Origin: Hyphomicrobiaceae bacterium
GTDB taxonomy: Bacteria > Pseudomonadota > Alphaproteobacteria > Rhizobiales > Hyphomicrobiaceae
DNA: 64,000 nt
Assembly: GCA_025351355.1 (NCBI GenBank)
Contig: JANXWC010000069.1
Span: 1 to 64,000 of the forward strand
Reading direction: 5' to 3'
Shown: positions 1-64,000 of the stretch, piece by piece
Position numbering within the stretch: position 1 is the first letter of the stretch
Layout of the letters: every line of letters starts with the position of its first letter
The notes under the pieces: generated by a model
Seen by the model: only the letters and a program-made list of their open reading frames with translations
Told to the model about the DNA's origin: nothing
The model's database searches: none
Position numbers and translations under genes: made by a program

Positions 1-773
<773 letters not shown>

Positions 774-860
774 TTACGGGAATCGCCGACTTTTGTCGGC
801 GACTGCTTTGCACTGCACAAAGCGGCGGAAACCTACGCTTCACAGTCCGCGCGCGCAACG

Positions 861-899
861 AAAAACGGCCCCCCGAAAAAACGGGAGACCGCAGTTTTC
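861..899 (-). terminator. Rho-independent terminator
   Basis: On the minus strand a 10-bp stem (866-875 paired with 882-891, two G-U pairs) closes a T6 loop and is followed by TTTTTC. It lies about 25 nt past the stop of the small secreted protein gene and should end its transcript before aspartate aminotransferase. Confidence 0.75.
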
Positions 900-922
900 A
901 GCTCAATGATTGGCCGAGCTGT

Positions 923-1114
923 TCAGCGCCAATGACGACGGATCCAAACAAGACGGCAATGGCGACCGTAGGGATTGCACACGCGGCGCCAGAAAACGCT
1001 TTCAACAGCCGTGGGGGTGTCGATGCCGTGCGCACGACCACCGGCAAACGGCGCCGCTTCGGCACCCGTCACCAACATCCCGAAAACGGCAGAAGTGAGC
1101 AAAAACTTGCGCAT
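923..1114 (-). CDS. Small secreted Arg/Trp-rich protein (63 aa)
   Basis: Not a family I can name. The ATG at 1112-1114 is preceded by AGGAGATCAC, a good ribosome binding site, and gives MRKFLLTSAVFGMLVTGAEA, a typical signal peptide with an A-x-A cleavage site. The mature part is about 43 residues and ends in a basic aromatic stretch, RRVCNPYGRHCRLVWIRRHW, with two cysteines that could form a disulfide. A strong terminator follows directly, so it is probably a single-gene transcript. Small exported proteins of this style, with few conserved residues, are common in Hyphomicrobiales. The 70-aa product at 48988-49200 has a similar layout. Confidence 0.7.
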   Translation of the reverse strand: MRKFLLTSAVFGMLVTGAEAAPFAGGRAHGIDTPTAVESVFWRRVCNPYGRHCRLVWIRRHWR

Positions 1115-1243
1115 GTGATCTCCTGTAGGTTGAACCGGACGAGAATTCCGTCGACGCGAAACTCTTACCGCTACCTGCGCAGCCAGCCGTGAAAACACTC
1201 TGAATAAAGGGCTGTTCGCCGCTTATCTTTCTCGAAGCGGCGC

Positions 1244-1984
1244 TCAAAGCTGAGAGTGCTGAATTTCGACGAGCTTGCCTCGGTCCAACCGGAGGATGCG
1301 GTGCATCCGCTTGGCCAGATCGAAGTTGTGTGTCGCGATCAATGCCGCAACGCCAGTCGTCGTGATTAACGCCAGCAGGCCCTGGAACACGTATTCGCTG
1401 GTTTCGGGATCGAGATTGCCGGTCGGCTCGTCAGCCAACAACAGTTTCGGTTGCGGCGCCAAAGCGCGGCAGATCGCCGTCCGCTGCTGCTCGCCACCGG
1501 ACAACTGCGCGGGACGATGATCGAGCCGCGCCTCCAGCCCCATTAAGCCGAGCAACTCTGCCGCCCGTGCTTTTGCGGCAGCGCGCGGCGTGCCTTGGAT
1601 CATCAGCGGCATCGCTACGTTTTCAAGCGCCGAGAACTCCGGCAGCAACTGATGGAACTGATAGACAAAGCCCATCTCACTGCGGCGCACGCTGGTACGT
1701 GCGTTGTCGTCCAGCCCCGTGCAATCGCGGCCATCGACGATAACCTGTCCGCTGTTCGGCGTTTCGAGCAAACCGGTAACGTGCAGCAAAGTCGACTTGC
1801 CAGCTCCCGAAGGGCCGACGAGGGCGACCGCTTCACCCGGCCAGAAATCGGCCGAGGCACCATCGAGCACGCGGATTTCGCGTTCGGCCTGCTTGAAAAT
1901 GCGGGTCAGCGCGGCCAGACGCAGCACAGGTTGGCTGCGCAGCGGTTGACGGTGAGGGCCCGCTTGCGGCGTAACGTCTTGCAT
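1244..1984 (-). CDS. lolD: Lipoprotein-releasing ABC transporter, ATP-binding subunit LolD
   Basis: ATPase of the Lol system, which extracts lipoproteins from the inner membrane for transfer to the outer membrane. The 246-residue protein shows Walker A GPSGAGKST near residue 60, the signature LSGGEQQRTAICRAL, Walker B LLLADEPTGNLD and the switch histidine in IATHNFD. EPTGNLD and the length fit the MacB/LolD branch. It follows the permease gene by a single base on the same strand, so the two are co-transcribed and probably translationally coupled. Confidence 0.93.
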   Translation of the reverse strand: MQDVTPQAGPHRQPLRSQPVLRLAALTRIFKQAEREIRVLDGASADFWPGEAVALVGPSGAGKSTLLHVTGLLETPNSGQVIVDGRDCTGLDDNARTSVRRSEMGFVYQFHQLLPEFSALENVAMPLMIQGTPRAAAKARAAELLGLMGLEARLDHRPAQLSGGEQQRTAICRALAPQPKLLLADEPTGNLDPETSEYVFQGLLALITTTGVAALIATHNFDLAKRMHRILRLDRGKLVEIQHSQL

Positions 1985-1985
1985 T

Positions 1986-3305
1986 TCAGCCGTACCTCAG
2001 CGCTTCGACGGGATCTAGGCGTGAAGCACGCCACGAAGGATACAGCGTCGCCAGCACCGCGAGCACCAATCCCATGAGCACGATCAGCAACGTCTCCGTT
2101 GCATCCATGTCGGCCGGCATGCGGTTCAGGTAGTAGAAATTCGGGTCGAAGATTTTTCCACCCGTTATCCGCATCACCAGTTGCCGGATCTCCTCGATGT
2201 TACGCGTGAACACGACACCTAACAGGAAGCCGGCCAGCGTGCCGATGACACCGATCGACGCGCCGGTGATCAAGAATACGCGCATGATCGCGCCCTTCGA
2301 CGCGCCCATGGTGCGGAGGATGCCGATATCTCGGCCCTTGTCTTTGACCAGCATCATCAGACCGGAAATGATGTTGAATGCGGCGACCACAATGATCAGC
2401 GACAGGATGATGAACATCATGGCGCGTTCAACGTCCAACACGCGAATGAAGGTCTCGTTGCGTTGTTTCCAGTCGGAAAAGTGAATGCCGGGCATCCCCA
2501 GCGCCCGCAATCCGGTGATCGTCGTTGCGACTCCTTCGGGATTGTCGGTGATAATTTCTACGGCGTCGACCGCTGCGTCGCGCGAGAAAAACTTCTGGCT
2601 CTCCTCCAACGGCATGAAGATCATGATCTTATCGTACTCGTTCATGCCCATCTCGAAGATGGCGGTGACGGGATAAGTCTTAGTCCGCGGCAGACAGCCA
2701 AACGGCGTACATGCGCCGCGCGGGCCGATCAGGGTCACGCCGTCGCCGACGCCGACGCGCAAATTTTCAGCGAGCCGAATGCCGATTGCGACGCCTACTT
2801 GGTTATCGAAGCCGTCGAGCGTGCCTTCACGCACATTGCTGGCAACAAGTTTAAGCGACTTGATGCTGGCCTCGCTCATACCGCGCACGTTGCCGCCGAG
2901 CGCCTGCGCCTGCGTCGAGGCCATCACCTGACCTTCAATCAGGGGAATGACCGTCTGTACCGTTTTGACGCTACGCATCTGCTGAGCGATTGCGGCGTAG
3001 TCATCGAATGGCGCGTTGATCCGGTTGACCACGACATGGCCATTGAGGCCGAGGATTTTGCCGACCAGTTCCTTGCGGAAGCCGTTCATGACCGCCATGA
3101 CGATGATCAACGTGGCGACGCCTAGCATAATGCCGGCGAACGAAAAACCAGCGATGACGGAAATAAAGCCCTCGCTGCGGCGGGCGCGGAGGTAACGCAT
3201 GGCAAGCAGCCATTCGAAGGGCGCGAATGGCGGCGTGTTGGCCACCTTGGCGCGCTGAGTAACTGAGCGGGCGACGGACTGGCCGGCGATCGTTGTGTCG
3301 GTCAT
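1986..3305 (-). CDS. Lipoprotein-releasing ABC transporter permease LolC/LolE
   Basis: Membrane partner of LolD. The start is the ATG at 3303-3305 (MTDTTIAGQSV), preceded by GGGGAAG; an upstream TTG overlapping the proS stop is also in frame but adds an unlikely 20-residue leader. The 439-aa protein has an N-terminal transmembrane helix (FISVIAGFSFAGIMLGVATL), a long periplasmic domain, then three C-terminal helices, the FtsX/LolCE arrangement. It ends in YPSWRASRLDPVEALRYG, the typical end of LolC/E. Only one permease is seen, as in other alphaproteobacteria where a homodimer is presumed. Confidence 0.9.
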   Translation of the reverse strand: MTDTTIAGQSVARSVTQRAKVANTPPFAPFEWLLAMRYLRARRSEGFISVIAGFSFAGIMLGVATLIIVMAVMNGFRKELVGKILGLNGHVVVNRINAPFDDYAAIAQQMRSVKTVQTVIPLIEGQVMASTQAQALGGNVRGMSEASIKSLKLVASNVREGTLDGFDNQVGVAIGIRLAENLRVGVGDGVTLIGPRGACTPFGCLPRTKTYPVTAIFEMGMNEYDKIMIFMPLEESQKFFSRDAAVDAVEIITDNPEGVATTITGLRALGMPGIHFSDWKQRNETFIRVLDVERAMMFIILSLIIVVAAFNIISGLMMLVKDKGRDIGILRTMGASKGAIMRVFLITGASIGVIGTLAGFLLGVVFTRNIEEIRQLVMRITGGKIFDPNFYYLNRMPADMDATETLLIVLMGLVLAVLATLYPSWRASRLDPVEALRYG

Positions 3306-3361
3306 CGTTTCATCTTCCCCTGCTGGGTCACGCCATGACGCCAAATCTTGAGGCAAATGCC

Positions 3362-4711
3362 TCAAGCCAGCGTGCGACGGGCGGATACCAGATCCGAAAC
3401 GCGCCGCAGCGCCGCCTCGATCGTCAACGTCGCGCGTTCGCCAGTCTTGCGTTCCTTTATTTCAACTTCCCCGGTCCTGACACCCTTGGGTCCTACGATC
3501 ACCTGAAACGGCAATCCCATGAGATCCATTCCGGCGAACTTGCCGCCTGCGCGTTCGTCCGTGTCGTCGAGCAGCACGGACAGCCCGGCACGCTCGAATT
3601 TGGCATAGAGATCGTTGGAAACCAGGTCGGTGTCCTTGTCGCCCACTTTGAGATTGATCAAGCCGACCTCGAATGGCGCCAGCGGCACCGGCCAGACGAT
3701 ACCGTTGGCATCGTGACTGGCTTCGATAACGGCTGCGACGACGCGCGTCGGCCCGATTCCGTACGACCCTCCATGCACCGCCACCGGCTTGCCGTCCGGC
3801 CCCTGAACGAGCGCCTTCATAGGTTCTGAGTACTTGGTGCCGAAGTAGAAAATATGGCCGACTTCGATGCCTCGCGCCGAAACCTGCCTGTCGGCGCCGA
3901 TTTGTCCATAGGCGGCCGCGTCGTGCTTTTCGCTGGTGGCTGCGTAAAGCGACGTCCATTTGTCTACCATCGCCTGCAGCGCGGCGACGTCGTCGAAATT
4001 AGTGTTGGCGTGGGGCGTCGCGAAATCGAGATAGTCCTTATGGCAGAACACTTCGCTTTCGCCGGTCTCGGCAAGAATGATGAACTCGTGGCTGAGGTCG
4101 CCGCCAATGGGGCCAGTGTCTGCGCGCATGGGGATGGCCTTGAGACCGCAACGCGCAAACGTACGGAGGTAGGCGATGAACATCTTGTTGTAGCTGTGCC
4201 GGGCGCTGGCAGCGTCGAGGTCGAAGGAATAAGCGTCCTTCATGAGGAATTCGCGGCTGCGCATGACGCCAAAGCGCGGGCGCACTTCGTCGCGAAATTT
4301 CCACTGCAGATGGTAGAGATTGAGCGGCAGACTACGGTAACTTTTGACGTAGGTGCGGAAAATCTCGGTGATCATTTCCTCGTTGGTGGGTCCGAACAGC
4401 ATCTCGCGCTCGTGACGATCGGAGATGCGCAGCATTTCCTTGCCATAGGCATCATAGCGGCCGCTCTCGCGCCACAGATCAGCCGATTGAATGGTCGGCA
4501 TCAGGAGTTCCTGCGCGCCGGAGCGGTTCTGCTCCTCGCGCACGATCTGGTTGACCTTGCTCAGCACCTTGAGGCCAAGCGGTAGCCACGCATAAATGCC
4601 GGCGCTTTCCTGACGGATCATGCCGGCACGCAACATCAATTGGTGAGAAATTATTTCGGCGTCTTTCGGCGTATCGCGAAGAACGGGCAAAAATGATCGT
4701 GAGAGGCGCAT
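3362..4711 (-). CDS. proS: Prolyl-tRNA synthetase (short form)
   Basis: Charges tRNA-Pro with proline. The protein has 449 residues and starts [20 protein letters not shown]. Class II motifs are seen: motif 2 region [21 protein letters not shown] and motif 3 region [16 protein letters not shown]. The anticodon-binding domain follows ([27 protein letters not shown]). At this length it lacks the editing insertion of the E. coli enzyme, as is usual for alphaproteobacterial ProS. It lies in the conserved order DUF1467-proS-lolC-lolD, 56 nt upstream of lolC. Confidence 0.95.
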
Positions 4712-5315
4712 ATTGAATTTGGCTCTATTTTATGGGTGATGACTTACCAGCGCACCGTTGGCGAGGCCCGCAGCGGCTTCACCTTCCGACATTCCGAGGG
4801 CCGAGGTCTGACGCCCCCCTATCTGCGGAAAGTTGTAGACTATAATTGCGGTCGGTCTGCTGAAGGATTTCCGAGGCCTGAGCGGGTGATAACCATAATT
4901 GAAGCTGGGAGCAATGTGTTAGCGGCTACGGCGCGACTTATAAACATCCTCAGGCACCCGCGCACTTCGTCCGAAGGACACATTTGGCTGAAAATCTGGA
5001 ATATTGGGGACAACCACCGGCTTGAGCCATCGCAGATAAAGTTTCTGTAAACTGGTGCGTGACAGTTGGCTTCCATCCGGCTAAAGATGCGGCGGTAAGG
5101 CGTAAAAATGGGTGTGAGCTGCTTAGTTTTTGAGCAGCCACAAAGCCCAGGTCTGGGGAGAAACCCGCTTCGAGCGCAATAGCGCCGTGAGCGGAATACG
5201 CTGGTTCGGTCAACGGACCCGCCATAAGATTTTCTGATTCCATCAGAGGGCGAGGCGCTGGCCACATGGCTACAGGCTCGTCCTTTTTTTTGCGCAGTCG
5301 GCGCCAGTTAGTAAC
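4712..5315. other. Intergenic stretch with no supported gene
   Basis: About 600 bp between proS and the DUF1467 gene, a junction that is normally tight in this gene order. Open frames of 104 to 141 codons exist on both strands, but their translations are rich in S, R, P and C, lack recognisable motifs and have no ribosome binding site. A 6-bp hairpin (5118-5123 with 5133-5138) and a short CTTCG/CGAAG palindrome near 4965 are the only structures I found. It may hold the proS promoter, a decayed gene or an unrecognised RNA. Confidence 0.4.
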
Positions 5316-5645
5316 TCAGCCTAAAGGAACCAAGTTCAAACGCAGAGCCAGGACAATGGCGGCAAAAACCGCCGACGCGACAATGGTGGTCAACGCGGCA
5401 ATTCGCCCGGCCTTGGCGTTGATCGGCGCGCCTGCCGACGTGCCTTGAATAAATTCCCCCACATCGCTTTGGGTGCGCACGCCAAACGGCAGCACGACGA
5501 ACAGGCTGATGAACCAAGCGATGTAGAAGATCGCCATCGCCAGGACATTGCCGATCGGCGCCACGCGGCCGTATTGCATCAGCACGGCGCACGCGACTGA
5601 GGCCCAAGCAGCAAGCGCCAACTGACTGGGTCGCCAGCCCTTCAT
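5316..5645 (-). CDS. DUF1467 family membrane protein
   Basis: A 109-residue membrane protein. Residues from about 33 read MAIFYIAWFISLFVVLPFGV, followed by RTQSDVG, the hallmark of DUF1467, and a second membrane helix lies near the C-terminus (AALTTIVASAVFAAIVLALR). The gene starts with an ATGA overlap on the mce stop codon, so the two are translationally coupled. Function is unknown; position between mce and proS is conserved in Hyphomicrobiales. The true start could be the internal ATG at MAIFYIAW, which would give the shorter form usual in the family. Confidence 0.85.
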   Translation of the reverse strand: MKGWRPSQLALAAWASVACAVLMQYGRVAPIGNVLAMAIFYIAWFISLFVVLPFGVRTQSDVGEFIQGTSAGAPINAKAGRIAALTTIVASAVFAAIVLALRLNLVPLG

Positions 5646-6046
5646 ACCTGCTCCAGTTCGACCAGCGTGCCGCAGAAATCCTTGGGGTTGAGAAACAATA
5701 CGGGCTTGCCGTGTGCACCGATGCGTGGCGTGCCGTCGCCCAACACTTTAGCGCCTTCGGCCTTGAGCTTATCCCGCGCCGCCAGAATATCGGCGACCTC
5801 GTAGCAGACGTGGTGCATGCCGCCGCTCGGGTTTTTTTCAAGGAACTTGGCGATGGGCGATCGGGCGTCGATGGGTTCGAGCAATTCGATCTTGGTGTTC
5901 GGCAATTCGACGAACACCACGTGCACGCCGTGTTCCGGCAGCGTCTGCACGGCGGATACCGTTGCGCCGAGCGTGTCGCGATAAACGGCCGTTCCGGCGG
6001 CCAAGTTCGGCACCACAATAGCCACGTGATTGAGACGCCCGATCAT
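5642..6046 (-). CDS. mce: Methylmalonyl-CoA epimerase
   Basis: Interconverts (2R)- and (2S)-methylmalonyl-CoA on the route from propionyl-CoA to succinyl-CoA. The 134-aa protein is a vicinal-oxygen-chelate fold with two beta-alpha-beta modules. The expected metal ligands are visible: His in MIGRLNHVAIVV, Glu in NTKIELLEP, His in GGMHHVCYEV and Glu in GTLVELEQV. It lies between rnj and DUF1467, the usual order in the group. Confidence 0.93.
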   Translation of the reverse strand: MIGRLNHVAIVVPNLAAGTAVYRDTLGATVSAVQTLPEHGVHVVFVELPNTKIELLEPIDARSPIAKFLEKNPSGGMHHVCYEVADILAARDKLKAEGAKVLGDGTPRIGAHGKPVLFLNPKDFCGTLVELEQV

Positions 6047-6065
6047 GTGTTGCTCCAGGATGCAT

Positions 6066-6179
6066 GGGAGATAGGGAAGGCAGTAGGCGATATGGAAAGC
6101 GGAAGTGGAAGTGGCAGTAAAACAACGCCGCAGCGCAGTCTCTGTCGGCCTATTGCCTATTACCTCCTGCCCGCTCCCA
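6066..6179. repeat. Imperfect inverted repeat between rnj and mce
   Basis: The left end (6066-6094, GGGAGATAGGGAAGGCAGTA and on) and the right end (6148-6179, ending CTCCTGCCCGCTCCC) are imperfect reverse complements built from short AGGCAATAGG-like units. Repeats of this kind occur in many Hyphomicrobiales intergenic regions. It fills most of the 140-bp gap. Confidence 0.55.
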
Positions 6180-6185
6180 ATTCCT

Positions 6186-7916
6186 TCACTTCGTATCCAC
6201 CGTCGCCGTCATCACCTTGACGATTGGTCGCTTGCCCCAGGCGTGATCGATGGTGCTGCGCACGGCTTTCTTAACCATATCCTCGATCTTGTCCTGGTCC
6301 AACCGGCGTTTCGGCGGCACCGATTTTAACGTGTTGTCTATCGCTTCCAGCACGAGGTCGAGCATGTCATGACCGTTGACGTCGGTCTCGGGGATACCGT
6401 CAAGAACGACATCCGGATCGGCCGCGATCTGGCCGCGCGTGTCGAGCACCAACGATACGACGGCGATGCCGACCTGCGCCAGCTTGCGGCGATCGCGCAC
6501 CGGTCCTTCGGTGCTTTCCACCAACAGTCGACCGTCCCGGAAAAGCCGACCAACCGGTGCTTCGTCGATAACGGCACCGGGGCCCGGCGCCAACCTCACG
6601 ATGTCGCCATTGCGGACGACCATTACCTGTGGCACGCCGGCAGCCTTTGCGAGGTCCGCATTCGCCGCCATGTGCCGGGCCTCACCGTGCATGGGGATGG
6701 CGAGCTTCGGCTTCACCCAGGCATACATTTCCTTCAATTCATCGCGCCGGGGATGGCCGGTGACGTGGACCAGCGCGTCCGCGTCGGTGACAATGCGAAT
6801 GCCGCGCTCGACCAGTTTGTTCTGGATGCGACCGACGGTTTTCTCATTGCCAGGAATGGTGCGGGACGAGAAGATGACGGTATCGCGTGCCGTCAGTTTG
6901 ACCACTGGATGTTCATTCTCGGCAATGCGCGACATGGCCGCGCGCTGCTCGCCCTGGCTGCCCGTGCACAACAGCAGCGCTTTTTCCGGCGAAACGTGCT
7001 GGAAATGATCCTGATCGTGAGAACGGAAATCCTTGCTCAGATGGCCGGTCTCGATGGCGACCGCGATCATCCGGTGCATGGCGCGTCCAGCCACGATCAG
7101 TGTCCGCCCGGTTGCTTTCGCGGCGTCCGAGATGGCTTGGATGCGCGCGACGTTGGACGAAAAGATTGTCACTGCCACGGCGCCGCTGCACTTGGCAATG
7201 ATATCAGCCAAGCTCTTGGCAACCTCGGTTTCGGAAGGCGAGCGCCCCTCGCGCATGGCGTTGGTGCTATCGCAGATCAGCGCATCCACGCCCTCGGCAC
7301 CGAGTGCCCGCAGCCGGTTCGCGTCCGTATCAGTGCAACTGCCGTAGGGGGTCGGTTCGATCTTCCAGTCGCCGGTGTGGAGCACCTTGCCGTCGGCCGT
7401 TTTGATCATCAAAGCCTGTGGTTCCGGCACCGAATGCGCCACCGCTACGAATTCCAGATCGAAACCGCCGATCTGAAATTTGCTAGAGACAGGTATTTCC
7501 TTGATCGGAATTTTCGTGCGATTGCCATTCTCGGCCATTTTGGCTTTGATCAGCGTGGCGGTGAACGGAGTTGCATAGACCGGCACCTTGAGGCGCGGCC
7601 ACAATTCGACAAGCGCGCCGAAATGATCCTCGTGCGCATGCGTGATGACGATGCCGCTGAGGCTGACGTGTTCGTCCTCTATGAAGCGCAAATCCGGCAG
7701 GATCACATCGACGCCAGGGTCGAACTCCCCTTCGGGGAAGGTAATGCCGATGTCGACCATCAGCCATTCGCGCTTATCGGCCGGACCGGTGCCGTAGAGA
7801 TAGCAGTTCATGCCGATCTCACCCAGCCCGCCAAGAGCCAGGAACACCAGTTCCGACGCGCCGCCCTTCGCACCGGGCTTGCCGCCCGCGCGCGTCTTCG
7901 ATCGCTGATCTGCCAT
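6186..7916 (-). CDS. rnj: Ribonuclease J
   Basis: Metallo-beta-lactamase/beta-CASP ribonuclease with endo- and 5'-exonuclease activity, acting in RNA decay and rRNA maturation. The 576-residue protein has the zinc motif THAHEDHFGAL near residue 92 and later conserved histidines in VAHSVPEP and VLHTGDWKIEPTP. The beta-CASP part contains CDSTNAMREGRSPSE and LLCTGSQGEQ, and HVTGHPRRDELKEMY and IPMHGEARHM follow. The start MADQRSKTRAGGKPG lies 8 nt from the birA stop, so the two are likely one transcript. Confidence 0.95.
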   Translation of the reverse strand: MADQRSKTRAGGKPGAKGGASELVFLALGGLGEIGMNCYLYGTGPADKREWLMVDIGITFPEGEFDPGVDVILPDLRFIEDEHVSLSGIVITHAHEDHFGALVELWPRLKVPVYATPFTATLIKAKMAENGNRTKIPIKEIPVSSKFQIGGFDLEFVAVAHSVPEPQALMIKTADGKVLHTGDWKIEPTPYGSCTDTDANRLRALGAEGVDALICDSTNAMREGRSPSETEVAKSLADIIAKCSGAVAVTIFSSNVARIQAISDAAKATGRTLIVAGRAMHRMIAVAIETGHLSKDFRSHDQDHFQHVSPEKALLLCTGSQGEQRAAMSRIAENEHPVVKLTARDTVIFSSRTIPGNEKTVGRIQNKLVERGIRIVTDADALVHVTGHPRRDELKEMYAWVKPKLAIPMHGEARHMAANADLAKAAGVPQVMVVRNGDIVRLAPGPGAVIDEAPVGRLFRDGRLLVESTEGPVRDRRKLAQVGIAVVSLVLDTRGQIAADPDVVLDGIPETDVNGHDMLDLVLEAIDNTLKSVPPKRRLDQDKIEDMVKKAVRSTIDHAWGKRPIVKVMTATVDTK

Positions 7917-7924
7917 CTAATCTC

Positions 7925-8884
7925 TTATCCTCGGCCGCGCTCGGCGGCGTTTACCGTCACATCACCAAATGTCATACGCCGGTCGTAGCCGGAATGGTCC
8001 CTCAAGATCAATGCCCCGTCGTAGTCGAGACCCGCAAATTTGCCTTCGACAAGATCGCTGCCGGTATTGATGGTCATCGCGGTGCCCATTGGCAACGCAT
8101 CCGATAACCATCGCTCGCGTATAGTGTCGAAGTCCCCGCCCATGTTCCAGATGGCTAGTTTAGCAGCCATTTCGACGGCCAGGGCATCCAGCATCGTCGC
8201 AGGCGAGACGGACACGTTGTGCGCCGCGAGACACGTCGTCGCGCGTCCCAACTGATCAGGTGCGTGCGCCAGATTTATCCCGACGCCGATCACGGCCAGC
8301 ATGGTCCGGTCGGAGCGCTGCGTACTTTCCGGGAGGATGCCAACAAGTTTTGCGCCGTCGAGCAGAATGTCGTTCGGCCATTTGAGACGCAGGGGGAGCG
8401 GCGCCTGCGGTGAGGAAGGCCCCCTCATCCGGCCTTCGGCCACCTTCTCCCCCAAGGGAGAAGGCATTCCCACCGCTGCTGGCGGGTTTGTCCTCTCCCC
8501 TTGGGGAGAGGATGTCCGCCGGGTGCGAAGGCGCCAAAGATTGGGGACAGTTGACGGGGCCTTCGACACGATCTCCGATGCCCCAGATGACGCAAAGTCA
8601 GCAACTACGCGCCGGATTGCAGCGACGACAGCTACCGCGGCGACGAACGAGAGGTGGTGGACGATCGTCGGGGCGCAAGATAGGTGCAGCAGCAGGCTGG
8701 CGTAGTGATTGCCGGGCTCAGAGGTCCACGCGCGGCCGGAGCGACCGCGGCCGGCGGTCTGCCGGTTGGCACGCACCCACAAAGGCGTGGCGGCGCCAGC
8801 GAGTCCGAGCCGCATGGCTTCCGCGTTGGTCGAACCGATCGCGTCCAATTCGAGGATAAGGATGCCGTTGGGCGTGCGTTTCAT
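7925..8884 (-). CDS. birA: Biotin--[acetyl-CoA-carboxylase] ligase carrying an in-frame repeat insertion
   Basis: Attaches biotin to biotin-dependent carboxylases through biotinyl-5'-AMP. The protein lacks the N-terminal DNA-binding domain, so it is a monofunctional ligase. The start (MKRTPNGILILELDAIGSTN) is at 8882-8884, inside a longer open frame that runs back over nuoN. Catalytic motifs are intact: TAGRGRSGRAW at residues 43-53 and LRLKWPNDILLDG at 165-177. Between them, residues about 97-161 (ASSGASEIVSKAP to GPSSPQAP) have no counterpart in normal BirA, where the two parts are separated by a short helix and loop. The middle of this insert (about 8414-8532) is a palindromic repeat found elsewhere in the window. 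At 319 aa the protein is about 60 residues longer than usual. No clear ribosome binding site precedes the ATG. Confidence 0.9.
   Translation of the reverse strand: MKRTPNGILILELDAIGSTNAEAMRLGLAGAATPLWVRANRQTAGRGRSGRAWTSEPGNHYASLLLHLSCAPTIVHHLSFVAAVAVVAAIRRVVADFASSGASEIVSKAPSTVPNLWRLRTRRTSSPQGERTNPPAAVGMPSPLGEKVAEGRMRGPSSPQAPLPLRLKWPNDILLDGAKLVGILPESTQRSDRTMLAVIGVGINLAHAPDQLGRATTCLAAHNVSVSPATMLDALAVEMAAKLAIWNMGGDFDTIRERWLSDALPMGTAMTINTGSDLVEGKFAGLDYDGALILRDHSGYDRRMTFGDVTVNAAERGRG
8414..8532. repeat. Palindromic repeat element inside birA (same family as 33212-33339)
   Basis: The left end AAGGCCCCCTCATCCGGCCT, the inner CACCTTCTCCCCCAAGGGAG and the inner TCCTCTCCCCTTGGGGAGAG match the intergenic copy between secD and secF closely. 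Its right terminal arm has diverged. On the minus strand it is read as part of BirA (about residues 118-157, including TSSPQGERTNPP and SPLGEKVAEGRMRG) without a stop or frame change. Confidence 0.85.
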
Positions 8885-8991
8885 AGGAGGGGATGTGCCA
8901 TAATTCGCGCCTGCGCGCGAGCGAGGCCAGCCTCGCACTCCGTTGGGCGCAACACCCGCCCGCGTTTTGAGTGAAAAAAACTGCGCCGCGA

Positions 8992-10479
8992 TCAGCCGAA
9001 CAGCGACCGCGCCGCCGCACTCGCCGTGGCGATGATCCAATCGCCCAGCGAGCCATTGCGCAGCGGGAACGGCAAGAACCCCAGCAGCGTGATCAGACAC
9101 GCCAGCGCCATCACCGTGCTCTCGCGCAGCGGCACGCGCATGAAACGGTTCTCGGCGCCTGATTTGGCGTCGTTGACGTACATGACGATGACGATGCGGA
9201 TGTAATAGAATGCACCGACCACGCTGGCGACAACGCCGATGATGGCGAGCGGCCACAGATCCGCCTTCACCGCCGCCAGGAACACGTAATATTTGCCCCA
9301 GAAGCCAGCCAGCGGCGGGATACCGGCCAGCGAGAACATCATGATCGCCATGGTCGCGGCCATGCCGGGATTGGTGGTGGCAAGGCCGGCGAGATCGGCG
9401 ATCTCCTCGACGGGACCACTCCGGCGGCGCATGCACAGCACGACGGCAAACGCGCCCAGCGTCATGACGAGGTAGGTGGCGAGATAGATCAGCACGCCCT
9501 CGATGCCTTCGGGCGAGGCGGCAGCCAACCCGACCAGCACGAAGCCCATGTTGCCGATCGACGAGTAGGCGAGCAGGCGTTTGACGTTGGTCTGGCCGAT
9601 CGCCGCCACCGCACCCAACACCATGGAGGCGATCGACAGGAAGATGATGATCTGCTGCCATTGGGGTTTGATGCCGCCGAACGCGGTGATCATTACGCGG
9701 GTCAGCAGCGCAAAAGCGGCGGCTTTTGGTGCGGCGGCGAACAGGGCGGTGACCGGAGTGGGCGCGCCCTCGTAGACGTCAGGCGTCCACATGTGGAACG
9801 GCACAGCTGAAATCTTGAATGCCAAGCCGACCATCAGGAACACCAGCCCGAAGATCAGGCCGATGTTCTGGCCGGCGCCCTTGGTCAGCGCAACCGCGGC
9901 GATGTCGTTGAAATTGGTGGCCCCGGTGAAGCCATAGACCAGCGACGCCCCATACAGCAGCATGCCCGACGACAGCGCGCCCAGCACGAAATATTTGAGC
10001 CCTGCTTCCGACGAGCGGACATCATCGCGCTTGAATGCGGCGAGCACATAAAGCGCCAGGCTCTGCAGTTCCAGGCTGAGGTAGAGCGAAATCAGGTCAT
10101 TGGCCGAGATCATCATCAGCATGCCCGCCGTCGCCAGCAGCAACAGCACCGCATACTCGAATTTCAGATATTTGCCACGGCGCGCATCGTTGGGCGCCAG
10201 CAGCAGCGCGCCGGCCGACGAGATGATGACGATCATCTTCACGTATCGCGCGAAGGCATCGAAGCGGAAGCTGCCGTCGAACAGCGTGTTGTTGCCGAGC
10301 GGTTGGCGCGCGAGTACGATGCCAGCCAGCGCAAGGACGCCAATAGCTGCCCAGGAAATAATATCAGCCTGCCGCTCAGTTTCTGGCCGGAACGCCCCCC
10401 ACAGCAGCAGCACCATGGCCCCAATGATGAGGATCAGCTCGCTGTGCAGCGGCGCGAGTTCGACGAGGTAACGCGGCAT
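8992..10479 (-). CDS. nuoN: NADH-quinone oxidoreductase subunit N
   Basis: Antiporter-like, proton-pumping membrane subunit of respiratory complex I. The start is the ATG at 10477-10479 (MPRYLVELAPLHSELILIIG), preceded by GGAGATG; an upstream ATG at 10515 has no such site. The 495-aa protein has about 14 membrane helices and the conserved KISAVPFHMWTPDVYEGAPT segment with the key lysine, then KRLLAYSSIGNMGF. It follows nuoM by 142 bp that hold a repeat. The usual partner nuoL is not adjacent but at 45.4-47.4 kb on the other strand. Confidence 0.95.
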   Translation of the reverse strand: MPRYLVELAPLHSELILIIGAMVLLLWGAFRPETERQADIISWAAIGVLALAGIVLARQPLGNNTLFDGSFRFDAFARYVKMIVIISSAGALLLAPNDARRGKYLKFEYAVLLLLATAGMLMMISANDLISLYLSLELQSLALYVLAAFKRDDVRSSEAGLKYFVLGALSSGMLLYGASLVYGFTGATNFNDIAAVALTKGAGQNIGLIFGLVFLMVGLAFKISAVPFHMWTPDVYEGAPTPVTALFAAAPKAAAFALLTRVMITAFGGIKPQWQQIIIFLSIASMVLGAVAAIGQTNVKRLLAYSSIGNMGFVLVGLAAASPEGIEGVLIYLATYLVMTLGAFAVVLCMRRRSGPVEEIADLAGLATTNPGMAATMAIMMFSLAGIPPLAGFWGKYYVFLAAVKADLWPLAIIGVVASVVGAFYYIRIVIVMYVNDAKSGAENRFMRVPLRESTVMALACLITLLGFLPFPLRNGSLGDWIIATASAAARSLFG

Positions 10480-10517
10480 CAGTTCATCTCCATCGACGTT
10501 GCCGTCGAACTTCATGC

Positions 10518-10607
10518 GTAGGTTGGGTTAGGCCCCTTGGCCGTAACCCAACCTGATTTGCGCCGGGCAATGTTGGGTTACGCGCAAAGTGCGCTAACCC
10601 AACCTAC
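10518..10607. repeat. Double-hairpin inverted repeat between nuoM and nuoN
   Basis: The outer arms GTAGGTTGGGTTA (10518-10530) and TAACCCAACCTAC (10595-10607) are perfect reverse complements. Inside, each pairs with a nearer copy (TAACCCAACCT near 10544 and TGTTGGGTTA near 10571), so the element can fold as two consecutive hairpins. This type of repeat is seen in many related genomes. It may reduce nuoN expression relative to nuoM or protect the nuoM mRNA end. Confidence 0.8.
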
Positions 10608-10621
10608 GATCAAGGCAACGA

Positions 10622-12115
10622 TCAAGGCTTTGCCTCCGCGGTCTTGATGGCTGATTGATAGGTGGCGACGAGGTTTTTGACCGAGGCGCGGGTGACGTCG
10701 AGGATCGGTGCGGGGTAAATGCCGAACAGGATCGTCAGCGCCACCAGCGGTGCCATGATGCCGATCTCGCGCGGGCCCATGTCGGTGATCGCCTGCAACG
10801 ACGGTTTCACCAACTCGCCGAAGATCATGCGACGATAGAGATAGAGCGCGTAGGCGGCCGACAGGATGACGCCGAAGGTCGCCAGGAATGCCACCCAGGT
10901 ATTGGCCTGAAACGCACCGAGAAGCGTGAGGAATTCGCCGACGAAGCCGGATGTGCCGGGCAGGCCCACGTTGGCCATGGTGAATATCATCAGCGTGAAA
11001 GCGTAGATCGGCATCCGATTGACGAGCCCGCCGTAGGCCGAAATCTCCCGCGTGTGCATGCGGTCGTAGACGACGCCGACGCACAGGAACAGCGCCGCCG
11101 AAACGATGCCGTGGCTCAGCATCTGGAAGATCGCGCCGTCGATGCCCTGCACGGTAAAGGTGAAGATACCCATCGTCACGTACCCCATGTGGGCGACCGA
11201 CGAGTAGGCAATCAGCTTCTTTACATCCTCTTGTGCCAGCGCCACCAGCGACGTGTAGATGATCGCCACCGTCGACAACGCGAAAATCAGCGGCGCGAAG
11301 TCGTGACTGGCCACCGGCAGCATCGGCAACGAAAAGCGCAGGAAGCCATAGCCGCCCATCTTCAGCAGGATGGCCGCGAGCACCACGGAACCCGCCGTGG
11401 GCGCTTCCACGTGTGCGTCCGGCAGCCAAGTATGCACCGGCCACATCGGCATCTTGACCGCGAAGGACGCGAAGAACGCCAGCCACAGCCAGCTCTGCAT
11501 CTGCACCGGAAATTTGGTGGACATCAGCGTAGGGATATCAGTCGTGCCGCCCTGCCAGTACATGGCCATCATGGCCAGCAGCATCAGCACCGAGCCGAGC
11601 AGAGTGTAGAGGAAGAACTTGAAACTGGCGTAGATTCGCCGCTTGCCACCCCAGATGCCGATGATCAGGAACATCGGGATCAGCACGGCCTCAAAGAACA
11701 GGTAGAACAGAATGAGGTCCAGCGCGCAGAATACCCCGAGCATCAGCGTCTCCAGCACGAGAAACGCGATCATGTATTCCTTGACGCGTTCCTGGACGCT
11801 TTCCCAACTGGCCAGAATGCACAACGGCATCAGGAACGTCGTGAGGATGACGAACAGCATGGAAATGCCGTCGACGCCCATTTTGTACTTGATGGTACCG
11901 AGCCAGGCCGCGTTCTCGACGAATTGAAATCCAGCGTTGGACTTGTCAAAGCCGGTCCAGATGGGGATCGAGATAAGGAACGTCAGTAGCGTCGTCCACA
12001 GCGCGATCCAGCGCGCATTGCCCTTGGCGTCGTTATGCAGCATCGCGATGAACGCCGCGCCAAGCAACGGCAGGAACGTCACAAACGACAGGATCGGAGT
12101 ATTCGAGACGTTCAT
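10622..12115 (-). CDS. nuoM: NADH-quinone oxidoreductase subunit M
   Basis: Antiporter-like membrane subunit of complex I. The start is taken as the ATG at 12113-12115 ([20 protein letters not shown]); a GTG 13 codons upstream is possible. The 497-aa protein contains [19 protein letters not shown], the conserved lysine helix [20 protein letters not shown] and [16 protein letters not shown]. It is the first gene of the minus-strand nuoM-nuoN-birA-rnj-mce run. With nuoL elsewhere, it needs its own promoter, presumably in the 328-bp gap upstream. Confidence 0.95.
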
Positions 12116-12443
12116 CGGTGGCCTGACGGAATTGCGGAGAGATTTATCGAACACGTGCGAGACTGCGGAGCCTCGATACGATGCGGGTTGCGGGATGACA
12201 AGTGGTGGACGTAGGGACGAACCGAATTGCCGTGTTTGTCGCCTGCGGCCGCTATTGCCAACACGTTTTTATTGCCGCTCCAGCGATGGTATCATCGTGG
12301 GCCCTGTGCCACGGTCGTCCCTATCAGCCGAAAACGTCCTGCTCGGCCAACTTTTGCACATCGAACGTGAAGCCATCTGGGCCCCACCCGTGGCCGTGAC
12401 CAGGTTGGGAGTGGCCATTCACTGAGATTTCAGGCCGTTGGCA
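12116..12443. other. Intergenic region upstream of nuoM
   Basis: No gene, repeat or convincing hairpin was found here. Because nuoM has lost its usual upstream partner nuoL, this stretch probably contains the promoter of the minus-strand nuoMN-birA-rnj transcript. I could not pick out reliable -35/-10 boxes. Confidence 0.4.
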
Positions 12444-14489
12444 CTATTCGGCGGCTGCCAATTGCCGCTGCCACTTCTCGACGTCGAGGAAGGTGCTCTG
12501 GTAGGTCGCACCTGCACCAAGATCGGAGAGCCGGTCGGAGCAGAGATTGTTGACGGTGCCATGCACCGCTTCGGCCTCGGGTCGCTGCCCCGGCACCAAC
12601 GCCACGCCCTCGCGGATTTCGTCACTCACCCTGAGAACAAGTCCGACCTCGCCGCGGTCATTGAACAAGCGCACGAGTTCGCCGACCCTCAAGCCGCGCT
12701 TGGCTGCATCGTTCGGATGCAGCACACAAACCGGTTCGCCTTCGCGCTTGCGCAGGAACTCGTTGGCAGAGAAGGCGGTATGCGACAGAAAATAACCCGG
12801 CGTGGTGAGCAACCTGAGCGGCCATTTCGCCGCATCTTGTACTTCCTGAGCGTCGGCCTCCCACACCGGCATCGGCGGCAATCCCTGACGTGCCAGATCT
12901 TCAGAATAGATTTCGAGTTTGCCGGATTTGGTGCGGAATTCCTGTCCGACGGCTTCGGGTGCCGCCTTGATGGCCCGATGATCCAGCAGACGTTTGGGAT
13001 CGATCTTGGCGACCGCACCCTTCGCACCCTCGAAGAACTTCGGCAGGATCTGCTCGGGCGTCAGTTTGAAGATTTCATCGACCAAGCCCATGCGACGTGC
13101 CAGCTCCTGCGCGAGCCGCATATTTGACCATGCTTCACCCTGCGGCGCGACGGCCGCGGGCGCGAACTGGATATAGTAGGTGCCGTAGCCGCGATAGAAG
13201 TCCGACGTTTCCAGATAGGTCGTGGCCGGCAACACGATGTCGGCATACAGGGCGGTGTCGGTCAGCATCGGATCGTGCACGACGGTAAAGAGATCTTCGC
13301 GTGCCAAGCCTTGTTTGACCTTCTTGGTATCCGGATTGGTCACCGCCGGATTGTTGGACGCGATGAAAAGCGCATTGATCGGTGGGTCTTGCAGCGTCAG
13401 GAGCGCTTCACCGAGCAAACTGTGATTGACTTGCCGTGTCTCGGCTGGCCCGGATGGCTTGCGCACAGGCGCAAAATTGAAATCGAGGGAGCCGGCGGTT
13501 ACCGACATGGCACCGCCGCCGCGCACTCCGTAGGCGCCGGTCAATGCCGGCAGCGTGGCGACAGCCCGCATGGCCTGGCCGCCATGGGCAACACGCGTCA
13601 TGCCCCAGCCAATGCGCAGGAAGGATTTCTTGGTGGCACCGTACATCGCCGCAAGGCGCTCGATGTCTGCGACGCTGAGCCCGGTAATGTCGGCGACACG
13701 CTGCGGCGGAAAGTTTGCGACGATGTCGGTTTTCCACTGTTCAAATCCAAGTGTCTTGGCGGCCAAGTAAGCCTCGTCGCATTTGCCGTCGCGAACGAGC
13801 ACGTGTGCGATGCCGATGGCCAACGCAGCATCAGTGCCGATGTTGATCGGCAGGTGCCAGTCGGCGCCTTGCGCCGTGCGGTTCCGATGCGGATCGATGA
13901 CGACGATTTTGACGCCCTTCCGTTGCCGCTGCTCCAGCTTCTGCCAGAGGTGGACGTTGACGGCCTTCACGTCGCAGCCCCAGATAACGATCAGTTCGGA
14001 CAGGGCGACTTCGTCCGGATCGATGCAGCCGACAGGGCCGAGCGTCGTTTCCCAGCCGACATCGGCGCAGGTATCGCAAACCGTCCCGGCGGTCAGGCGG
14101 CTGGCGCCGAGCGCGTGAAAAAAGCCATTCGGCATGTGCCGGTTCATCTGCCCCTGGTGCGAACTATAGGAGTAGCCGAGCAGCGCCAGGGGACCATCCT
14201 TGGCGATGGTCGCCTTCCAGCGCGTCTCGATCTCCGCAAGCGCTTCATCCCACGTAATCGGCGCGAACTGCCCTGAACCTTTGGGGCCGGTGCGGCGCAG
14301 TGGTGTTTTCACGCGCAGCGGGGAATGCACGATTTCTGCGTCGCGATTGACTTTCGCGCAGGCGAAGCCGTCGGTAAATGGCTGCTCCGGATCGCCGGAG
14401 ACTTTGATTATCCTGTCCCCGTCAACTTGGACCAGCAGAGAGCACATGCAGGGGCAGTCATGCGCGCATGTGGCTCGAACGGTCTTCAT
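12444..14489 (-). CDS. Molybdopterin-dependent oxidoreductase (DMSO reductase superfamily)
   Basis: The 681-aa protein begins MKTVRATCAHDCPCMCSLLV. Cysteines at about 8, 12, 16 and 44 (FACAK) form the N-terminal [4Fe-4S] motif of this superfamily. PITWDEALAEI, IWGCDVKAVN, VVIDPHRNRTA and IASNNPAVTNPD belong to the bis-MGD-binding domains, and VLHPNDAAKRGLRVGELVRL is the C-terminal molydopterin-binding domain. No Tat signal is seen, so it is probably cytoplasmic. It stands alone, without a beta or gamma subunit gene next to it, so the electron partner and substrate cannot be told from context. A Cys in AGTVCDTCADVGWE lies near where the molybdenum ligand is expected. Confidence 0.88.
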   Translation of the reverse strand: MKTVRATCAHDCPCMCSLLVQVDGDRIIKVSGDPEQPFTDGFACAKVNRDAEIVHSPLRVKTPLRRTGPKGSGQFAPITWDEALAEIETRWKATIAKDGPLALLGYSYSSHQGQMNRHMPNGFFHALGASRLTAGTVCDTCADVGWETTLGPVGCIDPDEVALSELIVIWGCDVKAVNVHLWQKLEQRQRKGVKIVVIDPHRNRTAQGADWHLPINIGTDAALAIGIAHVLVRDGKCDEAYLAAKTLGFEQWKTDIVANFPPQRVADITGLSVADIERLAAMYGATKKSFLRIGWGMTRVAHGGQAMRAVATLPALTGAYGVRGGGAMSVTAGSLDFNFAPVRKPSGPAETRQVNHSLLGEALLTLQDPPINALFIASNNPAVTNPDTKKVKQGLAREDLFTVVHDPMLTDTALYADIVLPATTYLETSDFYRGYGTYYIQFAPAAVAPQGEAWSNMRLAQELARRMGLVDEIFKLTPEQILPKFFEGAKGAVAKIDPKRLLDHRAIKAAPEAVGQEFRTKSGKLEIYSEDLARQGLPPMPVWEADAQEVQDAAKWPLRLLTTPGYFLSHTAFSANEFLRKREGEPVCVLHPNDAAKRGLRVGELVRLFNDRGEVGLVLRVSDEIREGVALVPGQRPEAEAVHGTVNNLCSDRLSDLGAGATYQSTFLDVEKWQRQLAAAE

Positions 14490-14612
14490 TCGCGAATCTC
14501 CTGGGGCGCAAATCGGGTAGACAGTTATCGGTATCTCGATTTCAGGTTGTGCGCGAGGCTATAATATCTTTTGAGGCAGAGAGAGAGATCTTACGTGGAA
14601 TGGCGGCGGTGC

Positions 14613-16049
14613 TCAAAGCGCGGCGATGGATGGGCGATGTTGATGCCAAGGGCGTGCGCGCTCGAACAGTGCGGCAGCCCGGCACAACACTGCATCCGCA
14701 CCCCGCCTGGCGACCAATTGAATGGCCACGGGCAGGCCGTCGGAATGGAAGCCCGCGGGTAAAGTCACGGCAGGGTTGCCCGACAGGTTGAAAGGATGCG
14801 TGTAGGGGAACCACGCCTTGCGAACGGTATCGATCTTGCGGCCTTCGATTTCGATCGGGTCAAACAGCGCTTCCTGCAACGGCACGGCGGTGCGCGTCAA
14901 AGTCGGCATGACAATGATATCGGCATGGTCGAACCAACCTTGTATCTTGCGATAGAGTTCGGTGCGTTTGACGTAAGCCCGCGCCAGCATTTCGGCAGTG
15001 TGCGCCGATCCACCCGCCATCTGGCGTAACAAAGTGGGCGACATGCGATCCCGCCATTCCGGCAGCAGGTGCGAAAAGCGCGCGTTCCACAACGCCGTTG
15101 AGAGCACCAACCACATAGGCTCGGTCGGTTCCATGTCGTCCGCCATCTCGTGCATGTCTGCGCCAAGGTCGGCGAAAGCGCTGGCGGCATAGCGCGTCAA
15201 CTTCAATACCTCGCTGTCGATAACCGTATTGCCGAGAAACGGCCGCCAGGCCACGCGCAATCCCTTGAGGTCACCCTCGCCGCGGGCGGCCGCGACGCAA
15301 CCGGCAGCGCTCATGCCGAAACTGTGCACGTCGGCGGGATGCGGGCCGGCCATCGCTTCCAGCATCAAGGCTGTATCCATCACCGTGCGCGTCATCGGCG
15401 TGACATAGCTCATGTTGCCGAAGCTTTCCGGCGCCATGTCATGCGGGATCAGGCCAAGCGATTGCTTGAAACCGACGACTCCATTGCAGGCGGCGGGAAT
15501 GCGCGTCGAGCCGCCGGCGCAGGTGCCGATGCCGATCGGGCCGAGGCCGGCCGCGCACGCCACTGCGGCGCCGCCGGATGAGCCACCAGCCGTGCGCGAC
15601 GCGTCCCAGACGTTAGGCGTGCGGCCAAACAGCGGCGCCTCCGTCCAAACCATATGACCGAATTCCGGCGTCGTTGTCTTGCCAATCAGCACTGCGCCGG
15701 CTTGCTTCAGTCGGGCCACCGACACCGCATCCGCCTTCGGCACATTGTGTTCGTGCATGAACGAGCCGAACGTCGTGCGGACCCCGGCCGTGTTGACGAG
15801 ATCCTTGACGTGCAACGGCACGCCGCCAAGTGCGCCGACGTTCTCGCCGCGCGCGATGCGCTGGTCGATGACGGCAGCATCGCGCAGTGCATCGTCGGCA
15901 CAAACTGTGATGAAGCAGTTGAGCGCCGTTTGGACATTATCGATGCGCGCTAAAGTCGCTCTGATAACCTCAACCGCGGACAGCTCTCGCCGTGCAATTT
16001 TTGGCGCCAGTTCTGACGCCGGCATGTAGGCGATTTCGGTTTCGGACAT
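14613..16049 (-). CDS. Amidase signature family protein
   Basis: Hydrolyses an amide bond; the natural substrate is not clear. The start is taken at the ATG 16047-16049 (MSETEIAYMPASELAPKIAR). The Ser-cisSer-Lys triad of the family is visible: Lys in PLHVKDLVNTAG, then GGSSGGAAVA and the serine in GTCAGGSTRIPAACNGVVGF. The more usual form of that last motif is GTDTGGSIRIPA, so the CA pair is a small departure. The 478-aa length is normal. Annotators often call such proteins GatA-like, but there is no gatB or gatC here, so a role in tRNA amidation is unlikely. Confidence 0.88.
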   Translation of the reverse strand: MSETEIAYMPASELAPKIARRELSAVEVIRATLARIDNVQTALNCFITVCADDALRDAAVIDQRIARGENVGALGGVPLHVKDLVNTAGVRTTFGSFMHEHNVPKADAVSVARLKQAGAVLIGKTTTPEFGHMVWTEAPLFGRTPNVWDASRTAGGSSGGAAVACAAGLGPIGIGTCAGGSTRIPAACNGVVGFKQSLGLIPHDMAPESFGNMSYVTPMTRTVMDTALMLEAMAGPHPADVHSFGMSAAGCVAAARGEGDLKGLRVAWRPFLGNTVIDSEVLKLTRYAASAFADLGADMHEMADDMEPTEPMWLVLSTALWNARFSHLLPEWRDRMSPTLLRQMAGGSAHTAEMLARAYVKRTELYRKIQGWFDHADIIVMPTLTRTAVPLQEALFDPIEIEGRKIDTVRKAWFPYTHPFNLSGNPAVTLPAGFHSDGLPVAIQLVARRGADAVLCRAAALFERARPWHQHRPSIAAL

Positions 16050-16374
16050 AAAATTTGACTCGCGTTGCGGCTGACGGCGCCGCAGTTTGGCGCGACCGCC
16101 ATGTCTTGCCAACCGGGTTTGCAAGCCGCGCGGCAGACTACGACGCCGGGGGCTGCGAGCGATGCATTTTTACACCTGCTCGGTAACCACGAATAACCCT
16201 CAGATATCCTCGATGGTCTTTGGGTGGTATTATAGGGGCGCGAAACGATAGACAATAATTGGGGCCGCGCTACTTTTCAAAGACTTGCAATGAACCTTGC
16301 GACCGCTAAAGTCGCACTAATACGCAGAGCCATCTAATTTTTTGGTTTCCATAGTTGTTGAAGGGTGTGCGTTC
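16050..16374. other. Divergent intergenic region, amidase / L,D-transpeptidase
   Basis: The 325 bp separate two outward-facing genes, so promoters for both must lie here. Sequence near 16200-16340 is richer in A and T. I saw no ORF, repeat or strong hairpin. Confidence 0.4.
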
Positions 16375-17931
16375 ATGCGGGTCCGCAAAGGTAAAGATTC
16401 GAGTGCGCGTTTCCTGCAGGGTTTCGCACTGGGCGTCGGGCTGCTGGCGGCGTACAGTCAGGGTTGGGCGGCATCGACGTCGCGAACCGCGACACTGCCT
16501 CCGCCGGTATCCAGCGATAAATCGTCCGGTGCGGGTCCACTTATTGCAGTGATCTCTATCAGCGATCAGCGCGTGACGGTATGGGGCGGCGACAACAAGG
16601 TCGTCGCGCGCTCGTCCGTATCGACGGGCATGAGTGGGCACCGCACGCCGACTGGCATCTTCTCCGTCATCGGCAAGGAACGCTATCACGAGAGCAATCT
16701 TTACAGCAATGCGCCAATGCCGTTCATGCAGCGCATCACTTGGTCAGGCGTGGCACTTCATGCAGGTCATTTGCCGGGTTATCCGGCTTCGCATGGTTGC
16801 ATCCGCCTGCCGGAGGATTTCGCCCAGCGGCTGTTCGGTCTGACGCGCACGGGCATGCGCGTCATCGTCTCGGATCGTGACGTGAGTCCGTTCAGCATCT
16901 CCCATCCCAATTTGCCAGTGCCGACGCTCGTCCGCGAGTCACAAATTGCCGAGCTTGTTGCGCCCCACCGATTTGGCCAACCCGGTGCGCTGACGCCTTC
17001 GGCGCTTGTCGGCAATCCAGTGCTGCCGGAAGGCCGGATGCATCTTGGCGCGCCGACCGAAGCTCTTGGTCGGGTCCTCAATCCTATGGAACGGGGCAAG
17101 CTTGAGCAAAGCTTCACCAAGCTCGCCTACCAGGAAGCCCAGGTCGATGCGCAGGCGTTGATTGAAATTGCATCCATGCGTGGCGACGAGGCGAGGATCG
17201 CGGTTGATCAACTGCGGTCTGCGGAGGCAGCCCTAAACGCCCTACGCGCGGGGCTTGCCAAGGCAATTGAGTCCGTGGCGGATGCGACGACCTCCGCCGA
17301 AGAGCGCGCGCGCGCCGAGCTATCGCGCGCTTCGCTGAAAACCGCACATGCGGAGGCAGTCCAACGTCTTGCTGAAGTGCGCGGATTTGCCGAATCCAGC
17401 GATGCGGCGGCCTTCCAGGCAGCAGCGGAAGCGAAGGCGGCTGTCGCCGAGCGCGACGCCTTGCAAGATGCCGCTCGAATTGCTGAGCGCGCCACGGAAC
17501 CCGTTTCGGTGTTCGTCAGTCGCAAGGACCACAAGGTTTATGTGCGCCAGGGATTCGAGCCGGTATTCGAGGCCGACGTTGACATCGCCGATGGTCAAAA
17601 TCCGCTCGGAACACATGTGTTCACGGCCATGAATGCGCCGGGTGCCAATGAAGCGTTGGAGTGGGTGAGTACGACGGTTGCCAGCGTGGCACCGGAGGTG
17701 GAGCGACTGCGCACGGGCAAGGTGCAACTCCAGGCGAGTGGTCCGCCAACTGCATTGTTGCCGGCGACCGCGGCAAACGCCCTGTCGCGGGTGAAGTTCT
17801 CTGAAACGGTGATGCAGAAAATCTCGGAAAAGGTCTGGACTGGAGCGTCGCTTATCATCTCGGATTATGGGATCAGTCATGAAACCGGCAAGGGCACGGA
17901 TTTCGTAATTCTGACGCGGTCGGCGAACTAA
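16375..17931 (+). CDS. L,D-transpeptidase (YkuD) with long helical insert
   Basis: Cell-wall enzyme that makes 3-3 peptidoglycan cross-links or anchors proteins to the wall. The start ATG 16375 follows GAAGGG at a workable distance and gives a basic start plus hydrophobic helix (residues about 12-33). The YkuD domain spans about residues 50-180 and has the catalytic motif HGCIRLPEDFA. Residues about 235-375 are Ala/Glu/Arg-rich and likely a coiled coil (QLRSAEAALNALRAG). A C-terminal domain (SVFVSRKDHKVYVRQGFEPV, then IISDYGISHETGKGTDFV) resembles a second, catalytically empty YkuD-like module. At 518 aa it is longer than most YkuD proteins. Confidence 0.88.
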   Translation: MRVRKGKDSSARFLQGFALGVGLLAAYSQGWAASTSRTATLPPPVSSDKSSGAGPLIAVISISDQRVTVWGGDNKVVARSSVSTGMSGHRTPTGIFSVIGKERYHESNLYSNAPMPFMQRITWSGVALHAGHLPGYPASHGCIRLPEDFAQRLFGLTRTGMRVIVSDRDVSPFSISHPNLPVPTLVRESQIAELVAPHRFGQPGALTPSALVGNPVLPEGRMHLGAPTEALGRVLNPMERGKLEQSFTKLAYQEAQVDAQALIEIASMRGDEARIAVDQLRSAEAALNALRAGLAKAIESVADATTSAEERARAELSRASLKTAHAEAVQRLAEVRGFAESSDAAAFQAAAEAKAAVAERDALQDAARIAERATEPVSVFVSRKDHKVYVRQGFEPVFEADVDIADGQNPLGTHVFTAMNAPGANEALEWVSTTVASVAPEVERLRTGKVQLQASGPPTALLPATAANALSRVKFSETVMQKISEKVWTGASLIISDYGISHETGKGTDFVILTRSAN

Positions 17932-17981
17932 GCTGCTTCGAGACAATTCCTCCGCGAACGCGGGTTACTCAGACAGCCCGA

Positions 17982-18362
17982 TCAGGCAGTTGGCGAGCGG
18001 CCGGCATACCAGCGCCCGAGCCAGGCCCAGGCGACGCCAAACGGCAGGCCCAAGACGAACACTCCGGCCGCCGCGCGGGCCGTGTCGACGGCTATGCTGG
18101 CGTGCAGGCGGGCCGCCATCCACAGCATCAGAATTCCTGCTAAGGCGCCGGCAAATCCGGCAATGCCGAGCTTGGCTGCCTGATCGGCTTTGCGACCCAT
18201 GAGAAAGGCAACGCCGATGGCGGCAGGGTTAAACGCGGCCCATGCCAGTTCTCCCCACAAACTCACGTTCGGCTGCAAGTCGGGCAGCGGCATAGGTTGC
18301 GCGCCCTGCAACAGGATCACGGCAAATACGGCCAACGGAAACGAACCCAATAACACGCTCAA
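17982..18362 (-). CDS. Hypothetical membrane protein
   Basis: The 126-aa protein has about three membrane helices (LLGSFPLAVFAVILLQG, AWAAFNPAAIGVAFLMG, IAGFAGALAGILMLWMAARL) and a fourth weaker one near the C-terminus. It starts with a TTG that overlaps the chorismate mutase stop by 4 nt (TTGA), so it is coupled to that gene; a GTG two codons on is also possible. I do not recognise the family. Confidence 0.7.
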   Translation of the reverse strand: MSVLLGSFPLAVFAVILLQGAQPMPLPDLQPNVSLWGELAWAAFNPAAIGVAFLMGRKADQAAKLGIAGFAGALAGILMLWMAARLHASIAVDTARAAAGVFVLGLPFGVAWAWLGRWYAGRSPTA

Positions 18363-18703
18363 GGCTTCGGCCCGGTTTGGTTTAAGCTGCCTTTGGCTTC
18401 CAATTCGCCGCGCAATTTTTCCTCTTCATACTGGATGAACCAGCCGATCATCTGCCGCCACAGCGCCTCGCACAATTCCGGAGGGACGCCGCGTTGTGTA
18501 GCGCGCGCGCGCACACGGTCGATGACCTGTTGATTCCGCCAGGGCACATTGGCCTCGGCATTCTGTGTCAGTTTGATTTGCCAGGCGCGTTCGACGTATC
18601 CCAGGCGCTCGCCGATAAGGTCGACAAGGGCGGTGTCGAGGCGATCGATCTCGACGCGGACATCAGACAGATCGTTGCAATTCGCGGGGGTGCGTGACGT
18701 CAT
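18359..18703 (-). CDS. Chorismate mutase (AroQ class)
   Basis: Converts chorismate to prephenate, the branch point to phenylalanine and tyrosine. The start is the ATG at 18701-18703 (MTSRTPANCNDLSDVRVEID); an in-frame TTG lies five codons upstream. The 114-aa protein is all-helical with LSDVRVEIDRLDTALVDLIG and ERLGYVERAWQIK, where Arg and Lys line the active site, then VIDRVRARATQRGVPPE and a helix with Trp and Glu. It is a stand-alone enzyme without a fused dehydratase. An isochorismate pyruvate-lyase role (PchB-like) cannot be excluded, but no siderophore genes are near. Confidence 0.85.
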   Translation of the reverse strand: MTSRTPANCNDLSDVRVEIDRLDTALVDLIGERLGYVERAWQIKLTQNAEANVPWRNQQVIDRVRARATQRGVPPELCEALWRQMIGWFIQYEEEKLRGELEAKGSLNQTGPKP

Positions 18704-18967
18704 TGTATGGCGGTCCAAAGCGTTTCAATACAGGTCTGGCGTGTCCGCTTATTACGGCGAGAGCGAGGAGCCACGGATCACGGTACGAGGTCAAGTGTGG
18801 TGCTTCGCCTTTCACGGCACAAGCCAAGACACAACAACTAATTGCCGAGCTGGGTTAAGGCCTTTTTCGTTCTTCTCACCCAGGTCCAAGGAGCCTATCG
18901 TCTGCCCGGCGCGTTAGATGCCCATTGCCCGTGTCGCACCGAGAAGCAGCAGCCGAGAATTGAGAAA

Positions 18968-19024
18968 ATGGCGACATCGCAAAAAATCGAGCGCTGCTTC
19001 TGGTTCGACACGAAATCCGCGTAG
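18968..19024 (+). pseudogene. Possible remnant of a PhnB/VOC-type gene (5' end only)
   Basis: An ATG at 18968 opens MATSQKIERCFWFDTKSA and then meets a TAG at 19022. The pattern QKI-x3-FWFD at the very N-terminus matches the start of PhnB-like VOC proteins, whose next residues would be E-A-A-x-F-Y-x-S-I-F. Nothing like that follows in any frame. It looks like the broken 5' end of such a gene, lying just before an intact VOC gene. It could also be chance. Confidence 0.4.
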
Positions 19025-19126
19025 GTGGCGGGCATCGAACTTCGGCGACCGCCGCTATGGCAGCATTGGAACGCGCAGGTGGCGGTCAAGCGTAACGGTA
19101 CTCATAGCAACCGCGAGGAGCACACA

Positions 19127-19912
19127 ATGGCTGACCAAAGCACATCCAAAGCAAGCGGTTTTGTCTGGTACGACGTGATGACCACCGACACCACTGCAGC
19201 AAAGACTTTCTACAAAAACGTCATGGGCTGGAGCATGGCAGACGCCAGTCCGCCCGGCCGCACCTACATCGTCGCATCAACCGGTCCGACCATGGTCAGC
19301 GGTATCATGCCGATCCCAGAAGACGCCGTGAAGATGGGCGTGACGCCCGCTTGGATGGGTTATATCGGCGTTGCCGATGTCGATGCCATGGCAACCCGTG
19401 TTAAGGCAGCGGGCGGATTTATTCACCGCGGTCCCGAAGATATCCCGAATGTCGGCCGGTTCGCCGTTGCCGCCGACCCCCACGGGGCGGGTTTTATGCT
19501 GTTTGAGGCGAAATCAAGCCCGCAAATTGCGCCGGTCGCGCCCCACACACCGGGGCAGGTCGGGTGGCGCGAACTGAACGCTGGCAGTGGCGCCGAAGCC
19601 TTCGCATTCTATTCTGGCCTGTTCGGTTGGACCAAGGCTGACGCAATCGACATGGGGCCTATGGGCACCTACCAGATTTTTGCGGTAGACGGCATCCAGG
19701 TCGGCGGCATCATGACCAAAAATCCGGCACTTCCGGCGGCTTACTGGTTCTATGTCTTCAACGTTGATGCGGTCGATGCGGCGGCGGAGCGTGTTGTGCA
19801 AGCAGGGGGGCGCATCGTCATGCCGGCACACGAGGTGCCTGGCGGGCAATGGGTCGTGCGATGCACCGATCCACAGGGCGCAGCGTTCGGCCTAGTGGCC
19901 TTCAAACGGTGA
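19127..19912 (+). CDS. VOC family protein with two glyoxalase-like domains
   Basis: The ATG at 19127 follows GAGGAGCACACA, a strong ribosome binding site. The 261-aa product has two tandem vicinal-oxygen-chelate domains: residues about 8-125 (GFVWYDVMTTDTTAAKTFY, ending DPHGAGFMLFE) and about 138-258 (GWRELNAGSGAEAFAFYSGL, ending DPQGAAFGLVAFKR). This matches the CFP30B/27-kDa-antigen type. The expected metal-ligand positions are only partly polar, so an enzymatic role is unproven. It lies downstream of an apparent VOC gene fragment. Confidence 0.85.
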   Translation: MADQSTSKASGFVWYDVMTTDTTAAKTFYKNVMGWSMADASPPGRTYIVASTGPTMVSGIMPIPEDAVKMGVTPAWMGYIGVADVDAMATRVKAAGGFIHRGPEDIPNVGRFAVAADPHGAGFMLFEAKSSPQIAPVAPHTPGQVGWRELNAGSGAEAFAFYSGLFGWTKADAIDMGPMGTYQIFAVDGIQVGGIMTKNPALPAAYWFYVFNVDAVDAAAERVVQAGGRIVMPAHEVPGGQWVVRCTDPQGAAFGLVAFKR

Positions 19913-19975
19913 GGCTGCAACATGCTCAAGCAGACGCCGAGAACGTTTTCGCCCTTCGCATTTCAATTCGGCCGC

Positions 19976-20401
19976 TCAGGTCAAGGCATACACAATCCCT
20001 AACGCCGTGGCGGCTAACGCCAGTGCGATCGGGATGATCATGATCTGCACGCCCATTTCCCAACCCTGCACAGCGCCAGTTGCGATGGAGATGCGCGACG
20101 ACACGAATTCGTCCCAAGCGGGAAGTCGTTTGTGCAGGTGCGAATGAGCAACCGAATAAGCCAGGACTGCCAGCCCCATGAATACTGCAAAGATGACGGT
20201 AACAAACCCCAAGTCTAGGTCCGCGCCGGTCGGACTGCTGAACGCGATCCAGGCGATCAGCAACATCCATAGATAGGCGGCGCCCGCGATGACATACACG
20301 GCACCGTGCACTTCTGTGCCGAGGCTGACTTCGTGCTCTTGCTCTTCGGGTAAATCCGGGCGGATCTGCAACTGGTGAGACGTCGTTTTTTGATCGATCA
20401 T
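19976..20401 (-). CDS. Hypothetical membrane protein
   Basis: The start ATG 20399-20401 follows GAGGTGCGCC. The 141-aa product has a polar N-terminus (MIDQKTTSHQLQIRPDLPEE) and three clear membrane helices (AVYVIAGAAYLWMLLIAWIA, FVTVIFAVFMGLAVLAYSVA, IMIIPIALALAATALGIVYA). A His-rich turn, AHSHLHKRLPAWDEFVSS, lies between helices 2 and 3. I do not recognise the family. It stands alone on the minus strand. Confidence 0.72.
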   Translation of the reverse strand: MIDQKTTSHQLQIRPDLPEEQEHEVSLGTEVHGAVYVIAGAAYLWMLLIAWIAFSSPTGADLDLGFVTVIFAVFMGLAVLAYSVAHSHLHKRLPAWDEFVSSRISIATGAVQGWEMGVQIMIIPIALALAATALGIVYALT

Positions 20402-20554
20402 GGCGCACCTCGCATCCAAAAAACAAAAAATCTACTAATTAAAGAAACGACGTGCGATCGCCGAAGTTCCGGTGGATCCCTCCGCATCTGTCCGGGGCAG
20501 CTGATAAAACGGACACGATGCGGCGAGCTGCATGCCACATCGCGTCCGGTTGCC

Positions 20555-21361
20555 TCAGCCGGTGCGTTTCACTTTGGTCACAACAGGCGTCGACGACGCC
20601 GGCGCTGTACTGACGGCACCGCCCTTCGGGAGGCGGTCGAGCACTGTAACGGTGGTGCCGGCGCCCGCAAGGGTGGCCAAGTGCATGACGTGCTGATTCA
20701 TCATGCGGAAGCAGCCCGAAGACGCGGCATAACCGATACTCTTTGCATCATTGGTACCGTGAATACGGTACAGGCTGTTGCCAAGATAGAGAGCTTTGGC
20801 GCCAAGCGGATTGTTGATGCCACCGGTCATCACTTCAGGCAGGCGGGGATCACGCTCGCGCATTTCAGCTGGCGGATGCCAATCGGGCCAAGCTGCCACC
20901 CGACTGATCTTTTCAGTGCCGCGCCATGAGAAACCTTCGCGACCGACCGAGATCGGATAGCGGTAGGCGGCTCCATTACCCAGTACGTAGTAAAGCGCTC
21001 GCGCGCTGGAATCTATGACGATCGAACCTTGGTTGAAGGCATGACGGAAGGGCACGGTCTGCGGCGCTTGCGGCGAGATCTCCGGACGCGCGCCGCCTTG
21101 CAGCACTGCCGGATACTGGGTCGTAGACTTGCGATAAGGGATTTGCCCGCCCGGCGCGCCGAATGGCGAGCCGTAGCCATCGTCATCGTCGTCGTCTGAG
21201 TAGGCACGCGGCGGTCGCGCACGCTGCGGACGTGGGGCTTGCGGGCTACTGTATGAAGGGCCACCGCCGAACTCACGCCACGGCACCCAGTCCCGGCTCT
21301 GTGCGAAGGCAGACGACATTCCCGTCACCAATGCCACGATAATCAGACACAAACGCTGCAT
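20555..21361 (-). CDS. L,D-transpeptidase (YkuD) with acidic linker
   Basis: Periplasmic peptidoglycan cross-linking enzyme. The start ATG 21359-21361 follows GGAGTTCTTC and encodes a signal peptide, MQRLCLIIVALVTGMSSAFA. A Pro/Arg-rich segment with a run of six aspartates (residues about 52-57) precedes the YkuD domain. That domain has SIVIDSSARALYYVLGNG, the family segment GTEKISRVAAWPDWHPPAEM, and the catalytic motif HGTNDAKSIGYAASSGCFRM. The 268-aa length is typical. This is the second YkuD protein in the window and is unlike the one at 16.4 kb outside the catalytic core. Confidence 0.9.
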   Translation of the reverse strand: MQRLCLIIVALVTGMSSAFAQSRDWVPWREFGGGPSYSSPQAPRPQRARPPRAYSDDDDDDGYGSPFGAPGGQIPYRKSTTQYPAVLQGGARPEISPQAPQTVPFRHAFNQGSIVIDSSARALYYVLGNGAAYRYPISVGREGFSWRGTEKISRVAAWPDWHPPAEMRERDPRLPEVMTGGINNPLGAKALYLGNSLYRIHGTNDAKSIGYAASSGCFRMMNQHVMHLATLAGAGTTVTVLDRLPKGGAVSTAPASSTPVVTKVKRTG

Positions 21362-21800
21362 GAAGAACTCCAACTGTTTTTGTAAGGCGGACATGGGAAT
21401 CATCACCTGAGTGCGCTGAGGGGACGACATGCCCCCGGAAGATATCCGCGCTTTGCGTGGCTTGACGGTAATGAGGCGTATAGTTGCTCGGATGATTGAA
21501 CTAAGGTCAGCACCGCCCTCGTCCGCATTGCATGTCCTGCTGGGTGTCGACCGATCAAGACGGTCGAGGGGTGAGCGGCGCATTCGTGCTTGAGATAACG
21601 ATAGGTCATGGAATGTGCGATGGCTGTCGGACTTTATGGTTACTGCAGGGATTTCTCGTCGTGCGTCCGATACGGACTGCGCCGTCGACGCTTCCTTCTT
21701 CGGATCTCGGTACAACCTACGCATGACGTCCGCGTTGGTTTCGGAAAATCCGAAAAATGACAATAAAGTGATGCCATTGCTGTCTCCGGTTGAGACGGTC
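21362..21800. other. Intergenic stretch upstream of the 20.6-21.4 kb L,D-transpeptidase gene
   Basis: The 439 bp contain no supported gene. A short palindrome, TTTCGGAAAATCCGAAA, at about 21738-21754 lies past the 3' end of the next minus-strand gene and might be a weak transcription end. No T-tract follows it. Confidence 0.35.
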
Positions 21801-22439
21801 TCAGTCGTAGCGACGGAAGACGTGCCACACCCCATCTGCACCAATAACCAGCCGCCAGCCCGTGTAACGACCTGCAGCCTTCATTTTGGCGATGCGACTG
21901 GCCGGCTCAAGGGCTGCCAGTTGCTTTTCCTCCTCCGAGGAGAGCGTATTCAACGGGCGGTCTGCGAACGCTGGCCAAATAAAGAGCCTGGTATTTTCCG
22001 GGTCCTTGCCGAGAGGTTGGACGGTGTACGGCAGGTCCAACAACGTCGCGAGAGTGGCCAGAATTTGACGACCGTCGCCGTCGTCAGAAATTCTGCGCCA
22101 AAAGGCGATCGGGTCGGCTACAGCCTCCGCCGCCAATTCGGGTTTCAACTCGTTGAGGTCGAGCGCGGCGCGGAGATCCTCGAGATGGCCTGACTGGACC
22201 GCCTCGAGTATGGCCTCGCGCATATTGCTGACGCCAGGAGGCAGGGTAGCGTCAACAGGATCGATGGCGGCGCGCCGGCGCCACGCCTCGGCAATGGTGA
22301 CGCCCGACCCGGCGGACGTCACGTCGGAGGGGGTGGCGGCTTTCGCGTTGGTGAGCACGGATGTTGTCAGATAAGCTGCATGGACAAGCCCGTGGCTCAC
22401 CAGTAAACCTAAAAAAAGGCGGTGTGAGCGGTAAAACAA
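21801..22439 (-). CDS. Conserved hypothetical exported protein
   Basis: The reading frame is open from 22562, but the first 41 codons look non-coding. The TTG at 22437-22439 follows GGAAGGTGGCGCA, a good ribosome binding site, and opens a signal-like segment (LFYRSHRLFLGLLVSHGLVH). The 212-aa product has a conserved middle, MREAILEAVQSGHLEDLRAA, then LNELKPELAAEAVADPIAFW and a C-terminal GWRLVIGADGVWHVFRRYD. Similar uncharacterised exported proteins are common in Hyphomicrobiales. No catalytic motif is seen. It is divergent from the LysE gene. Confidence 0.75.
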   Translation of the reverse strand: MFYRSHRLFLGLLVSHGLVHAAYLTTSVLTNAKAATPSDVTSAGSGVTIAEAWRRRAAIDPVDATLPPGVSNMREAILEAVQSGHLEDLRAALDLNELKPELAAEAVADPIAFWRRISDDGDGRQILATLATLLDLPYTVQPLGKDPENTRLFIWPAFADRPLNTLSSEEEKQLAALEPASRIAKMKAAGRYTGWRLVIGADGVWHVFRRYD

Positions 22440-22635
22440 TGCGCCACCTTCCGAGTTGGTTGTGTCGACTTCGGTCGCAGGTCGACCCGATAAGGGCTTT
22501 GCACGCCCTGGTCCATAGGGGTGAGGATGAGATTGGCTAATTTCGGGCGACCAATTGGCCAATTTGCCGGCCAGTCATACGAATTCGCAGGACAAGTGCG
22601 ATCTCGTTTTGCACCCGCGATGGCATAATCACCTG

Positions 22636-23301
22636 ATGGCCTACATCCCCAATCCACTTATCATACCCATTGGCTTGTTCGTCGGTGTGCTGCTTGCGTT
22701 GCCATTTGGGCCCGTTAATTTATTGGGCTTGCAGCGCGCGGTACAACGCGGCTTTTTCGGTGGCATGGCGGCCGGGCTCGGCATCATGCTTGGCGATGGA
22801 ACCATTGCACTCGGGGCCGCCATGGGCGTCAACGCGATATCCGGCGCCATCCGCAACTATCGCACAGCAATTCAAATCATCGGTGGGCTGGCGCTGATCA
22901 TCGCAGGCGCCAAGCTCTATTTCACCCGGCCCGAATTTGCCTCCGCCCAGGAAGCGGCCGATGCGACGCTGCTCGATTATATCTGGGACATTCCGCAAAC
23001 ATTCTTGCTGACCATTACAAACCCCGGCGCCGTGTTGGGGCTGGTCGCCATCTTCGGCGGCGTCTCGACGTTTGTGGAAATCGAAGGCTACATCGACGCG
23101 CTGTTGATGGTGGCGGCGATCATGGGCGGCAGCTTCTGCTACTGGCTCGTGGTCTCCCGGCTCATCAGTGGTATCCGGCACACGCTGGACGAAGCGCGGA
23201 TGACCAAATTGAGTAGGTTGGCGGCATTGATGCTGATTGGGTTCGGATGCTTGTTGATCGGTGAAATGTTCATCAAACGACCGGACCTGCTGCGCTTCTG
23301 A
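22636..23301 (+). CDS. LysE family translocator
   Basis: Inner-membrane exporter of amino acids or related small molecules. The start ATG 22636 gives MAYIPNPLIIPIGLFVGVLL. The 221-aa product has six membrane helices and the LysE/RhtB pattern: LPFGPVNLLGLQRAVQRGFF early, GLGIMLGDGTIALGAAMG in helix 2, and NPGAVLGLVAIFGG in the second half. It differs from canonical LysE in having the NP motif as TNPGAV. The substrate cannot be inferred from the neighbours. Confidence 0.85.
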   Translation: MAYIPNPLIIPIGLFVGVLLALPFGPVNLLGLQRAVQRGFFGGMAAGLGIMLGDGTIALGAAMGVNAISGAIRNYRTAIQIIGGLALIIAGAKLYFTRPEFASAQEAADATLLDYIWDIPQTFLLTITNPGAVLGLVAIFGGVSTFVEIEGYIDALLMVAAIMGGSFCYWLVVSRLISGIRHTLDEARMTKLSRLAALMLIGFGCLLIGEMFIKRPDLLRF

Positions 23302-23317
23302 CCCTCACCAATCGCGA

Positions 23318-23563
23318 TTACTGCGTTCGTGCACGCATGGTGAATTCGCCGCTTAGGACGCGCGCGCGTAAGCCGTCAACCAAAGTCGTTACGTGGGTTT
23401 CACCGTAACTGCCGACGAGGTCGGTAAGGGCGGTATAGAGTGCTGCGTAAGCGATAAGTTCAGGAGCGATACCTGACGCTTCCGCATCCTCCCACGCTTC
23501 AAGAATAAATTGCAGCGCTTTGAGACTGTCGTCTGAACTGTCTTGAAGTCCCAGACCTTGCAT
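23318..23563 (-). CDS. Small conserved hypothetical protein
   Basis: The 81-aa soluble protein (MQGLGLQDSSDDSLKALQFI) is predicted mostly helical, with LEAWEDAEASGIAPELIAYA, AALYTALTDLVGSYGETHVT and a basic C-terminus. It is convergent with the LysE gene, 16 bp away. No motif points to a function. Regular amphipathic spacing and a clean ATG start support it as a real gene. Confidence 0.65.
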   Translation of the reverse strand: MQGLGLQDSSDDSLKALQFILEAWEDAEASGIAPELIAYAALYTALTDLVGSYGETHVTTLVDGLRARVLSGEFTMRARTQ

Positions 23564-23685
23564 TGTGTTGACCCTGTGTGCGCGCCGAGGAACCGCAGAA
23601 GTCGACCCTTATCACGCGGTCGACCGTTCGCAGAAAACTACGACAAATTACCGTAAACCGTTTGTGCGCTAAGCGTTGGTTAGCC

Positions 23686-24090
23686 TTATGGCGTTTTGAC
23701 TAACGCGTCGGCGATGTCGGCGCCTTCGGCCATGAACTTGGCAATGGCCCCCTGGGCGGTCGCCGTGCAGCTGGTGTAGGTGCGGCTGTAACTCCGGTAA
23801 CCGGAATTGAAGGCGCGTGTCAGTCGAACCCGACGCAAGGCAGAGGACGCTTCGGCGTCCATCAGTTCGACCATGCGGTCGCGCCAAAGCATGCCGTCGC
23901 TGCCGCCACACAATTCGCGGAGAAAATGTACGGCGCCCAATATTTCCGACAATCGCAGAAGTTTATCATCATAGGGCCGCTGGTCTTGCGCTGTTTGCGC
24001 AACCGCGGACGTGGAAGCCAACGCAAACAAGCAAACGAGCGCCAAGCGCGGCAAACGCCTTTCGATACGGAACTGCCATCGCTCTGTCAC
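23686..24090 (-). CDS. TIGR02301-like conserved exported protein
   Basis: The likely start is the GTG at 24088-24090 (VTERWQFRIERRLPRLALVC), which opens a signal peptide ending ASTSAVAQ; the frame is open further back to a TTG at 24180. The mature part reads YDDKLLRLSEILGAVHFLRE, LCGGSDGMLWRDRMVELMDA and AFNSGYRSYSRTYTSCTATA, the pattern of the TIGR02301 family known from Hyphomicrobiales. Two cysteines (in LCGG and TSCT) may pair. Function is unknown. Confidence 0.75.
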   Translation of the reverse strand: MTERWQFRIERRLPRLALVCLFALASTSAVAQTAQDQRPYDDKLLRLSEILGAVHFLRELCGGSDGMLWRDRMVELMDAEASSALRRVRLTRAFNSGYRSYSRTYTSCTATAQGAIAKFMAEGADIADALVKTP

Positions 24091-24223
24091 GGGCTGCACT
24101 CTCAGCAATTGTCGCCCCACCGAATCTTTTACAACAGCGTTATGGGCGCCGCTCACTGACGAAGCAAGGCGGCGCCGCAACCTTCGTCAGCCCTTCAAAG
24201 GCCTCGGCCGACGACGCAGCAAC

Positions 24224-24790
24224 TCAGTAAGAGCGCAGCGGCCGGCGACCGTTGTCGGCGTAGGGGCCATAATAACTCTCGCTGCCATAACGCGGACGAT
24301 CCAGCGGACGTTGGGCTAAGACCTCGCCGGTGCAGCGGTCGACCTCCAACCGGAACGGTCGACCATTGGGACGCTGGGCGTCAATGGTCGCGGTATCGCG
24401 ATCGATCACCTGAGGATTGCGAAATGCACCCCAACCATCGCGCTCTAGGCGGTGGCTGATTTCGGCTTTGGTCGGGCAGTCACGGTGAGCGCGATCGGCG
24501 TAGCGACGCTCATCTTGGTAGACGTCGGCGCGCGGGATTGGTGGCGGTTCGTAATAACGCGGTGTCTCATAAGAGCGGTACGTGTCGGAACGATACGTTT
24601 CGACGCGAGCAGGTGGCCGGCCATAGAGATCGGCATATCTTGGATCGTCGTAAGCGGACCCATAGGAGGGCGGCGGCCCTTCACTGTAGAGATCGGCAGC
24701 AATTGCGTTGCCGGACAGCGCGGTGCCACCGACCGTAAGCGCGATGACAGTAAGTGCTTTGATGACTTTTTGGTGTGGTGTTGACGACAT
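24224..24790 (-). CDS. Exported Tyr/Arg/Pro-rich protein with PepSY-like C-terminus
   Basis: The start ATG 24788-24790 follows AGGAAACCTCGTC. A signal peptide (MSSTPHQKVIKALTVIALTV, cleavage after NAIAA) leads to a low-complexity stretch rich in Y, R and P (residues about 35-100: PPPSYGSAYDD, YRSDTYRSYETPRYYEPPP). The C-terminal part, ISHRLERDGWGAFRNPQVID, RPFRLEVDRCTGEVLAQ, resembles the PepSY-like module of periplasmic proteins in this order. The 188-aa protein is divergent from mdoG. It may be an envelope structural or stress protein; this is inference. Confidence 0.7.
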   Translation of the reverse strand: MSSTPHQKVIKALTVIALTVGGTALSGNAIAADLYSEGPPPSYGSAYDDPRYADLYGRPPARVETYRSDTYRSYETPRYYEPPPIPRADVYQDERRYADRAHRDCPTKAEISHRLERDGWGAFRNPQVIDRDTATIDAQRPNGRPFRLEVDRCTGEVLAQRPLDRPRYGSESYYGPYADNGRRPLRSY

Positions 24791-25146
24791 GACGAGGTTT
24801 CCTAAGCGGACAAAGCTCTGCGCGGAGCCCATCCTACAAGCTTTGGGTCTCCCTCCCTGGGCTTGCGCACCTACGGCACGTTGAAGGCCGCCGGATGAAT
24901 GTGACATGAAGAATTGACGCGGGAAAGTCCTGCCAAAGCTCTAAAAAACAAATATTTGCAACCTGTTGCTTGCTCGCGACGTAACTGTGGCGGTGGCGCC
25001 GCGGCGCAGCCTTTGTCGACGCCGTACAGCGCCCCGCATGGCCTGAGGTCGGCGGTTGCAGCCGCGCGACCTGCTGGCGCACCGCCAAATCCGGAACCTG
25101 CGGCGTGGCACGGCGTTTGATTGCGGGTACCCGGAGCGTCAGACAA
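24791..25146. other. Divergent intergenic region upstream of mdoG
   Basis: The 356 bp separate mdoG from the exported Tyr-rich protein gene and must hold promoters for both. No ORF with a ribosome binding site, repeat or strong hairpin was seen. Confidence 0.35.
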
Positions 25147-26688
25147 ATGTCCTACCGCCTTTTGTTCGTAATTATTTTCGCATGCAGTGCAACGGTCATG
25201 TCTGGCACGAAGATGCCTGCCCATGCACAACCACTCGTGCCCGACGGCTCGCCTTTTTCGACGGATGTCGTGAACAAGGTCGCGGCTGATTTGGCGTCAA
25301 AAAAGTACGTGCCGCCAGCCTCCGGTATTGCTGCGAACAGCACGCAAGTCGACTATGACCAGTTTCGGCAGATCCGAGTCCAAGACGATCGCACCTTCTG
25401 GCGCAAGGAAGGGCTGAATTTTCAATTGCAGCTGTTACCGGCCGGCTGGTTATTCAAGAACAGCGTCGACCTCAGTTTGATCGAAGATGGCAAGGTCCGC
25501 AATCTGTCGACCGACAACAGCTATTTCGATCTCGGGCCACTAGCGGGCAAACTTGCGCCGGGTGACCGTATCGGATTTTCGGGTATCCGCTTGAAATTCC
25601 CCTTGAACCGGCCGGATGTCTTCGACGAAATCTTCGTGTTTCAGGGGGCAAGTTATTTCCGCGCAGTGTCGCGCGGACAGTTGTATGGATTGTCGGCACG
25701 CGGTTTGGCGATCAATGTCGGAGATCCCGGCGGCGAGGAGTTCCCAAATTTCCGCCAGTTTTGGATCGAGACGCCGGCCAAAGGTGCCGCGACGATCGTC
25801 ATTCATGCGTTACTCGACAGTCCGTCTGTCGCAGGAGCTTACCGGTTCGTTGTGACGCCTGGCGCGCCGACGACGATCGACGTCGAATCGACGCTCTATC
25901 CCCGAAGTGATTTGGCAAATATCGGCATCGCACCGCTGACCAGCATGTTCCTGTTCTCAACGGCTGATCGCATGCGCAGCAGCGATTTCCGCAACGCGGT
26001 GCACGATTCCGACGGTCTCGCCGTATACAACGGCACGGGGGAACATCTCTGGCGGCAGCTCAATAATCCCACCCGACTGCAGACGAGCGACTTCGTTGAT
26101 CAGAACCCAGCGGGTTTTGGTCTCATCCAGCGCGATCGCAGCTTTGACGCATATCAGGACCTGGAGGCGCATTATGAGCAGCGACCCAGCGCATGGATTA
26201 CGCCGCGACAGCCATGGGGCGCAGGCGCCGTTCGTCTCATCGAGATACCTTCGGAAGAGGAAATTCATGACAACATCGTCGCCTTCTGGCGACCGGAACA
26301 GCGGCTGGTGGTCGGCCAGACGTATTCTTTCACCTATCGACTGACGTGGCCGGACCAAACACCGGCTTCCTGGGGCGGGGCGGCTGTGCAAGCAACGCGC
26401 ATTGGTGGCGCGATAGGTCCAACCCGAAAAAATGGTACGCGCCAGTTCGTGGTGGAGTTTGATGCGCTCGACGGTTGGCGGGAAGACGAATTGCCGACCG
26501 CTAAACTGGAAACCAGCGCAGGCGCGGTAAGCGTCCCCATCATCCAGCACAACACATACAGCAAAGGTTGGCGCGTCTCTTTCACCTTCGACGCGAAGGG
26601 TGCGGAAGTAAGCGAGATGCGACTGCAGCTTCGCAACAAGGAAAAACCAATCTCGGAAATGTGGATGTGGCGATGGACGAAGGAATAG
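25147..26688 (+). CDS. mdoG: Glucans biosynthesis protein G (periplasmic)
   Basis: Periplasmic protein needed to build or branch osmoregulated periplasmic glucans. The start ATG 25147 gives MSYRLLFVIIFACSATVMSG, a signal peptide ending MPAHAQ. The 513-aa product has the MdoG/OpgG beta-sandwich pattern: YDQFRQIRVQDDRTFW near residue 75, FQLQLLPAGWLF, YFRAVSRGQLYGLSARGLAI, then EEFPNFRQFWIETP, and HDSDGLAVYNGTGEHLWRQL. It ends in the immunoglobulin-like C-terminal domain. mdoH overlaps its last 16 nt, so the two are coupled. MdoD would look similar, but no Tat motif is present. Confidence 0.92.
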   Translation: MSYRLLFVIIFACSATVMSGTKMPAHAQPLVPDGSPFSTDVVNKVAADLASKKYVPPASGIAANSTQVDYDQFRQIRVQDDRTFWRKEGLNFQLQLLPAGWLFKNSVDLSLIEDGKVRNLSTDNSYFDLGPLAGKLAPGDRIGFSGIRLKFPLNRPDVFDEIFVFQGASYFRAVSRGQLYGLSARGLAINVGDPGGEEFPNFRQFWIETPAKGAATIVIHALLDSPSVAGAYRFVVTPGAPTTIDVESTLYPRSDLANIGIAPLTSMFLFSTADRMRSSDFRNAVHDSDGLAVYNGTGEHLWRQLNNPTRLQTSDFVDQNPAGFGLIQRDRSFDAYQDLEAHYEQRPSAWITPRQPWGAGAVRLIEIPSEEEIHDNIVAFWRPEQRLVVGQTYSFTYRLTWPDQTPASWGGAAVQATRIGGAIGPTRKNGTRQFVVEFDALDGWREDELPTAKLETSAGAVSVPIIQHNTYSKGWRVSFTFDAKGAEVSEMRLQLRNKEKPISEMWMWRWTKE

Positions 26689-28571
26689 GTCTCGCCACCA
26701 CCGCGCGACCGCTGCTGGAGGAATACGTTCCCGAGGCGCGTCGTTGCGCAATGCCGGAACAGCAGTTGTGGTTGAATGCCGCGGGCGACGATGCGCGAGG
26801 TCCCGGCGTTCGGTTGGCTCGTTGGTTTCTTGTGCTGTCGACTATTGCCGCGACGGCGGCCTTCTCAGTGACGCTTTATGCCGTCTTGTCGGTCCAACGG
26901 CCAACGCCGCTGCAAATTGGCTTCCTGGTTTTGTGCACCGTGTGCTTTGGCTGGATGGTGACCGGGTCGATCAGTGCCTTGATGGGGTTTGTGGCTCTTG
27001 CGTTGGGGCGCGGCATCGACACTGTCAGCGTGTCCGAACCGGCGACGACCGGCCTGCGTTCGCGAACGGCGTTGCTGTTTCCCGTCTATCGCGAAAACAT
27101 GTCCACGGTCGCCGCCAATGTAGAAACGATGTGCGAGGACCTTGAAAAGAGCGAAGGTTCGATCGACGCCGACGTATTTATTCTAAGCGACACGCAGAAT
27201 GAAACCGAGCGTCGCGCGGAACGTGCAGCCTACAAGGTGCTGCGATCCCGAATGGGCCGCCAGGCACATATCTACATCCGCTGGCGCACGCCGAACACAG
27301 GACGAAAAGCTGGTAATATCCGCGATTGGATTGAAACTTACGGTGCCGGCTATGACTACTTTGTCGTGCTTGATGCTGACAGCATCATGTCGCCGGCGGC
27401 GCTGTCATGTCTCGTTGCGACAATGGACACGCATCCGCAAGCCGGGCTGATACAAACGGTCCCGCGTCTGGTCGGTGCTCGCTCCCTGTTCGCACGTTTG
27501 CAGCAGTTCGCGGCGGGCTATTACGGGCCGATCATTGCTGCTGGCATTGCAACCTGGTACGGCGCGACCGGCAACTACTGGGGCCACAACGCCATCGTCC
27601 GCACCAAGGCGTTCGCCGCCGCCGCGGGGTTGCCGGTATTGGCTGGCAGGCCTCCGTTCGGCGGCCATATCCTCAGTCATGATTTTGTCGAGGCAGCTTT
27701 GTTGCGACGGGCTGGCTGGCAGGTGCATTTCGTGCCGTCACTCGGCGGGTCCTTCGAGGGATGCCCGCCCGCACTCGATGACTTGATCACCCGCGACCGT
27801 CGGTGGGCGCAAGGCAACCTGCAGCACTTGTTCGTACTCGGCGCCAGCCGCCTGCGTCTCGTCAGCCGGATGCATCTGGCGATGGGTGCCATGGCCTATA
27901 TTGCGTCGGCTGTGTGGGCACTGACGCTGCTGGTCGGTGTCATTCTTTCGATCCAGGCCAAATACGCGCGGCCGACCTATTTCGACAGCGAGGAAACGTT
28001 GTTCCCGCAGTGGCCGGTCTTCGATGCAAAGAAGGCGCTGATACTGTTCTTCGTGACCATGGCGGTGGTCTATCTGCCGAAAATACTCGGCATCTTGTGG
28101 GTCATGCGGAACGGCGTGCAGCGCACATGCCATGGCGGCGCCGTTCGCATCGTCAGTGGCTTGGTGTTTGAATCGCTGTGTTCGACGTTGATGGCGCCAG
28201 TGTTGATGCTGACGCAGACGCGAGCTGTTGCCGAAATCATTTTGGGACGGGACTCGGGGTGGGCCGCACAGCGAAGAAACGGTGCGGATACGAGTTTCCT
28301 TGAAAGCTGTCTCAATCACCGCTGGCAATTGCTGATCGGGTTGGGCCTGGGTGGCGTTTGCGCTGCGATCTCAATATCCGTGCTGGCGTGGATGAGCCCC
28401 ATCGTCCTCGGCCTGCTGCTCGCCGGGCCACTCGCATACGCTACCTCGCGCGAGAGTTCGAGGTCGCTCTCATCTTTGCTGTCGACCAACGAGGATCGGG
28501 AGGCGCCCCAACTGCTCGTCCGGCAAACGCAGAAGCAGCGCGAGTGGCAGCAATTGATACCGAGGGAATAG
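26673..28571 (+). CDS. mdoH: Glucans biosynthesis glucosyltransferase H
   Basis: Inner-membrane glycosyltransferase family 2 enzyme that polymerises glucose from UDP-glucose into the periplasmic glucan backbone. The start ATG 26673 lies inside the end of mdoG. The 632-aa protein has two N-terminal helices, then the catalytic domain with LLFPVYRENMS, the DxD motif in VVLDADSIMS, LSHDFVEAALLRRAGW and RRWAQGNLQH (the Q/R-x2-RW-type motif), followed by helices at about 390-500 and 560-600. It is shorter than the 847-aa E. coli protein, mainly at the ends, as is common in alphaproteobacteria. Confidence 0.92.
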   Translation: MDEGIGLATTARPLLEEYVPEARRCAMPEQQLWLNAAGDDARGPGVRLARWFLVLSTIAATAAFSVTLYAVLSVQRPTPLQIGFLVLCTVCFGWMVTGSISALMGFVALALGRGIDTVSVSEPATTGLRSRTALLFPVYRENMSTVAANVETMCEDLEKSEGSIDADVFILSDTQNETERRAERAAYKVLRSRMGRQAHIYIRWRTPNTGRKAGNIRDWIETYGAGYDYFVVLDADSIMSPAALSCLVATMDTHPQAGLIQTVPRLVGARSLFARLQQFAAGYYGPIIAAGIATWYGATGNYWGHNAIVRTKAFAAAAGLPVLAGRPPFGGHILSHDFVEAALLRRAGWQVHFVPSLGGSFEGCPPALDDLITRDRRWAQGNLQHLFVLGASRLRLVSRMHLAMGAMAYIASAVWALTLLVGVILSIQAKYARPTYFDSEETLFPQWPVFDAKKALILFFVTMAVVYLPKILGILWVMRNGVQRTCHGGAVRIVSGLVFESLCSTLMAPVLMLTQTRAVAEIILGRDSGWAAQRRNGADTSFLESCLNHRWQLLIGLGLGGVCAAISISVLAWMSPIVLGLLLAGPLAYATSRESSRSLSSLLSTNEDREAPQLLVRQTQKQREWQQLIPRE

Positions 28572-28590
28572 GCTCGGGCCGTTCGCTTGA

Positions 28591-28622
28591 AACTCCCTAC
28601 GCTGGGTTCAGCGTAGGGAGTT
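28591..28622. terminator. Perfect 14-bp stem-loop between convergent mdoH and acnA
   Basis: AACTCCCTACGCTG at 28591-28604 pairs perfectly with 28609-28622 around a GGTT loop. It lies 20 nt past the mdoH stop and 14 nt from the acnA stop. No T-tract follows on either side, so it could be a shared, possibly factor-assisted transcription end or an mRNA 3' stabiliser. Confidence 0.65.
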
Positions 28623-28635
28623 GCAGCTGCCGCCC

Positions 28636-31356
<2,721 letters not shown>

Positions 31357-31595
31357 GACCGCTTATCTCCGTGAACGGATTTGGTAAAACGTGTTTGTGC
31401 AATCGACTGGCACAGGACTCTCTTCGGTCTGCATCGACACACGCGGCGAACCCTGGCAAATACCTGCATCGGCGCCTTATATGACGGCGTTCGGCAGTTC
31501 GCCAGCACCGAAGTATGCGACTTTAGGCAGGCGTGCCCAGCAAATTTGCGCGGCAATGGCTGTTTCTGCTGGATTTGTACGAAGGCATTCAATTC

Positions 31596-32228
31596 ATGTC
31601 GTCAGCGCTGCGCTTCGTCGTTAAGAACTTGAGCCAGGGTTATGGCGATCTGCTTTTGTTCTCGAATTTGAGTTTTACGGTCGGCTCCGGGGCGGCGATG
31701 GTCGTCACGGGAGATAATGGAACAGGCAAAAGTACGCTGCTCAGGACGCTGGCGGGTCTGTCGCCGCCGATGGCGGGAACGGTGCGGCTGGAGGGTGGCG
31801 CGGTTGACGCGAAAATCGCCGAGCAGTGCCATCTGGTGGGGCCGCTGAACGCCATCAAACTGGAATTGACGATCCGGGAAAACTTGTCTGCGTGGGCCGA
31901 TGTGCTGGGACCGGGAGAGGGCGCGAGCGTGGACGAGGCGTTGGAACAATTCGGTTTAGACCGCTTCGCCGACATGCGCGCCGAAGTGTTGTCGACGGGC
32001 TGGCGGCGGCGGCTGGCGCTGGCGCGGGTATTAGTGGCGGAGCGACCGCTGTGGCTGCTCGATGAGCCAACGGCGGCACTTGATGTGGCGTCGAGCCGGA
32101 TGGTGGCGGACATGATCCGCGATCATCTGGCGGTGGGTGGACTGGCCGTTATTGCCACGCACCTCGACCTCGGCATCGACGGTGTCCAGACGATGGAACT
32201 CCTGTCGCCGGCGGCGGTAGCCGGATAA
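31596..32228 (+). CDS. ccmA: Heme exporter ATP-binding protein CcmA
   Basis: ATPase of the CcmABCD complex of cytochrome c maturation, which releases heme-loaded CcmE. The start ATG 31596 gives MSSALRFVVKNLSQGYGDLL. The 210-aa protein has Walker A GDNGTGKST near residue 37, the degenerate CcmA signature LSTGWRRRLALARVL, Walker B LWLLDEPTAALD and the switch histidine in IATHLDLG. The gene sits divergent to acnA as expected, but ccmB, ccmC, ccmD and ccmG do not follow: secF ends 6 bp away on the other strand. Confidence 0.9.
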   Translation: MSSALRFVVKNLSQGYGDLLLFSNLSFTVGSGAAMVVTGDNGTGKSTLLRTLAGLSPPMAGTVRLEGGAVDAKIAEQCHLVGPLNAIKLELTIRENLSAWADVLGPGEGASVDEALEQFGLDRFADMRAEVLSTGWRRRLALARVLVAERPLWLLDEPTAALDVASSRMVADMIRDHLAVGGLAVIATHLDLGIDGVQTMELLSPAAVAG

Positions 32229-32233
32229 GCACG

Positions 32234-33178
32234 CTACGCTTTTACGGATTTAGCGGCGGCGTCCTGCTTGCCTTGCACGGTGTCGCGCGTGACGCCGAAG
32301 TAGAGTAGCAGCGGCGCGGCGACGAAGATCGACGAATAGGTGCCGATGACGATTCCGAACAGCATGGCGAACGAGAAGCCGTGGATGGCTTCGGTGCCGA
32401 ACAAGTAGAGAGCCAGCACCGCCACCGCGGTGACCGACGACGTCAACACGGTGCGCGACAAGGTCTCGTTGATCGATAGGTCGAGCAGTTGCTCGAAATC
32501 CATTTTCTTGTACTTGCGCATGTTCTCGCGGATGCGGTCGAAAACGACGACGGTATCGTTTATCGAATAGCCGGCGAGTGTGAGCAGCGCCGCGACCGTC
32601 GCGAGATCGAATTCGTACCACAGCAGCGAGAACATACCGGTGGTGATGAACACGTCATGCACCAGCGCGACGATGCCGGCGACGGCAAATTGCCACTCGA
32701 AGCGGAACCACACGTAGATGAGGATGCCGGTGAGGGCGGCTATGACGGAATAGATGCCGGTGCGCTTGAGTTCGGAAGATACGGTGGGACCGACGGTCTC
32801 AGTACGCCGGATGGCGACGCCGTCACCAAGCGCGGCTTTGACTTTCGCGGCGGCAACTGCCTGTGCTTTCTCATCTGCCTGCTGACCGATGCGGATCAAT
32901 GCTTCGTTGCCTTTGCCGATGGCCTGCACCTGCACATCGCCGAGGCCTAGTTTGTTCAGTTTGTCGCGCACGCCGGAGATCTCAAGGTTGCCACTCACGG
33001 CTTGCACCTCGATCAAGGTGCCGCCCTTGAAGTCGACGCCGTAGTTGAGCCCGCGTCCATACAGCATGCCCGCCGCGGCGATCGCCAACGCCCACGACAC
33101 GCCGATGAACACATAGCGCCACGAAATGATCTTCCATTTTGTGTTGTGCGGGAAAAAGTCGAAACCTTTGAATTTCAT
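32234..33178 (-). CDS. secF: Protein translocase subunit SecF
   Basis: Membrane partner of SecD that uses the proton gradient to pull exported proteins out of the SecYEG channel. The 314-aa protein starts MKFKGFDFFPHNTKWKIISW, has the SecF motif NYGVDFKGGTLIEVQ after helix 1, and a five-helix block with GYSINDTVVVFDRIRENMRK. LSINETLSRTVLTSSVTAVA follows. It is separated from secD by 198 bp holding a palindromic repeat, wider than usual for this pair. Confidence 0.95.
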   Translation of the reverse strand: MKFKGFDFFPHNTKWKIISWRYVFIGVSWALAIAAAGMLYGRGLNYGVDFKGGTLIEVQAVSGNLEISGVRDKLNKLGLGDVQVQAIGKGNEALIRIGQQADEKAQAVAAAKVKAALGDGVAIRRTETVGPTVSSELKRTGIYSVIAALTGILIYVWFRFEWQFAVAGIVALVHDVFITTGMFSLLWYEFDLATVAALLTLAGYSINDTVVVFDRIRENMRKYKKMDFEQLLDLSINETLSRTVLTSSVTAVAVLALYLFGTEAIHGFSFAMLFGIVIGTYSSIFVAAPLLLYFGVTRDTVQGKQDAAAKSVKA

Positions 33179-33211
33179 GGGGCGTGGACCTTGTCGGATG
33201 CGGAGTTTGGC

Positions 33212-33339
33212 AAAGGCCCCCTCATGCGGCCTTCGGCTACCTTCTCCCCAAGGGCAGAAGGCAGTGTGGCGGGCGATGGTGCCACGATTTCCTCTCCCCC
33301 TGGGGAGAGGATGCCCGAAGGGCAGGTGAGGGGGCCTTT
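33212..33339. repeat. Palindromic repeat element between secD and secF
   Basis: The ends AAAGGCCCCCTCA (33212-33224) and TGAGGGGGCCTTT (33327-33339) are perfect reverse complements. Two inner blocks form nested hairpins (GGCCTTCGGC; CCTTCTCCCCAAGGGCAGAAGG; CTCTCCCCCTGGGGAGAG). The 128-bp element belongs to the family also found inside birA. Repeats with a CTCTCCCC-GGGGAGAG core are widespread in Hyphomicrobiales. Confidence 0.88.
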
Positions 33340-33376
33340 GGGAGCCATGGTCATGCTGGATCGGACCGAATTTTAT

Positions 33377-34993
33377 TCACAAAGGTGCCGGCACCATCCG
33401 GCGGTCTTGGGCTTGTACCCACCATGACGCGAGCATGCGGGTAACGGTGAAGGCGGTAAACACGGTGGTGATGATGCCGAGCGTCAAGGTCACGGCGAAC
33501 CCTTTGACCGGGCCGGAGCCCAGCGCGAACATCAACAGGCCCGCGATAAAAGTGGTCAACTGGCTGTCGATGATGGTGGCGTAGGCGCGGGCGAAGCCGG
33601 CGTCGATGGCGGACAGGGGTGTCTTGCCGTTGCGCAGTTCCTCGCGGATGCGTTCGTAGATCAGCACGTTGGCGTCGACGGCCATGCCGATGGTCAACAC
33701 CACGCCGGCGATGCCAGGCAAGGTCATGGTGGAACCCAGCAGCGACATCAGCGCCAGCACGAGAACCACGTGCAGCGCCGCGCCGATCACTGCGAAGACG
33801 CCAAACAGGCCGTACGCAAAGATCATGAAGGCGGCGACGCCGATCAGCCCGATCATGCCGGCACGCTTGCCTTGCTCGATGGAGTCAGCGCCAAGGCTGG
33901 CACCGACGACGCGCTCCTCGACGATGGTCAGCTTGGCCGGCAACGAGCCGGATTGCAGGAGCGTCGACAGGCGATTGACTTCCTCGACGGTGAAGCTGCC
34001 GGATATTTCACCGGACCCACCGAGAATGGCCGAGCGAAACACGGGCGCCGAAATAACTTTGCCGTCGAGCACGATGGCGAAGCGACGGCCGATATTCTCA
34101 CTCGAAATCTTGCCGAAGATGCGAGCGCCCGTCGAGTTGAAGCTGAACTGAATGATCGGTTGGTTGGTCTGGCTATCGAAGCCCGGGTTGGCGCTCTTTA
34201 GCTGTTCGCCGGTGAGCACCGGGCGCGTCTCGATCAGTTCTTCCGCGGGGCCGCGGTCGGTGGCGGGCACCAGCATGTAGCCTGATGGTACGCGGGTCTG
34301 CTTGGCCTCTTCCGCGGTCATCGTCGGGTGCACGAGATGGAACGTCATCTTGGCGGCCTGCCGCAGCGTGTTGCGGATCGCCTCCAGCTCTTTCTCGGTC
34401 TCAACACCCGGCTGCTGCACCAGGATGCGGTCGCGACCCTGCCGCTGCACGGCGACTTCCTTGGTGCCGTCGGGATCGAGGCGCTTGCGGATGATCTCGA
34501 TGGCAGCGCCGATGGCCTGGGTGGCGCGCTCGTTGAGCGCTGGCTCCGTCGGTGTAATGGTGAGGAAGTCGGGGCCGGCCTGCTTGATGTCCAGATCGCG
34601 GCCGGTCGCACCGGTCAACGCGTTGCCGGCAGACTGAGCCATAGGTTGTAGTGCCTTCAGGCCCGCTTCAGTGTCCTCTGGTTTGGGAAACCGCACATTG
34701 ACGGCGCCATTCTGGATGCCCGGGGGTGTAAAGACGATCTTCGCCTCCCGTAGGCGCTTACGCACTTCGTCCTGGATGTTGCCAAGCCAATCCTTGCGCA
34801 GTTCGTCGAGGTCCATGGTGGTGAGCAAATGTGCACCGCCGCGCAGATCCAGCCCCAACCCGAATTTATGTTTGGCAATGACGGGCAGCGCGTCGAAGCG
34901 CTCCTTGCTGAGGAAATTCGGAATGCACAGCAGCAGTCCGAGCAGACAGACGGCCAGCGTGGCAATGGTTTTCCAGCGGGTGAATTGCAGCAT
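33377..34993 (-). CDS. secD: Protein translocase subunit SecD
   Basis: The 538-aa membrane protein has the SecD layout: helix 1 (TIATLAVCLLGLLLCI), the periplasmic P1 domain with LGLDLRGGAHLLTTMD near residue 45, a second periplasmic part with GRRFAIVLDGKVISAPVFRS, and five C-terminal helices containing GMAVDANVLIYERIREELRN. It follows yajC by 72 bp. Together with SecF and YajC it forms the ancillary complex of the Sec translocon. Confidence 0.96.
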   Translation of the reverse strand: MLQFTRWKTIATLAVCLLGLLLCIPNFLSKERFDALPVIAKHKFGLGLDLRGGAHLLTTMDLDELRKDWLGNIQDEVRKRLREAKIVFTPPGIQNGAVNVRFPKPEDTEAGLKALQPMAQSAGNALTGATGRDLDIKQAGPDFLTITPTEPALNERATQAIGAAIEIIRKRLDPDGTKEVAVQRQGRDRILVQQPGVETEKELEAIRNTLRQAAKMTFHLVHPTMTAEEAKQTRVPSGYMLVPATDRGPAEELIETRPVLTGEQLKSANPGFDSQTNQPIIQFSFNSTGARIFGKISSENIGRRFAIVLDGKVISAPVFRSAILGGSGEISGSFTVEEVNRLSTLLQSGSLPAKLTIVEERVVGASLGADSIEQGKRAGMIGLIGVAAFMIFAYGLFGVFAVIGAALHVVLVLALMSLLGSTMTLPGIAGVVLTIGMAVDANVLIYERIREELRNGKTPLSAIDAGFARAYATIIDSQLTTFIAGLLMFALGSGPVKGFAVTLTLGIITTVFTAFTVTRMLASWWVQAQDRRMVPAPL

Positions 34994-35065
34994 TAGGAAC
35001 TCTGTAGCTGAGGGTCAGACCAGGCCCGACAAGGGGCCGGTTGTCGCGTAGATACCGGCGGTCGA

Positions 35066-35566
35066 CTATTTTTTTCCCAACAGCCGCTCAATGATGCCCT
35101 GACCCTGCTTTTTAATGGCCGGCGACTTCTCCGCGTCCGACACATCGACACAGTCGGCCTCCTGGATCGGACCATCGCCTTCAGCGCCGGTTTTCGCGTC
35201 CCGGGACGGCAAGTTGCTCGATTTAGGCCGGGTCGGAGCACTGACCGGCTCGCCTTTGGTGCGCACTTCCGAGACGCTGGCGCGCACCACCTGGATGACC
35301 GTACCCTTGGCGATCTCGACATCGATCAGCGGATCGTCGTCGCGCACGCGATTGACCTTACCTATGATTCCTCCGGCCAGCACAACGCCGTCACCGCGCC
35401 GGATCTTAGTCACCATCTCCTGATGCTGCTTGGCCTTCTGCTGCTGCGGGCGGATCAGCAAGAAGTAGAAGATCGGTAACATCAACAGCAGCGGCGCGAT
35501 GCCACCCAGCGCATCCTGCAAGCCGCCGCCGGCACTCTGGGCATAGGCTGGTGTAATAAAGAACAT
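35066..35566 (-). CDS. yajC: Preprotein translocase subunit YajC
   Basis: The 166-aa protein has a single membrane helix (GIAPLLLMLPIFYFLLI) followed by RPQQQKAKQHQEMVTKIRRG and DGVVLAGGIIGKVNRVRDDD, the YajC signature. A hydrophilic C-terminal extension (about residues 100-166, SAPTRPKSSNLPSRDAKTGA) makes it longer than the 110-aa E. coli protein, as is usual in alphaproteobacteria. It is the first gene of yajC-secD-secF. Confidence 0.94.
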   Translation of the reverse strand: MFFITPAYAQSAGGGLQDALGGIAPLLLMLPIFYFLLIRPQQQKAKQHQEMVTKIRRGDGVVLAGGIIGKVNRVRDDDPLIDVEIAKGTVIQVVRASVSEVRTKGEPVSAPTRPKSSNLPSRDAKTGAEGDGPIQEADCVDVSDAEKSPAIKKQGQGIIERLLGKK

Positions 35567-35817
35567 CGCGGCGTGGTCCTTGGGTCGATAGTGTTCGTGT
35601 TGAGATAGGCGCGGCTTGTGATAGGCGCGTCAGCTTCGGCGGCCAACGGGCGCAAAGCCGGGCCGACCGAAGAATGCGCTGAGACATAGGCAAAGGCCGC
35701 GCCCTCGGCAAGCACCGAATAGCATGCGTTCCACCCGGACCGGGCTCCGAAATGGGGCAAAAGCTCGCCGTGTGGGGCGATCGAAGCTGGAAAGCCCCGA
35801 GGCGAGCCCGGCAGGCG

Positions 35818-36798
35818 TCAATAAAACAGGCTGGAAACGCTTTCCTCGCGGGCCGTGCGGGCGATGCCCTCAGCGAGCAGCGGCGCAATCGAAAGCAGGC
35901 GGATATTGCCCGCCGCCTTAACCGGTTCGGTCGGTTGGATGCTGTCGGTGATCACCAACTGCTTGAGCCTGGAATTGGTGATCTTGCTGACCGCCCCGCC
36001 CGACAGTACGCCGTGTGTGATATACGCATAAACGTCGGCAGCACCCGTTTCCAATAGCGCATTCGCCGCATTCACCAGCGTGCCGCCGGAATCGACGATG
36101 TCGTCGATCAAAATGCAGCGCATGCCCGCAACATCGCCGATCACATTCATAACTTGGCTTTCGCCGGCCCGCTCGCGGCGCTTGTCGCATATCGCGATAG
36201 GGCAGCCGATGCGCTTGGCCAGGGCTCGCGCGCGCACGACACCGCCGACGTCGGGCGAGACCACCACAACTTTCGACGTTTCAAATCGTTCCTGAATATC
36301 GCGCGCGAAAGTCGGGGCGGCGAACAGATTATCGGTCGGAATATCGAAAAAGCCCTGGATCTGTCCGGCGTGCAGGTCCAGCGTCATGACGCGATCGATC
36401 CCCGCTCGTTCGATCATGTTGGCGACCAGCTTGGCTGAAATCGGCGTGCGCGGTCCAGAGCGACGGTCCTGCCGCGCATAGCCGAAATAGGGCATGACAG
36501 CCGTAATGCGCCGTGCCGACGAACGCTTTAGTGCGTCTGCCAGGATCAGCAATTCCATCAGATTGTCGTTCGCCGGCGCCGAGGTCGATTGGACGATGAA
36601 CACGTCCTTGCCGCGCACGTTCTCGTGGATCTCCACGAATACTTCCATGTCGGCAAAACGCTTGACCGTGCTGCGCGTCAGCGGATGCTTCAATTCAGCC
36701 GAGATGGCATCCGTCAATTGCCGATTGCTGTTGCCGGCGACAATCTGGATAGTCCTGCTGTCGCCCCCGCCATTGCTCGAATTGGAATCGAATGCCAT
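35818..36798 (-). CDS. prs: Ribose-phosphate pyrophosphokinase
   Basis: Makes PRPP from ribose 5-phosphate and ATP, for purine, pyrimidine, histidine, tryptophan and NAD synthesis. The start is the ATG at 36796-36798 with GGAGAAGCGCC before it; the frame is open 31 codons further. The 326-aa product shows [15 protein letters not shown], the ATP loop [40 protein letters not shown] and the PRPP loop [11 protein letters not shown]. The class I length is normal. Confidence 0.95.
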
Positions 36799-36943
36799 GG
36801 CGCTTCTCCATGCGGGTTTTGCAGAGACCGACCGTTGAATAGCAATCGGGCCCGGGCGTGTAAACGCTCCGAGCCCGGATATGTGAAGCAATTATGTCGA
36901 TATTCCCACAATCAACACCAGCGTGTTGCCAACCGAACTCTAA

Positions 36944-37996
36944 TCAGTTGGATGCAGTGTTGCGCGGCAACAACTTGAGGATGCCCTGGGCAGCGGCAGA
37001 AGCCGCCGCGTCCGCTGTTCGGCCCCAGTTCCCGTCGAGACTACCGGCGACGATTTCATTCTTCTGCGTTACCGTCCCCAGACGTTTGCCATCTGGATCT
37101 TTCACGTTCCAGTCAATCTGTACGGGTTGCTTGCCATCGGCAACCGCGCCCATCTTGACCACGCCTTCGACCCGATAGGGTGCGCCACCTTGGTTCGCCG
37201 AACCGACGCCATTTTTGGTCAGTTCGTTTTGCAGTGCGGCGGCCAGTGCGTTGTTGCCGTCGCCTGACGCGCCGGTGAGCGAGGGGATGACTGCGGCAAT
37301 CGGCCCGGAAGCAGCAGCTGCGGGCGCCGCCGCCGCCATGCGCGTCGTGGTTGTTGCCGGCGTCGCCGGAGCGGTCGGTGGTAATGCGCCCACCGCAACC
37401 GCTGAAGTCCCGCCCGCGCCAGCGCCGCCACTAGCCGGCGCTACCGCCGCGACCGGCACTGGAGCCTGCTGAGCCAACCAGGAGGCCAACGAACCGGCCG
37501 ATTTCTGTGCAATCGCCTGTGTGACCTGCGGCGTCACGCCAACCCATGGGTCGGTCGCCGCGGTGCCGGTGACGATCTCTTCGCCGGTAACGCGATTGAC
37601 GCGGCGCCCGCCGGGATCGGTAACGTCCCAGATGTAGGAAACTTTAACGGCAGCCTTGTCCTTGGCGGCAACGACATATCCGCGCAAAGCGTAATCGGCC
37701 TTGTCTTGGGCGCCAACGACGATGACATTCTTCTGGGCGATGGCCGCCGTGAAGTCCTGCGCCAATTGTTTGGAAATGCCGTCGGGCGCACCGATCACCG
37801 GCGCCACGCTGATCCGCGTCCTGGCCGGCGTTGGCGCCAGCTGCGCGATGGAAGTTTCAGGTTGGGTTGAGCCGGTAGTGCCGAGCATCGCACCCGATTC
37901 GCAACCCGCCAACACGATCGAAGATAATATCAGGGCAGCAAGCGCTGCGCCCCGGCGATTACTGTATTGAATCGCACCAGCAAATGTATTCGTCAC
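36944..37996 (-). CDS. Lipoprotein with duplicated domain
   Basis: The 350-aa product starts at a GTG and has a lipobox, SSIVLAGC, near residue 32, so it is probably lipid-anchored. Two copies of the same module are seen: residues about 100-190 (YALRGYVVAAKDKAAVKVSY, WDVTDPGGRRVNRVTGEEIV) and about 270-348 (YRVEGVVKMGAVADGKQPVQ, WNVKDPDGKRLGTVTQKNEI). They are joined by an Ala/Pro/Thr-rich linker (residues about 195-245). The gene lies between prs and pgeF, as in related genomes. Function unknown. Confidence 0.82.
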   Translation of the reverse strand: MTNTFAGAIQYSNRRGAALAALILSSIVLAGCESGAMLGTTGSTQPETSIAQLAPTPARTRISVAPVIGAPDGISKQLAQDFTAAIAQKNVIVVGAQDKADYALRGYVVAAKDKAAVKVSYIWDVTDPGGRRVNRVTGEEIVTGTAATDPWVGVTPQVTQAIAQKSAGSLASWLAQQAPVPVAAVAPASGGAGAGGTSAVAVGALPPTAPATPATTTTRMAAAAPAAAASGPIAAVIPSLTGASGDGNNALAAALQNELTKNGVGSANQGGAPYRVEGVVKMGAVADGKQPVQIDWNVKDPDGKRLGTVTQKNEIVAGSLDGNWGRTADAAASAAAQGILKLLPRNTASN

Positions 37997-38184
37997 GTCG
38001 AAGCCCCCGCATCCTTAGGACCTCCGGCTGCCGGCTTACTTACATTGCGGCGTTGATGTTTCCGGTACACACAGCGACTCATCTAGTCCTTCCGGGGATT
38101 GCCGTAAAGCGCATCAAACAGCAATTGCCACCAATAGGGCACATTTGCGACTATTTTGAGCGGCTAATGTGTGGAAAAGCAATC

Positions 38185-38952
38185 TCAAACGAGGGCGATC
38201 GCCGAAATATGCCTGCCGTAGTCGGCCTCCTGCCTGTGCGTCGTACGACGATAACTGAAGAATCGCTCTTCGTTCGAATACGTACAAACCGATGCGTTGT
38301 CGAGACAGCCCACCCGTGCCTCCCTTAGTCGGTTCATGACGAACCCGGCGAGTTCAAAATGCGGCTTGGCACGGGCCTCGGATGTCGCAAAAAAAGCAGT
38401 GTTACGGGCGTCGGCTGCCAAAAATGTGGCTTTGAACTCCGGCCCCACTTCATAAGCCGCTTGGCCGATGCATGGGCCGACTGAGGCGATGATGTCCGCC
38501 CGGCGGGCGCCGGCTTGTTCCATGCATAGCACAGTCGCCTCGATGATGCCGCCGAGCGCGCCCTTCCATCCCGCGTGCGCGGCAGCGACAATTCCTGCCC
38601 CGGGATCGGCGAACAGCACCGGCGCACAATCGGCGGCCAAGGCACCGAGTGCCAAGCCCCGCGTCCGCGTCACCAGCGCGTCGGCCTTGGGCTGATCGTC
38701 GGGCCCCCAGGGCTGCTCGACCAGCACGGCGCGGGCCGAATGGATCTGGTAGGATGTGAGTAAGATATCGGTGCCAAGGTGAGTGGCAACCCGCCGTCTG
38801 TTTTCCAGCACCGCCGCGCGAACATCATGCGAGCCCAAGCCGCAATTTAATGAGCCATAAAGCCCACTCGATACACCGCCGCTGCGCGTGAAGAACCCAT
38901 GCGAAATCCCCGGCGCGGCAGTAAGTATGTGCGAGTTAAGGGGTTCGAGCAT
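38185..38952 (-). CDS. pgeF: Peptidoglycan editing factor PgeF (YfiH/laccase-domain family)
   Basis: Cytoplasmic enzyme of the YfiH family, linked to purine nucleoside phosphorolysis/deamination and to removing wrong UDP-MurNAc-L-Ser. The 255-aa protein has the family motifs GFFTRSGGVSSGLYGSLNCG, the His in LTSYQIHSA, the Cys in AADCAPVLFADP and the His in VAAAHAGWKGALGGI, which form the zinc site. It ends NEERFFSYRRTTHRQEADYG, typical of the family. In related genomes lgt and a methyltransferase gene lie upstream; here nuoG begins instead, in the opposite direction. Confidence 0.92.
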   Translation of the reverse strand: MLEPLNSHILTAAPGISHGFFTRSGGVSSGLYGSLNCGLGSHDVRAAVLENRRRVATHLGTDILLTSYQIHSARAVLVEQPWGPDDQPKADALVTRTRGLALGALAADCAPVLFADPGAGIVAAAHAGWKGALGGIIEATVLCMEQAGARRADIIASVGPCIGQAAYEVGPEFKATFLAADARNTAFFATSEARAKPHFELAGFVMNRLREARVGCLDNASVCTYSNEERFFSYRRTTHRQEADYGRHISAIALV

Positions 38953-39267
38953 GGCGGACCTTCGGGCCGGTCGGGATCAATTCCAGTTACCGGGCATCTA
39001 GCAGACATCACCGCCCAGAGGTAGTTGCCAACCTGCCGCGCAAATCGCTGTCACTGGGGGCTGGCATCTGGGCCGCTGCCGCGCTAAAGACCGACGCTGG
39101 AGGAGCGAGTCCGGGACGGATGCAAGGCGGCATCCGACAAGTTCATTCTGGGACTCGTGGGCGGAGTTATGGCAGTCGGGACATCGGATCGGAGCCCTTC
39201 CGGTCCTACGGCCTCGGTGCGGTTCCCGCAATTGCGTGATCATGCGAGAGTTCAAGGCCAAGGCGAC

Positions 39268-41343
39268 ATGCCCAAGAAACTGATCATTGATGGCACCGAG
39301 ATCGAAGTCGAGGACGGGCTGACCCTTATCCAGGCCTGTGAGCAGGCGGGGGCGGAAGTTCCACGTTTCTGCTATCACGAGCGTCTGTCGATCGCCGGCA
39401 ACTGCCGCATGTGCCTCGTCGAGGTGGTGGGCATGCCTAAGCCGCAGGCTAGTTGCGCGCTCGGCGTCAATGATCTGCCGCCCAACAAGGATGGCAGTCC
39501 GAAGGTCATTTTCACCAAGTCTCCGATGGTTAAAAAGGCCCGCGAGGGCGTGATGGAATTCCTGCTCATCAATCATCCGCTCGATTGCCCGATCTGCGAC
39601 CAGGGCGGCGAGTGCGATCTGCAGGATCAGGCCATGGCGTTCGGCATCGGCGCCTCGCGCTACACCGAGAACAAGCGCGCTATCGAGGAGAAAAATCTCG
39701 GGCCACTGATCAAAACCATGATGACGCGCTGCATCCAGTGCACCCGCTGCGTCCGCTTCATGACCGAAGTTGCCGGCGTCGAAGAGCTTGGCGCCATCGG
39801 CCGCGGTGAGGACATGGAGATCACGACCTACCTCGAGAAGGGCATGATGAGCGAGCTATCGGCCAACGTGGTCGATATCTGCCCGGTCGGCGCGCTGACG
39901 CATCGGCCCTGGGCGTTCAGTGCACGGCCCTGGGAAATGGACAAGACCGAGAGCATCGACGTGATGGATGCGTTGGGATCCAACATCGTCGTGCACACGC
40001 GTGGCCGTGAAGTCATGCGCGTGCTGCCGCGCAACAACGATGCCGTCAATGAGGAATGGATTTCGGACAAAACGCGCCACGTCGCCGACGGCCTCCGGAC
40101 GCAACGGCTGGATCAGCCCTACATCCGCGTCGGCGGTAAGCTCAAGCCGGCCACCTGGGACGAGGCACTGGCGCTGATCGGCTCGAAGCTGAAAGCGGCG
40201 GATCCGAAAAAAATCGGCGCCATCGTCGGCGATCTCGCCGGTGCCGAGGAAATGTTCGCGCTCAAAGAGCTGTTTACGCGGCTGGGGTCGCCCAACATCG
40301 ATTGCCGCCAGGACGGCGCCAAGCTCGATCCGACCGAAGGTCGCGCCAGTTACATATTCAATTCGACGATAGCTGGCATTGATCAGGCCGACGCCATCAT
40401 GCTGATCGGCACCAATCCGCGCCTCGAAGCGCCGGTCCTCAATGCCCGCATCCGCAAACGCTGGCGCCAGGGTGGATTGCTGGTCGGCGTGATCGGTGAA
40501 AAGGCCGATCTCGGCTACGAGTACAACTATCTCGGCACCGGCGCGGATGCGCTAGCCAAGTTCGTCGGCCACGCACCGGCCAACAAGGAGCGGCCGATGT
40601 TCATCCTCGGCGCCGGCACCCTTGCGCGGCCAGATGGAGCGGCTGTGCTGGCGACAGCGGTAAAAGCTGCGCAATCGCTCGGTTGCATCAAGGATAGCTG
40701 GAACGGATTCAATATTCTGCAAACAGCGGCGTCGCGAGTGGCTGGGCTCGATCTCGGGCTGGTACCCGCTGCCGGTGGTCGCGGCGTCGCGGAAATGTTG
40801 TCCGGCGGGATGGAACTGGTCTATCTGCTCGGTGCCGACGAATTTGATACCTCGATACTCGGCCGCACCTTTGTTGTCTATCAGGGCAGCCACGGCGACA
40901 ACGGCGCCCATATCGCCGATGTCGTTTTACCCGGCTCGGCCTATACCGAGAAATCCGCGACCTACGTCAACACCGAGGGCCGTGCGCAGATGACGATGAA
41001 GGCCGCTTTCGCCCCCGGTGTCGCCAAGGAGGATTGGTCGATCCTGCGCGCCCTGTCGACGCACGCCGGACAGACTTTGCCCTACGACAATCTCACCGCG
41101 TTGCGCGCCGCCATGTACAAGGTCGCGCCGCAGTTGGCCCGTCTCGGCAGCGTGGCATCAGCCGATGCGGCTGATCTCGGCAAGCTCGCCGGACTCCCCG
41201 GCACGATGACGCAGGCGCCGTTCGTCAACACTGTCCGCGACTTCTACCTCACCAACCCGATCGCCCGCGCCTCCACCATCATGGGCGAATTGTCCGCTCT
41301 CGCCGCCAACCTCAAACCCACGACCCGCGCGGCGGCGGAATAG
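39268..41343 (+). CDS. nuoG: NADH-quinone oxidoreductase subunit G
   Basis: Iron-sulfur subunit in the peripheral arm of complex I. The start is the ATG at 39268 (MPKKLIIDGTEIEVEDGLTL); the frame is open 37 codons further but that part looks non-coding. The 691-aa protein has a 2Fe-2S domain (CYHERLSIAGNCRMCLVEV), the HPLDCPICDQGGECDLQDQA motif, the 4Fe-4S motif TRCIQCTRCVRF and later CPVGALTHRPWAFSARPWEM, followed by a molybdopterin-like domain without cofactor. It normally follows nuoF; here it is the first nuo gene of the cluster and pgeF lies upstream in the opposite direction. Confidence 0.96.
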   Translation: MPKKLIIDGTEIEVEDGLTLIQACEQAGAEVPRFCYHERLSIAGNCRMCLVEVVGMPKPQASCALGVNDLPPNKDGSPKVIFTKSPMVKKAREGVMEFLLINHPLDCPICDQGGECDLQDQAMAFGIGASRYTENKRAIEEKNLGPLIKTMMTRCIQCTRCVRFMTEVAGVEELGAIGRGEDMEITTYLEKGMMSELSANVVDICPVGALTHRPWAFSARPWEMDKTESIDVMDALGSNIVVHTRGREVMRVLPRNNDAVNEEWISDKTRHVADGLRTQRLDQPYIRVGGKLKPATWDEALALIGSKLKAADPKKIGAIVGDLAGAEEMFALKELFTRLGSPNIDCRQDGAKLDPTEGRASYIFNSTIAGIDQADAIMLIGTNPRLEAPVLNARIRKRWRQGGLLVGVIGEKADLGYEYNYLGTGADALAKFVGHAPANKERPMFILGAGTLARPDGAAVLATAVKAAQSLGCIKDSWNGFNILQTAASRVAGLDLGLVPAAGGRGVAEMLSGGMELVYLLGADEFDTSILGRTFVVYQGSHGDNGAHIADVVLPGSAYTEKSATYVNTEGRAQMTMKAAFAPGVAKEDWSILRALSTHAGQTLPYDNLTALRAAMYKVAPQLARLGSVASADAADLGKLAGLPGTMTQAPFVNTVRDFYLTNPIARASTIMGELSALAANLKPTTRAAAE

Positions 41344-41364
41344 GTGGGCGTTCCGACACCTTTC

Positions 41365-41500
41365 CGTCATGGCCGCGCAGGCGGCCATCCACGACAAATC
41401 TCTTTGGACACGAAGCCAGCCACTGCAATGACTTTGAATTTCACCGCTTGCTCTGATTTGCCGTCCGCTGTCGTGGATGGCCGCCTGCGCGGCCATGACG
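41365..41500. repeat. REPIN-like element: perfect 32-bp inverted repeat between nuoG and nuoH
   Basis: The arms at 41365-41396 and 41469-41500 are exact reverse complements over 32 bp, separated by 72 bp. Each arm contains its own small palindrome, GGCCGCGCAGGCGGCC. A related pair lies at 43009-43177. The structure, two inverted palindromic units with a spacer, is that of a REP doublet. Confidence 0.92.
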
Positions 41501-41555
41501 ATGGGTGGATGGCCATGGCGGTGGCCGCACCGCACCGAGTTGGGAAAGCATCCTG

Positions 41556-42614
41556 ATGTATCCAAAAACTCTCGACACCTGGTGGGATTGGGGCCTCTGG
41601 CTCGCGTTGACGGTCGGCCTCAGCCTGCTGCTGCTGGTGGTGCTGTTGGTCATCGTCGCGTTCCTGCTGCTGATGGATCGCAAGGTGTGGGCGGCGGTGC
41701 AGATGCGGCGCGGCCCCAACGTGGTTGGCCCGTTCGGCCTGCTGCAATCGTTCGCTGACCTGCTGAAATTCGTGCTCAAGGAGCCGTTGATCCCCGCCGG
41801 CGCCGATAAGGGTGTGTTCCTGCTCGCCCCACTGGTCACGGCCATCCTGGCGCTCGCCGCCTGGGCCGTCATCCCCGTCGGCAACGGCATGGCGATGGCC
41901 AACATCAACGTCGGCATTCTCTACCTGTTCGCCATTTCCTCGCTCGGCGTCTACGGCATCATCATGGGCGGCTGGGCGTCCAACTCGAAATATCCGTTCC
42001 TCGGCGCGCTCCGTTCGGCGGCGCAGATGGTGTCCTACGAGGTCTCGATCGGCTTTGTCATCATCACCGTGTTGTTGTGCGCGGGGTCGCTCAATCTCAA
42101 CGACATCATCAAGGCCCAGCAAGTCGGCATCGGCACACGCGTCGGCCTGCCCGCGAGCTTCCTTGACTGGTATTGGCTGCCGCTGTTCCCGATGTTTGTT
42201 GTCTTCTTCATCTCGGCTCTGGCGGAGACCAACCGTCCCCCGTTCGATCTAGTGGAAGCGGAATCGGAACTCGTCGCCGGATTCATGGTCGAATACGGCT
42301 CGACGCCCTACCTGCTGTTCATGCTTGGCGAGTACGTGGCCATCGTCACCATGTGCGCGATGACGTCGATCCTGTTCCTCGGCGGCTGGCTCCCTCCGCT
42401 CGACATCGCGCCGCTCAACTGGATCCCCGGACCGCTGTGGTTCCTGCTCAAGATCACCTTCGTGTTTTTCATGTTCGCCATGGTGAAAGCCATGGTCCCC
42501 CGTTACCGCTACGATCAACTCATGCGCCTCGGCTGGAAAATCTTCCTGCCGCTGTCGCTGGTGATGGTCGTCGTCGTCGCCGGCCTCCTCCAATTCGGCC
42601 CCCAGGTGCGGTGA
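41556..42614 (+). CDS. nuoH: NADH-quinone oxidoreductase subunit H
   Basis: Membrane subunit next to the quinone site of complex I. The start ATG 41556 ([20 protein letters not shown]) follows GGGAAAG; an upstream in-frame start would lie within the repeat. The 352-aa protein has the NuoH motifs [40 protein letters not shown], and [27 protein letters not shown] in the acidic quinone-chamber loop. Its stop overlaps the start of the next small ORF by one base. Confidence 0.96.
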
Positions 42615-43000
42615 TGTTGCAATCGCTGACGTCACTTACAGTTGAGCAAAAGATTGTAGTCTGGTTCACTGCCTTTTGCGCTGCCGGCGTTTTCGTATCT
42701 GTAGTCGCTTTGCCAGCAAAACCAACTTGGGTTAGTACCATCATTTGGTTTGCTTTTGGGGTTGGCATTTGCGACTGGATTTTAACTTTGATCAAGCAAA
42801 GCGTGCCGTCCTTCGGAGACTCTAAATTTTTTGGTGCGATTGCGCTGGCAGGGAACGCCGCAGTTGCAGCAGTTTGCGGTCGATATTGTGTTTCACCTGC
42901 ACAAAGGTCGGCTGGCGTAGTGCGATTGGTTTTCTATGCCATAGCAGCAATTCTTCTCGGAGCTGCCGCAGTCGTTACAATATGGGCTTGGACAAGGTAA
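42614..43000 (+). CDS. Hypothetical four-helix membrane protein inserted between nuoH and nuoI
   Basis: The ATG at 42614 shares a base with the nuoH stop (TGATG), so it is positioned for translational coupling. The 128-aa product starts [20 protein letters not shown] and has about four helices (VWFTAFCAAGVFVSVVALPA, WVSTIIWFAFGVGICDWILT, FFGAIALAGNAAVAAVCGRY, LVFYAIAAILLGAAAVVTIW). It matches no nuo subunit, and in ordinary nuo operons nuoI follows nuoH directly. Base use is clearly richer in A and T than in nuoH and nuoI, which suggests recent acquisition. A REPIN-like repeat begins 9 bp after its stop. Confidence 0.72.
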   Translation: MLQSLTSLTVEQKIVVWFTAFCAAGVFVSVVALPAKPTWVSTIIWFAFGVGICDWILTLIKQSVPSFGDSKFFGAIALAGNAAVAAVCGRYCVSPAQRSAGVVRLVFYAIAAILLGAAAVVTIWAWTR

Positions 43001-43008
43001 ATAGTTGA

Positions 43009-43177
43009 CTTGCTTGGGTGGCCGCCTTCGCGGGCATGACGACGATAGAGTGGTGAGTGCGTAGACGTGAAATTAGAACGCAAGCCGAATGAACATCGCA
43101 AGACGGATCACGTCACTTTCTCCCAGAAAACCCACCCCATCCACCGTCATGGCCGCGTAGGCGGCCACCCAAGCAAG
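43009..43177. repeat. REPIN-like inverted repeat between the 128-aa ORF and nuoI
   Basis: The arms at 43009-43041 and 43145-43177 are reverse complements over 33 bp with a few mismatches, around a spacer of about 100 bp. The core CGTCATGGCCGCG-AGGCGGCCA is shared with the arms at 41365-41500, so the two elements are one family. They flank nuoH plus the 128-aa ORF. Confidence 0.88.
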
Positions 43178-43220
43178 GTAATGGTAAGCAAGTGCGACGC
43201 CGAGAATTGGAACTGAAATC

Positions 43221-43709
43221 ATGAACATCGCCCGTGGCGTCAAATCGCTGTTTCTGACGGAGTTCGTCTCCGCGTTCTTCTTGACGATGCGCTATTTCTT
43301 CGCGCCGAAGAAAACGCTGAACTACCCGTTTGAGAAAGGTCCGCTGTCGCCCCGCTTCCGCGGCGAGCACGCGCTGCGCCGCTATCCCAACGGCGAGGAA
43401 CGCTGCATCGCCTGCAAGCTGTGCGAGGCAATCTGCCCGGCGCAAGCGATCACCATTGAGGCCGGCCCGCGCCGCAACGACGGCACCCGACGCACCACGC
43501 GCTACGACATCGACATGGTCAAATGCATCTATTGCGGCCTGTGCCAGGAGGCCTGCCCGGTCGATGCCATCGTCGAGGGACCGAACTTCGAATTCGCCAC
43601 CGAAACGCGCGAGGAACTGTACTACGATAAGGATCGACTCCTTGCCAACGGGGATAGATGGGAACGCGAGATCGCCGCCAACCTGAAACTGGATGCGCCG
43701 TTTAGGTGA
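43221..43709 (+). CDS. nuoI: NADH-quinone oxidoreductase subunit I
   Basis: Carries iron-sulfur clusters N6a and N6b that pass electrons towards quinone. The 162-aa protein starts [20 protein letters not shown] and has two 4Fe-4S motifs, [15 protein letters not shown] near residue 62 and [15 protein letters not shown] near residue 101. The family segment [19 protein letters not shown] precedes the first. Length is normal. Confidence 0.96.
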
Positions 43710-43740
43710 GATTGAGTTTTTCGGGCGCCACGCCCACAAC

Positions 43741-43882
43741 TGTCATCCTAGGCCTTGTGCCTAGGACCCAGAGTTCAACAAGCGACGCCATAGCAGAACA
43801 AACCATGTTGCAACCGCGTACTCCAACTCAAAGCGCCGAGCCTGCCGAGGGCTGGGTCCCGGGCACAAGGCCCAAGATGACA
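43741..43882. repeat. Inverted repeat between nuoI and nuoJ
   Basis: The arms at 43741-43770 and 43853-43882 are reverse complements over 30 bp with a few mismatches. The left arm contains a perfect small hairpin, CCTAGGCCTTGTGCCTAGG. The pattern TGTCATCCTAGGCCTTGTGC resembles a repeat common in alphaproteobacterial intergenic regions. It is a different family from the two elements around nuoH. Confidence 0.87.
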
Positions 43883-43928
43883 TCTGTCTTTGTCGTTGCT
43901 CCCTGAACACCTCGCCGAGATCAATGAC

Positions 43929-44582
43929 ATGACCCTTGCCGCAGCCTTTTTCTATCTGTTCGCAGCCATCACCGTGGCCTCCGCGTTCAAGGTTATTTCT
44001 GCCAAGAACCCAGTGCATGCGGTGCTGTATCTGATCCTGGCGTTCTTCAACGCGGCTGGATTGTTCGTCCTGCTCGGCGCCGAATTCCTGGCGATGATCC
44101 TGGTGGTCGTCTACGTCGGCGCGGTCGCTGTGCTGTTCCTGTTCGTCGTGATGATGCTGGACGTCGATTTCGCGCAGTTGCGCGCCGGTTTCATGAAGAA
44201 TGCCACACTGGGCTTCACCGTCGGCATGATCGTGCTGGCCGAGATCGTGTTCTTCGTGGCCACGCAATTCCTGAAACCCGGCGCATTGCCGGCAGGCTTG
44301 GTGCGCGCTGCTCCCATACCGCAAGGCATCACCAACACTGAGGCACTGGGACGGGTGCTCTACACAAAATACGTCTACTTTTTCCAGGGCGCCGGCCTCA
44401 TCCTGCTCGTCGCCATGATCGGCGCCATCGTGCTGACCCTGCGTCACAAGCCCAACGTTCGCCGCCAGAACATCTCCGAACAGAACGCGCGGACCAAATC
44501 AACGGCCATGGACGTGATCAAAGTGCCTAGCGGCGGTTACAATATTCCCGACAAAGCTGCAGCAAAGGTGGCGGCGGAGTGA
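43929..44582 (+). CDS. nuoJ: NADH-quinone oxidoreductase subunit J
   Basis: Membrane subunit of complex I. The start is the ATG at 43929 (MTLAAAFFYLFAAITVASAF); the frame is open 13 codons earlier. The 217-aa protein has five helices and the conserved NPVHAVLYLILAFFNAAGLF and VYVGAVAVLFLFVVMMLDVD, the pi-bulge helix. A hydrophilic C-terminal tail follows (RHKPNVRRQNISEQNARTKS). It lies after a repeat-filled gap of 219 bp. Confidence 0.95.
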   Translation: MTLAAAFFYLFAAITVASAFKVISAKNPVHAVLYLILAFFNAAGLFVLLGAEFLAMILVVVYVGAVAVLFLFVVMMLDVDFAQLRAGFMKNATLGFTVGMIVLAEIVFFVATQFLKPGALPAGLVRAAPIPQGITNTEALGRVLYTKYVYFFQGAGLILLVAMIGAIVLTLRHKPNVRRQNISEQNARTKSTAMDVIKVPSGGYNIPDKAAAKVAAE

Positions 44583-44657
44583 TGTCGACATGCGGATACA
44601 TCGTCGAATTCGCCAATACTTCCGCGCATCGTCGTGCAAGCCAAGGGACCGCGGAGC

Positions 44658-44945
44658 ATGGGCATGATGGCACTGTTTTTCTGGCCGCTGCTGTTTGTGC
44701 TGCCGGTGGCGCTGTTCTGGTTGGCGTGGATGGGCATGTTCACGCTGGCGTCGCTGACCTGGTTGAGCATGACGTGGCGGTTGTGGATCTGGCCGGTCGC
44801 GGCGATGTTTATCGCCATTTATCTGGTCGGGCCGCTGCTGCATGGTGTGCACCACGTCATCGGCACGCTGGTATCAATTGCGCTGTGGGTCGCGCTGCCG
44901 ATCGGGCTCGGCATATGGTTCGCCCGCAGGCACCCGAAGCCTTGA
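44658..44945 (+). CDS. Hypothetical Trp-rich membrane protein inserted between nuoJ and nuoK
   Basis: The ATG at 44658 has AAGGGA about 10 nt before it; a GTG at 44634 is an alternative start. The 95-aa product (MGMMALFFWPLLFVLPVALF) has about three helices, with many tryptophans (WLAWMGMFTLASLTWLSMTW, LWIWPVAAMFIAIYLVGPLL) and a His pair in LLHGVHHVIGTLV. In standard nuo operons nuoK follows nuoJ within a few bases; here 400 bp intervene and this ORF fills them. It resembles no complex I subunit I know. Base use is like the neighbours. Confidence 0.65.
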   Translation: MGMMALFFWPLLFVLPVALFWLAWMGMFTLASLTWLSMTWRLWIWPVAAMFIAIYLVGPLLHGVHHVIGTLVSIALWVALPIGLGIWFARRHPKP

Positions 44946-44982
44946 TCCCGGTACGACGCAAAACGATGATCGGACAAATTAA

Positions 44983-45288
44983 ATGATAGGCCTGGGCCAC
45001 TATCTCACCGTTGCAGCCATGCTGTTCACGCTCGGCATCTTCGGCATATTCCTCAACCGCAAGAATGTGATCGTCATCCTGATGTCGATCGAGCTGATGT
45101 TGCTGGCAGTCAATATCAACCTCGTGGCGTTCTCGTCGTTTCTCGGTGATCTCGCCGGACAGGTGTTCGCGTTGTTCGTGCTGACGGTCGCCGCCGGTGA
45201 AGCGGCAATCGGCCTCGCCATCGTCGTCGTCTACTTCCGCAACCGCGGTTCCATCGCGGTCGAGGATATCAATCTGATGAAGGGGTGA
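44983..45288 (+). CDS. nuoK: NADH-quinone oxidoreductase subunit K
   Basis: Smallest core membrane subunit of complex I, with two glutamates in its proton path. The 101-aa protein starts [20 protein letters not shown], and shows [20 protein letters not shown] with Glu near residue 37 and [20 protein letters not shown] with Glu near residue 73. The three-helix layout and length are normal. Confidence 0.96.
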
Positions 45289-45335
45289 GACTGATCCGCC
45301 CTGAACTGTTTGAGTTTGTAGCCGCCCCTCACCCT

Positions 45336-45373
45336 CCCCTCTCCCCATTGCAGAAGTGCAATAGGGAGAGGGG
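45336..45373. repeat. Long hairpin between nuoK and nuoL
   Basis: A 17-bp stem with a single mismatch (45336-45352 with 45357-45373) closes a GAAG loop; the core is CCCCTCTCCCCATTGCA. It sits 17 nt upstream of the nuoL start, so if formed in the mRNA it could affect nuoL translation. The CCCTCTCCCC block relates it to the repeat family of 33212-33339. Confidence 0.85.
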
Positions 45374-45390
45374 CCTAGATCGAGCTTCAC

Positions 45391-47433
45391 ATGCAAAACG
45401 CTGCACTGCTCATCGTCTTCCTCCCGCTCGCCGGCGCGCTGATTGCGGGTTTCTTCGGGCGTGTGCTGGGCGAACGTCCCAGTGAAGTCGTCACCACCGC
45501 GTTCCTGCTGCTGGCGGCTATCTTGTCGTGGTGGGTATTCACGCAGGTCGGGTTCGGTCACGCCGTCTTCAAGGTACCGGTCATGCGCTGGATTACATCG
45601 GGCGATCTCGATGTGAACTGGACGCTGCGTGTTGATACGCTCACCGCCGTTATGCTCGTTGTTGTCACCACCGTATCCAGCCTCGTTCACCTCTATTCCA
45701 TCGGCTACATGGCCGAGGACGACAGCCGGCAGCGCTTCTTCGCCTACCTTTCATTATTCACCTTCGCCATGTTGATGCTGGTGACCGCCGACAACCTGCT
45801 GCAGATGTTCTTCGGTTGGGAGGGCGTCGGCCTCGCGTCATACCTGCTGATCGGCTTTTGGTACAAAAAACCCTCGGCCAATGCCGCCGCCATCAAGGCG
45901 TTCGTGGTCAACCGTGTCGGCGACTTCGGGTTCGCGTTGGGCATTTTCGGGCTGTTCGCGGTGTGCGGTTCGATCAACCTCGATCAGATTTTCGGCGCGG
46001 TGCCGGCGCTGGCAGGCAAGCCGTTCGAGTTCCTCGGCTATCAGGTCGACACGCTGACCTGCCTGGCGCTGTTGCTGTTCATGGGCGCTATGGGCAAATC
46101 AGCGCAATTCCTGCTGCATACTTGGTTGCCCGATGCCATGGAGGGCCCGACGCCGGTGTCGGCGCTGATCCACGCGGCCACCATGGTCACCGCCGGTGTG
46201 TTCATGGTTGCGCGCCTGTCGCCGGTGTTCGAACTGGCGCCGGAAGCACTGAAGTTCGTCACCTTCATCGGCGCGCTGACGGCGTTCTTCGCCGCCACGG
46301 TCGGCCTTGTGCAGAACGACATCAAGCGCGTCATCGCCTATTCGACGTGTTCGCAGCTCGGCTATATGTTTGTCGCTTGTGGCGTCGGTGCGTATACGGC
46401 CGGCATCTTCCATCTGTTCACGCACGCCTTCTTCAAGGCGCTGCTGTTCCTCGGCGCGGGCTCGGTGATCCATGCCATGCACCACGAGCAGGACATGCGA
46501 AATATGGGCGGCCTGCAAAAGCTGATCCCCAAGACCTGGGCGATGATGCTGATCGGCACCTTGGCACTGACCGGTGTCGGCATCCCCGGCTGGATCGGAT
46601 TCGCGGGATTCCACTCCAAGGATGCGATCATCGAATCGGCCTATGCGGCGCACACGCCGAACAATTATGCCTTCTGGGCGCTGGTGATTGCCGCCTTCAT
46701 GACCAGCTTCTATTCCTGGCGCTTGATGTTCATGACGTTCCACCAGCCGGCGCGCTGGGGCGCCGATCACGCCGTCCACGACGAACACGCGGAACCGGCG
46801 ACGGCGAGTGACCATGCTCATGACGACCACGGTCATGATCACACCCCGCGTGAATCACCCCTGGTGATGCTGGTGCCGCTTTATGGTCTCGCGGCTGGGG
46901 CTGTGCTGGCCGGCGTGGTGTTCACAAAATACTTCATCGGCACCGGTCACGGCCACGGCGAGGCCGATCCCTACAAGGCGTTCTGGGGCCCGTCGATCAC
47001 CGAAGGCGCCCACAACCACATCCTGCACGCCATGCATGAGATCCCCCATTGGGTCGGCTTTGCGCCGTTCGTCGCCATGCTGGCCGGGCTTGGGTTGGCC
47101 TACGTCTACTACATCCGCTCGCCGTGGCTGCCGGCCGCGACCGCCCGGACGTTCCGGCCGCTTTACCTGTTCTTCCTCAACAGGTGGTACATCGACGAAC
47201 TCTACGACTTCCTGTTCGTGCGGCCGGCATTCGCCATCGGGCGGGCGCTGTGGAAGGGCGGCGACGGCACCGTCATCGACGGCACGATCGACGGCACCGC
47301 TTCGACTGTCGGCTGGTTCACCGGCCGCGCCGTCCGCTTCCAGACCGGCTACGTCTACAACTACGCCTTCGTCATGCTGATCGGCGTCGCCGCCATTCTC
47401 ACCTACATGATCGCCGGGGGCGTCGGGCGATAA
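45391..47433 (+). CDS. nuoL: NADH-quinone oxidoreductase subunit L
   Basis: Distal antiporter-like pump of complex I, with the long lateral helix. The 680-aa protein starts [20 protein letters not shown]. It has [40 protein letters not shown], the lysine helix [20 protein letters not shown] and [21 protein letters not shown] His-rich loop lies near residues 453-483 ([20 protein letters not shown]), a feature of many alphaproteobacterial NuoL. The expected next gene, nuoM, is absent; the cluster ends here. Confidence 0.96.
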
Positions 47434-47837
47434 GTCGCCCTCAAAGTGCTTCGAACACTAACTGTCGAGGGTTCAGCCAGCCGAGTTCATCGTTCTTCGT
47501 CACGGCGGCCGACGGACGATCGAGCTTTACACACATGCGCCGGTTTCGTCAGCGGCGGCTGCCTGCGACGCCTTGCAGGATAACGCGTGTCTGAACGTTG
47601 TCGACGCCACAGAGATATTCTGAGCTGCTTTGGCGGATGGAGCGACCATGCACGCTCGCAACACCGCCGACGCTTTTTGCGCCCAGCGCGGGTCGTGTGA
47701 AGTGCAGAAGCGATTTATAATGCACCAAAATGCAACTCGCCGGACCACTCGCTTCTTTGCAGCTGGAACGCCCGCGCTTTTGTGTCATGACGCCATATTG
47801 CCTAAGCTCGCGCCGGCAAATCACCACGAGGACCTCC
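47434..47837. other. Intergenic junction downstream of nuoL
   Basis: The 404 bp follow nuoL where nuoM would be expected. No nuoM remnant, repeat, tRNA or supported ORF was seen. The region must include the promoter of the next gene and probably marks a rearrangement breakpoint. Confidence 0.45.
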
Positions 47838-48830
47838 ATGCCCCCCACCGATCCCTTCAAAGCTTTGCTAATCAGCAAGGGCGACGCCGGCCAGCAGATC
47901 GCCTGGACCGAACTGACGCTGGCCGACTTGATGCCGGGCGACGTTACGGTGGCGGTCACCCATTCGACAATCAACTACAAGGATGGTCTGGCGATCACCG
48001 GGAAATCGCCCGTCGTTCGCCGCTTTCCGATGATCCCCGGGATTGATCTCGCCGGCATTGTGACAACCTCCGAGCACGCTGATTTCAAGCCGGGCGACCC
48101 AGTCGTGTTGAATGGCTGGGGCGTGGGCGAAACGCACATGGGCGGCTATGCCGGCATGGCGCGGCTCAAGGGCGATTGGCTCATCCACAAGCCGGATGGC
48201 TTAAGTCCAGCCGAAACCATGGCGATCGGCACCGCCGGCTATACGGCCATGCTGGCAGTGCTTGCGCTCGAGGCACATGGCGTCACGCCCGATCGCGGTC
48301 CGGTGCTGGTGACCGGCGCTGCGGGTGGCGTTGGCAGCGTCGCGGTTGCCCTGCTTTCAAAACTTGGCTTCAAGGTGATCGCTTCGACCGGCAGACCGTC
48401 GGAATCCGACTATCTAAAAAGCCTCGGTGCCGCCGAAGTTATCGAGCGGAGCGAACTTGCCGGCACGCCGCGCGCGCTCGGCAAGGAACGCTGGGTCGGC
48501 GCGATCGACAGCGTTGGGTCAGCCACCCTCGCCAATGCCATATCGCAGACCATGTACGGGGGCGCCGTTGCCGCGTGCGGTTTGGCACAGGGAATGGACC
48601 TGCCCGCATCAGTGGCGCCTTTCATCCTCCGCGGTGTGACTTTGGCAGGTATCGATAGTGTCATGGCGCCGAAGACTAAGCGGATTGCGGCATGGACCCG
48701 CTTGGCCCGCGATCTCGACCGCGACAAACTCGGGCAGATTACGACCACCTATCCTTTAGAAAAGGTGCAGGAATTGGCGCCGCAGATCCTCGCCGGCCAA
48801 ATACGCGGTCGCGTGGTGCTTGAAATCTGA
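47838..48830 (+). CDS. acuI: Zinc-free MDR oxidoreductase, AcuI/YhdH type (acrylyl-CoA reductase)
   Basis: NADPH-dependent reductase of the AcuI/YhdH family, which turns acrylyl-CoA into propionyl-CoA. The start ATG 47838 gives [20 protein letters not shown]. The 330-aa protein has [33 protein letters not shown], the nucleotide-binding [20 protein letters not shown] and a C-terminal [20 protein letters not shown]. These match the family closely. The enzyme could work with the methylmalonyl-CoA epimerase at 5.6 kb in propionate metabolism, but the two are not linked. Confidence 0.88.
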
Positions 48831-48987
48831 GTACGGTTGAGTTGAATTACCAACAACCGAAGCGGCATTTGTGAAGTGCGTTCAGATTACCAATTTGCGA
48901 AGGAACCGAACGTTTTATCAATTCGTTACTTTGTCAACGAGGCGGGCAAGGACCGTCGCGTAAGTAGCGATAAGGAGAAGTAATCCG

Positions 48988-49200
48988 ATGAAGCGTTTCA
49001 TCTTAATGGCTAGTACGGCATTTGTGCTTACGGCGGGCGGCATGGTGTCGGTTCAAGCGTTGCCATCTCTGCCACAGCAGGCCCCTGCCGTGGAGCAGTC
49101 ATCCAATCTGCACCAGGCCACTTTTTATCGCTGGTGGGGTAGGGATGAGTGGCGCGGGCGCCGCCACTATCGTGGTCGCCGCTGGCGCGATTGGTACTAA
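48988..49200 (+). CDS. Small secreted Arg/Trp-rich protein (70 aa)
   Basis: AAGGAGAAGTAATCCG precedes the ATG at 48988, a strong ribosome binding site. The product starts MKRFILMASTAFVLTAGGMV, a signal peptide ending VQALP. The mature part is about 45 residues and ends in a basic aromatic tail, WWGRDEWRGRRHYRGRRWRD. No family is recognised. It resembles in plan the 63-aa product near 1 kb. The tail could bind acidic polymers such as cell-wall material or nucleic acid; this is inference. Confidence 0.75.
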   Translation: MKRFILMASTAFVLTAGGMVSVQALPSLPQQAPAVEQSSNLHQATFYRWWGRDEWRGRRHYRGRRWRDWY

Positions 49201-49283
49201 GTGACATTTCGGGCTGACTTAGTTACGGCCCGTTAATAGCCCTGCCTGATACTGCACGTTGCGGCATCAGGTGGGGATATTGC

Positions 49284-49700
49284 ATGGAATATGATCGTCG
49301 GCTGCGGATGATATTGGGGGCGGCTTCACTTGCAGTCGTGAGCTTGATATTGGTGGGATTAGCGTTCTTGCATCGACCGCTTCCCCCAGACGGCGAGGCT
49401 GTTTTGGGCACGCCGCAGTTTGTGGTTTTTGAAACCGAAAGCTGTTCTTGGTGCCAGAATTTTCGTCGCAAGGCGGCGCGCGAGTACCAAGGCACAGACT
49501 ACGCCAACCGTGCACCGTTGCGTTTCATGAGCGTCGACGATGGGCCGCCACCGGCACGCTACCGGCTCAACTCGTTTTCACCTGCGCCGATGCTGGTGTT
49601 GTTCGACAAGTACGGACGCGAACTCGCGCGGATGGAGAAAGAACCCGCTAATTCAGAAGTCTTGGAATCCCTGGTGCGCCGCAATCTGCGCAAAAGTTGA
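49284..49700 (+). CDS. Membrane-anchored thioredoxin-like protein
   Basis: The 138-aa product has a basic start and an N-terminal helix (MILGAASLAVVSLILVGLAF), then a thioredoxin-like fold with the redox motif CSWC in FVVFETESCSWCQNFRRKAA near residue 55. The later PMLVLFDKYGRELARMEKEP is the usual cis-Pro strand region (SPAPMLVLF). Orientation suggests a periplasmic soluble domain. It is probably a reductase for exported proteins; partner unknown. Convergent with the DUF6456 gene, 2 bp apart. Confidence 0.8.
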   Translation: MEYDRRLRMILGAASLAVVSLILVGLAFLHRPLPPDGEAVLGTPQFVVFETESCSWCQNFRRKAAREYQGTDYANRAPLRFMSVDDGPPPARYRLNSFSPAPMLVLFDKYGRELARMEKEPANSEVLESLVRRNLRKS

Positions 49701-49702
49701 TT

Positions 49703-50590
49703 TCAACTTTCGATCCACGCATCAAGTGACGGCCGAAAACTTTGGTCTCCCCACTGCCGCTTTTTCTGCACCGCTGACGCCGCATTGAGCGTCATTCCGT
49801 AGTGTTCGGCCAACCGATCAAGCGCAATCGCGAGAATGATCCGTGCGGAACGGCTTGGCCACCGGCGTGATGCCTCGATATTTTCGAGGCCGCGCTCGAA
49901 GGCACAAACATCGACCACGATGTCTGCCAATGCGCCCCCCAGATGACGCAAGGCGTCGCGACCGCGCTGCTGCGCCGCACTTGTCACCTCGGCCAGCTCT
50001 ATCCCGGCTCCTGGTGCGCCGCGACGGCGTGGTTGGGCGGATGGCTCCGCGGACCATCGCATTGTGACGTTTGGCTGCAGTTTGGCGAGCAGGAAATCAT
50101 TGGCAAAACGCAGGGCGACATTGACCTGTGTCTCGCTCAACAGTGGCTGGCCGCGCGAGTCGCGCCGTGCGGCGAGTTGTTGCACCACGGTCGCGCGTTG
50201 GGGCTGCCGTTCCGCCATGAACTGCCTGGCGCGAGGACGCTGACCATGGCCGCCCTTGGTCGAGCCGCGCCGATCGCCATTTTTGGCCGCCGCCGACATG
50301 AGCAACTGTCGTAGTGCCGAGCGCCCTTCGTCGCTCAGTACTTCGCAGCCTGCGCTCGTCTCGCCAGAAACCTTAAGCAATCCGGCTGACCGGGCAGCTA
50401 GCGCAATTTGCGATGGTACGCTGAGTGCCGCGCCCCGGCTCGCCCCGATTATAGCGGCGGCGCCTTGACCGGTGCTGCGCAAGTGCGCGCCAGGACGCCC
50501 CAGCCGAAGCAACAGCGAGGCAACATCGGTAATCCCATGGTCCTTATTGTCTGGCAGGCCACCGGCTTGACGTGATTTGGGCTGCGACAT
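49703..50590 (-). CDS. DUF6456 domain-containing protein
   Basis: The start ATG 50588-50590 gives MSQPKSRQAGGLPDNKDHGI. The 295-aa basic protein has an Arg/Gln-rich middle and a C-terminal domain with LSETQVNVALRFANDFLLAK, GRDALRHLGGALADIVVDVC, RSARIILAIALDRLAEHYG, which I take to be DUF6456, a helical domain found in Hyphomicrobiales. It follows the DnaA-like HTH gene by 57 bp on the same strand, so the two are likely an operon. Role unknown; DNA binding is plausible. Confidence 0.75.
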   Translation of the reverse strand: MSQPKSRQAGGLPDNKDHGITDVASLLLRLGRPGAHLRSTGQGAAAIIGASRGAALSVPSQIALAARSAGLLKVSGETSAGCEVLSDEGRSALRQLLMSAAAKNGDRRGSTKGGHGQRPRARQFMAERQPQRATVVQQLAARRDSRGQPLLSETQVNVALRFANDFLLAKLQPNVTMRWSAEPSAQPRRRGAPGAGIELAEVTSAAQQRGRDALRHLGGALADIVVDVCAFERGLENIEASRRWPSRSARIILAIALDRLAEHYGMTLNAASAVQKKRQWGDQSFRPSLDAWIES

Positions 50591-50647
50591 GGACGGCTCC
50601 ACTGGAAGGTAGGGGAAGATCAGGGCAACTGCGCAATTCACGTCACG

Positions 50648-51124
50648 TCAACAGGCATCGATCTGCCATCGCCCGGCCCGCACACAACGCTCCAGCAGAT
50701 CAAGAATGCGATCGAAGGTCGGGTCGTCGCGACGTTCCTCGACCATCCGGCAAGCATGAGCCGCGGTGGTACGGTCGCGGCCATAGAGTTGTGCCGCACG
50801 GCCATACGTCAGTCCGCAGGCCACATGCGCGAGGTACATGGCGACCTGTCTCGCAAACGCAACCTCGGCTCCGCCACGGCAAACATGCCTGAGTGCGATC
50901 GCATGAGAAGGCCTGCGCGCCAGGACAGATCCGGGCGGTGCTAGCCCCACCGCAACTGTACGATCAATCAAGGCGCGTAGTCGCGAAGCCACGACCGGAT
51001 CACCCAGAGCAAAGGGGTGGCGCGCCGGGAAATCCGGCAGCTTCGCCGGCTTGGCCTTCGCATTGCGACCTGATGTTGCCTCGTTTTGGCCGCCGGAACG
51101 TCTCATTCCAACCATATTTACCAT
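50648..51124 (-). CDS. Helix-turn-helix protein resembling DnaA domain IV
   Basis: The 158-aa protein has a basic N-terminus (MVNMVGMRRSGGQNEATSGR) and a C-terminal half that reads ARQVAMYLAHVACGLTYGRA and LYGRDRTTAAHACRMVEERR. This closely follows the DnaA-box-binding domain, where the pattern is AR-Q-AMYLA and GRDHTT-LHA. There is no AAA+ domain, so it cannot be an initiator by itself. It might bind DnaA boxes or similar sites. The gene faces the XRE regulator gene across 190 bp and is followed by the DUF6456 gene. Confidence 0.78.
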   Translation of the reverse strand: MVNMVGMRRSGGQNEATSGRNAKAKPAKLPDFPARHPFALGDPVVASRLRALIDRTVAVGLAPPGSVLARRPSHAIALRHVCRGGAEVAFARQVAMYLAHVACGLTYGRAAQLYGRDRTTAAHACRMVEERRDDPTFDRILDLLERCVRAGRWQIDAC

Positions 51125-51316
51125 GCGCCTGGAAGTAGGATTTACTTGTGTTTACTACGTGGACAGCCGTATTTCATGAAAGGTAGCATGAGAGATGCTG
51201 CTCGATCGATTTTTTTTACTTATACCGTAAATATATCGCCGAAGGAGTTGGGGAAATTTCGTCACGAACCGGTGTAATGCGGGACGGCGTGCAACCGTCG
51301 ACGATTGAATAGGAAC

Positions 51317-51904
51317 ATGGTGAGTAGATTGTCACGAAAAGGCACGTCGACACGCATACGCGAATTCCGGAAACTTCGCGGCATGACGTTGAATTACTTA
51401 GCACAACTGGTCGGCACCACACCGCAAACCATTCAACGGCTGGAAACCGGCAACATGACGGTTTCACTGGATTGGCTGACCAAGATCGCCAGTGCGTTTG
51501 GTACGTCTGCCGCGGCGCTTCTCGTCACCGACGCAACGGCTAGCGTGCCGGTAATCGGAGAACTCATGGGCAATGGCAATGTTTCGCCGCTCAGCGACAC
51601 ACAGACCTTATCGATGGTGGTTGCGGCGCCAAATCCTGTTGCTGTCCGCGTCACCGAGCCGATATCTAATTTTGACGTCGATACGATGCTGCTCGGTAAC
51701 CGAATCGAATTCGATCCTGACCTGCTGTTCGACGAACGCAATTGCCTTGTCGGGTTTCGCTCCGGGCGCGTCGTATTCCGACGTGTAACGATCAACACAG
51801 ACGGTGTCGTACTTGGATCGTTTGCGGTCCGTGGTTTCAGCGAAGATGCCGTCGACGAGATCGAGTGGGTGGCCCCCGTATTGATGGCCGTAGTATACTT
51901 TTAA
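51317..51904 (+). CDS. XRE family transcriptional regulator
   Basis: The ATG at 51317 has AGGAAC upstream; a TTG four codons earlier is possible. The 195-aa protein has an N-terminal HTH_3 domain (residues about 12-70): IREFRKLRGMTLNYLAQLVG, TTPQTIQRLETGNMTVSLDW. The C-terminal half (VIGELMGNGNVSPLSDTQTL to IEWVAPVLMAVVYF) resembles the beta-rich S24/LexA-type fold, but I see no clear Ser-Lys dyad. It may sense a ligand rather than self-cleave. Confidence 0.82.
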   Translation: MVSRLSRKGTSTRIREFRKLRGMTLNYLAQLVGTTPQTIQRLETGNMTVSLDWLTKIASAFGTSAAALLVTDATASVPVIGELMGNGNVSPLSDTQTLSMVVAAPNPVAVRVTEPISNFDVDTMLLGNRIEFDPDLLFDERNCLVGFRSGRVVFRRVTINTDGVVLGSFAVRGFSEDAVDEIEWVAPVLMAVVYF

Positions 51905-51999
51905 GCCAATCCAGCTTGAGGGTTTGTGGCGTTAACCGCATAATGACGGGAAACTGACGATTCTATCCCCGTCAGCGCGGCTGGTGGGATGATTGCTCG

Positions 52000-52302
52000 A
52001 TGCAATCCTCCCACTCACAAGCCAGATTTGCCCCACCGTCAGGTGCACCCGCCCAGGCGGGTGCTTACGATCGGCAGCGGGATCTGCCGCTTTTACTACC
52101 ATTGTGGCCAGAAGATCTGGCCGTTACCAGTATACCCGCGCTTCAATCACTAGTGGATTTGTTGCACAACGTGCTGAGGCGGGAGCGCCAAAGGGGTCTC
52201 GCCGGCGACTGGTGCTACAGCCTTGCGCGACACCAGCAACTGCTCATCGCTTACCGTGCAGAAAGATCGCTACTCGACAAGGTCATACCCAAGAAACGCT
52301 AG
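52000..52302 (+). CDS. Small conserved hypothetical protein
   Basis: The 100-aa product contains QRDLPLLLPLWPEDLAVTSI and RRERQRGLAGDWCYSLARHQ, then LLIAYRAERSLLDKV. Proteins with the LPLLLPLWP and AGHW-Y-L-RH patterns are frequent, uncharacterised, in Hyphomicrobiales. It is probably cytoplasmic and helical. It is convergent with mucR, 23 bp apart. Confidence 0.68.
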   Translation: MQSSHSQARFAPPSGAPAQAGAYDRQRDLPLLLPLWPEDLAVTSIPALQSLVDLLHNVLRRERQRGLAGDWCYSLARHQQLLIAYRAERSLLDKVIPKKR

Positions 52303-52325
52303 CGCACCGAATAAATATTAAAAAG

Positions 52326-52736
52326 TCATTTCTCGCGGCGCGTCCCTAGCCCCATTTTTTTGGCCAATTGCGAGCGTGCCTCAGCATAGTTGGGTGCGAC
52401 CATTGGGTAATCGAGCGGTAGGCCCCATTTCTCGCGATATTCTTCGGGCGAAAGGTTGTAGTGCGAACGAAGATGACGCTTAAGCGATTTGAATTTCTTT
52501 CCATCCTCGAGGCAAACGATATAATCCGCGGTGATCGAGCGCTTCACTGCGACGGCCGGTCGAGGATCGTCCCGCAACGGCACTTCCGCCAAAGCCGTGA
52601 CTGTCGTCAACGTTGAATAGACTTGTCGGATCAATGGAGCCAGGTCGGGGGTCGAGACGGTATGGTTGCCCACATAAGCCGCGACGATCGACGCCGTCAG
52701 TTCAAGTAGTTCAGGCTTTGGATGTGGATTGGTCAT
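52326..52736 (-). CDS. MucR/Ros family zinc-finger transcriptional regulator
   Basis: Global regulator family controlling exopolysaccharide, motility and virulence genes in alphaproteobacteria by binding AT-rich sites. The start ATG 52734-52736 follows AGAGGTTCTG. The 136-aa protein shows ELTASIVAAYVGNHTV, then the C2H2-type finger CLEDGKKFKSLKRHLRSHYN and LSPEEYREKWGLPLDYPMVA. The second finger ligand is Asp (CLED) instead of Cys, as in several rhizobial MucR proteins that bind DNA without zinc. The upstream gap is AT-rich, which fits self-binding. Confidence 0.93.
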   Translation of the reverse strand: MTNPHPKPELLELTASIVAAYVGNHTVSTPDLAPLIRQVYSTLTTVTALAEVPLRDDPRPAVAVKRSITADYIVCLEDGKKFKSLKRHLRSHYNLSPEEYREKWGLPLDYPMVAPNYAEARSQLAKKMGLGTRREK

Positions 52737-53048
52737 CAGAACCTCTGTACGGCGACGCCAATCAGCGGCCCCACCCAGCCGCCGCGCCTGAGTCGTCTCA
52801 ATTACGTATTACGTAAATATATTAAGTAGTTCAATTACCGACTAAAGACAACCGCAAACACAATATTCAACTCTGATTGTTACTGAGATGATTTATTAAA
52901 AGTAAATAATTGCGGCTCAACTACTTAATCTTTGCACAGTTGTATTGCGAAGGCATCGGGCCAGTTCCTGCAACACTACCGACAGTTGAATTATATTGCA
53001 CCGGGCAGATGGACGCCCCATATCTGCGGTCTGCAAAGGAGGTTCCTC
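52737..53048. promoter_or_regulatory. AT-rich intergenic region upstream of mucR and msrB
   Basis: The stretch 52800-52920 is by eye the most AT-rich of the window (ATTACGTAAATATATTAAGT, TTATTAAAAGTAAATAATTG) and lies between the divergent mucR and msrB genes. MucR proteins bind AT-rich promoter DNA including their own. The region includes ATTACGTATTACGTAA, a short direct repeat. I infer a MucR operator here. Confidence 0.5.
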
Positions 53049-53498
53049 ATGTCGTCCAAGCCCAACCCGCTGACCGATGCTGCGGTCGGAGTCCAGAAAC
53101 TGGTCAAGTCCGACGCCGAATGGAAGGCTCAACTGAGCCCGCTCGCCTACGAGGTCGCCCGCAAACACGCGACCGAGCGGCCGTTTTCCAGCCCACTCGA
53201 TCACGAACTCCGCCCCGGCACCTACACCTGCGTTTGTTGCGGCGAACCGGTATTCGTCTCCGACAGCAAGTTCGACAGCGGTTGCGGCTGGCCGAGTTTT
53301 ACGTCGCCCGCCGAGCCTTCTGCCATTGAGACCGAGGTCGACGAGTCGCACGGCATGCGGAGAACGGAAGTCCATTGCTCCAAATGCAACGCGCATCTGG
53401 GCCACGTGTTTCCCGACGGCCCCGGCCCGACCGGTTTGCGCTATTGCATCAACGGGGCGGCGCTGGGTTTCGCAAGCACCGACGCGTCGAAGAAATAA
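53049..53498 (+). CDS. msrB: Peptide-methionine (R)-S-oxide reductase MsrB
   Basis: Repairs oxidised methionine in proteins. The ATG at 53049 is preceded by AAAGGAGGTTCCTC, an almost perfect ribosome binding site. The 149-aa protein has the MsrB motifs: zinc cysteines in [10 protein letters not shown] and [13 protein letters not shown], the substrate segment [11 protein letters not shown], and the catalytic Cys in [12 protein letters not shown]. No signal peptide, so cytoplasmic. Confidence 0.95.
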
Positions 53499-53617
53499 TC
53501 GACGGCTGCACCGGCGGGGTGGGCGAACCGGTGTCGGTGCCACCCAGTCACTTTGCCGTTTCCATTCGGCATGCAGTTATTTCATTGTCTCAACAATAGC
53601 TCTGGTAGCCATCCCCG

Positions 53618-55723
53618 ATGACCTCCCCTCTTTCGATCGCGCCTCCGCATGCGCCAAAAAAGCCGCTGACCACTGTGCATCACGGCATCACGCTGACGGA
53701 TGACTATGGCTGGCTGCGCGCCGCCAAGTGGCAGGAGGTGATGCGCGATCCCGCCGTTCTGGATGCCGACATCCGCCGTCATCTCGAAGCCGAGAACGCT
53801 TATACCGACGCAGCGCTCGGCGACACGGCAGAGCTGCAGGCCCGTCTGTTCGAAGAAATGAAGGGCCGCATCAAGCAGGACGACAGCTCGGTGCCCTCGC
53901 CGGATGGTCCATGGTGCTATTCCAGCAGCTACATAACTGGTGGGCAGTATCCGAGATTGGTTCGCATGCCACGCGACGGCGGCCCGGAAAACATCCTGCT
54001 CGACGGCAACGCGGAGGCAGCCGGCAAGGATTACTGGCAATTGGGCGCCGCCACGCATTCACCAGACCACCGTCTGCTTGCTTATGCGGTCGACGACAAG
54101 GGCTCGGAACTTTACACGTTACGCATCCGCGACATGGCCACCGGCAAGGATTTGGTCGATGAAATCCCCGACACTCGCTCAGCCGTGTGGGCGGCCAATA
54201 GCCAGACGCTGTTTTACGTCCGCATGGACGAGAACCACCGCCCCCTCACCGTCTGGCGTCATGCGCTCGGCACGGCTGTTGCCGACGATGTGCTGGTGTA
54301 CGAAGAACACGACAAGGGGTTCTACGTCGGTATCGGCAAGACGCAGTCCGCCCGCTTCATCCTGATCGATGTGCACGACCATCAGACCAACGAAGCCTAT
54401 CTGATTGACGCCGAAGCCCCGCTGACTGAGCCTCGCCTGATTACCCCTCGCCGTTTCGGTCACGAATACGGCGTCGAACATCATTGCGGCGCCGCCGCTG
54501 ATCTCCTGGTCATCACGACGAATTCCGGCGGCGCCGAAGATTTCCGCATTGTCACAGCACCCGTCACCGACCCCGGCGAACGCAACTGGACGGAGTTGAT
54601 CCCGCACAAGCCTGGGCGGCTTATTCTTGAGGCTGTCGCCTTCAAGGACCACCTCGTTCGCCTCGAGCGTGAGGACAGCCTGCCACGCATCGTCATCCGC
54701 GCCTGGGCCACCGGCGAGGAACACGCCATCGGCTTCGACGAGGACGCCTACAGCCTCGGCATGAGCAGCGGCTACGAATTCGACACCACCACTCTCCGTT
54801 TCAATTATTCTTCGATGACGACGCCGTCGGAGACCTACGATTACGAAATGCTCACACGCCAGCGCACGCTGCGCAAACGCCAGGAAGTGCCAAGCGGCCA
54901 CGATGCAAGCGCTTACGTGACGCGGCGCGTGCTGGCCCCGGCGAAAGATGGTGAATTGATACCCGTCTCGTTGCTATATCGCCGCGACACGCCGCTTGAT
55001 GGTTCAGCCCCGCTTTTTCTATACGGCTACGGCAGCTACGGTATTTCGATCCCTGCCTCCTTTTCCACCACCAGGTTGTCGCTTGTCGATCGTGGCTTCA
55101 TTTTCGCCATCGCTCACATCCGCGGCGGGAAGGACAAGGGCTATCGCTGGTACACAGGAGGGAAGAAGGAAACCAAGCTCAACACCTTCACCGACTTCAT
55201 TGCGGCCGGCGAATACCTTGTCGCACAGGGTCTCACGCGTCGTGGTCGCATCGTCGCCAATGGCGGCTCGGCCGGCGGCATGCTGATGGGTGTAATCGCA
55301 AACATGGCACCCGATCTGTTCCTCGGCATCATTGCCGACGTGCCCTTCGTGGACGTGCTCAATACCATGCTCGATGCATCACTGCCGCTGACGCCGCCGG
55401 AGTGGCCCGAATGGGGCGATCCCATTACGTCGAAATCGGAATTCGAATTGATCCGCAGCTACTCGCCTTACGAAAACGTCGCACCCAAAGCCTACCCGCA
55501 CATCTTCGCCTATGGCGGGCTTACCGATCCGCGCGTCACCTACTGGGAACCAGCCAAGTGGGTCGCCCGATTACGCGAACTCAACACCAGCGACAAGCTG
55601 GTGCTGCTCAAGATCAACATGGCCGGCGGCCACGGCGGTGCGTCCGGTAGGTTCGAGCAATTGCACGAAATCGCGTTGGACTATGCGTTCGCGCTGAAGA
55701 TTGCCGATAAGGCATCCGTTTAG
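53618..55723 (+). CDS. ptrB: Oligopeptidase B (S9A family protease II)
   Basis: Serine peptidase cleaving short peptides after basic residues. The 701-aa protein has an N-terminal beta-propeller (residues about 75-400) and a C-terminal alpha/beta-hydrolase. Catalytic motifs are the Ser in NGGSAGGMLMGVI near residue 551, the Asp in YGGLTDPRVTYWEP and the His in MAGGHGGASGRF near residue 673. YGSYGISIPASF and HIRGGKDKGYRWY are typical of the family. No signal peptide, so cytoplasmic. Confidence 0.93.
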   Translation: MTSPLSIAPPHAPKKPLTTVHHGITLTDDYGWLRAAKWQEVMRDPAVLDADIRRHLEAENAYTDAALGDTAELQARLFEEMKGRIKQDDSSVPSPDGPWCYSSSYITGGQYPRLVRMPRDGGPENILLDGNAEAAGKDYWQLGAATHSPDHRLLAYAVDDKGSELYTLRIRDMATGKDLVDEIPDTRSAVWAANSQTLFYVRMDENHRPLTVWRHALGTAVADDVLVYEEHDKGFYVGIGKTQSARFILIDVHDHQTNEAYLIDAEAPLTEPRLITPRRFGHEYGVEHHCGAAADLLVITTNSGGAEDFRIVTAPVTDPGERNWTELIPHKPGRLILEAVAFKDHLVRLEREDSLPRIVIRAWATGEEHAIGFDEDAYSLGMSSGYEFDTTTLRFNYSSMTTPSETYDYEMLTRQRTLRKRQEVPSGHDASAYVTRRVLAPAKDGELIPVSLLYRRDTPLDGSAPLFLYGYGSYGISIPASFSTTRLSLVDRGFIFAIAHIRGGKDKGYRWYTGGKKETKLNTFTDFIAAGEYLVAQGLTRRGRIVANGGSAGGMLMGVIANMAPDLFLGIIADVPFVDVLNTMLDASLPLTPPEWPEWGDPITSKSEFELIRSYSPYENVAPKAYPHIFAYGGLTDPRVTYWEPAKWVARLRELNTSDKLVLLKINMAGGHGGASGRFEQLHEIALDYAFALKIADKASV

Positions 55724-55977
55724 GGCGGCAGCTGCACTGACATTGCACGCCGAATAAGATGAGCGTCGCGATCGCAGCTCAGCGGTAAAACACGTTTCAT
55801 CCGCAGCATCAAAGCGCACCGTCGAAATCGTTCATCGCCGCCGCATTTTTCAGATCGACCGCCGGCGCGGTTTTCGCCACGCCGCGTATCGACCTGGCAC
55901 AGCTGTTCGTGTCAAAAATGCTGCAGCATCGAGCAATAGCTCTCACCTTAAGACTTCACCCGTTGGGAGACTAAAAC

Positions 55978-56820
55978 ATGCGTTGGTTTAGATTGGCGGC
56001 GACTGCTTTGGCCACTTCGATGTCTGTCAGTCTACCGGCCGCCGCGCAGGACAAGTCTATCATTGTTGCCTCAACGACATCGACCGAAGACAGCGGCCTG
56101 TTTGGTCACATCCTGCCGCTGTTCAAGGCCAACTCCGGCATCGAGGTAAAGGTCGTCGCCCAAGGCACCGGCCAGGCACTCGATACCGGCAGGCGCGGCG
56201 ACGCCGACGTAGTGTTTGTGCATGCCAAACCGCAAGAGGAGAAATTTGTTGCGGACGGCTTCGGCGTGCAACGGTACGACGTGATGTATAACGATTTCGT
56301 GCTGATCGGACCGAAGGAGGATCCGGCCAAGATCAAAGACAGCAAGGATATCCTCGCAGCCCTCAAGACGATCAACGCAAGCGGCGCGGCGTTTGTATCC
56401 CGCGGCGACAAGAGCGGTACGCACGCAGCCGAACTGGCGCTGTGGAGAGCGGCCGGCCTCAGCCCCCAGGATAAAAAACCCGGCTGGTACCGAGAAATAG
56501 GACAGGGCATGGGAGCGGCTTTGAACACGGCGACAGCAATGCAGGCGTATGTTTTGGCTGATCGCGGCACGTGGATCAGCTTCAAGAACAAGGCGGCGCT
56601 GGAGATTGCGGTCGAAGGCGACAAGGCATTGTTCAATCAATACGGGATAATGCTCGTCAATCCCGCGAAATTTCCCAGCGTCAAAAAAGTATGGGGCCAG
56701 GCCTTTATCGATTGGACCACATCCGCAGAAGGCCAGAATGCGATCAGCGACTACAAGATCGATGGTCAACAGTTGTTCTTCCCGAACTTCGAAGGCAAAG
56801 AACTCAAGAAGGCGGGTTGA
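55978..56820 (+). CDS. TupA-like tungstate-binding periplasmic protein
   Basis: Solute-binding protein of the tungstate ABC transporter family. GGGAGACTAAAAC precedes the ATG. A signal peptide (MRWFRLAATALATSMSVSLP, cleavage AAAQ) leads to IIVASTTSTEDSGLFGHILP, the TupA anion-binding start, followed by DTGRRGDADVVFVHAKPQEE, FVLIGPKEDPAKIK and FVSRGDKSGTH. The 280-aa length fits. No tupB or tupC gene is next to it; a PdxA homologue follows. Tungstate would suit the molybdopterin enzyme at 12.4 kb, but linkage is not shown. Confidence 0.85.
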   Translation: MRWFRLAATALATSMSVSLPAAAQDKSIIVASTTSTEDSGLFGHILPLFKANSGIEVKVVAQGTGQALDTGRRGDADVVFVHAKPQEEKFVADGFGVQRYDVMYNDFVLIGPKEDPAKIKDSKDILAALKTINASGAAFVSRGDKSGTHAAELALWRAAGLSPQDKKPGWYREIGQGMGAALNTATAMQAYVLADRGTWISFKNKAALEIAVEGDKALFNQYGIMLVNPAKFPSVKKVWGQAFIDWTTSAEGQNAISDYKIDGQQLFFPNFEGKELKKAG

Positions 56821-56883
56821 GCGTTAGCCGGACTACCTCCAACCTCGGCAGTTCAGGTTATCCGGAGCAAACAGGAGAATAGT

Positions 56884-57903
56884 TTGGCGCACGACATTAG
56901 ACCAAAGATCGCTCTTGCGATGGGTGATCCGTGTGGCATCAGTCCGGAATTGACGGCCCACTTGATGGCGTCGCCGGCTATCCGCGAGGCGATGCACCTG
57001 ATCGTCATCGGTGATGTTCGCGTTCTCAGCGATGGGGCCGACATTGCGAAAGTCGCTCCTACCTTCGAAGCTGTGCAGACTGTCGACGCGATCCCGCAGC
57101 GCGCGGAAAACCATCTGTTCGTCGACCTCGGCACACTTGATCCGGCGACGATCACGCGCGGCAGCGCCAGTCAGGCCGGCGGGCCGTTTGCGTTGGCCAA
57201 TTTCCGCGCCGCGCTCGACCTCGCAAAGTCGGGCCGCGTCTCCGCCGTCACCTTTACGCCTTTCAACAAAGCGGCCATGCGCATGGCCGATCCCGCCTAC
57301 GATGACGAAATTTCCTTCGTCGCGCGCGCCTGCGGCACCACCGCGCCGGCCAGCGAGTTCAACATTCTCGACGGACTATGGAACGCCCGGGTGACATCGC
57401 ACATCGCCCTCAAGGACGTAGCCGAACGTATCACTACCGAGGCAGTGCTGCGTGGATTGCAACTGACCGACGCCTCAATGAGGCAAGCTGGCTATTCAAC
57501 CCCGCGCATCGCGCTGGCAGCGCTCAATCCGCACGGCGGCGACAATGGCAACTTTGGACGCGAAGAGATCGACATTCTGGAACCGGCGGTCGCGGCAGCC
57601 AAGCGCGGCGGCCTCGCGGTCGAAGGACCATTTCCCGCCGACACCGTATTCGTGCGCGCCAAGGCCGGGCAATTCGACGCCGTGCTCACTTTGTATCATG
57701 ACCAAGGGCAGATCGCCATGAAGCTGATGGGCTTTGATCGCGGCGTAACCCTGCTCGGCGGCTTCCCATTTCCAATCTGCACGCCCGCGCACGGCACGGC
57801 TTATGAGATTGCGGGCAAGGGCATTGCGAACACGGGCGCGGCATGTGCGGCGCTGCTGCTCGCAGCCAGACTCGCGTCCCATCGCGCGCGCGCCGCCACT
57901 TGA
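56884..57903 (+). CDS. PdxA family 4-phosphohydroxythreonine dehydrogenase homologue
   Basis: NAD-dependent dehydrogenase-decarboxylase fold. The start is a TTG at 56884 with CAGGAGAATAG before it. The 339-aa protein has LAMGDPCGISPELTAHLM, the metal-binding His in LNPHGGDNGNFGREE and LYHDQGQIAMKLMGFDRGV, and HGTAYEIAGKGIANTGA. These are PdxA signatures, but FNKAAMRMADPAYDDEISF and the context without ksgA or surA point to the PdxA2-like subgroup, some of which act on threonate 4-phosphate. True substrate unknown. Confidence 0.85.
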   Translation: MAHDIRPKIALAMGDPCGISPELTAHLMASPAIREAMHLIVIGDVRVLSDGADIAKVAPTFEAVQTVDAIPQRAENHLFVDLGTLDPATITRGSASQAGGPFALANFRAALDLAKSGRVSAVTFTPFNKAAMRMADPAYDDEISFVARACGTTAPASEFNILDGLWNARVTSHIALKDVAERITTEAVLRGLQLTDASMRQAGYSTPRIALAALNPHGGDNGNFGREEIDILEPAVAAAKRGGLAVEGPFPADTVFVRAKAGQFDAVLTLYHDQGQIAMKLMGFDRGVTLLGGFPFPICTPAHGTAYEIAGKGIANTGAACAALLLAARLASHRARAAT

Positions 57904-57915
57904 GCACGCGCGCGT

Positions 57916-58887
57916 TCAGCCCGTCAGCACGATCTTGCCGAAGTGCGCGTTGGCTTTCATGTGCGCCAGCGCCACCGCTGCTTCATCGAGCGGAAAGGCG
58001 CGGTCGATGGGCAACTTGAGCGCGCCGGCTTCAACTGCGGGCCACAAATCGGCGCGCATCCGGCGATTGATCTCGCGGATTTCCTCGACGCTGCGGGTGC
58101 GGAAGGTGACGCCGATATAATCGATCCGCTTCAGGGCATGGAGATCGAAGTCGAACTCGCCTTTGTTGCCGCCGAGCCGACCGACGTTGACGATGCGCCC
58201 GCGCACGGCCGCTGCCTTCAGATTCTGATTGGCGACGCTCGCTGAGATCTGGTCGACGATAAGTTCAACGCCCTTTTGATCGGTCGCTTGCAACGCGGCA
58301 TCGGGCCATCCTACATCCTGCGTGTCGAGCACCACATCGGCGCCGAATTCTTTCAGCCGCTCACGGCGCATCGCGTTCGTCGAGGTGCCAATCACCAATC
58401 GCGCGCCTTTGAACTTGGCAATCTGCAGTCCCATCAGACCGACGCCGGTACTGGCACCTTGGATCATGACCGTTTCGCCCTCTTGCAGGCGCCCGTTTGT
58501 GACTACGGCGTCGTGCATGGTCTGCAGCGCCACCGGCATGGTCGCCGCGGTCTCCCAGCTCATGTTGTTGGACGGGATCAGCGAGATTCGGCCCCAATCT
58601 GCCACCGCATACTCGGCATACCCGCCCATGCCTGAGCACATAACGCGGTCGCCGGCCTTGAAGCCTTTGACGGCACTGCCGACATCGACAACTTCGCCGG
58701 CCCATTCAAGCCCGAGGATCGTGCCGGGCCCGCCGGCATTGCCGTGGCGGTGGCCGCCGAACATGATGAGGTCGGCGCGGTTCAATCCGGCGGCGCGGAC
58801 GCGCACCAGCACTTGCTCGGTCGTTGGGACAGGACGCGCGACGTCGCGGATTTCGATACTGTCGGCAGTGAGTACGGCGGCTTTCAT
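57916..58887 (-). CDS. Zinc-binding-type dehydrogenase / quinone oxidoreductase (MDR family)
   Basis: The start ATG 58885-58887 follows AGGAAGCAAGTTC. The 323-aa protein has AAGLNRADLIMFGGHRHG, LGLEWAGEVVDVGSAVKGFK, PVALQTMHDAVVTNGRLQEG and the NADP-binding VMIQGASTGVGLMGLQIAKF. The zinc ligands of alcohol dehydrogenases are missing, so a QOR-type NADPH:quinone reductase is likely. It is 11 bp downstream of the ABC ATPase gene on the same strand, so it may be the last gene of that operon. Confidence 0.85.
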   Translation of the reverse strand: MKAAVLTADSIEIRDVARPVPTTEQVLVRVRAAGLNRADLIMFGGHRHGNAGGPGTILGLEWAGEVVDVGSAVKGFKAGDRVMCSGMGGYAEYAVADWGRISLIPSNNMSWETAATMPVALQTMHDAVVTNGRLQEGETVMIQGASTGVGLMGLQIAKFKGARLVIGTSTNAMRRERLKEFGADVVLDTQDVGWPDAALQATDQKGVELIVDQISASVANQNLKAAAVRGRIVNVGRLGGNKGEFDFDLHALKRIDYIGVTFRTRSVEEIREINRRMRADLWPAVEAGALKLPIDRAFPLDEAAVALAHMKANAHFGKIVLTG

Positions 58888-58898
58888 GAACTTGCTTC

Positions 58899-59969
58899 CT
58901 ATTCGATGACGACCAATTGGCCGGGTTCCAGGGTCAGCCAAGTCACACTGCCGACGTCGAAGACATCGGATGGACGCGCTGCAATCTTCAAGCGCAGATC
59001 CGAGGCATCGGCGGCAAATTCATAGTCCCAATGCTCGCCCAGGAATGTCCGGTCGACGACGCGCCCCTGGATATGCACGGCGCCAGTGCTATCGGTTGGC
59101 CGCACAGAGTTGAGCGCGAGACTTTGCGGCCGGATCGACGCCGTTACCTTGCTGGCGTGCGTCTCTAGTCCCTCAAGCAATGCAGCATCGACGGAGAAGC
59201 CATTGAAGTGAACCTGACGTCCCTCGCGGCGGCCTTCGATAAAATTCGTGCGTCCGATAAAGCCGGCGACAAAACGCGTGCGGGGCCGGGTGTAGAGCAC
59301 ATAGGGCGCGTCTACCTGTTCGACGCGCCCCCTGTTCATGACCGCGATACGGTCCGACGTGGCCATGGCCTCCGCCTGATCGTGGGTGACGTAGACGGTG
59401 GTGATGCCAAACGCCAAATGCAGACGCCGGATTTCGGCACGCATGTCTTCGCGCAGGTTGGCGTCCAGATTGGACAGCGGTTCATCGAGCAACAACACGC
59501 TCGGCTGCACCACGATGGCCCGCGCCAGCGCCACCCGCTGCTGCTGCCCACCCGACAGCTCCGCCGGGTAACGATGAGCGAGCGTGCCGAGTTGCACGAC
59601 GTCGAGCACGTCGCCGACACGCTTTTTGATTTCCGCTGACGGCAGCTTGCGCAGATTCAGGCCAAACGCGACATTCTCGGCAACCGTCATGTTCGGCCAG
59701 ATGGCGTAGCTCTGGAAAATCATCGACATGCCCCGTCGCTCCGGCGGCACCGAGCCCGCCGCCGACGACAGCACCCGGCCGTCGATCTCGATGGTGCCGT
59801 CGCTCGGATCGATGAACCCCGCGATCATCCGCAACGTCGTCGTCTTACCGCAGCCGGACGGCCCGAGTAGCGACAGAAATTCACCATCCCTGATATCAAG
59901 ATCGACGCGATCAACCGCGCGGATCGGCCCGTAGGCGCGCGTGAGGTTGCGCAGGCGCAAAGTCGGCAT
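58899..59969 (-). CDS. ABC transporter ATP-binding protein (FbpC/PotA type)
   Basis: ATPase of an importer for ferric ion or polyamines. The 356-aa protein has Walker A GPSGCGKTT near residue 37, Q-loop, signature LSGGQQQRVALARA, Walker B LLLDEPLSNLDANLR, the switch His in YVTHDQAEAMATSD and a C-terminal TOBE domain (SIRPQSLALNSV). It overlaps the permease stop by one base, so the two are coupled. Confidence 0.9.
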   Translation of the reverse strand: MPTLRLRNLTRAYGPIRAVDRVDLDIRDGEFLSLLGPSGCGKTTTLRMIAGFIDPSDGTIEIDGRVLSSAAGSVPPERRGMSMIFQSYAIWPNMTVAENVAFGLNLRKLPSAEIKKRVGDVLDVVQLGTLAHRYPAELSGGQQQRVALARAIVVQPSVLLLDEPLSNLDANLREDMRAEIRRLHLAFGITTVYVTHDQAEAMATSDRIAVMNRGRVEQVDAPYVLYTRPRTRFVAGFIGRTNFIEGRREGRQVHFNGFSVDAALLEGLETHASKVTASIRPQSLALNSVRPTDSTGAVHIQGRVVDRTFLGEHWDYEFAADASDLRLKIAARPSDVFDVGSVTWLTLEPGQLVVIE

Positions 59970-61738
59970 CAGGTTCTCCGCAGCATGAAGTCGCGACCGA
60001 CGATGCGGAAGCCGAGAATGACAATGGCCACCGTGATGACCAGCAGCACGCCGCCCAACGCGGAAAGCTGTTCAAGCCGCCCCTCCTCGCTGAAATCGAG
60101 CATCACCATCGACATCACGCGCGTGTTGGGGCCGGTCAGAAAAATCGCCGTCGAAAGTTCCTGGCAGGCCGGAATGAACACCAGGATCCAGGCGCCCACC
60201 AGCGGGCGTTTCAGCAGCGGCGCAACGACCCGGCGAATAGCAGTCGCACGCGTGCCACCAAGAATACGCACCGCTTCCTCCATCTCCGGATGAATACTGG
60301 CAATGCCGGCCGCCGAATTTTGATAGGCGATCGGCAACAGCCGCGTAGTGAAGGCGAGAATGACGATTGCCGCGGTACCTGCCAACGAAAATGGCGGCGT
60401 GGTGTAAGCCGCGTAGAACCCGACCGCCAGCACAAGTCCCGGAATCACGAACGGCGTCATGCACAGAAATGCCAGGAACTGCGCCCCGCGCATGACGTGA
60501 CGCTTGACCATGTAGGCAATGCACAACGCCAAGGCCAGCGACGCCATTGCTGCGGTGCCGCCGTAGACGATGCTGTTGATGATCGCCTTCTGCGCCTGGG
60601 CATGCTCGAACAACACGAAATGAAAATTCTGCAGCGTCAGATTATCCCATGCAAAGCCGCGTCCCCAGGCTTTGGAGAGTGAGGCCTGCACGAGAACAAC
60701 CAGCGGCATCAACACCGACAACGCCATGACAAAAAGCGCGTAGGCAAACATCGGCCAACGCCAGACGCCAAGCCGTACGATACGGCGCTCGCCACCCTTG
60801 CCGGCAATTGTCGCATAACCGCGGCCGGCAAGCAGATGCCGTTGCAGGGCCAGCAATGCCAACGTGATGCCGAGCAGCGGCAATGCGTAAGCTGCCGCCA
60901 CCTCGGCCCTGACCGGCGACTCGAAGAATTGCCAGAGTTGCGTCGTCACCACCGGATAGCGCGCGGGAATGGCAATCAACGCCGGCACGCCGAACAACGC
61001 GATTGCCTGCAGGAAGACGACGATGAGCCCACCCAGGATCGCCGGATAAACCAGCGGCAGCGTGATCTTCATGGCTGTTTTAAGCGCGTTGGCGCCGAGC
61101 ATGTTGGCCGCGTCCTCCATCTCCGACGAGATAAGTTCGAGCGCCGTCGACGTAAATACGAAGATGAAGAAATAGAGATTTCCGGCCATGATCAGGATGA
61201 GGCCGCCGAGGCTGAAGATATTTAACAAACCGGTGTCGCTGCCGCTTGCCGCCATCCAAATCTTATTGAGCCAACCGGCATTCGGGCCGGCCAGCAAGAT
61301 CCAACCGACCGCACCGAGGTAGGGCGGCGTGATAAAGGCGGCCAGTACGCCGAGACGGACGAAGCCACGCCCCGGCATGTCGGTGCGTACAGTCGCCCAG
61401 GCGAGCGGCACCGCAAACAGTCCCGCCAGCAGCGACACGCCCGTCGCCATGACGAGCGTATTGAGCAACGCTTGCACATGCCGCCAACGGCCGAAAGCTG
61501 CGAGGTAGTTGTCGAAGGTGTAGCCGGTGCCATCGATCACCTCGAAGCTAGCCAACACGAGCCGCGCGACGGGGTTGACGACGATGAATGCCAGAATGCC
61601 GGCACAGATGATCCACAGCAGCGGGGTGACATCCCAACGTTGCCGGAAAGGCCTTGTACCATTTCTTCGCCCCGCCAGCGTTGCTCCTGCGCGCGCGTTG
61701 CGGCCGACATCGTCTGGCGGCAGTGAATTTAGGGCCAT
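59969..61738 (-). CDS. ABC transporter permease, fused two-module (FbpB type)
   Basis: Membrane channel of the importer. The 589-aa protein has about 12 helices and two binding-protein-dependent permease modules. EAA-like loops are seen at EMEDAANMLGANALKTAMKI (residues about 205-230) and EMEEAVRILGGTRATAIRRV (residues about 480-500). One protein with two modules is characteristic of FbpB/ThiP-type iron importers. Confidence 0.9.
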   Translation of the reverse strand: MALNSLPPDDVGRNARAGATLAGRRNGTRPFRQRWDVTPLLWIICAGILAFIVVNPVARLVLASFEVIDGTGYTFDNYLAAFGRWRHVQALLNTLVMATGVSLLAGLFAVPLAWATVRTDMPGRGFVRLGVLAAFITPPYLGAVGWILLAGPNAGWLNKIWMAASGSDTGLLNIFSLGGLILIMAGNLYFFIFVFTSTALELISSEMEDAANMLGANALKTAMKITLPLVYPAILGGLIVVFLQAIALFGVPALIAIPARYPVVTTQLWQFFESPVRAEVAAAYALPLLGITLALLALQRHLLAGRGYATIAGKGGERRIVRLGVWRWPMFAYALFVMALSVLMPLVVLVQASLSKAWGRGFAWDNLTLQNFHFVLFEHAQAQKAIINSIVYGGTAAMASLALALCIAYMVKRHVMRGAQFLAFLCMTPFVIPGLVLAVGFYAAYTTPPFSLAGTAAIVILAFTTRLLPIAYQNSAAGIASIHPEMEEAVRILGGTRATAIRRVVAPLLKRPLVGAWILVFIPACQELSTAIFLTGPNTRVMSMVMLDFSEEGRLEQLSALGGVLLVITVAIVILGFRIVGRDFMLRRT

Positions 61739-61768
61739 ATATACCTCGGCTTTCTGAGGAAAAATTTA

Positions 61769-62827
61769 TCAGATGCCGAATGTGTCCCGCCACTTCTCCT
61801 TGATTTCCGGGATGCCTTTCACCAGCGCTTCGGGTTTCGCCACGATCGCCTTCAGTTCTTGAAATGGCTTGGCGCCTTTGGGCGTGGTTCCAGGATGGAT
61901 GCCATCCTGCTGGCCGGTGAGTGAGACGACGCTCGCATCCGGACTGGAAAAATATTCGAGCAGCAAACGCGCCGCATTCGGATGCTTACAGCCCTTCGGA
62001 ATGGCCGACGGCGCGATGACGATGATCGTGCCATCGTCGGGATAGACGATGTCGATGGGCTCGCCGCGCAGCTTGGCTTCGAGCGCCGTTTGGGTCGCGC
62101 CAGCGGCGACGCTGCGTTCACCGGCGCGCAACATCGTCAATGTGTCCTGGATTGAGCGGCCGATCTGCGGATTTATCGCCTTGAGCTTCTCGAAATAATC
62201 CCACCCGTAAAGCCGGTTCATTTCATAGGCCCAGATACCGACGTAGCCGGAAAACGCGGGATGACCCACAGAGACCTGGTTCTTCCAGCGTGCATCCAGC
62301 AAGTCCGGCCATTTTTTGGGAACCTCGCCGGGCTGCACCTTCGACGAATTGTAGGTGATGCCGACAATGCCGATCGACGTGGTGTGAAAAAAGCCATCTG
62401 GATCGACATTCTGCAACGATGGGATCAACGTCGTGGCATTCCCCGGCACAAACTTGTCCAGCAGCCCCTTGCTTTTCAATTCGACGCAATGCCCAATATC
62501 AGTCGTTTGGAACAGGTCGACCTGGGGCCCGCCGGATTTGATTTCCTGCGTCAGGCGCTGATAGGCGACCTGCGCCGTAGTACGGACTACGTTGACTTTT
62601 ACGCCCGGGTATTTAGCCGTAAAAGCCGCGCCGAAGCGCTCCGCCAGGTCGGCCGCATAATGGGCCGTGTAGAGCGTCACCTCGCCCTCTTTGAGGGCCG
62701 CCGCATACAGTTCCTTTTCAGCCTCCGGCGCCAGCGCCGCAATACCCGCCGAACTACCGCCGATAGCCAATGAACCCAGTCCGACAGCGAATGAACGCCT
62801 GGAAATAGGATTGGTCAGAATGGGCAT
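61769..62827 (-). CDS. ABC transporter substrate-binding protein (Fe3+/FbpA-like)
   Basis: Periplasmic binding protein of the importer. The 352-aa protein starts MPILTNPISRRSFAVGLGSL; the RR-S-F before a hydrophobic stretch suggests Tat export. EGEVTLYTAHYAADLAERFG, TTAQVAYQRLTQEIKSGGPQ, VDLFQTTDIGH and IGIVGITYNSSKV fit the extracellular solute-binding family 1/FbpA group. The usual double-Tyr iron site of FbpA is not evident, so the ligand could be iron, a polyamine or another small molecule. It is first in the operon. Confidence 0.88.
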   Translation of the reverse strand: MPILTNPISRRSFAVGLGSLAIGGSSAGIAALAPEAEKELYAAALKEGEVTLYTAHYAADLAERFGAAFTAKYPGVKVNVVRTTAQVAYQRLTQEIKSGGPQVDLFQTTDIGHCVELKSKGLLDKFVPGNATTLIPSLQNVDPDGFFHTTSIGIVGITYNSSKVQPGEVPKKWPDLLDARWKNQVSVGHPAFSGYVGIWAYEMNRLYGWDYFEKLKAINPQIGRSIQDTLTMLRAGERSVAAGATQTALEAKLRGEPIDIVYPDDGTIIVIAPSAIPKGCKHPNAARLLLEYFSSPDASVVSLTGQQDGIHPGTTPKGAKPFQELKAIVAKPEALVKGIPEIKEKWRDTFGI

Positions 62828-63277
62828 GAACTTCCTCCCACCGCTATTTTCTGTCGCTCTCTGACGAGGCGTGCCGATCGCGGCTATCGGGCACGCTGCA
62901 GCCTAGCATTGGTGGGGCGGTAATCAATCGGATCGTCGAGGCTCCTGTATCGGGGCGGGGATGCGGTCGCGCCCGGCAGCCGTGGCGGCACCTCGGCAAT
63001 TCGTGCACCAAGCGACAATGCGTTTTGCCGATGAGCGCCGTTCGATTTGAATTGGCTTGATTTTTACGGGCACGCCATTAGCCTGGGAGCGAGGCAGGTT
63101 GCGGCCCCTCGATGGCTGATGTGTGCTGCATAACTTGCCGAGCGTGCTGACGAACTGCCCCTATTTAACCCTATTGTGGTTGCTGTTTGCCCTTTGTTTG
63201 GGGTCACCGATCAAGGCAATCGATTGTGATCTCGACCCATCTGTCCCCGCTCCCTTTGTCGGTGGTATGATCCAGAT
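62828..63277. other. Divergent intergenic region, importer / DUF4175 protein
   Basis: The 450 bp hold promoters for the outward-facing genes. No repeat, RNA or supported ORF was found. The stretch near 63040-63075 (GAATTGGCTTGATTTTTACG) is locally AT-richer. Confidence 0.35.
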
Positions 63278-64000
63278 ATGACCACGCCGATCCATTTCCG
63301 TCCGGGCCCGCCCCCCATCGTCTTGCCGGCACCACAACGCCTGTTCGAGCGCAAGGTCCGGCTTTCCAAGCTGGCTTTGGTCTTGGAAGCCGTGTGGCCT
63401 CGCATCTGGCTGCTGATCGGGCTGGCGATGCTGTTCATCGGTGCATCGCTTCTGGGCGTGTGGGCCGTACTGCCGGAACTGGCACATATGTCCGTGCTGG
63501 CCGGCTTTGCGATCGCGGTGCTGGCGGTACTCGTCTGCATGGTTCGCATCCGCATTCCCGATCGTGAAACCGCCCTGCGGCGACTTGAGCAACGGTCCGG
63601 CGTCGCTCACCGTCCCGCCTCCGCCTACGAAGATACTGTGGCAGCCGCCAACGATGATCCCGTCGCCGCTCATATTTGGAACACGCACAAGTCGCGGCTG
63701 GCCGAAGCGATCACGCGCCTGCGCGTCGGTTCCCCGTCGCCACGCACAGACCGCCGCGACCCATTCGCGCTGCGGACGCTGGCGATGCTGGGCGTCATCA
63801 CCCTGACCGCCCTGGCTGGCGATGCCGCGAGCGATCGGCTGGCCGCGGCGTTTCGTTTCGGTCCGCTCGCCAAGGCCTCGGACGCCCGCCTTGACGCCTG
63901 GGTCACGCCCCCCGCCTACACCGGCAAAGCACCTGTTATGCTGGCGGATGGCGCCCGCGGCCTCGCCGGGCTTAAAATCCAAGGCGCCGGTCCGTCCGAA
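63278..64000 (+). CDS. TIGR02302/DUF4175 family membrane protein (partial, 3' end beyond window)
   Basis: The ATG at 63278 opens MTTPIHFRPGPPPIVLPAPQ, and the frame runs to the window edge (241 codons). Two adjacent membrane helices (IWLLIGLAMLFIGASLLGVW, MSVLAGFAIAVLAVLVCMVR) are followed by RIPDRETALRRLEQRSGVAH RPASAYED, RLAEAITRLRVGSPSPRTDR and a third helix. DAWVTPPAYTGKAPVML near residue 210 is typical of this large Hyphomicrobiales protein of about 850 aa. Function unknown; likely envelope-related. Confidence 0.88.
   Translation, partial: MTTPIHFRPGPPPIVLPAPQRLFERKVRLSKLALVLEAVWPRIWLLIGLAMLFIGASLLGVWAVLPELAHMSVLAGFAIAVLAVLVCMVRIRIPDRETALRRLEQRSGVAHRPASAYEDTVAAANDDPVAAHIWNTHKSRLAEAITRLRVGSPSPRTDRRDPFALRTLAMLGVITLTALAGDAASDRLAAAFRFGPLAKASDARLDAWVTPPAYTGKAPVMLADGARGLAGLKIQGAGPSE

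Follow-up and report, generated by a model that had tools for sequence, protein, structure and literature searches.

The birA gene of this member of the Hyphomicrobiaceae raises the question of how biotin ligase, normally an essential enzyme, came to be encoded by a frame that runs through a palindromic DNA repeat. The window is the whole 64,000-nucleotide stretch of DNA that was analysed. A preliminary description of the window had placed a palindromic repeat in frame inside birA, and both the repeat copy and the open frame were found at the following positions.

7925-8884, minus strand: birA, biotin protein ligase (319 aa; one open frame running through the repeat, with a plausible ATG start).
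8732-8752, minus strand: GRGRSGR motif of BirA.
8369-8383, minus strand: KWPND motif of BirA.
8414-8599, minus strand: about 62 extra codons compared with other BirA (approximately residues 96-157; the placement is ambiguous by a few codons).
8414-8565, plus strand: near-full-length copy of the palindromic repeat, long form, in birA (8417-8563, E = 8.7e-27; 8416-8563, E = 2.9e-29).

The birA product was identified as a biotin protein ligase by a catalytic domain that contains both GRGRxGR and KWPND; we take GRGRSGR and KWPND to be the ligase catalytic motifs. Pfam analysis detected BPL_LplA_LipB in two stretches (1.2e-15) and scored BPL_C at 19.7 bits, slightly below the 21-bit cut-off. Every one of the 50 listed fold matches is either a biotin ligase or the biotin repressor-ligase BirA. 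An Rfam search over positions 7900-9000 returned five matches with E-values up to 1, all far under the gathering scores. The preliminary description had allowed for an intact birA elsewhere in the genome, and no second birA was found there because the 12 other own-genome matches to the query all fell in its repeat part. The assembly comprises 266 contigs, is 97.98% complete and has birA within a 113-kb contig.

The distance from GRG to KWPND was used to compare BirA proteins. The window's genome is designated G000, G001 to G004 are the other genomes of the same genus and G014 belongs to another genus; the five genus genomes are assemblies of 266 to 670 contigs. The motifs are 123 residues apart in the birA product versus 61-62 in G002, G003 and G004. 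A survey of the BirA loop covered 110 loci (30 + 80), eight of them without the motif pair and 102 measurable. The distance is 45-69 residues in 100 of the 102, a count that leans to normal values because the motif pair closest to 60 was taken, and with two duplicates removed (L012/L098 and L026/L102) 98 of 100 distinct BirA are normal. The two outliers are the window's BirA (123 residues) and the G014 BirA (94 residues). The insert is present in one of the five genus genomes only. Relatives with the same 60 residues, the second outcome that had been foreseen, were looked for and the relatives are without them. The alignment with relatives that had been proposed placed the insert within about 10 bases of the span first given for the extra residues (8404-8596).

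The insert peptide is roughly 60 residues long and rich in Pro, Ser and Arg, and the preliminary description expected it to be disordered. The AlphaFold2 model of BirA, computed from an alignment of 30 sequences, has a mean pLDDT of 84.9. Residues 101-160 have block means of 41-59 and form no helix or strand, and this segment sits between a helix (residues 72-99) and a strand (residues 165-168). Of the remaining blocks, 23 of 26 are at pLDDT 90-98, and the ligase core is kept in the model. The model agrees with the expectation and predicts that the insert is a disordered loop. The open frame, the normally essential enzyme and the failure to find a second copy suggest that the repeat is translated.

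The architecture of the repeat was defined from the birA copy, a copy elsewhere in the window and further copies in the genome.

8416-8466, plus strand: left arm of the birA repeat copy, one hairpin unit.
8491-8565, plus strand: right arm of the birA repeat copy, inverted relative to the left arm and including an inner segment at about 8518-8551.
33211-33340, plus strand: second copy of the birA repeat, beside secF (profile E = 1.2e-30).

The repeat family is palindromic and about 125 bp long, and its long form reaches about 150 bp. Sixteen own-genome copies align to a 127-position model that consists of two inverted hairpin units around a variable spacer, and the birA repeat thus has two REP units in inverted order, as in REPINs. 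An extra inner segment, of two kinds, occurs in four copies (birA, C93, C187 and C113), and an outer inverted flank like TTTGAC...GTCAAA is visible by eye at some intergenic copies. The preliminary description gave the correct start for the birA copy (8414) but ended it at 8532; the copy runs to 8565 and takes in the right arm and the inner segment. The birA copy is 90% identical over 51 nt and 88% identical over 33 nt to the copy at 33211-33340. The latter had been placed between secD and secF, and the gene flanking it on one side is secF by Pfam, which confirms that side of the placement.

The repeat has at least 36 matches in its own genome by DNA search and at least 54 by sequence model, with some copies counted on both strands; these counts are lower bounds from the best 40 of 49 candidates in the DNA search and the best 150 of 1636 in G000 in the model search. 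A DNA search of 60 genomes scored up to 13 matches per genome, so its counts are also lower bounds. At least 19 own-genome copies cover most of the model in a profile search of sampled stretches. The RNA of four in-gene copies and one intergenic copy folds better than shuffles (z = -3.5 to -6.5), with 2 of 200 shuffles folding as well as the copy in a BatA-like gene. The scattered copies suggest that the repeat is mobile or was once mobile, and no transposase was identified. RAYT (Y1_Tnp, PF01797) was not found in the own genome (0 of 1), a result that is not final because the assembly is 98% complete; a control search found it in 5 of 14 genomes.

A blastn search detected relatives of the repeat in plasmids of Sinorhizobium, Rhizobium and Shinella (108 records); the match spans 80% or more of the repeat query in only 15 of these records. 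Among the 60 plasmid matches listed, 55 have no annotated feature beneath them, the gene table being incomplete, and 5 are in unannotated records. A printed copy of the repeat was not found by sequence strings in a literature search missing most subscription journals. Further literature searches used the names RIME and CerM and palindromic or REP inserts in genes, and they are not proof that the repeat is undescribed. The window also contains, at 41365-43177, inverted repeats such as CGTCATGGCCGC... and its complement, which resemble CGTC-tagged REPs.

Three of the 19 long own-genome copies are inside genes (birA, carB and the BatA-like gene), and all three are in frame. The preliminary description considered in-gene copies unusual. 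Genes are indeed a minority location for this repeat, but birA is joined by carB and the BatA-like gene, and intragenic in-frame REPs have been described in the section of PMC3733652 devoted to them. In the BatA-like protein the BatA and DUF4159 domains flank the repeat (Pfam), and the linker is shorter in 7 of 7 matching relatives (8 searched), by 71-74 residues in G001, G002 and G004. A second repeat-like stretch, GTPSPGAWEGWGEGA, lies just before the BatA-like element (L050, contig C166 of G000) and is similar at the DNA level to an insert in the G000 tRNA synthetase.

The carB copy in G000 is located in the linker that joins the two halves of the synthase. The sister species G002 has the repeat at the same linker in the opposite orientation, the model scores on the two strands being 106.1 versus 63.4 bits in G000 and 98.9 versus 66.9 in G002. 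The G004 carB contig (C199, L188) starts inside a repeat at the linker point, as expected if assemblies break at this repeat, and G004 carB probably carries the repeat as well. The linker is empty in G001, and in the other relatives with two CarB matches listed the matches are at most about 16 codons apart; a CarB match was not found in G003 and G031. The G000 and G002 inserts are 77% identical in element orientation and 73% identical in gene orientation, compared with a mean of 81% over all pairs of 24 repeat copies. Base identity leaves the orthology of the inserts undecided, because the gene-orientation value is below the element-orientation value and both are below the all-pair mean. The shared position and junction favour one old insertion, and the opposite orientation favours replacement or flipping.

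A Pfam scan of 38 frames at or near copies, including CarB and the BatA-like protein, showed no family broken by the repeat, and copies with Pfam families on both flanks had a different one on each side. Some gene-breaking copies may be missed because they were sought only via the Pfam families of flanking frames; the flanks outside the resolved scan are C13 left, C93 left, C160 left, secF upstream, C51:11028 right, L064 and L178. Long frames over copies were set aside as chance at L195 and L202, which have no Pfam family, and by eye at L178, L301 and L305. Elements before secF, engB, DCD, ABC-F and enoyl-CoA hydratase have open frames but lie, on reading, upstream of the likely starts and were rejected as in-gene copies. 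For the related half-size repeats of other genera, 20 places picked by long open frames or strong matches were checked, and such repeats are in frame in PolA of G022 (L304), MnmE of G096 (L313) and a phage-type terminase of G035 (L303).

The birA insert is very probably a non-autonomous palindromic repeat that inserted in frame in a tolerant BirA loop and is translated and tolerated rather than useful. The proposed sequence of events starts with a repeat of two REP-like hairpin units in inverted order, which would have inserted in the variable BirA loop that connects the long helix to the KWPND strand. The gene would have survived because the insertion lengthened it by a whole number of codons and the repeat entered a frame without a stop. 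The repeat would now be translated as a disordered loop outside the catalytic motifs, and in-gene copies would be retained at sites with an open frame and a loop or linker flexible enough to accommodate the peptide.

Selection for a useful insert, a basic Pro-rich loop with a role in BirA regulation or in binding to a partner or nucleic acid, appears improbable. Two observations would suit a function: the insert adjoins the KWPND strand in the AlphaFold2 model, and at least two species have retained the carB insert in frame. However, BirA of the four other genus genomes does without the insert, the insert is predicted to be disordered, and conservation of the carB insert (77% between G000 and G002) does not exceed that of other copies (81% mean). 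The BirA loop takes another repeat in G014, which also points to tolerance.

Because the repeat DNA is nearly its own reverse complement, its six frames collapse to three peptide classes. The class A peptide, NTPSSGLRPPSPQGEK...SPLGERMSEGQVRG, is open in most copies; the class B peptide, HPLIRPSATFSPRGEG...LSPWGEDVRRAGEG, is open in some copies; and class C carries a TGA. The search for copies in other coding sequences that the preliminary description had proposed yielded carB and the BatA-like gene in the same class as birA, and class A is used by all four full-element mid-gene copies found (BirA, BatA-like, CarB in G000 and CarB in G002). The carB copies of G000 and G002 are both class A despite their opposite orientations. 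The mid-gene full-element copies represent at least three insertion events, and three class A events are too few for a firm frame bias, with a chance of 1 in 9 for three equal classes or 1 in 4 for two open classes. Class A is not a rule because class B occurs as well among the half-size repeats of other genera, as in PolA of G022.

Selection for a stop-free frame, as the preliminary description suggested, was not established. The mean number of open frames of six is 3.0 in 16 copies versus 2.8 in dinucleotide shuffles, which argues against it. Among 20 copies taken as non-genic, including seven from G002 and G004 without a flank scan, class A is stop-free in 15, class B in 7 and class C in 0 (Fisher P = 0.025 for A versus B). 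A neutral simulation at 8-12% divergence expects about 10-13 stop-free copies for class A, about 9-12 for class B and fewer than 1 for class C, and the mean divergence of the 20 copies from the consensus arms is 11.5%. The binomial P for at least 15 stop-free class A copies is 0.03-0.22 according to the divergence assumed, and these P values flatter the class A signal because the copies are related. The 15-to-7 excess is not explained by plain tolerance and is a weak hint of more than the survival of readable frames. Of the three classes A is the most readable, and its use in genes needs no explanation beyond the survival of readable copies.

Removal of the repeat from the RNA or its bypass by the ribosome, which would make the open frame coincidental, is very unlikely. 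The repeat RNA does fold into a strong hairpin, and palindromic inserts are bypassed in the mitochondria of a yeast according to the portion of PMC6649704 that treats them, but the mid-gene copies are in frame and stop-free, which neither process requires, although the search used open frames. The least probable account is an assembly artefact in which the repeat wrongly joined two birA fragments, for although the genome is in 266 contigs and contigs end in the repeat (C199 of G004), the birA halves are in the right order and frame inside the 113-kb contig and the carB repeat is at the same linker in two separate assemblies.

Insertion of a tolerated repeat in the BirA loop has a counterpart in G014, where 94 residues separate the motifs and the extra DNA is a different repeat (L037, plus strand, 401-523) with 10 further matches within the G014 genome. 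Two repeat families thus entered the same BirA loop. Inserts also occur in a tRNA synthetase of class I (Pfam tRNA-synt_1), read from its sequence as a putative IleRS. One site holds one and the same repeat, of a family other than the birA repeat, in frame in G000 (L349, contig C212) and G002 (L348). The site in G004 (L187) holds the birA repeat family as two single units in permuted order, again in frame, and the site is empty in G001 (L350), which has a repeat-like insert further on at a second site. A TAG within the G000 match lies before the start codon. The G004 tRNA synthetase (L187) also contains a further insert resembling a CGTC-type repeat.

The BirA loop before KWPND, the CarB mid-linker and the tRNA synthetase site (IleRS by reading) may be recurrent landing sites for unrelated palindromic repeats, with resident palindromes flipped or replaced in place without frame loss, a proposal that we make tentatively and regard as somewhat doubtful. 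Flipping or replacement would spare the frame because the reverse complement of a palindrome encodes nearly the same peptide. If the proposal is true, no other kind of repeat would be as well suited to residence within genes as palindromes, and such residence could have left its mark in the smaller number of stops in class A.

The birA repeat can be compared with RIME1, which has two palindromes per element. The birA repeat likewise has two palindromes and has relatives among rhizobial plasmid repeats, the likeness to RIME being by description. RIME is listed among the rhizobial intergenic palindromic repeats in the relevant part of PMC2573895. Caulobacter CIR, as outlined in PMC2229807, measures about 110 bp and has two hairpin arms. 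The birA repeat shares this two-armed form and an alphaproteobacterial host, but its consensus contains by eye no GANTC, unlike CIR with its conserved GANTC methylation site. MITEs carry terminal inverted repeats and a target-site duplication. The birA repeat is an inverted repeat in itself, and the TTTGAC...GTCAAA-like ends seen by eye at some intergenic copies did not establish a duplication.

The closest precedents for insertion in genes are the Rickettsia palindromic elements (RPE) and intragenic REPs. RPE are 105-146 bp palindromic repeats located between genes and in frame in conserved genes (Ogata 2000, 2002, as summarized in PMC2229807), and a guanylate kinase with an RPE insert is active with altered substrate affinity (same summary). 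The birA repeat is also palindromic and occurs both between genes and in frame within genes, and the preliminary comparison with RPE held in effect. The birA repeat has a different host, and the likeness, drawn by description, is in the mode of insertion. GTAG- and CGTC-tagged REPs, either single or as dimers, lie within the ORFs of conserved genes, among them those for DNA polymerase I and tRNA synthetases, and different REPs occupy about the same recB site in X. campestris and X. oryzae (PMC3733652, section on intragenic REPs). The birA repeat resembles these REPs in its in-frame copies within conserved genes and in the reuse of sites by different repeats. It differs in being longer and in having neither tag at its consensus end (16 copies, by eye), and BirA and CarB are not named as REP targets in that section. 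In-frame palindromic inserts were thus already known from RPE and intragenic REPs, and the new elements here are an untagged repeat, new target enzymes and several nearby insert-free species.

With these results, in-frame palindromic inserts now include another repeat family, and in the Hyphomicrobiaceae the proteins that carry them include biotin ligase and carbamoyl-phosphate synthase; nearby species that lack the insert serve as natural controls. The inserts show where essential enzymes have loops that can accommodate 30-60 foreign residues. They also provide a simple test of how repeats enter genes, since palindromes offer three peptides and not six.
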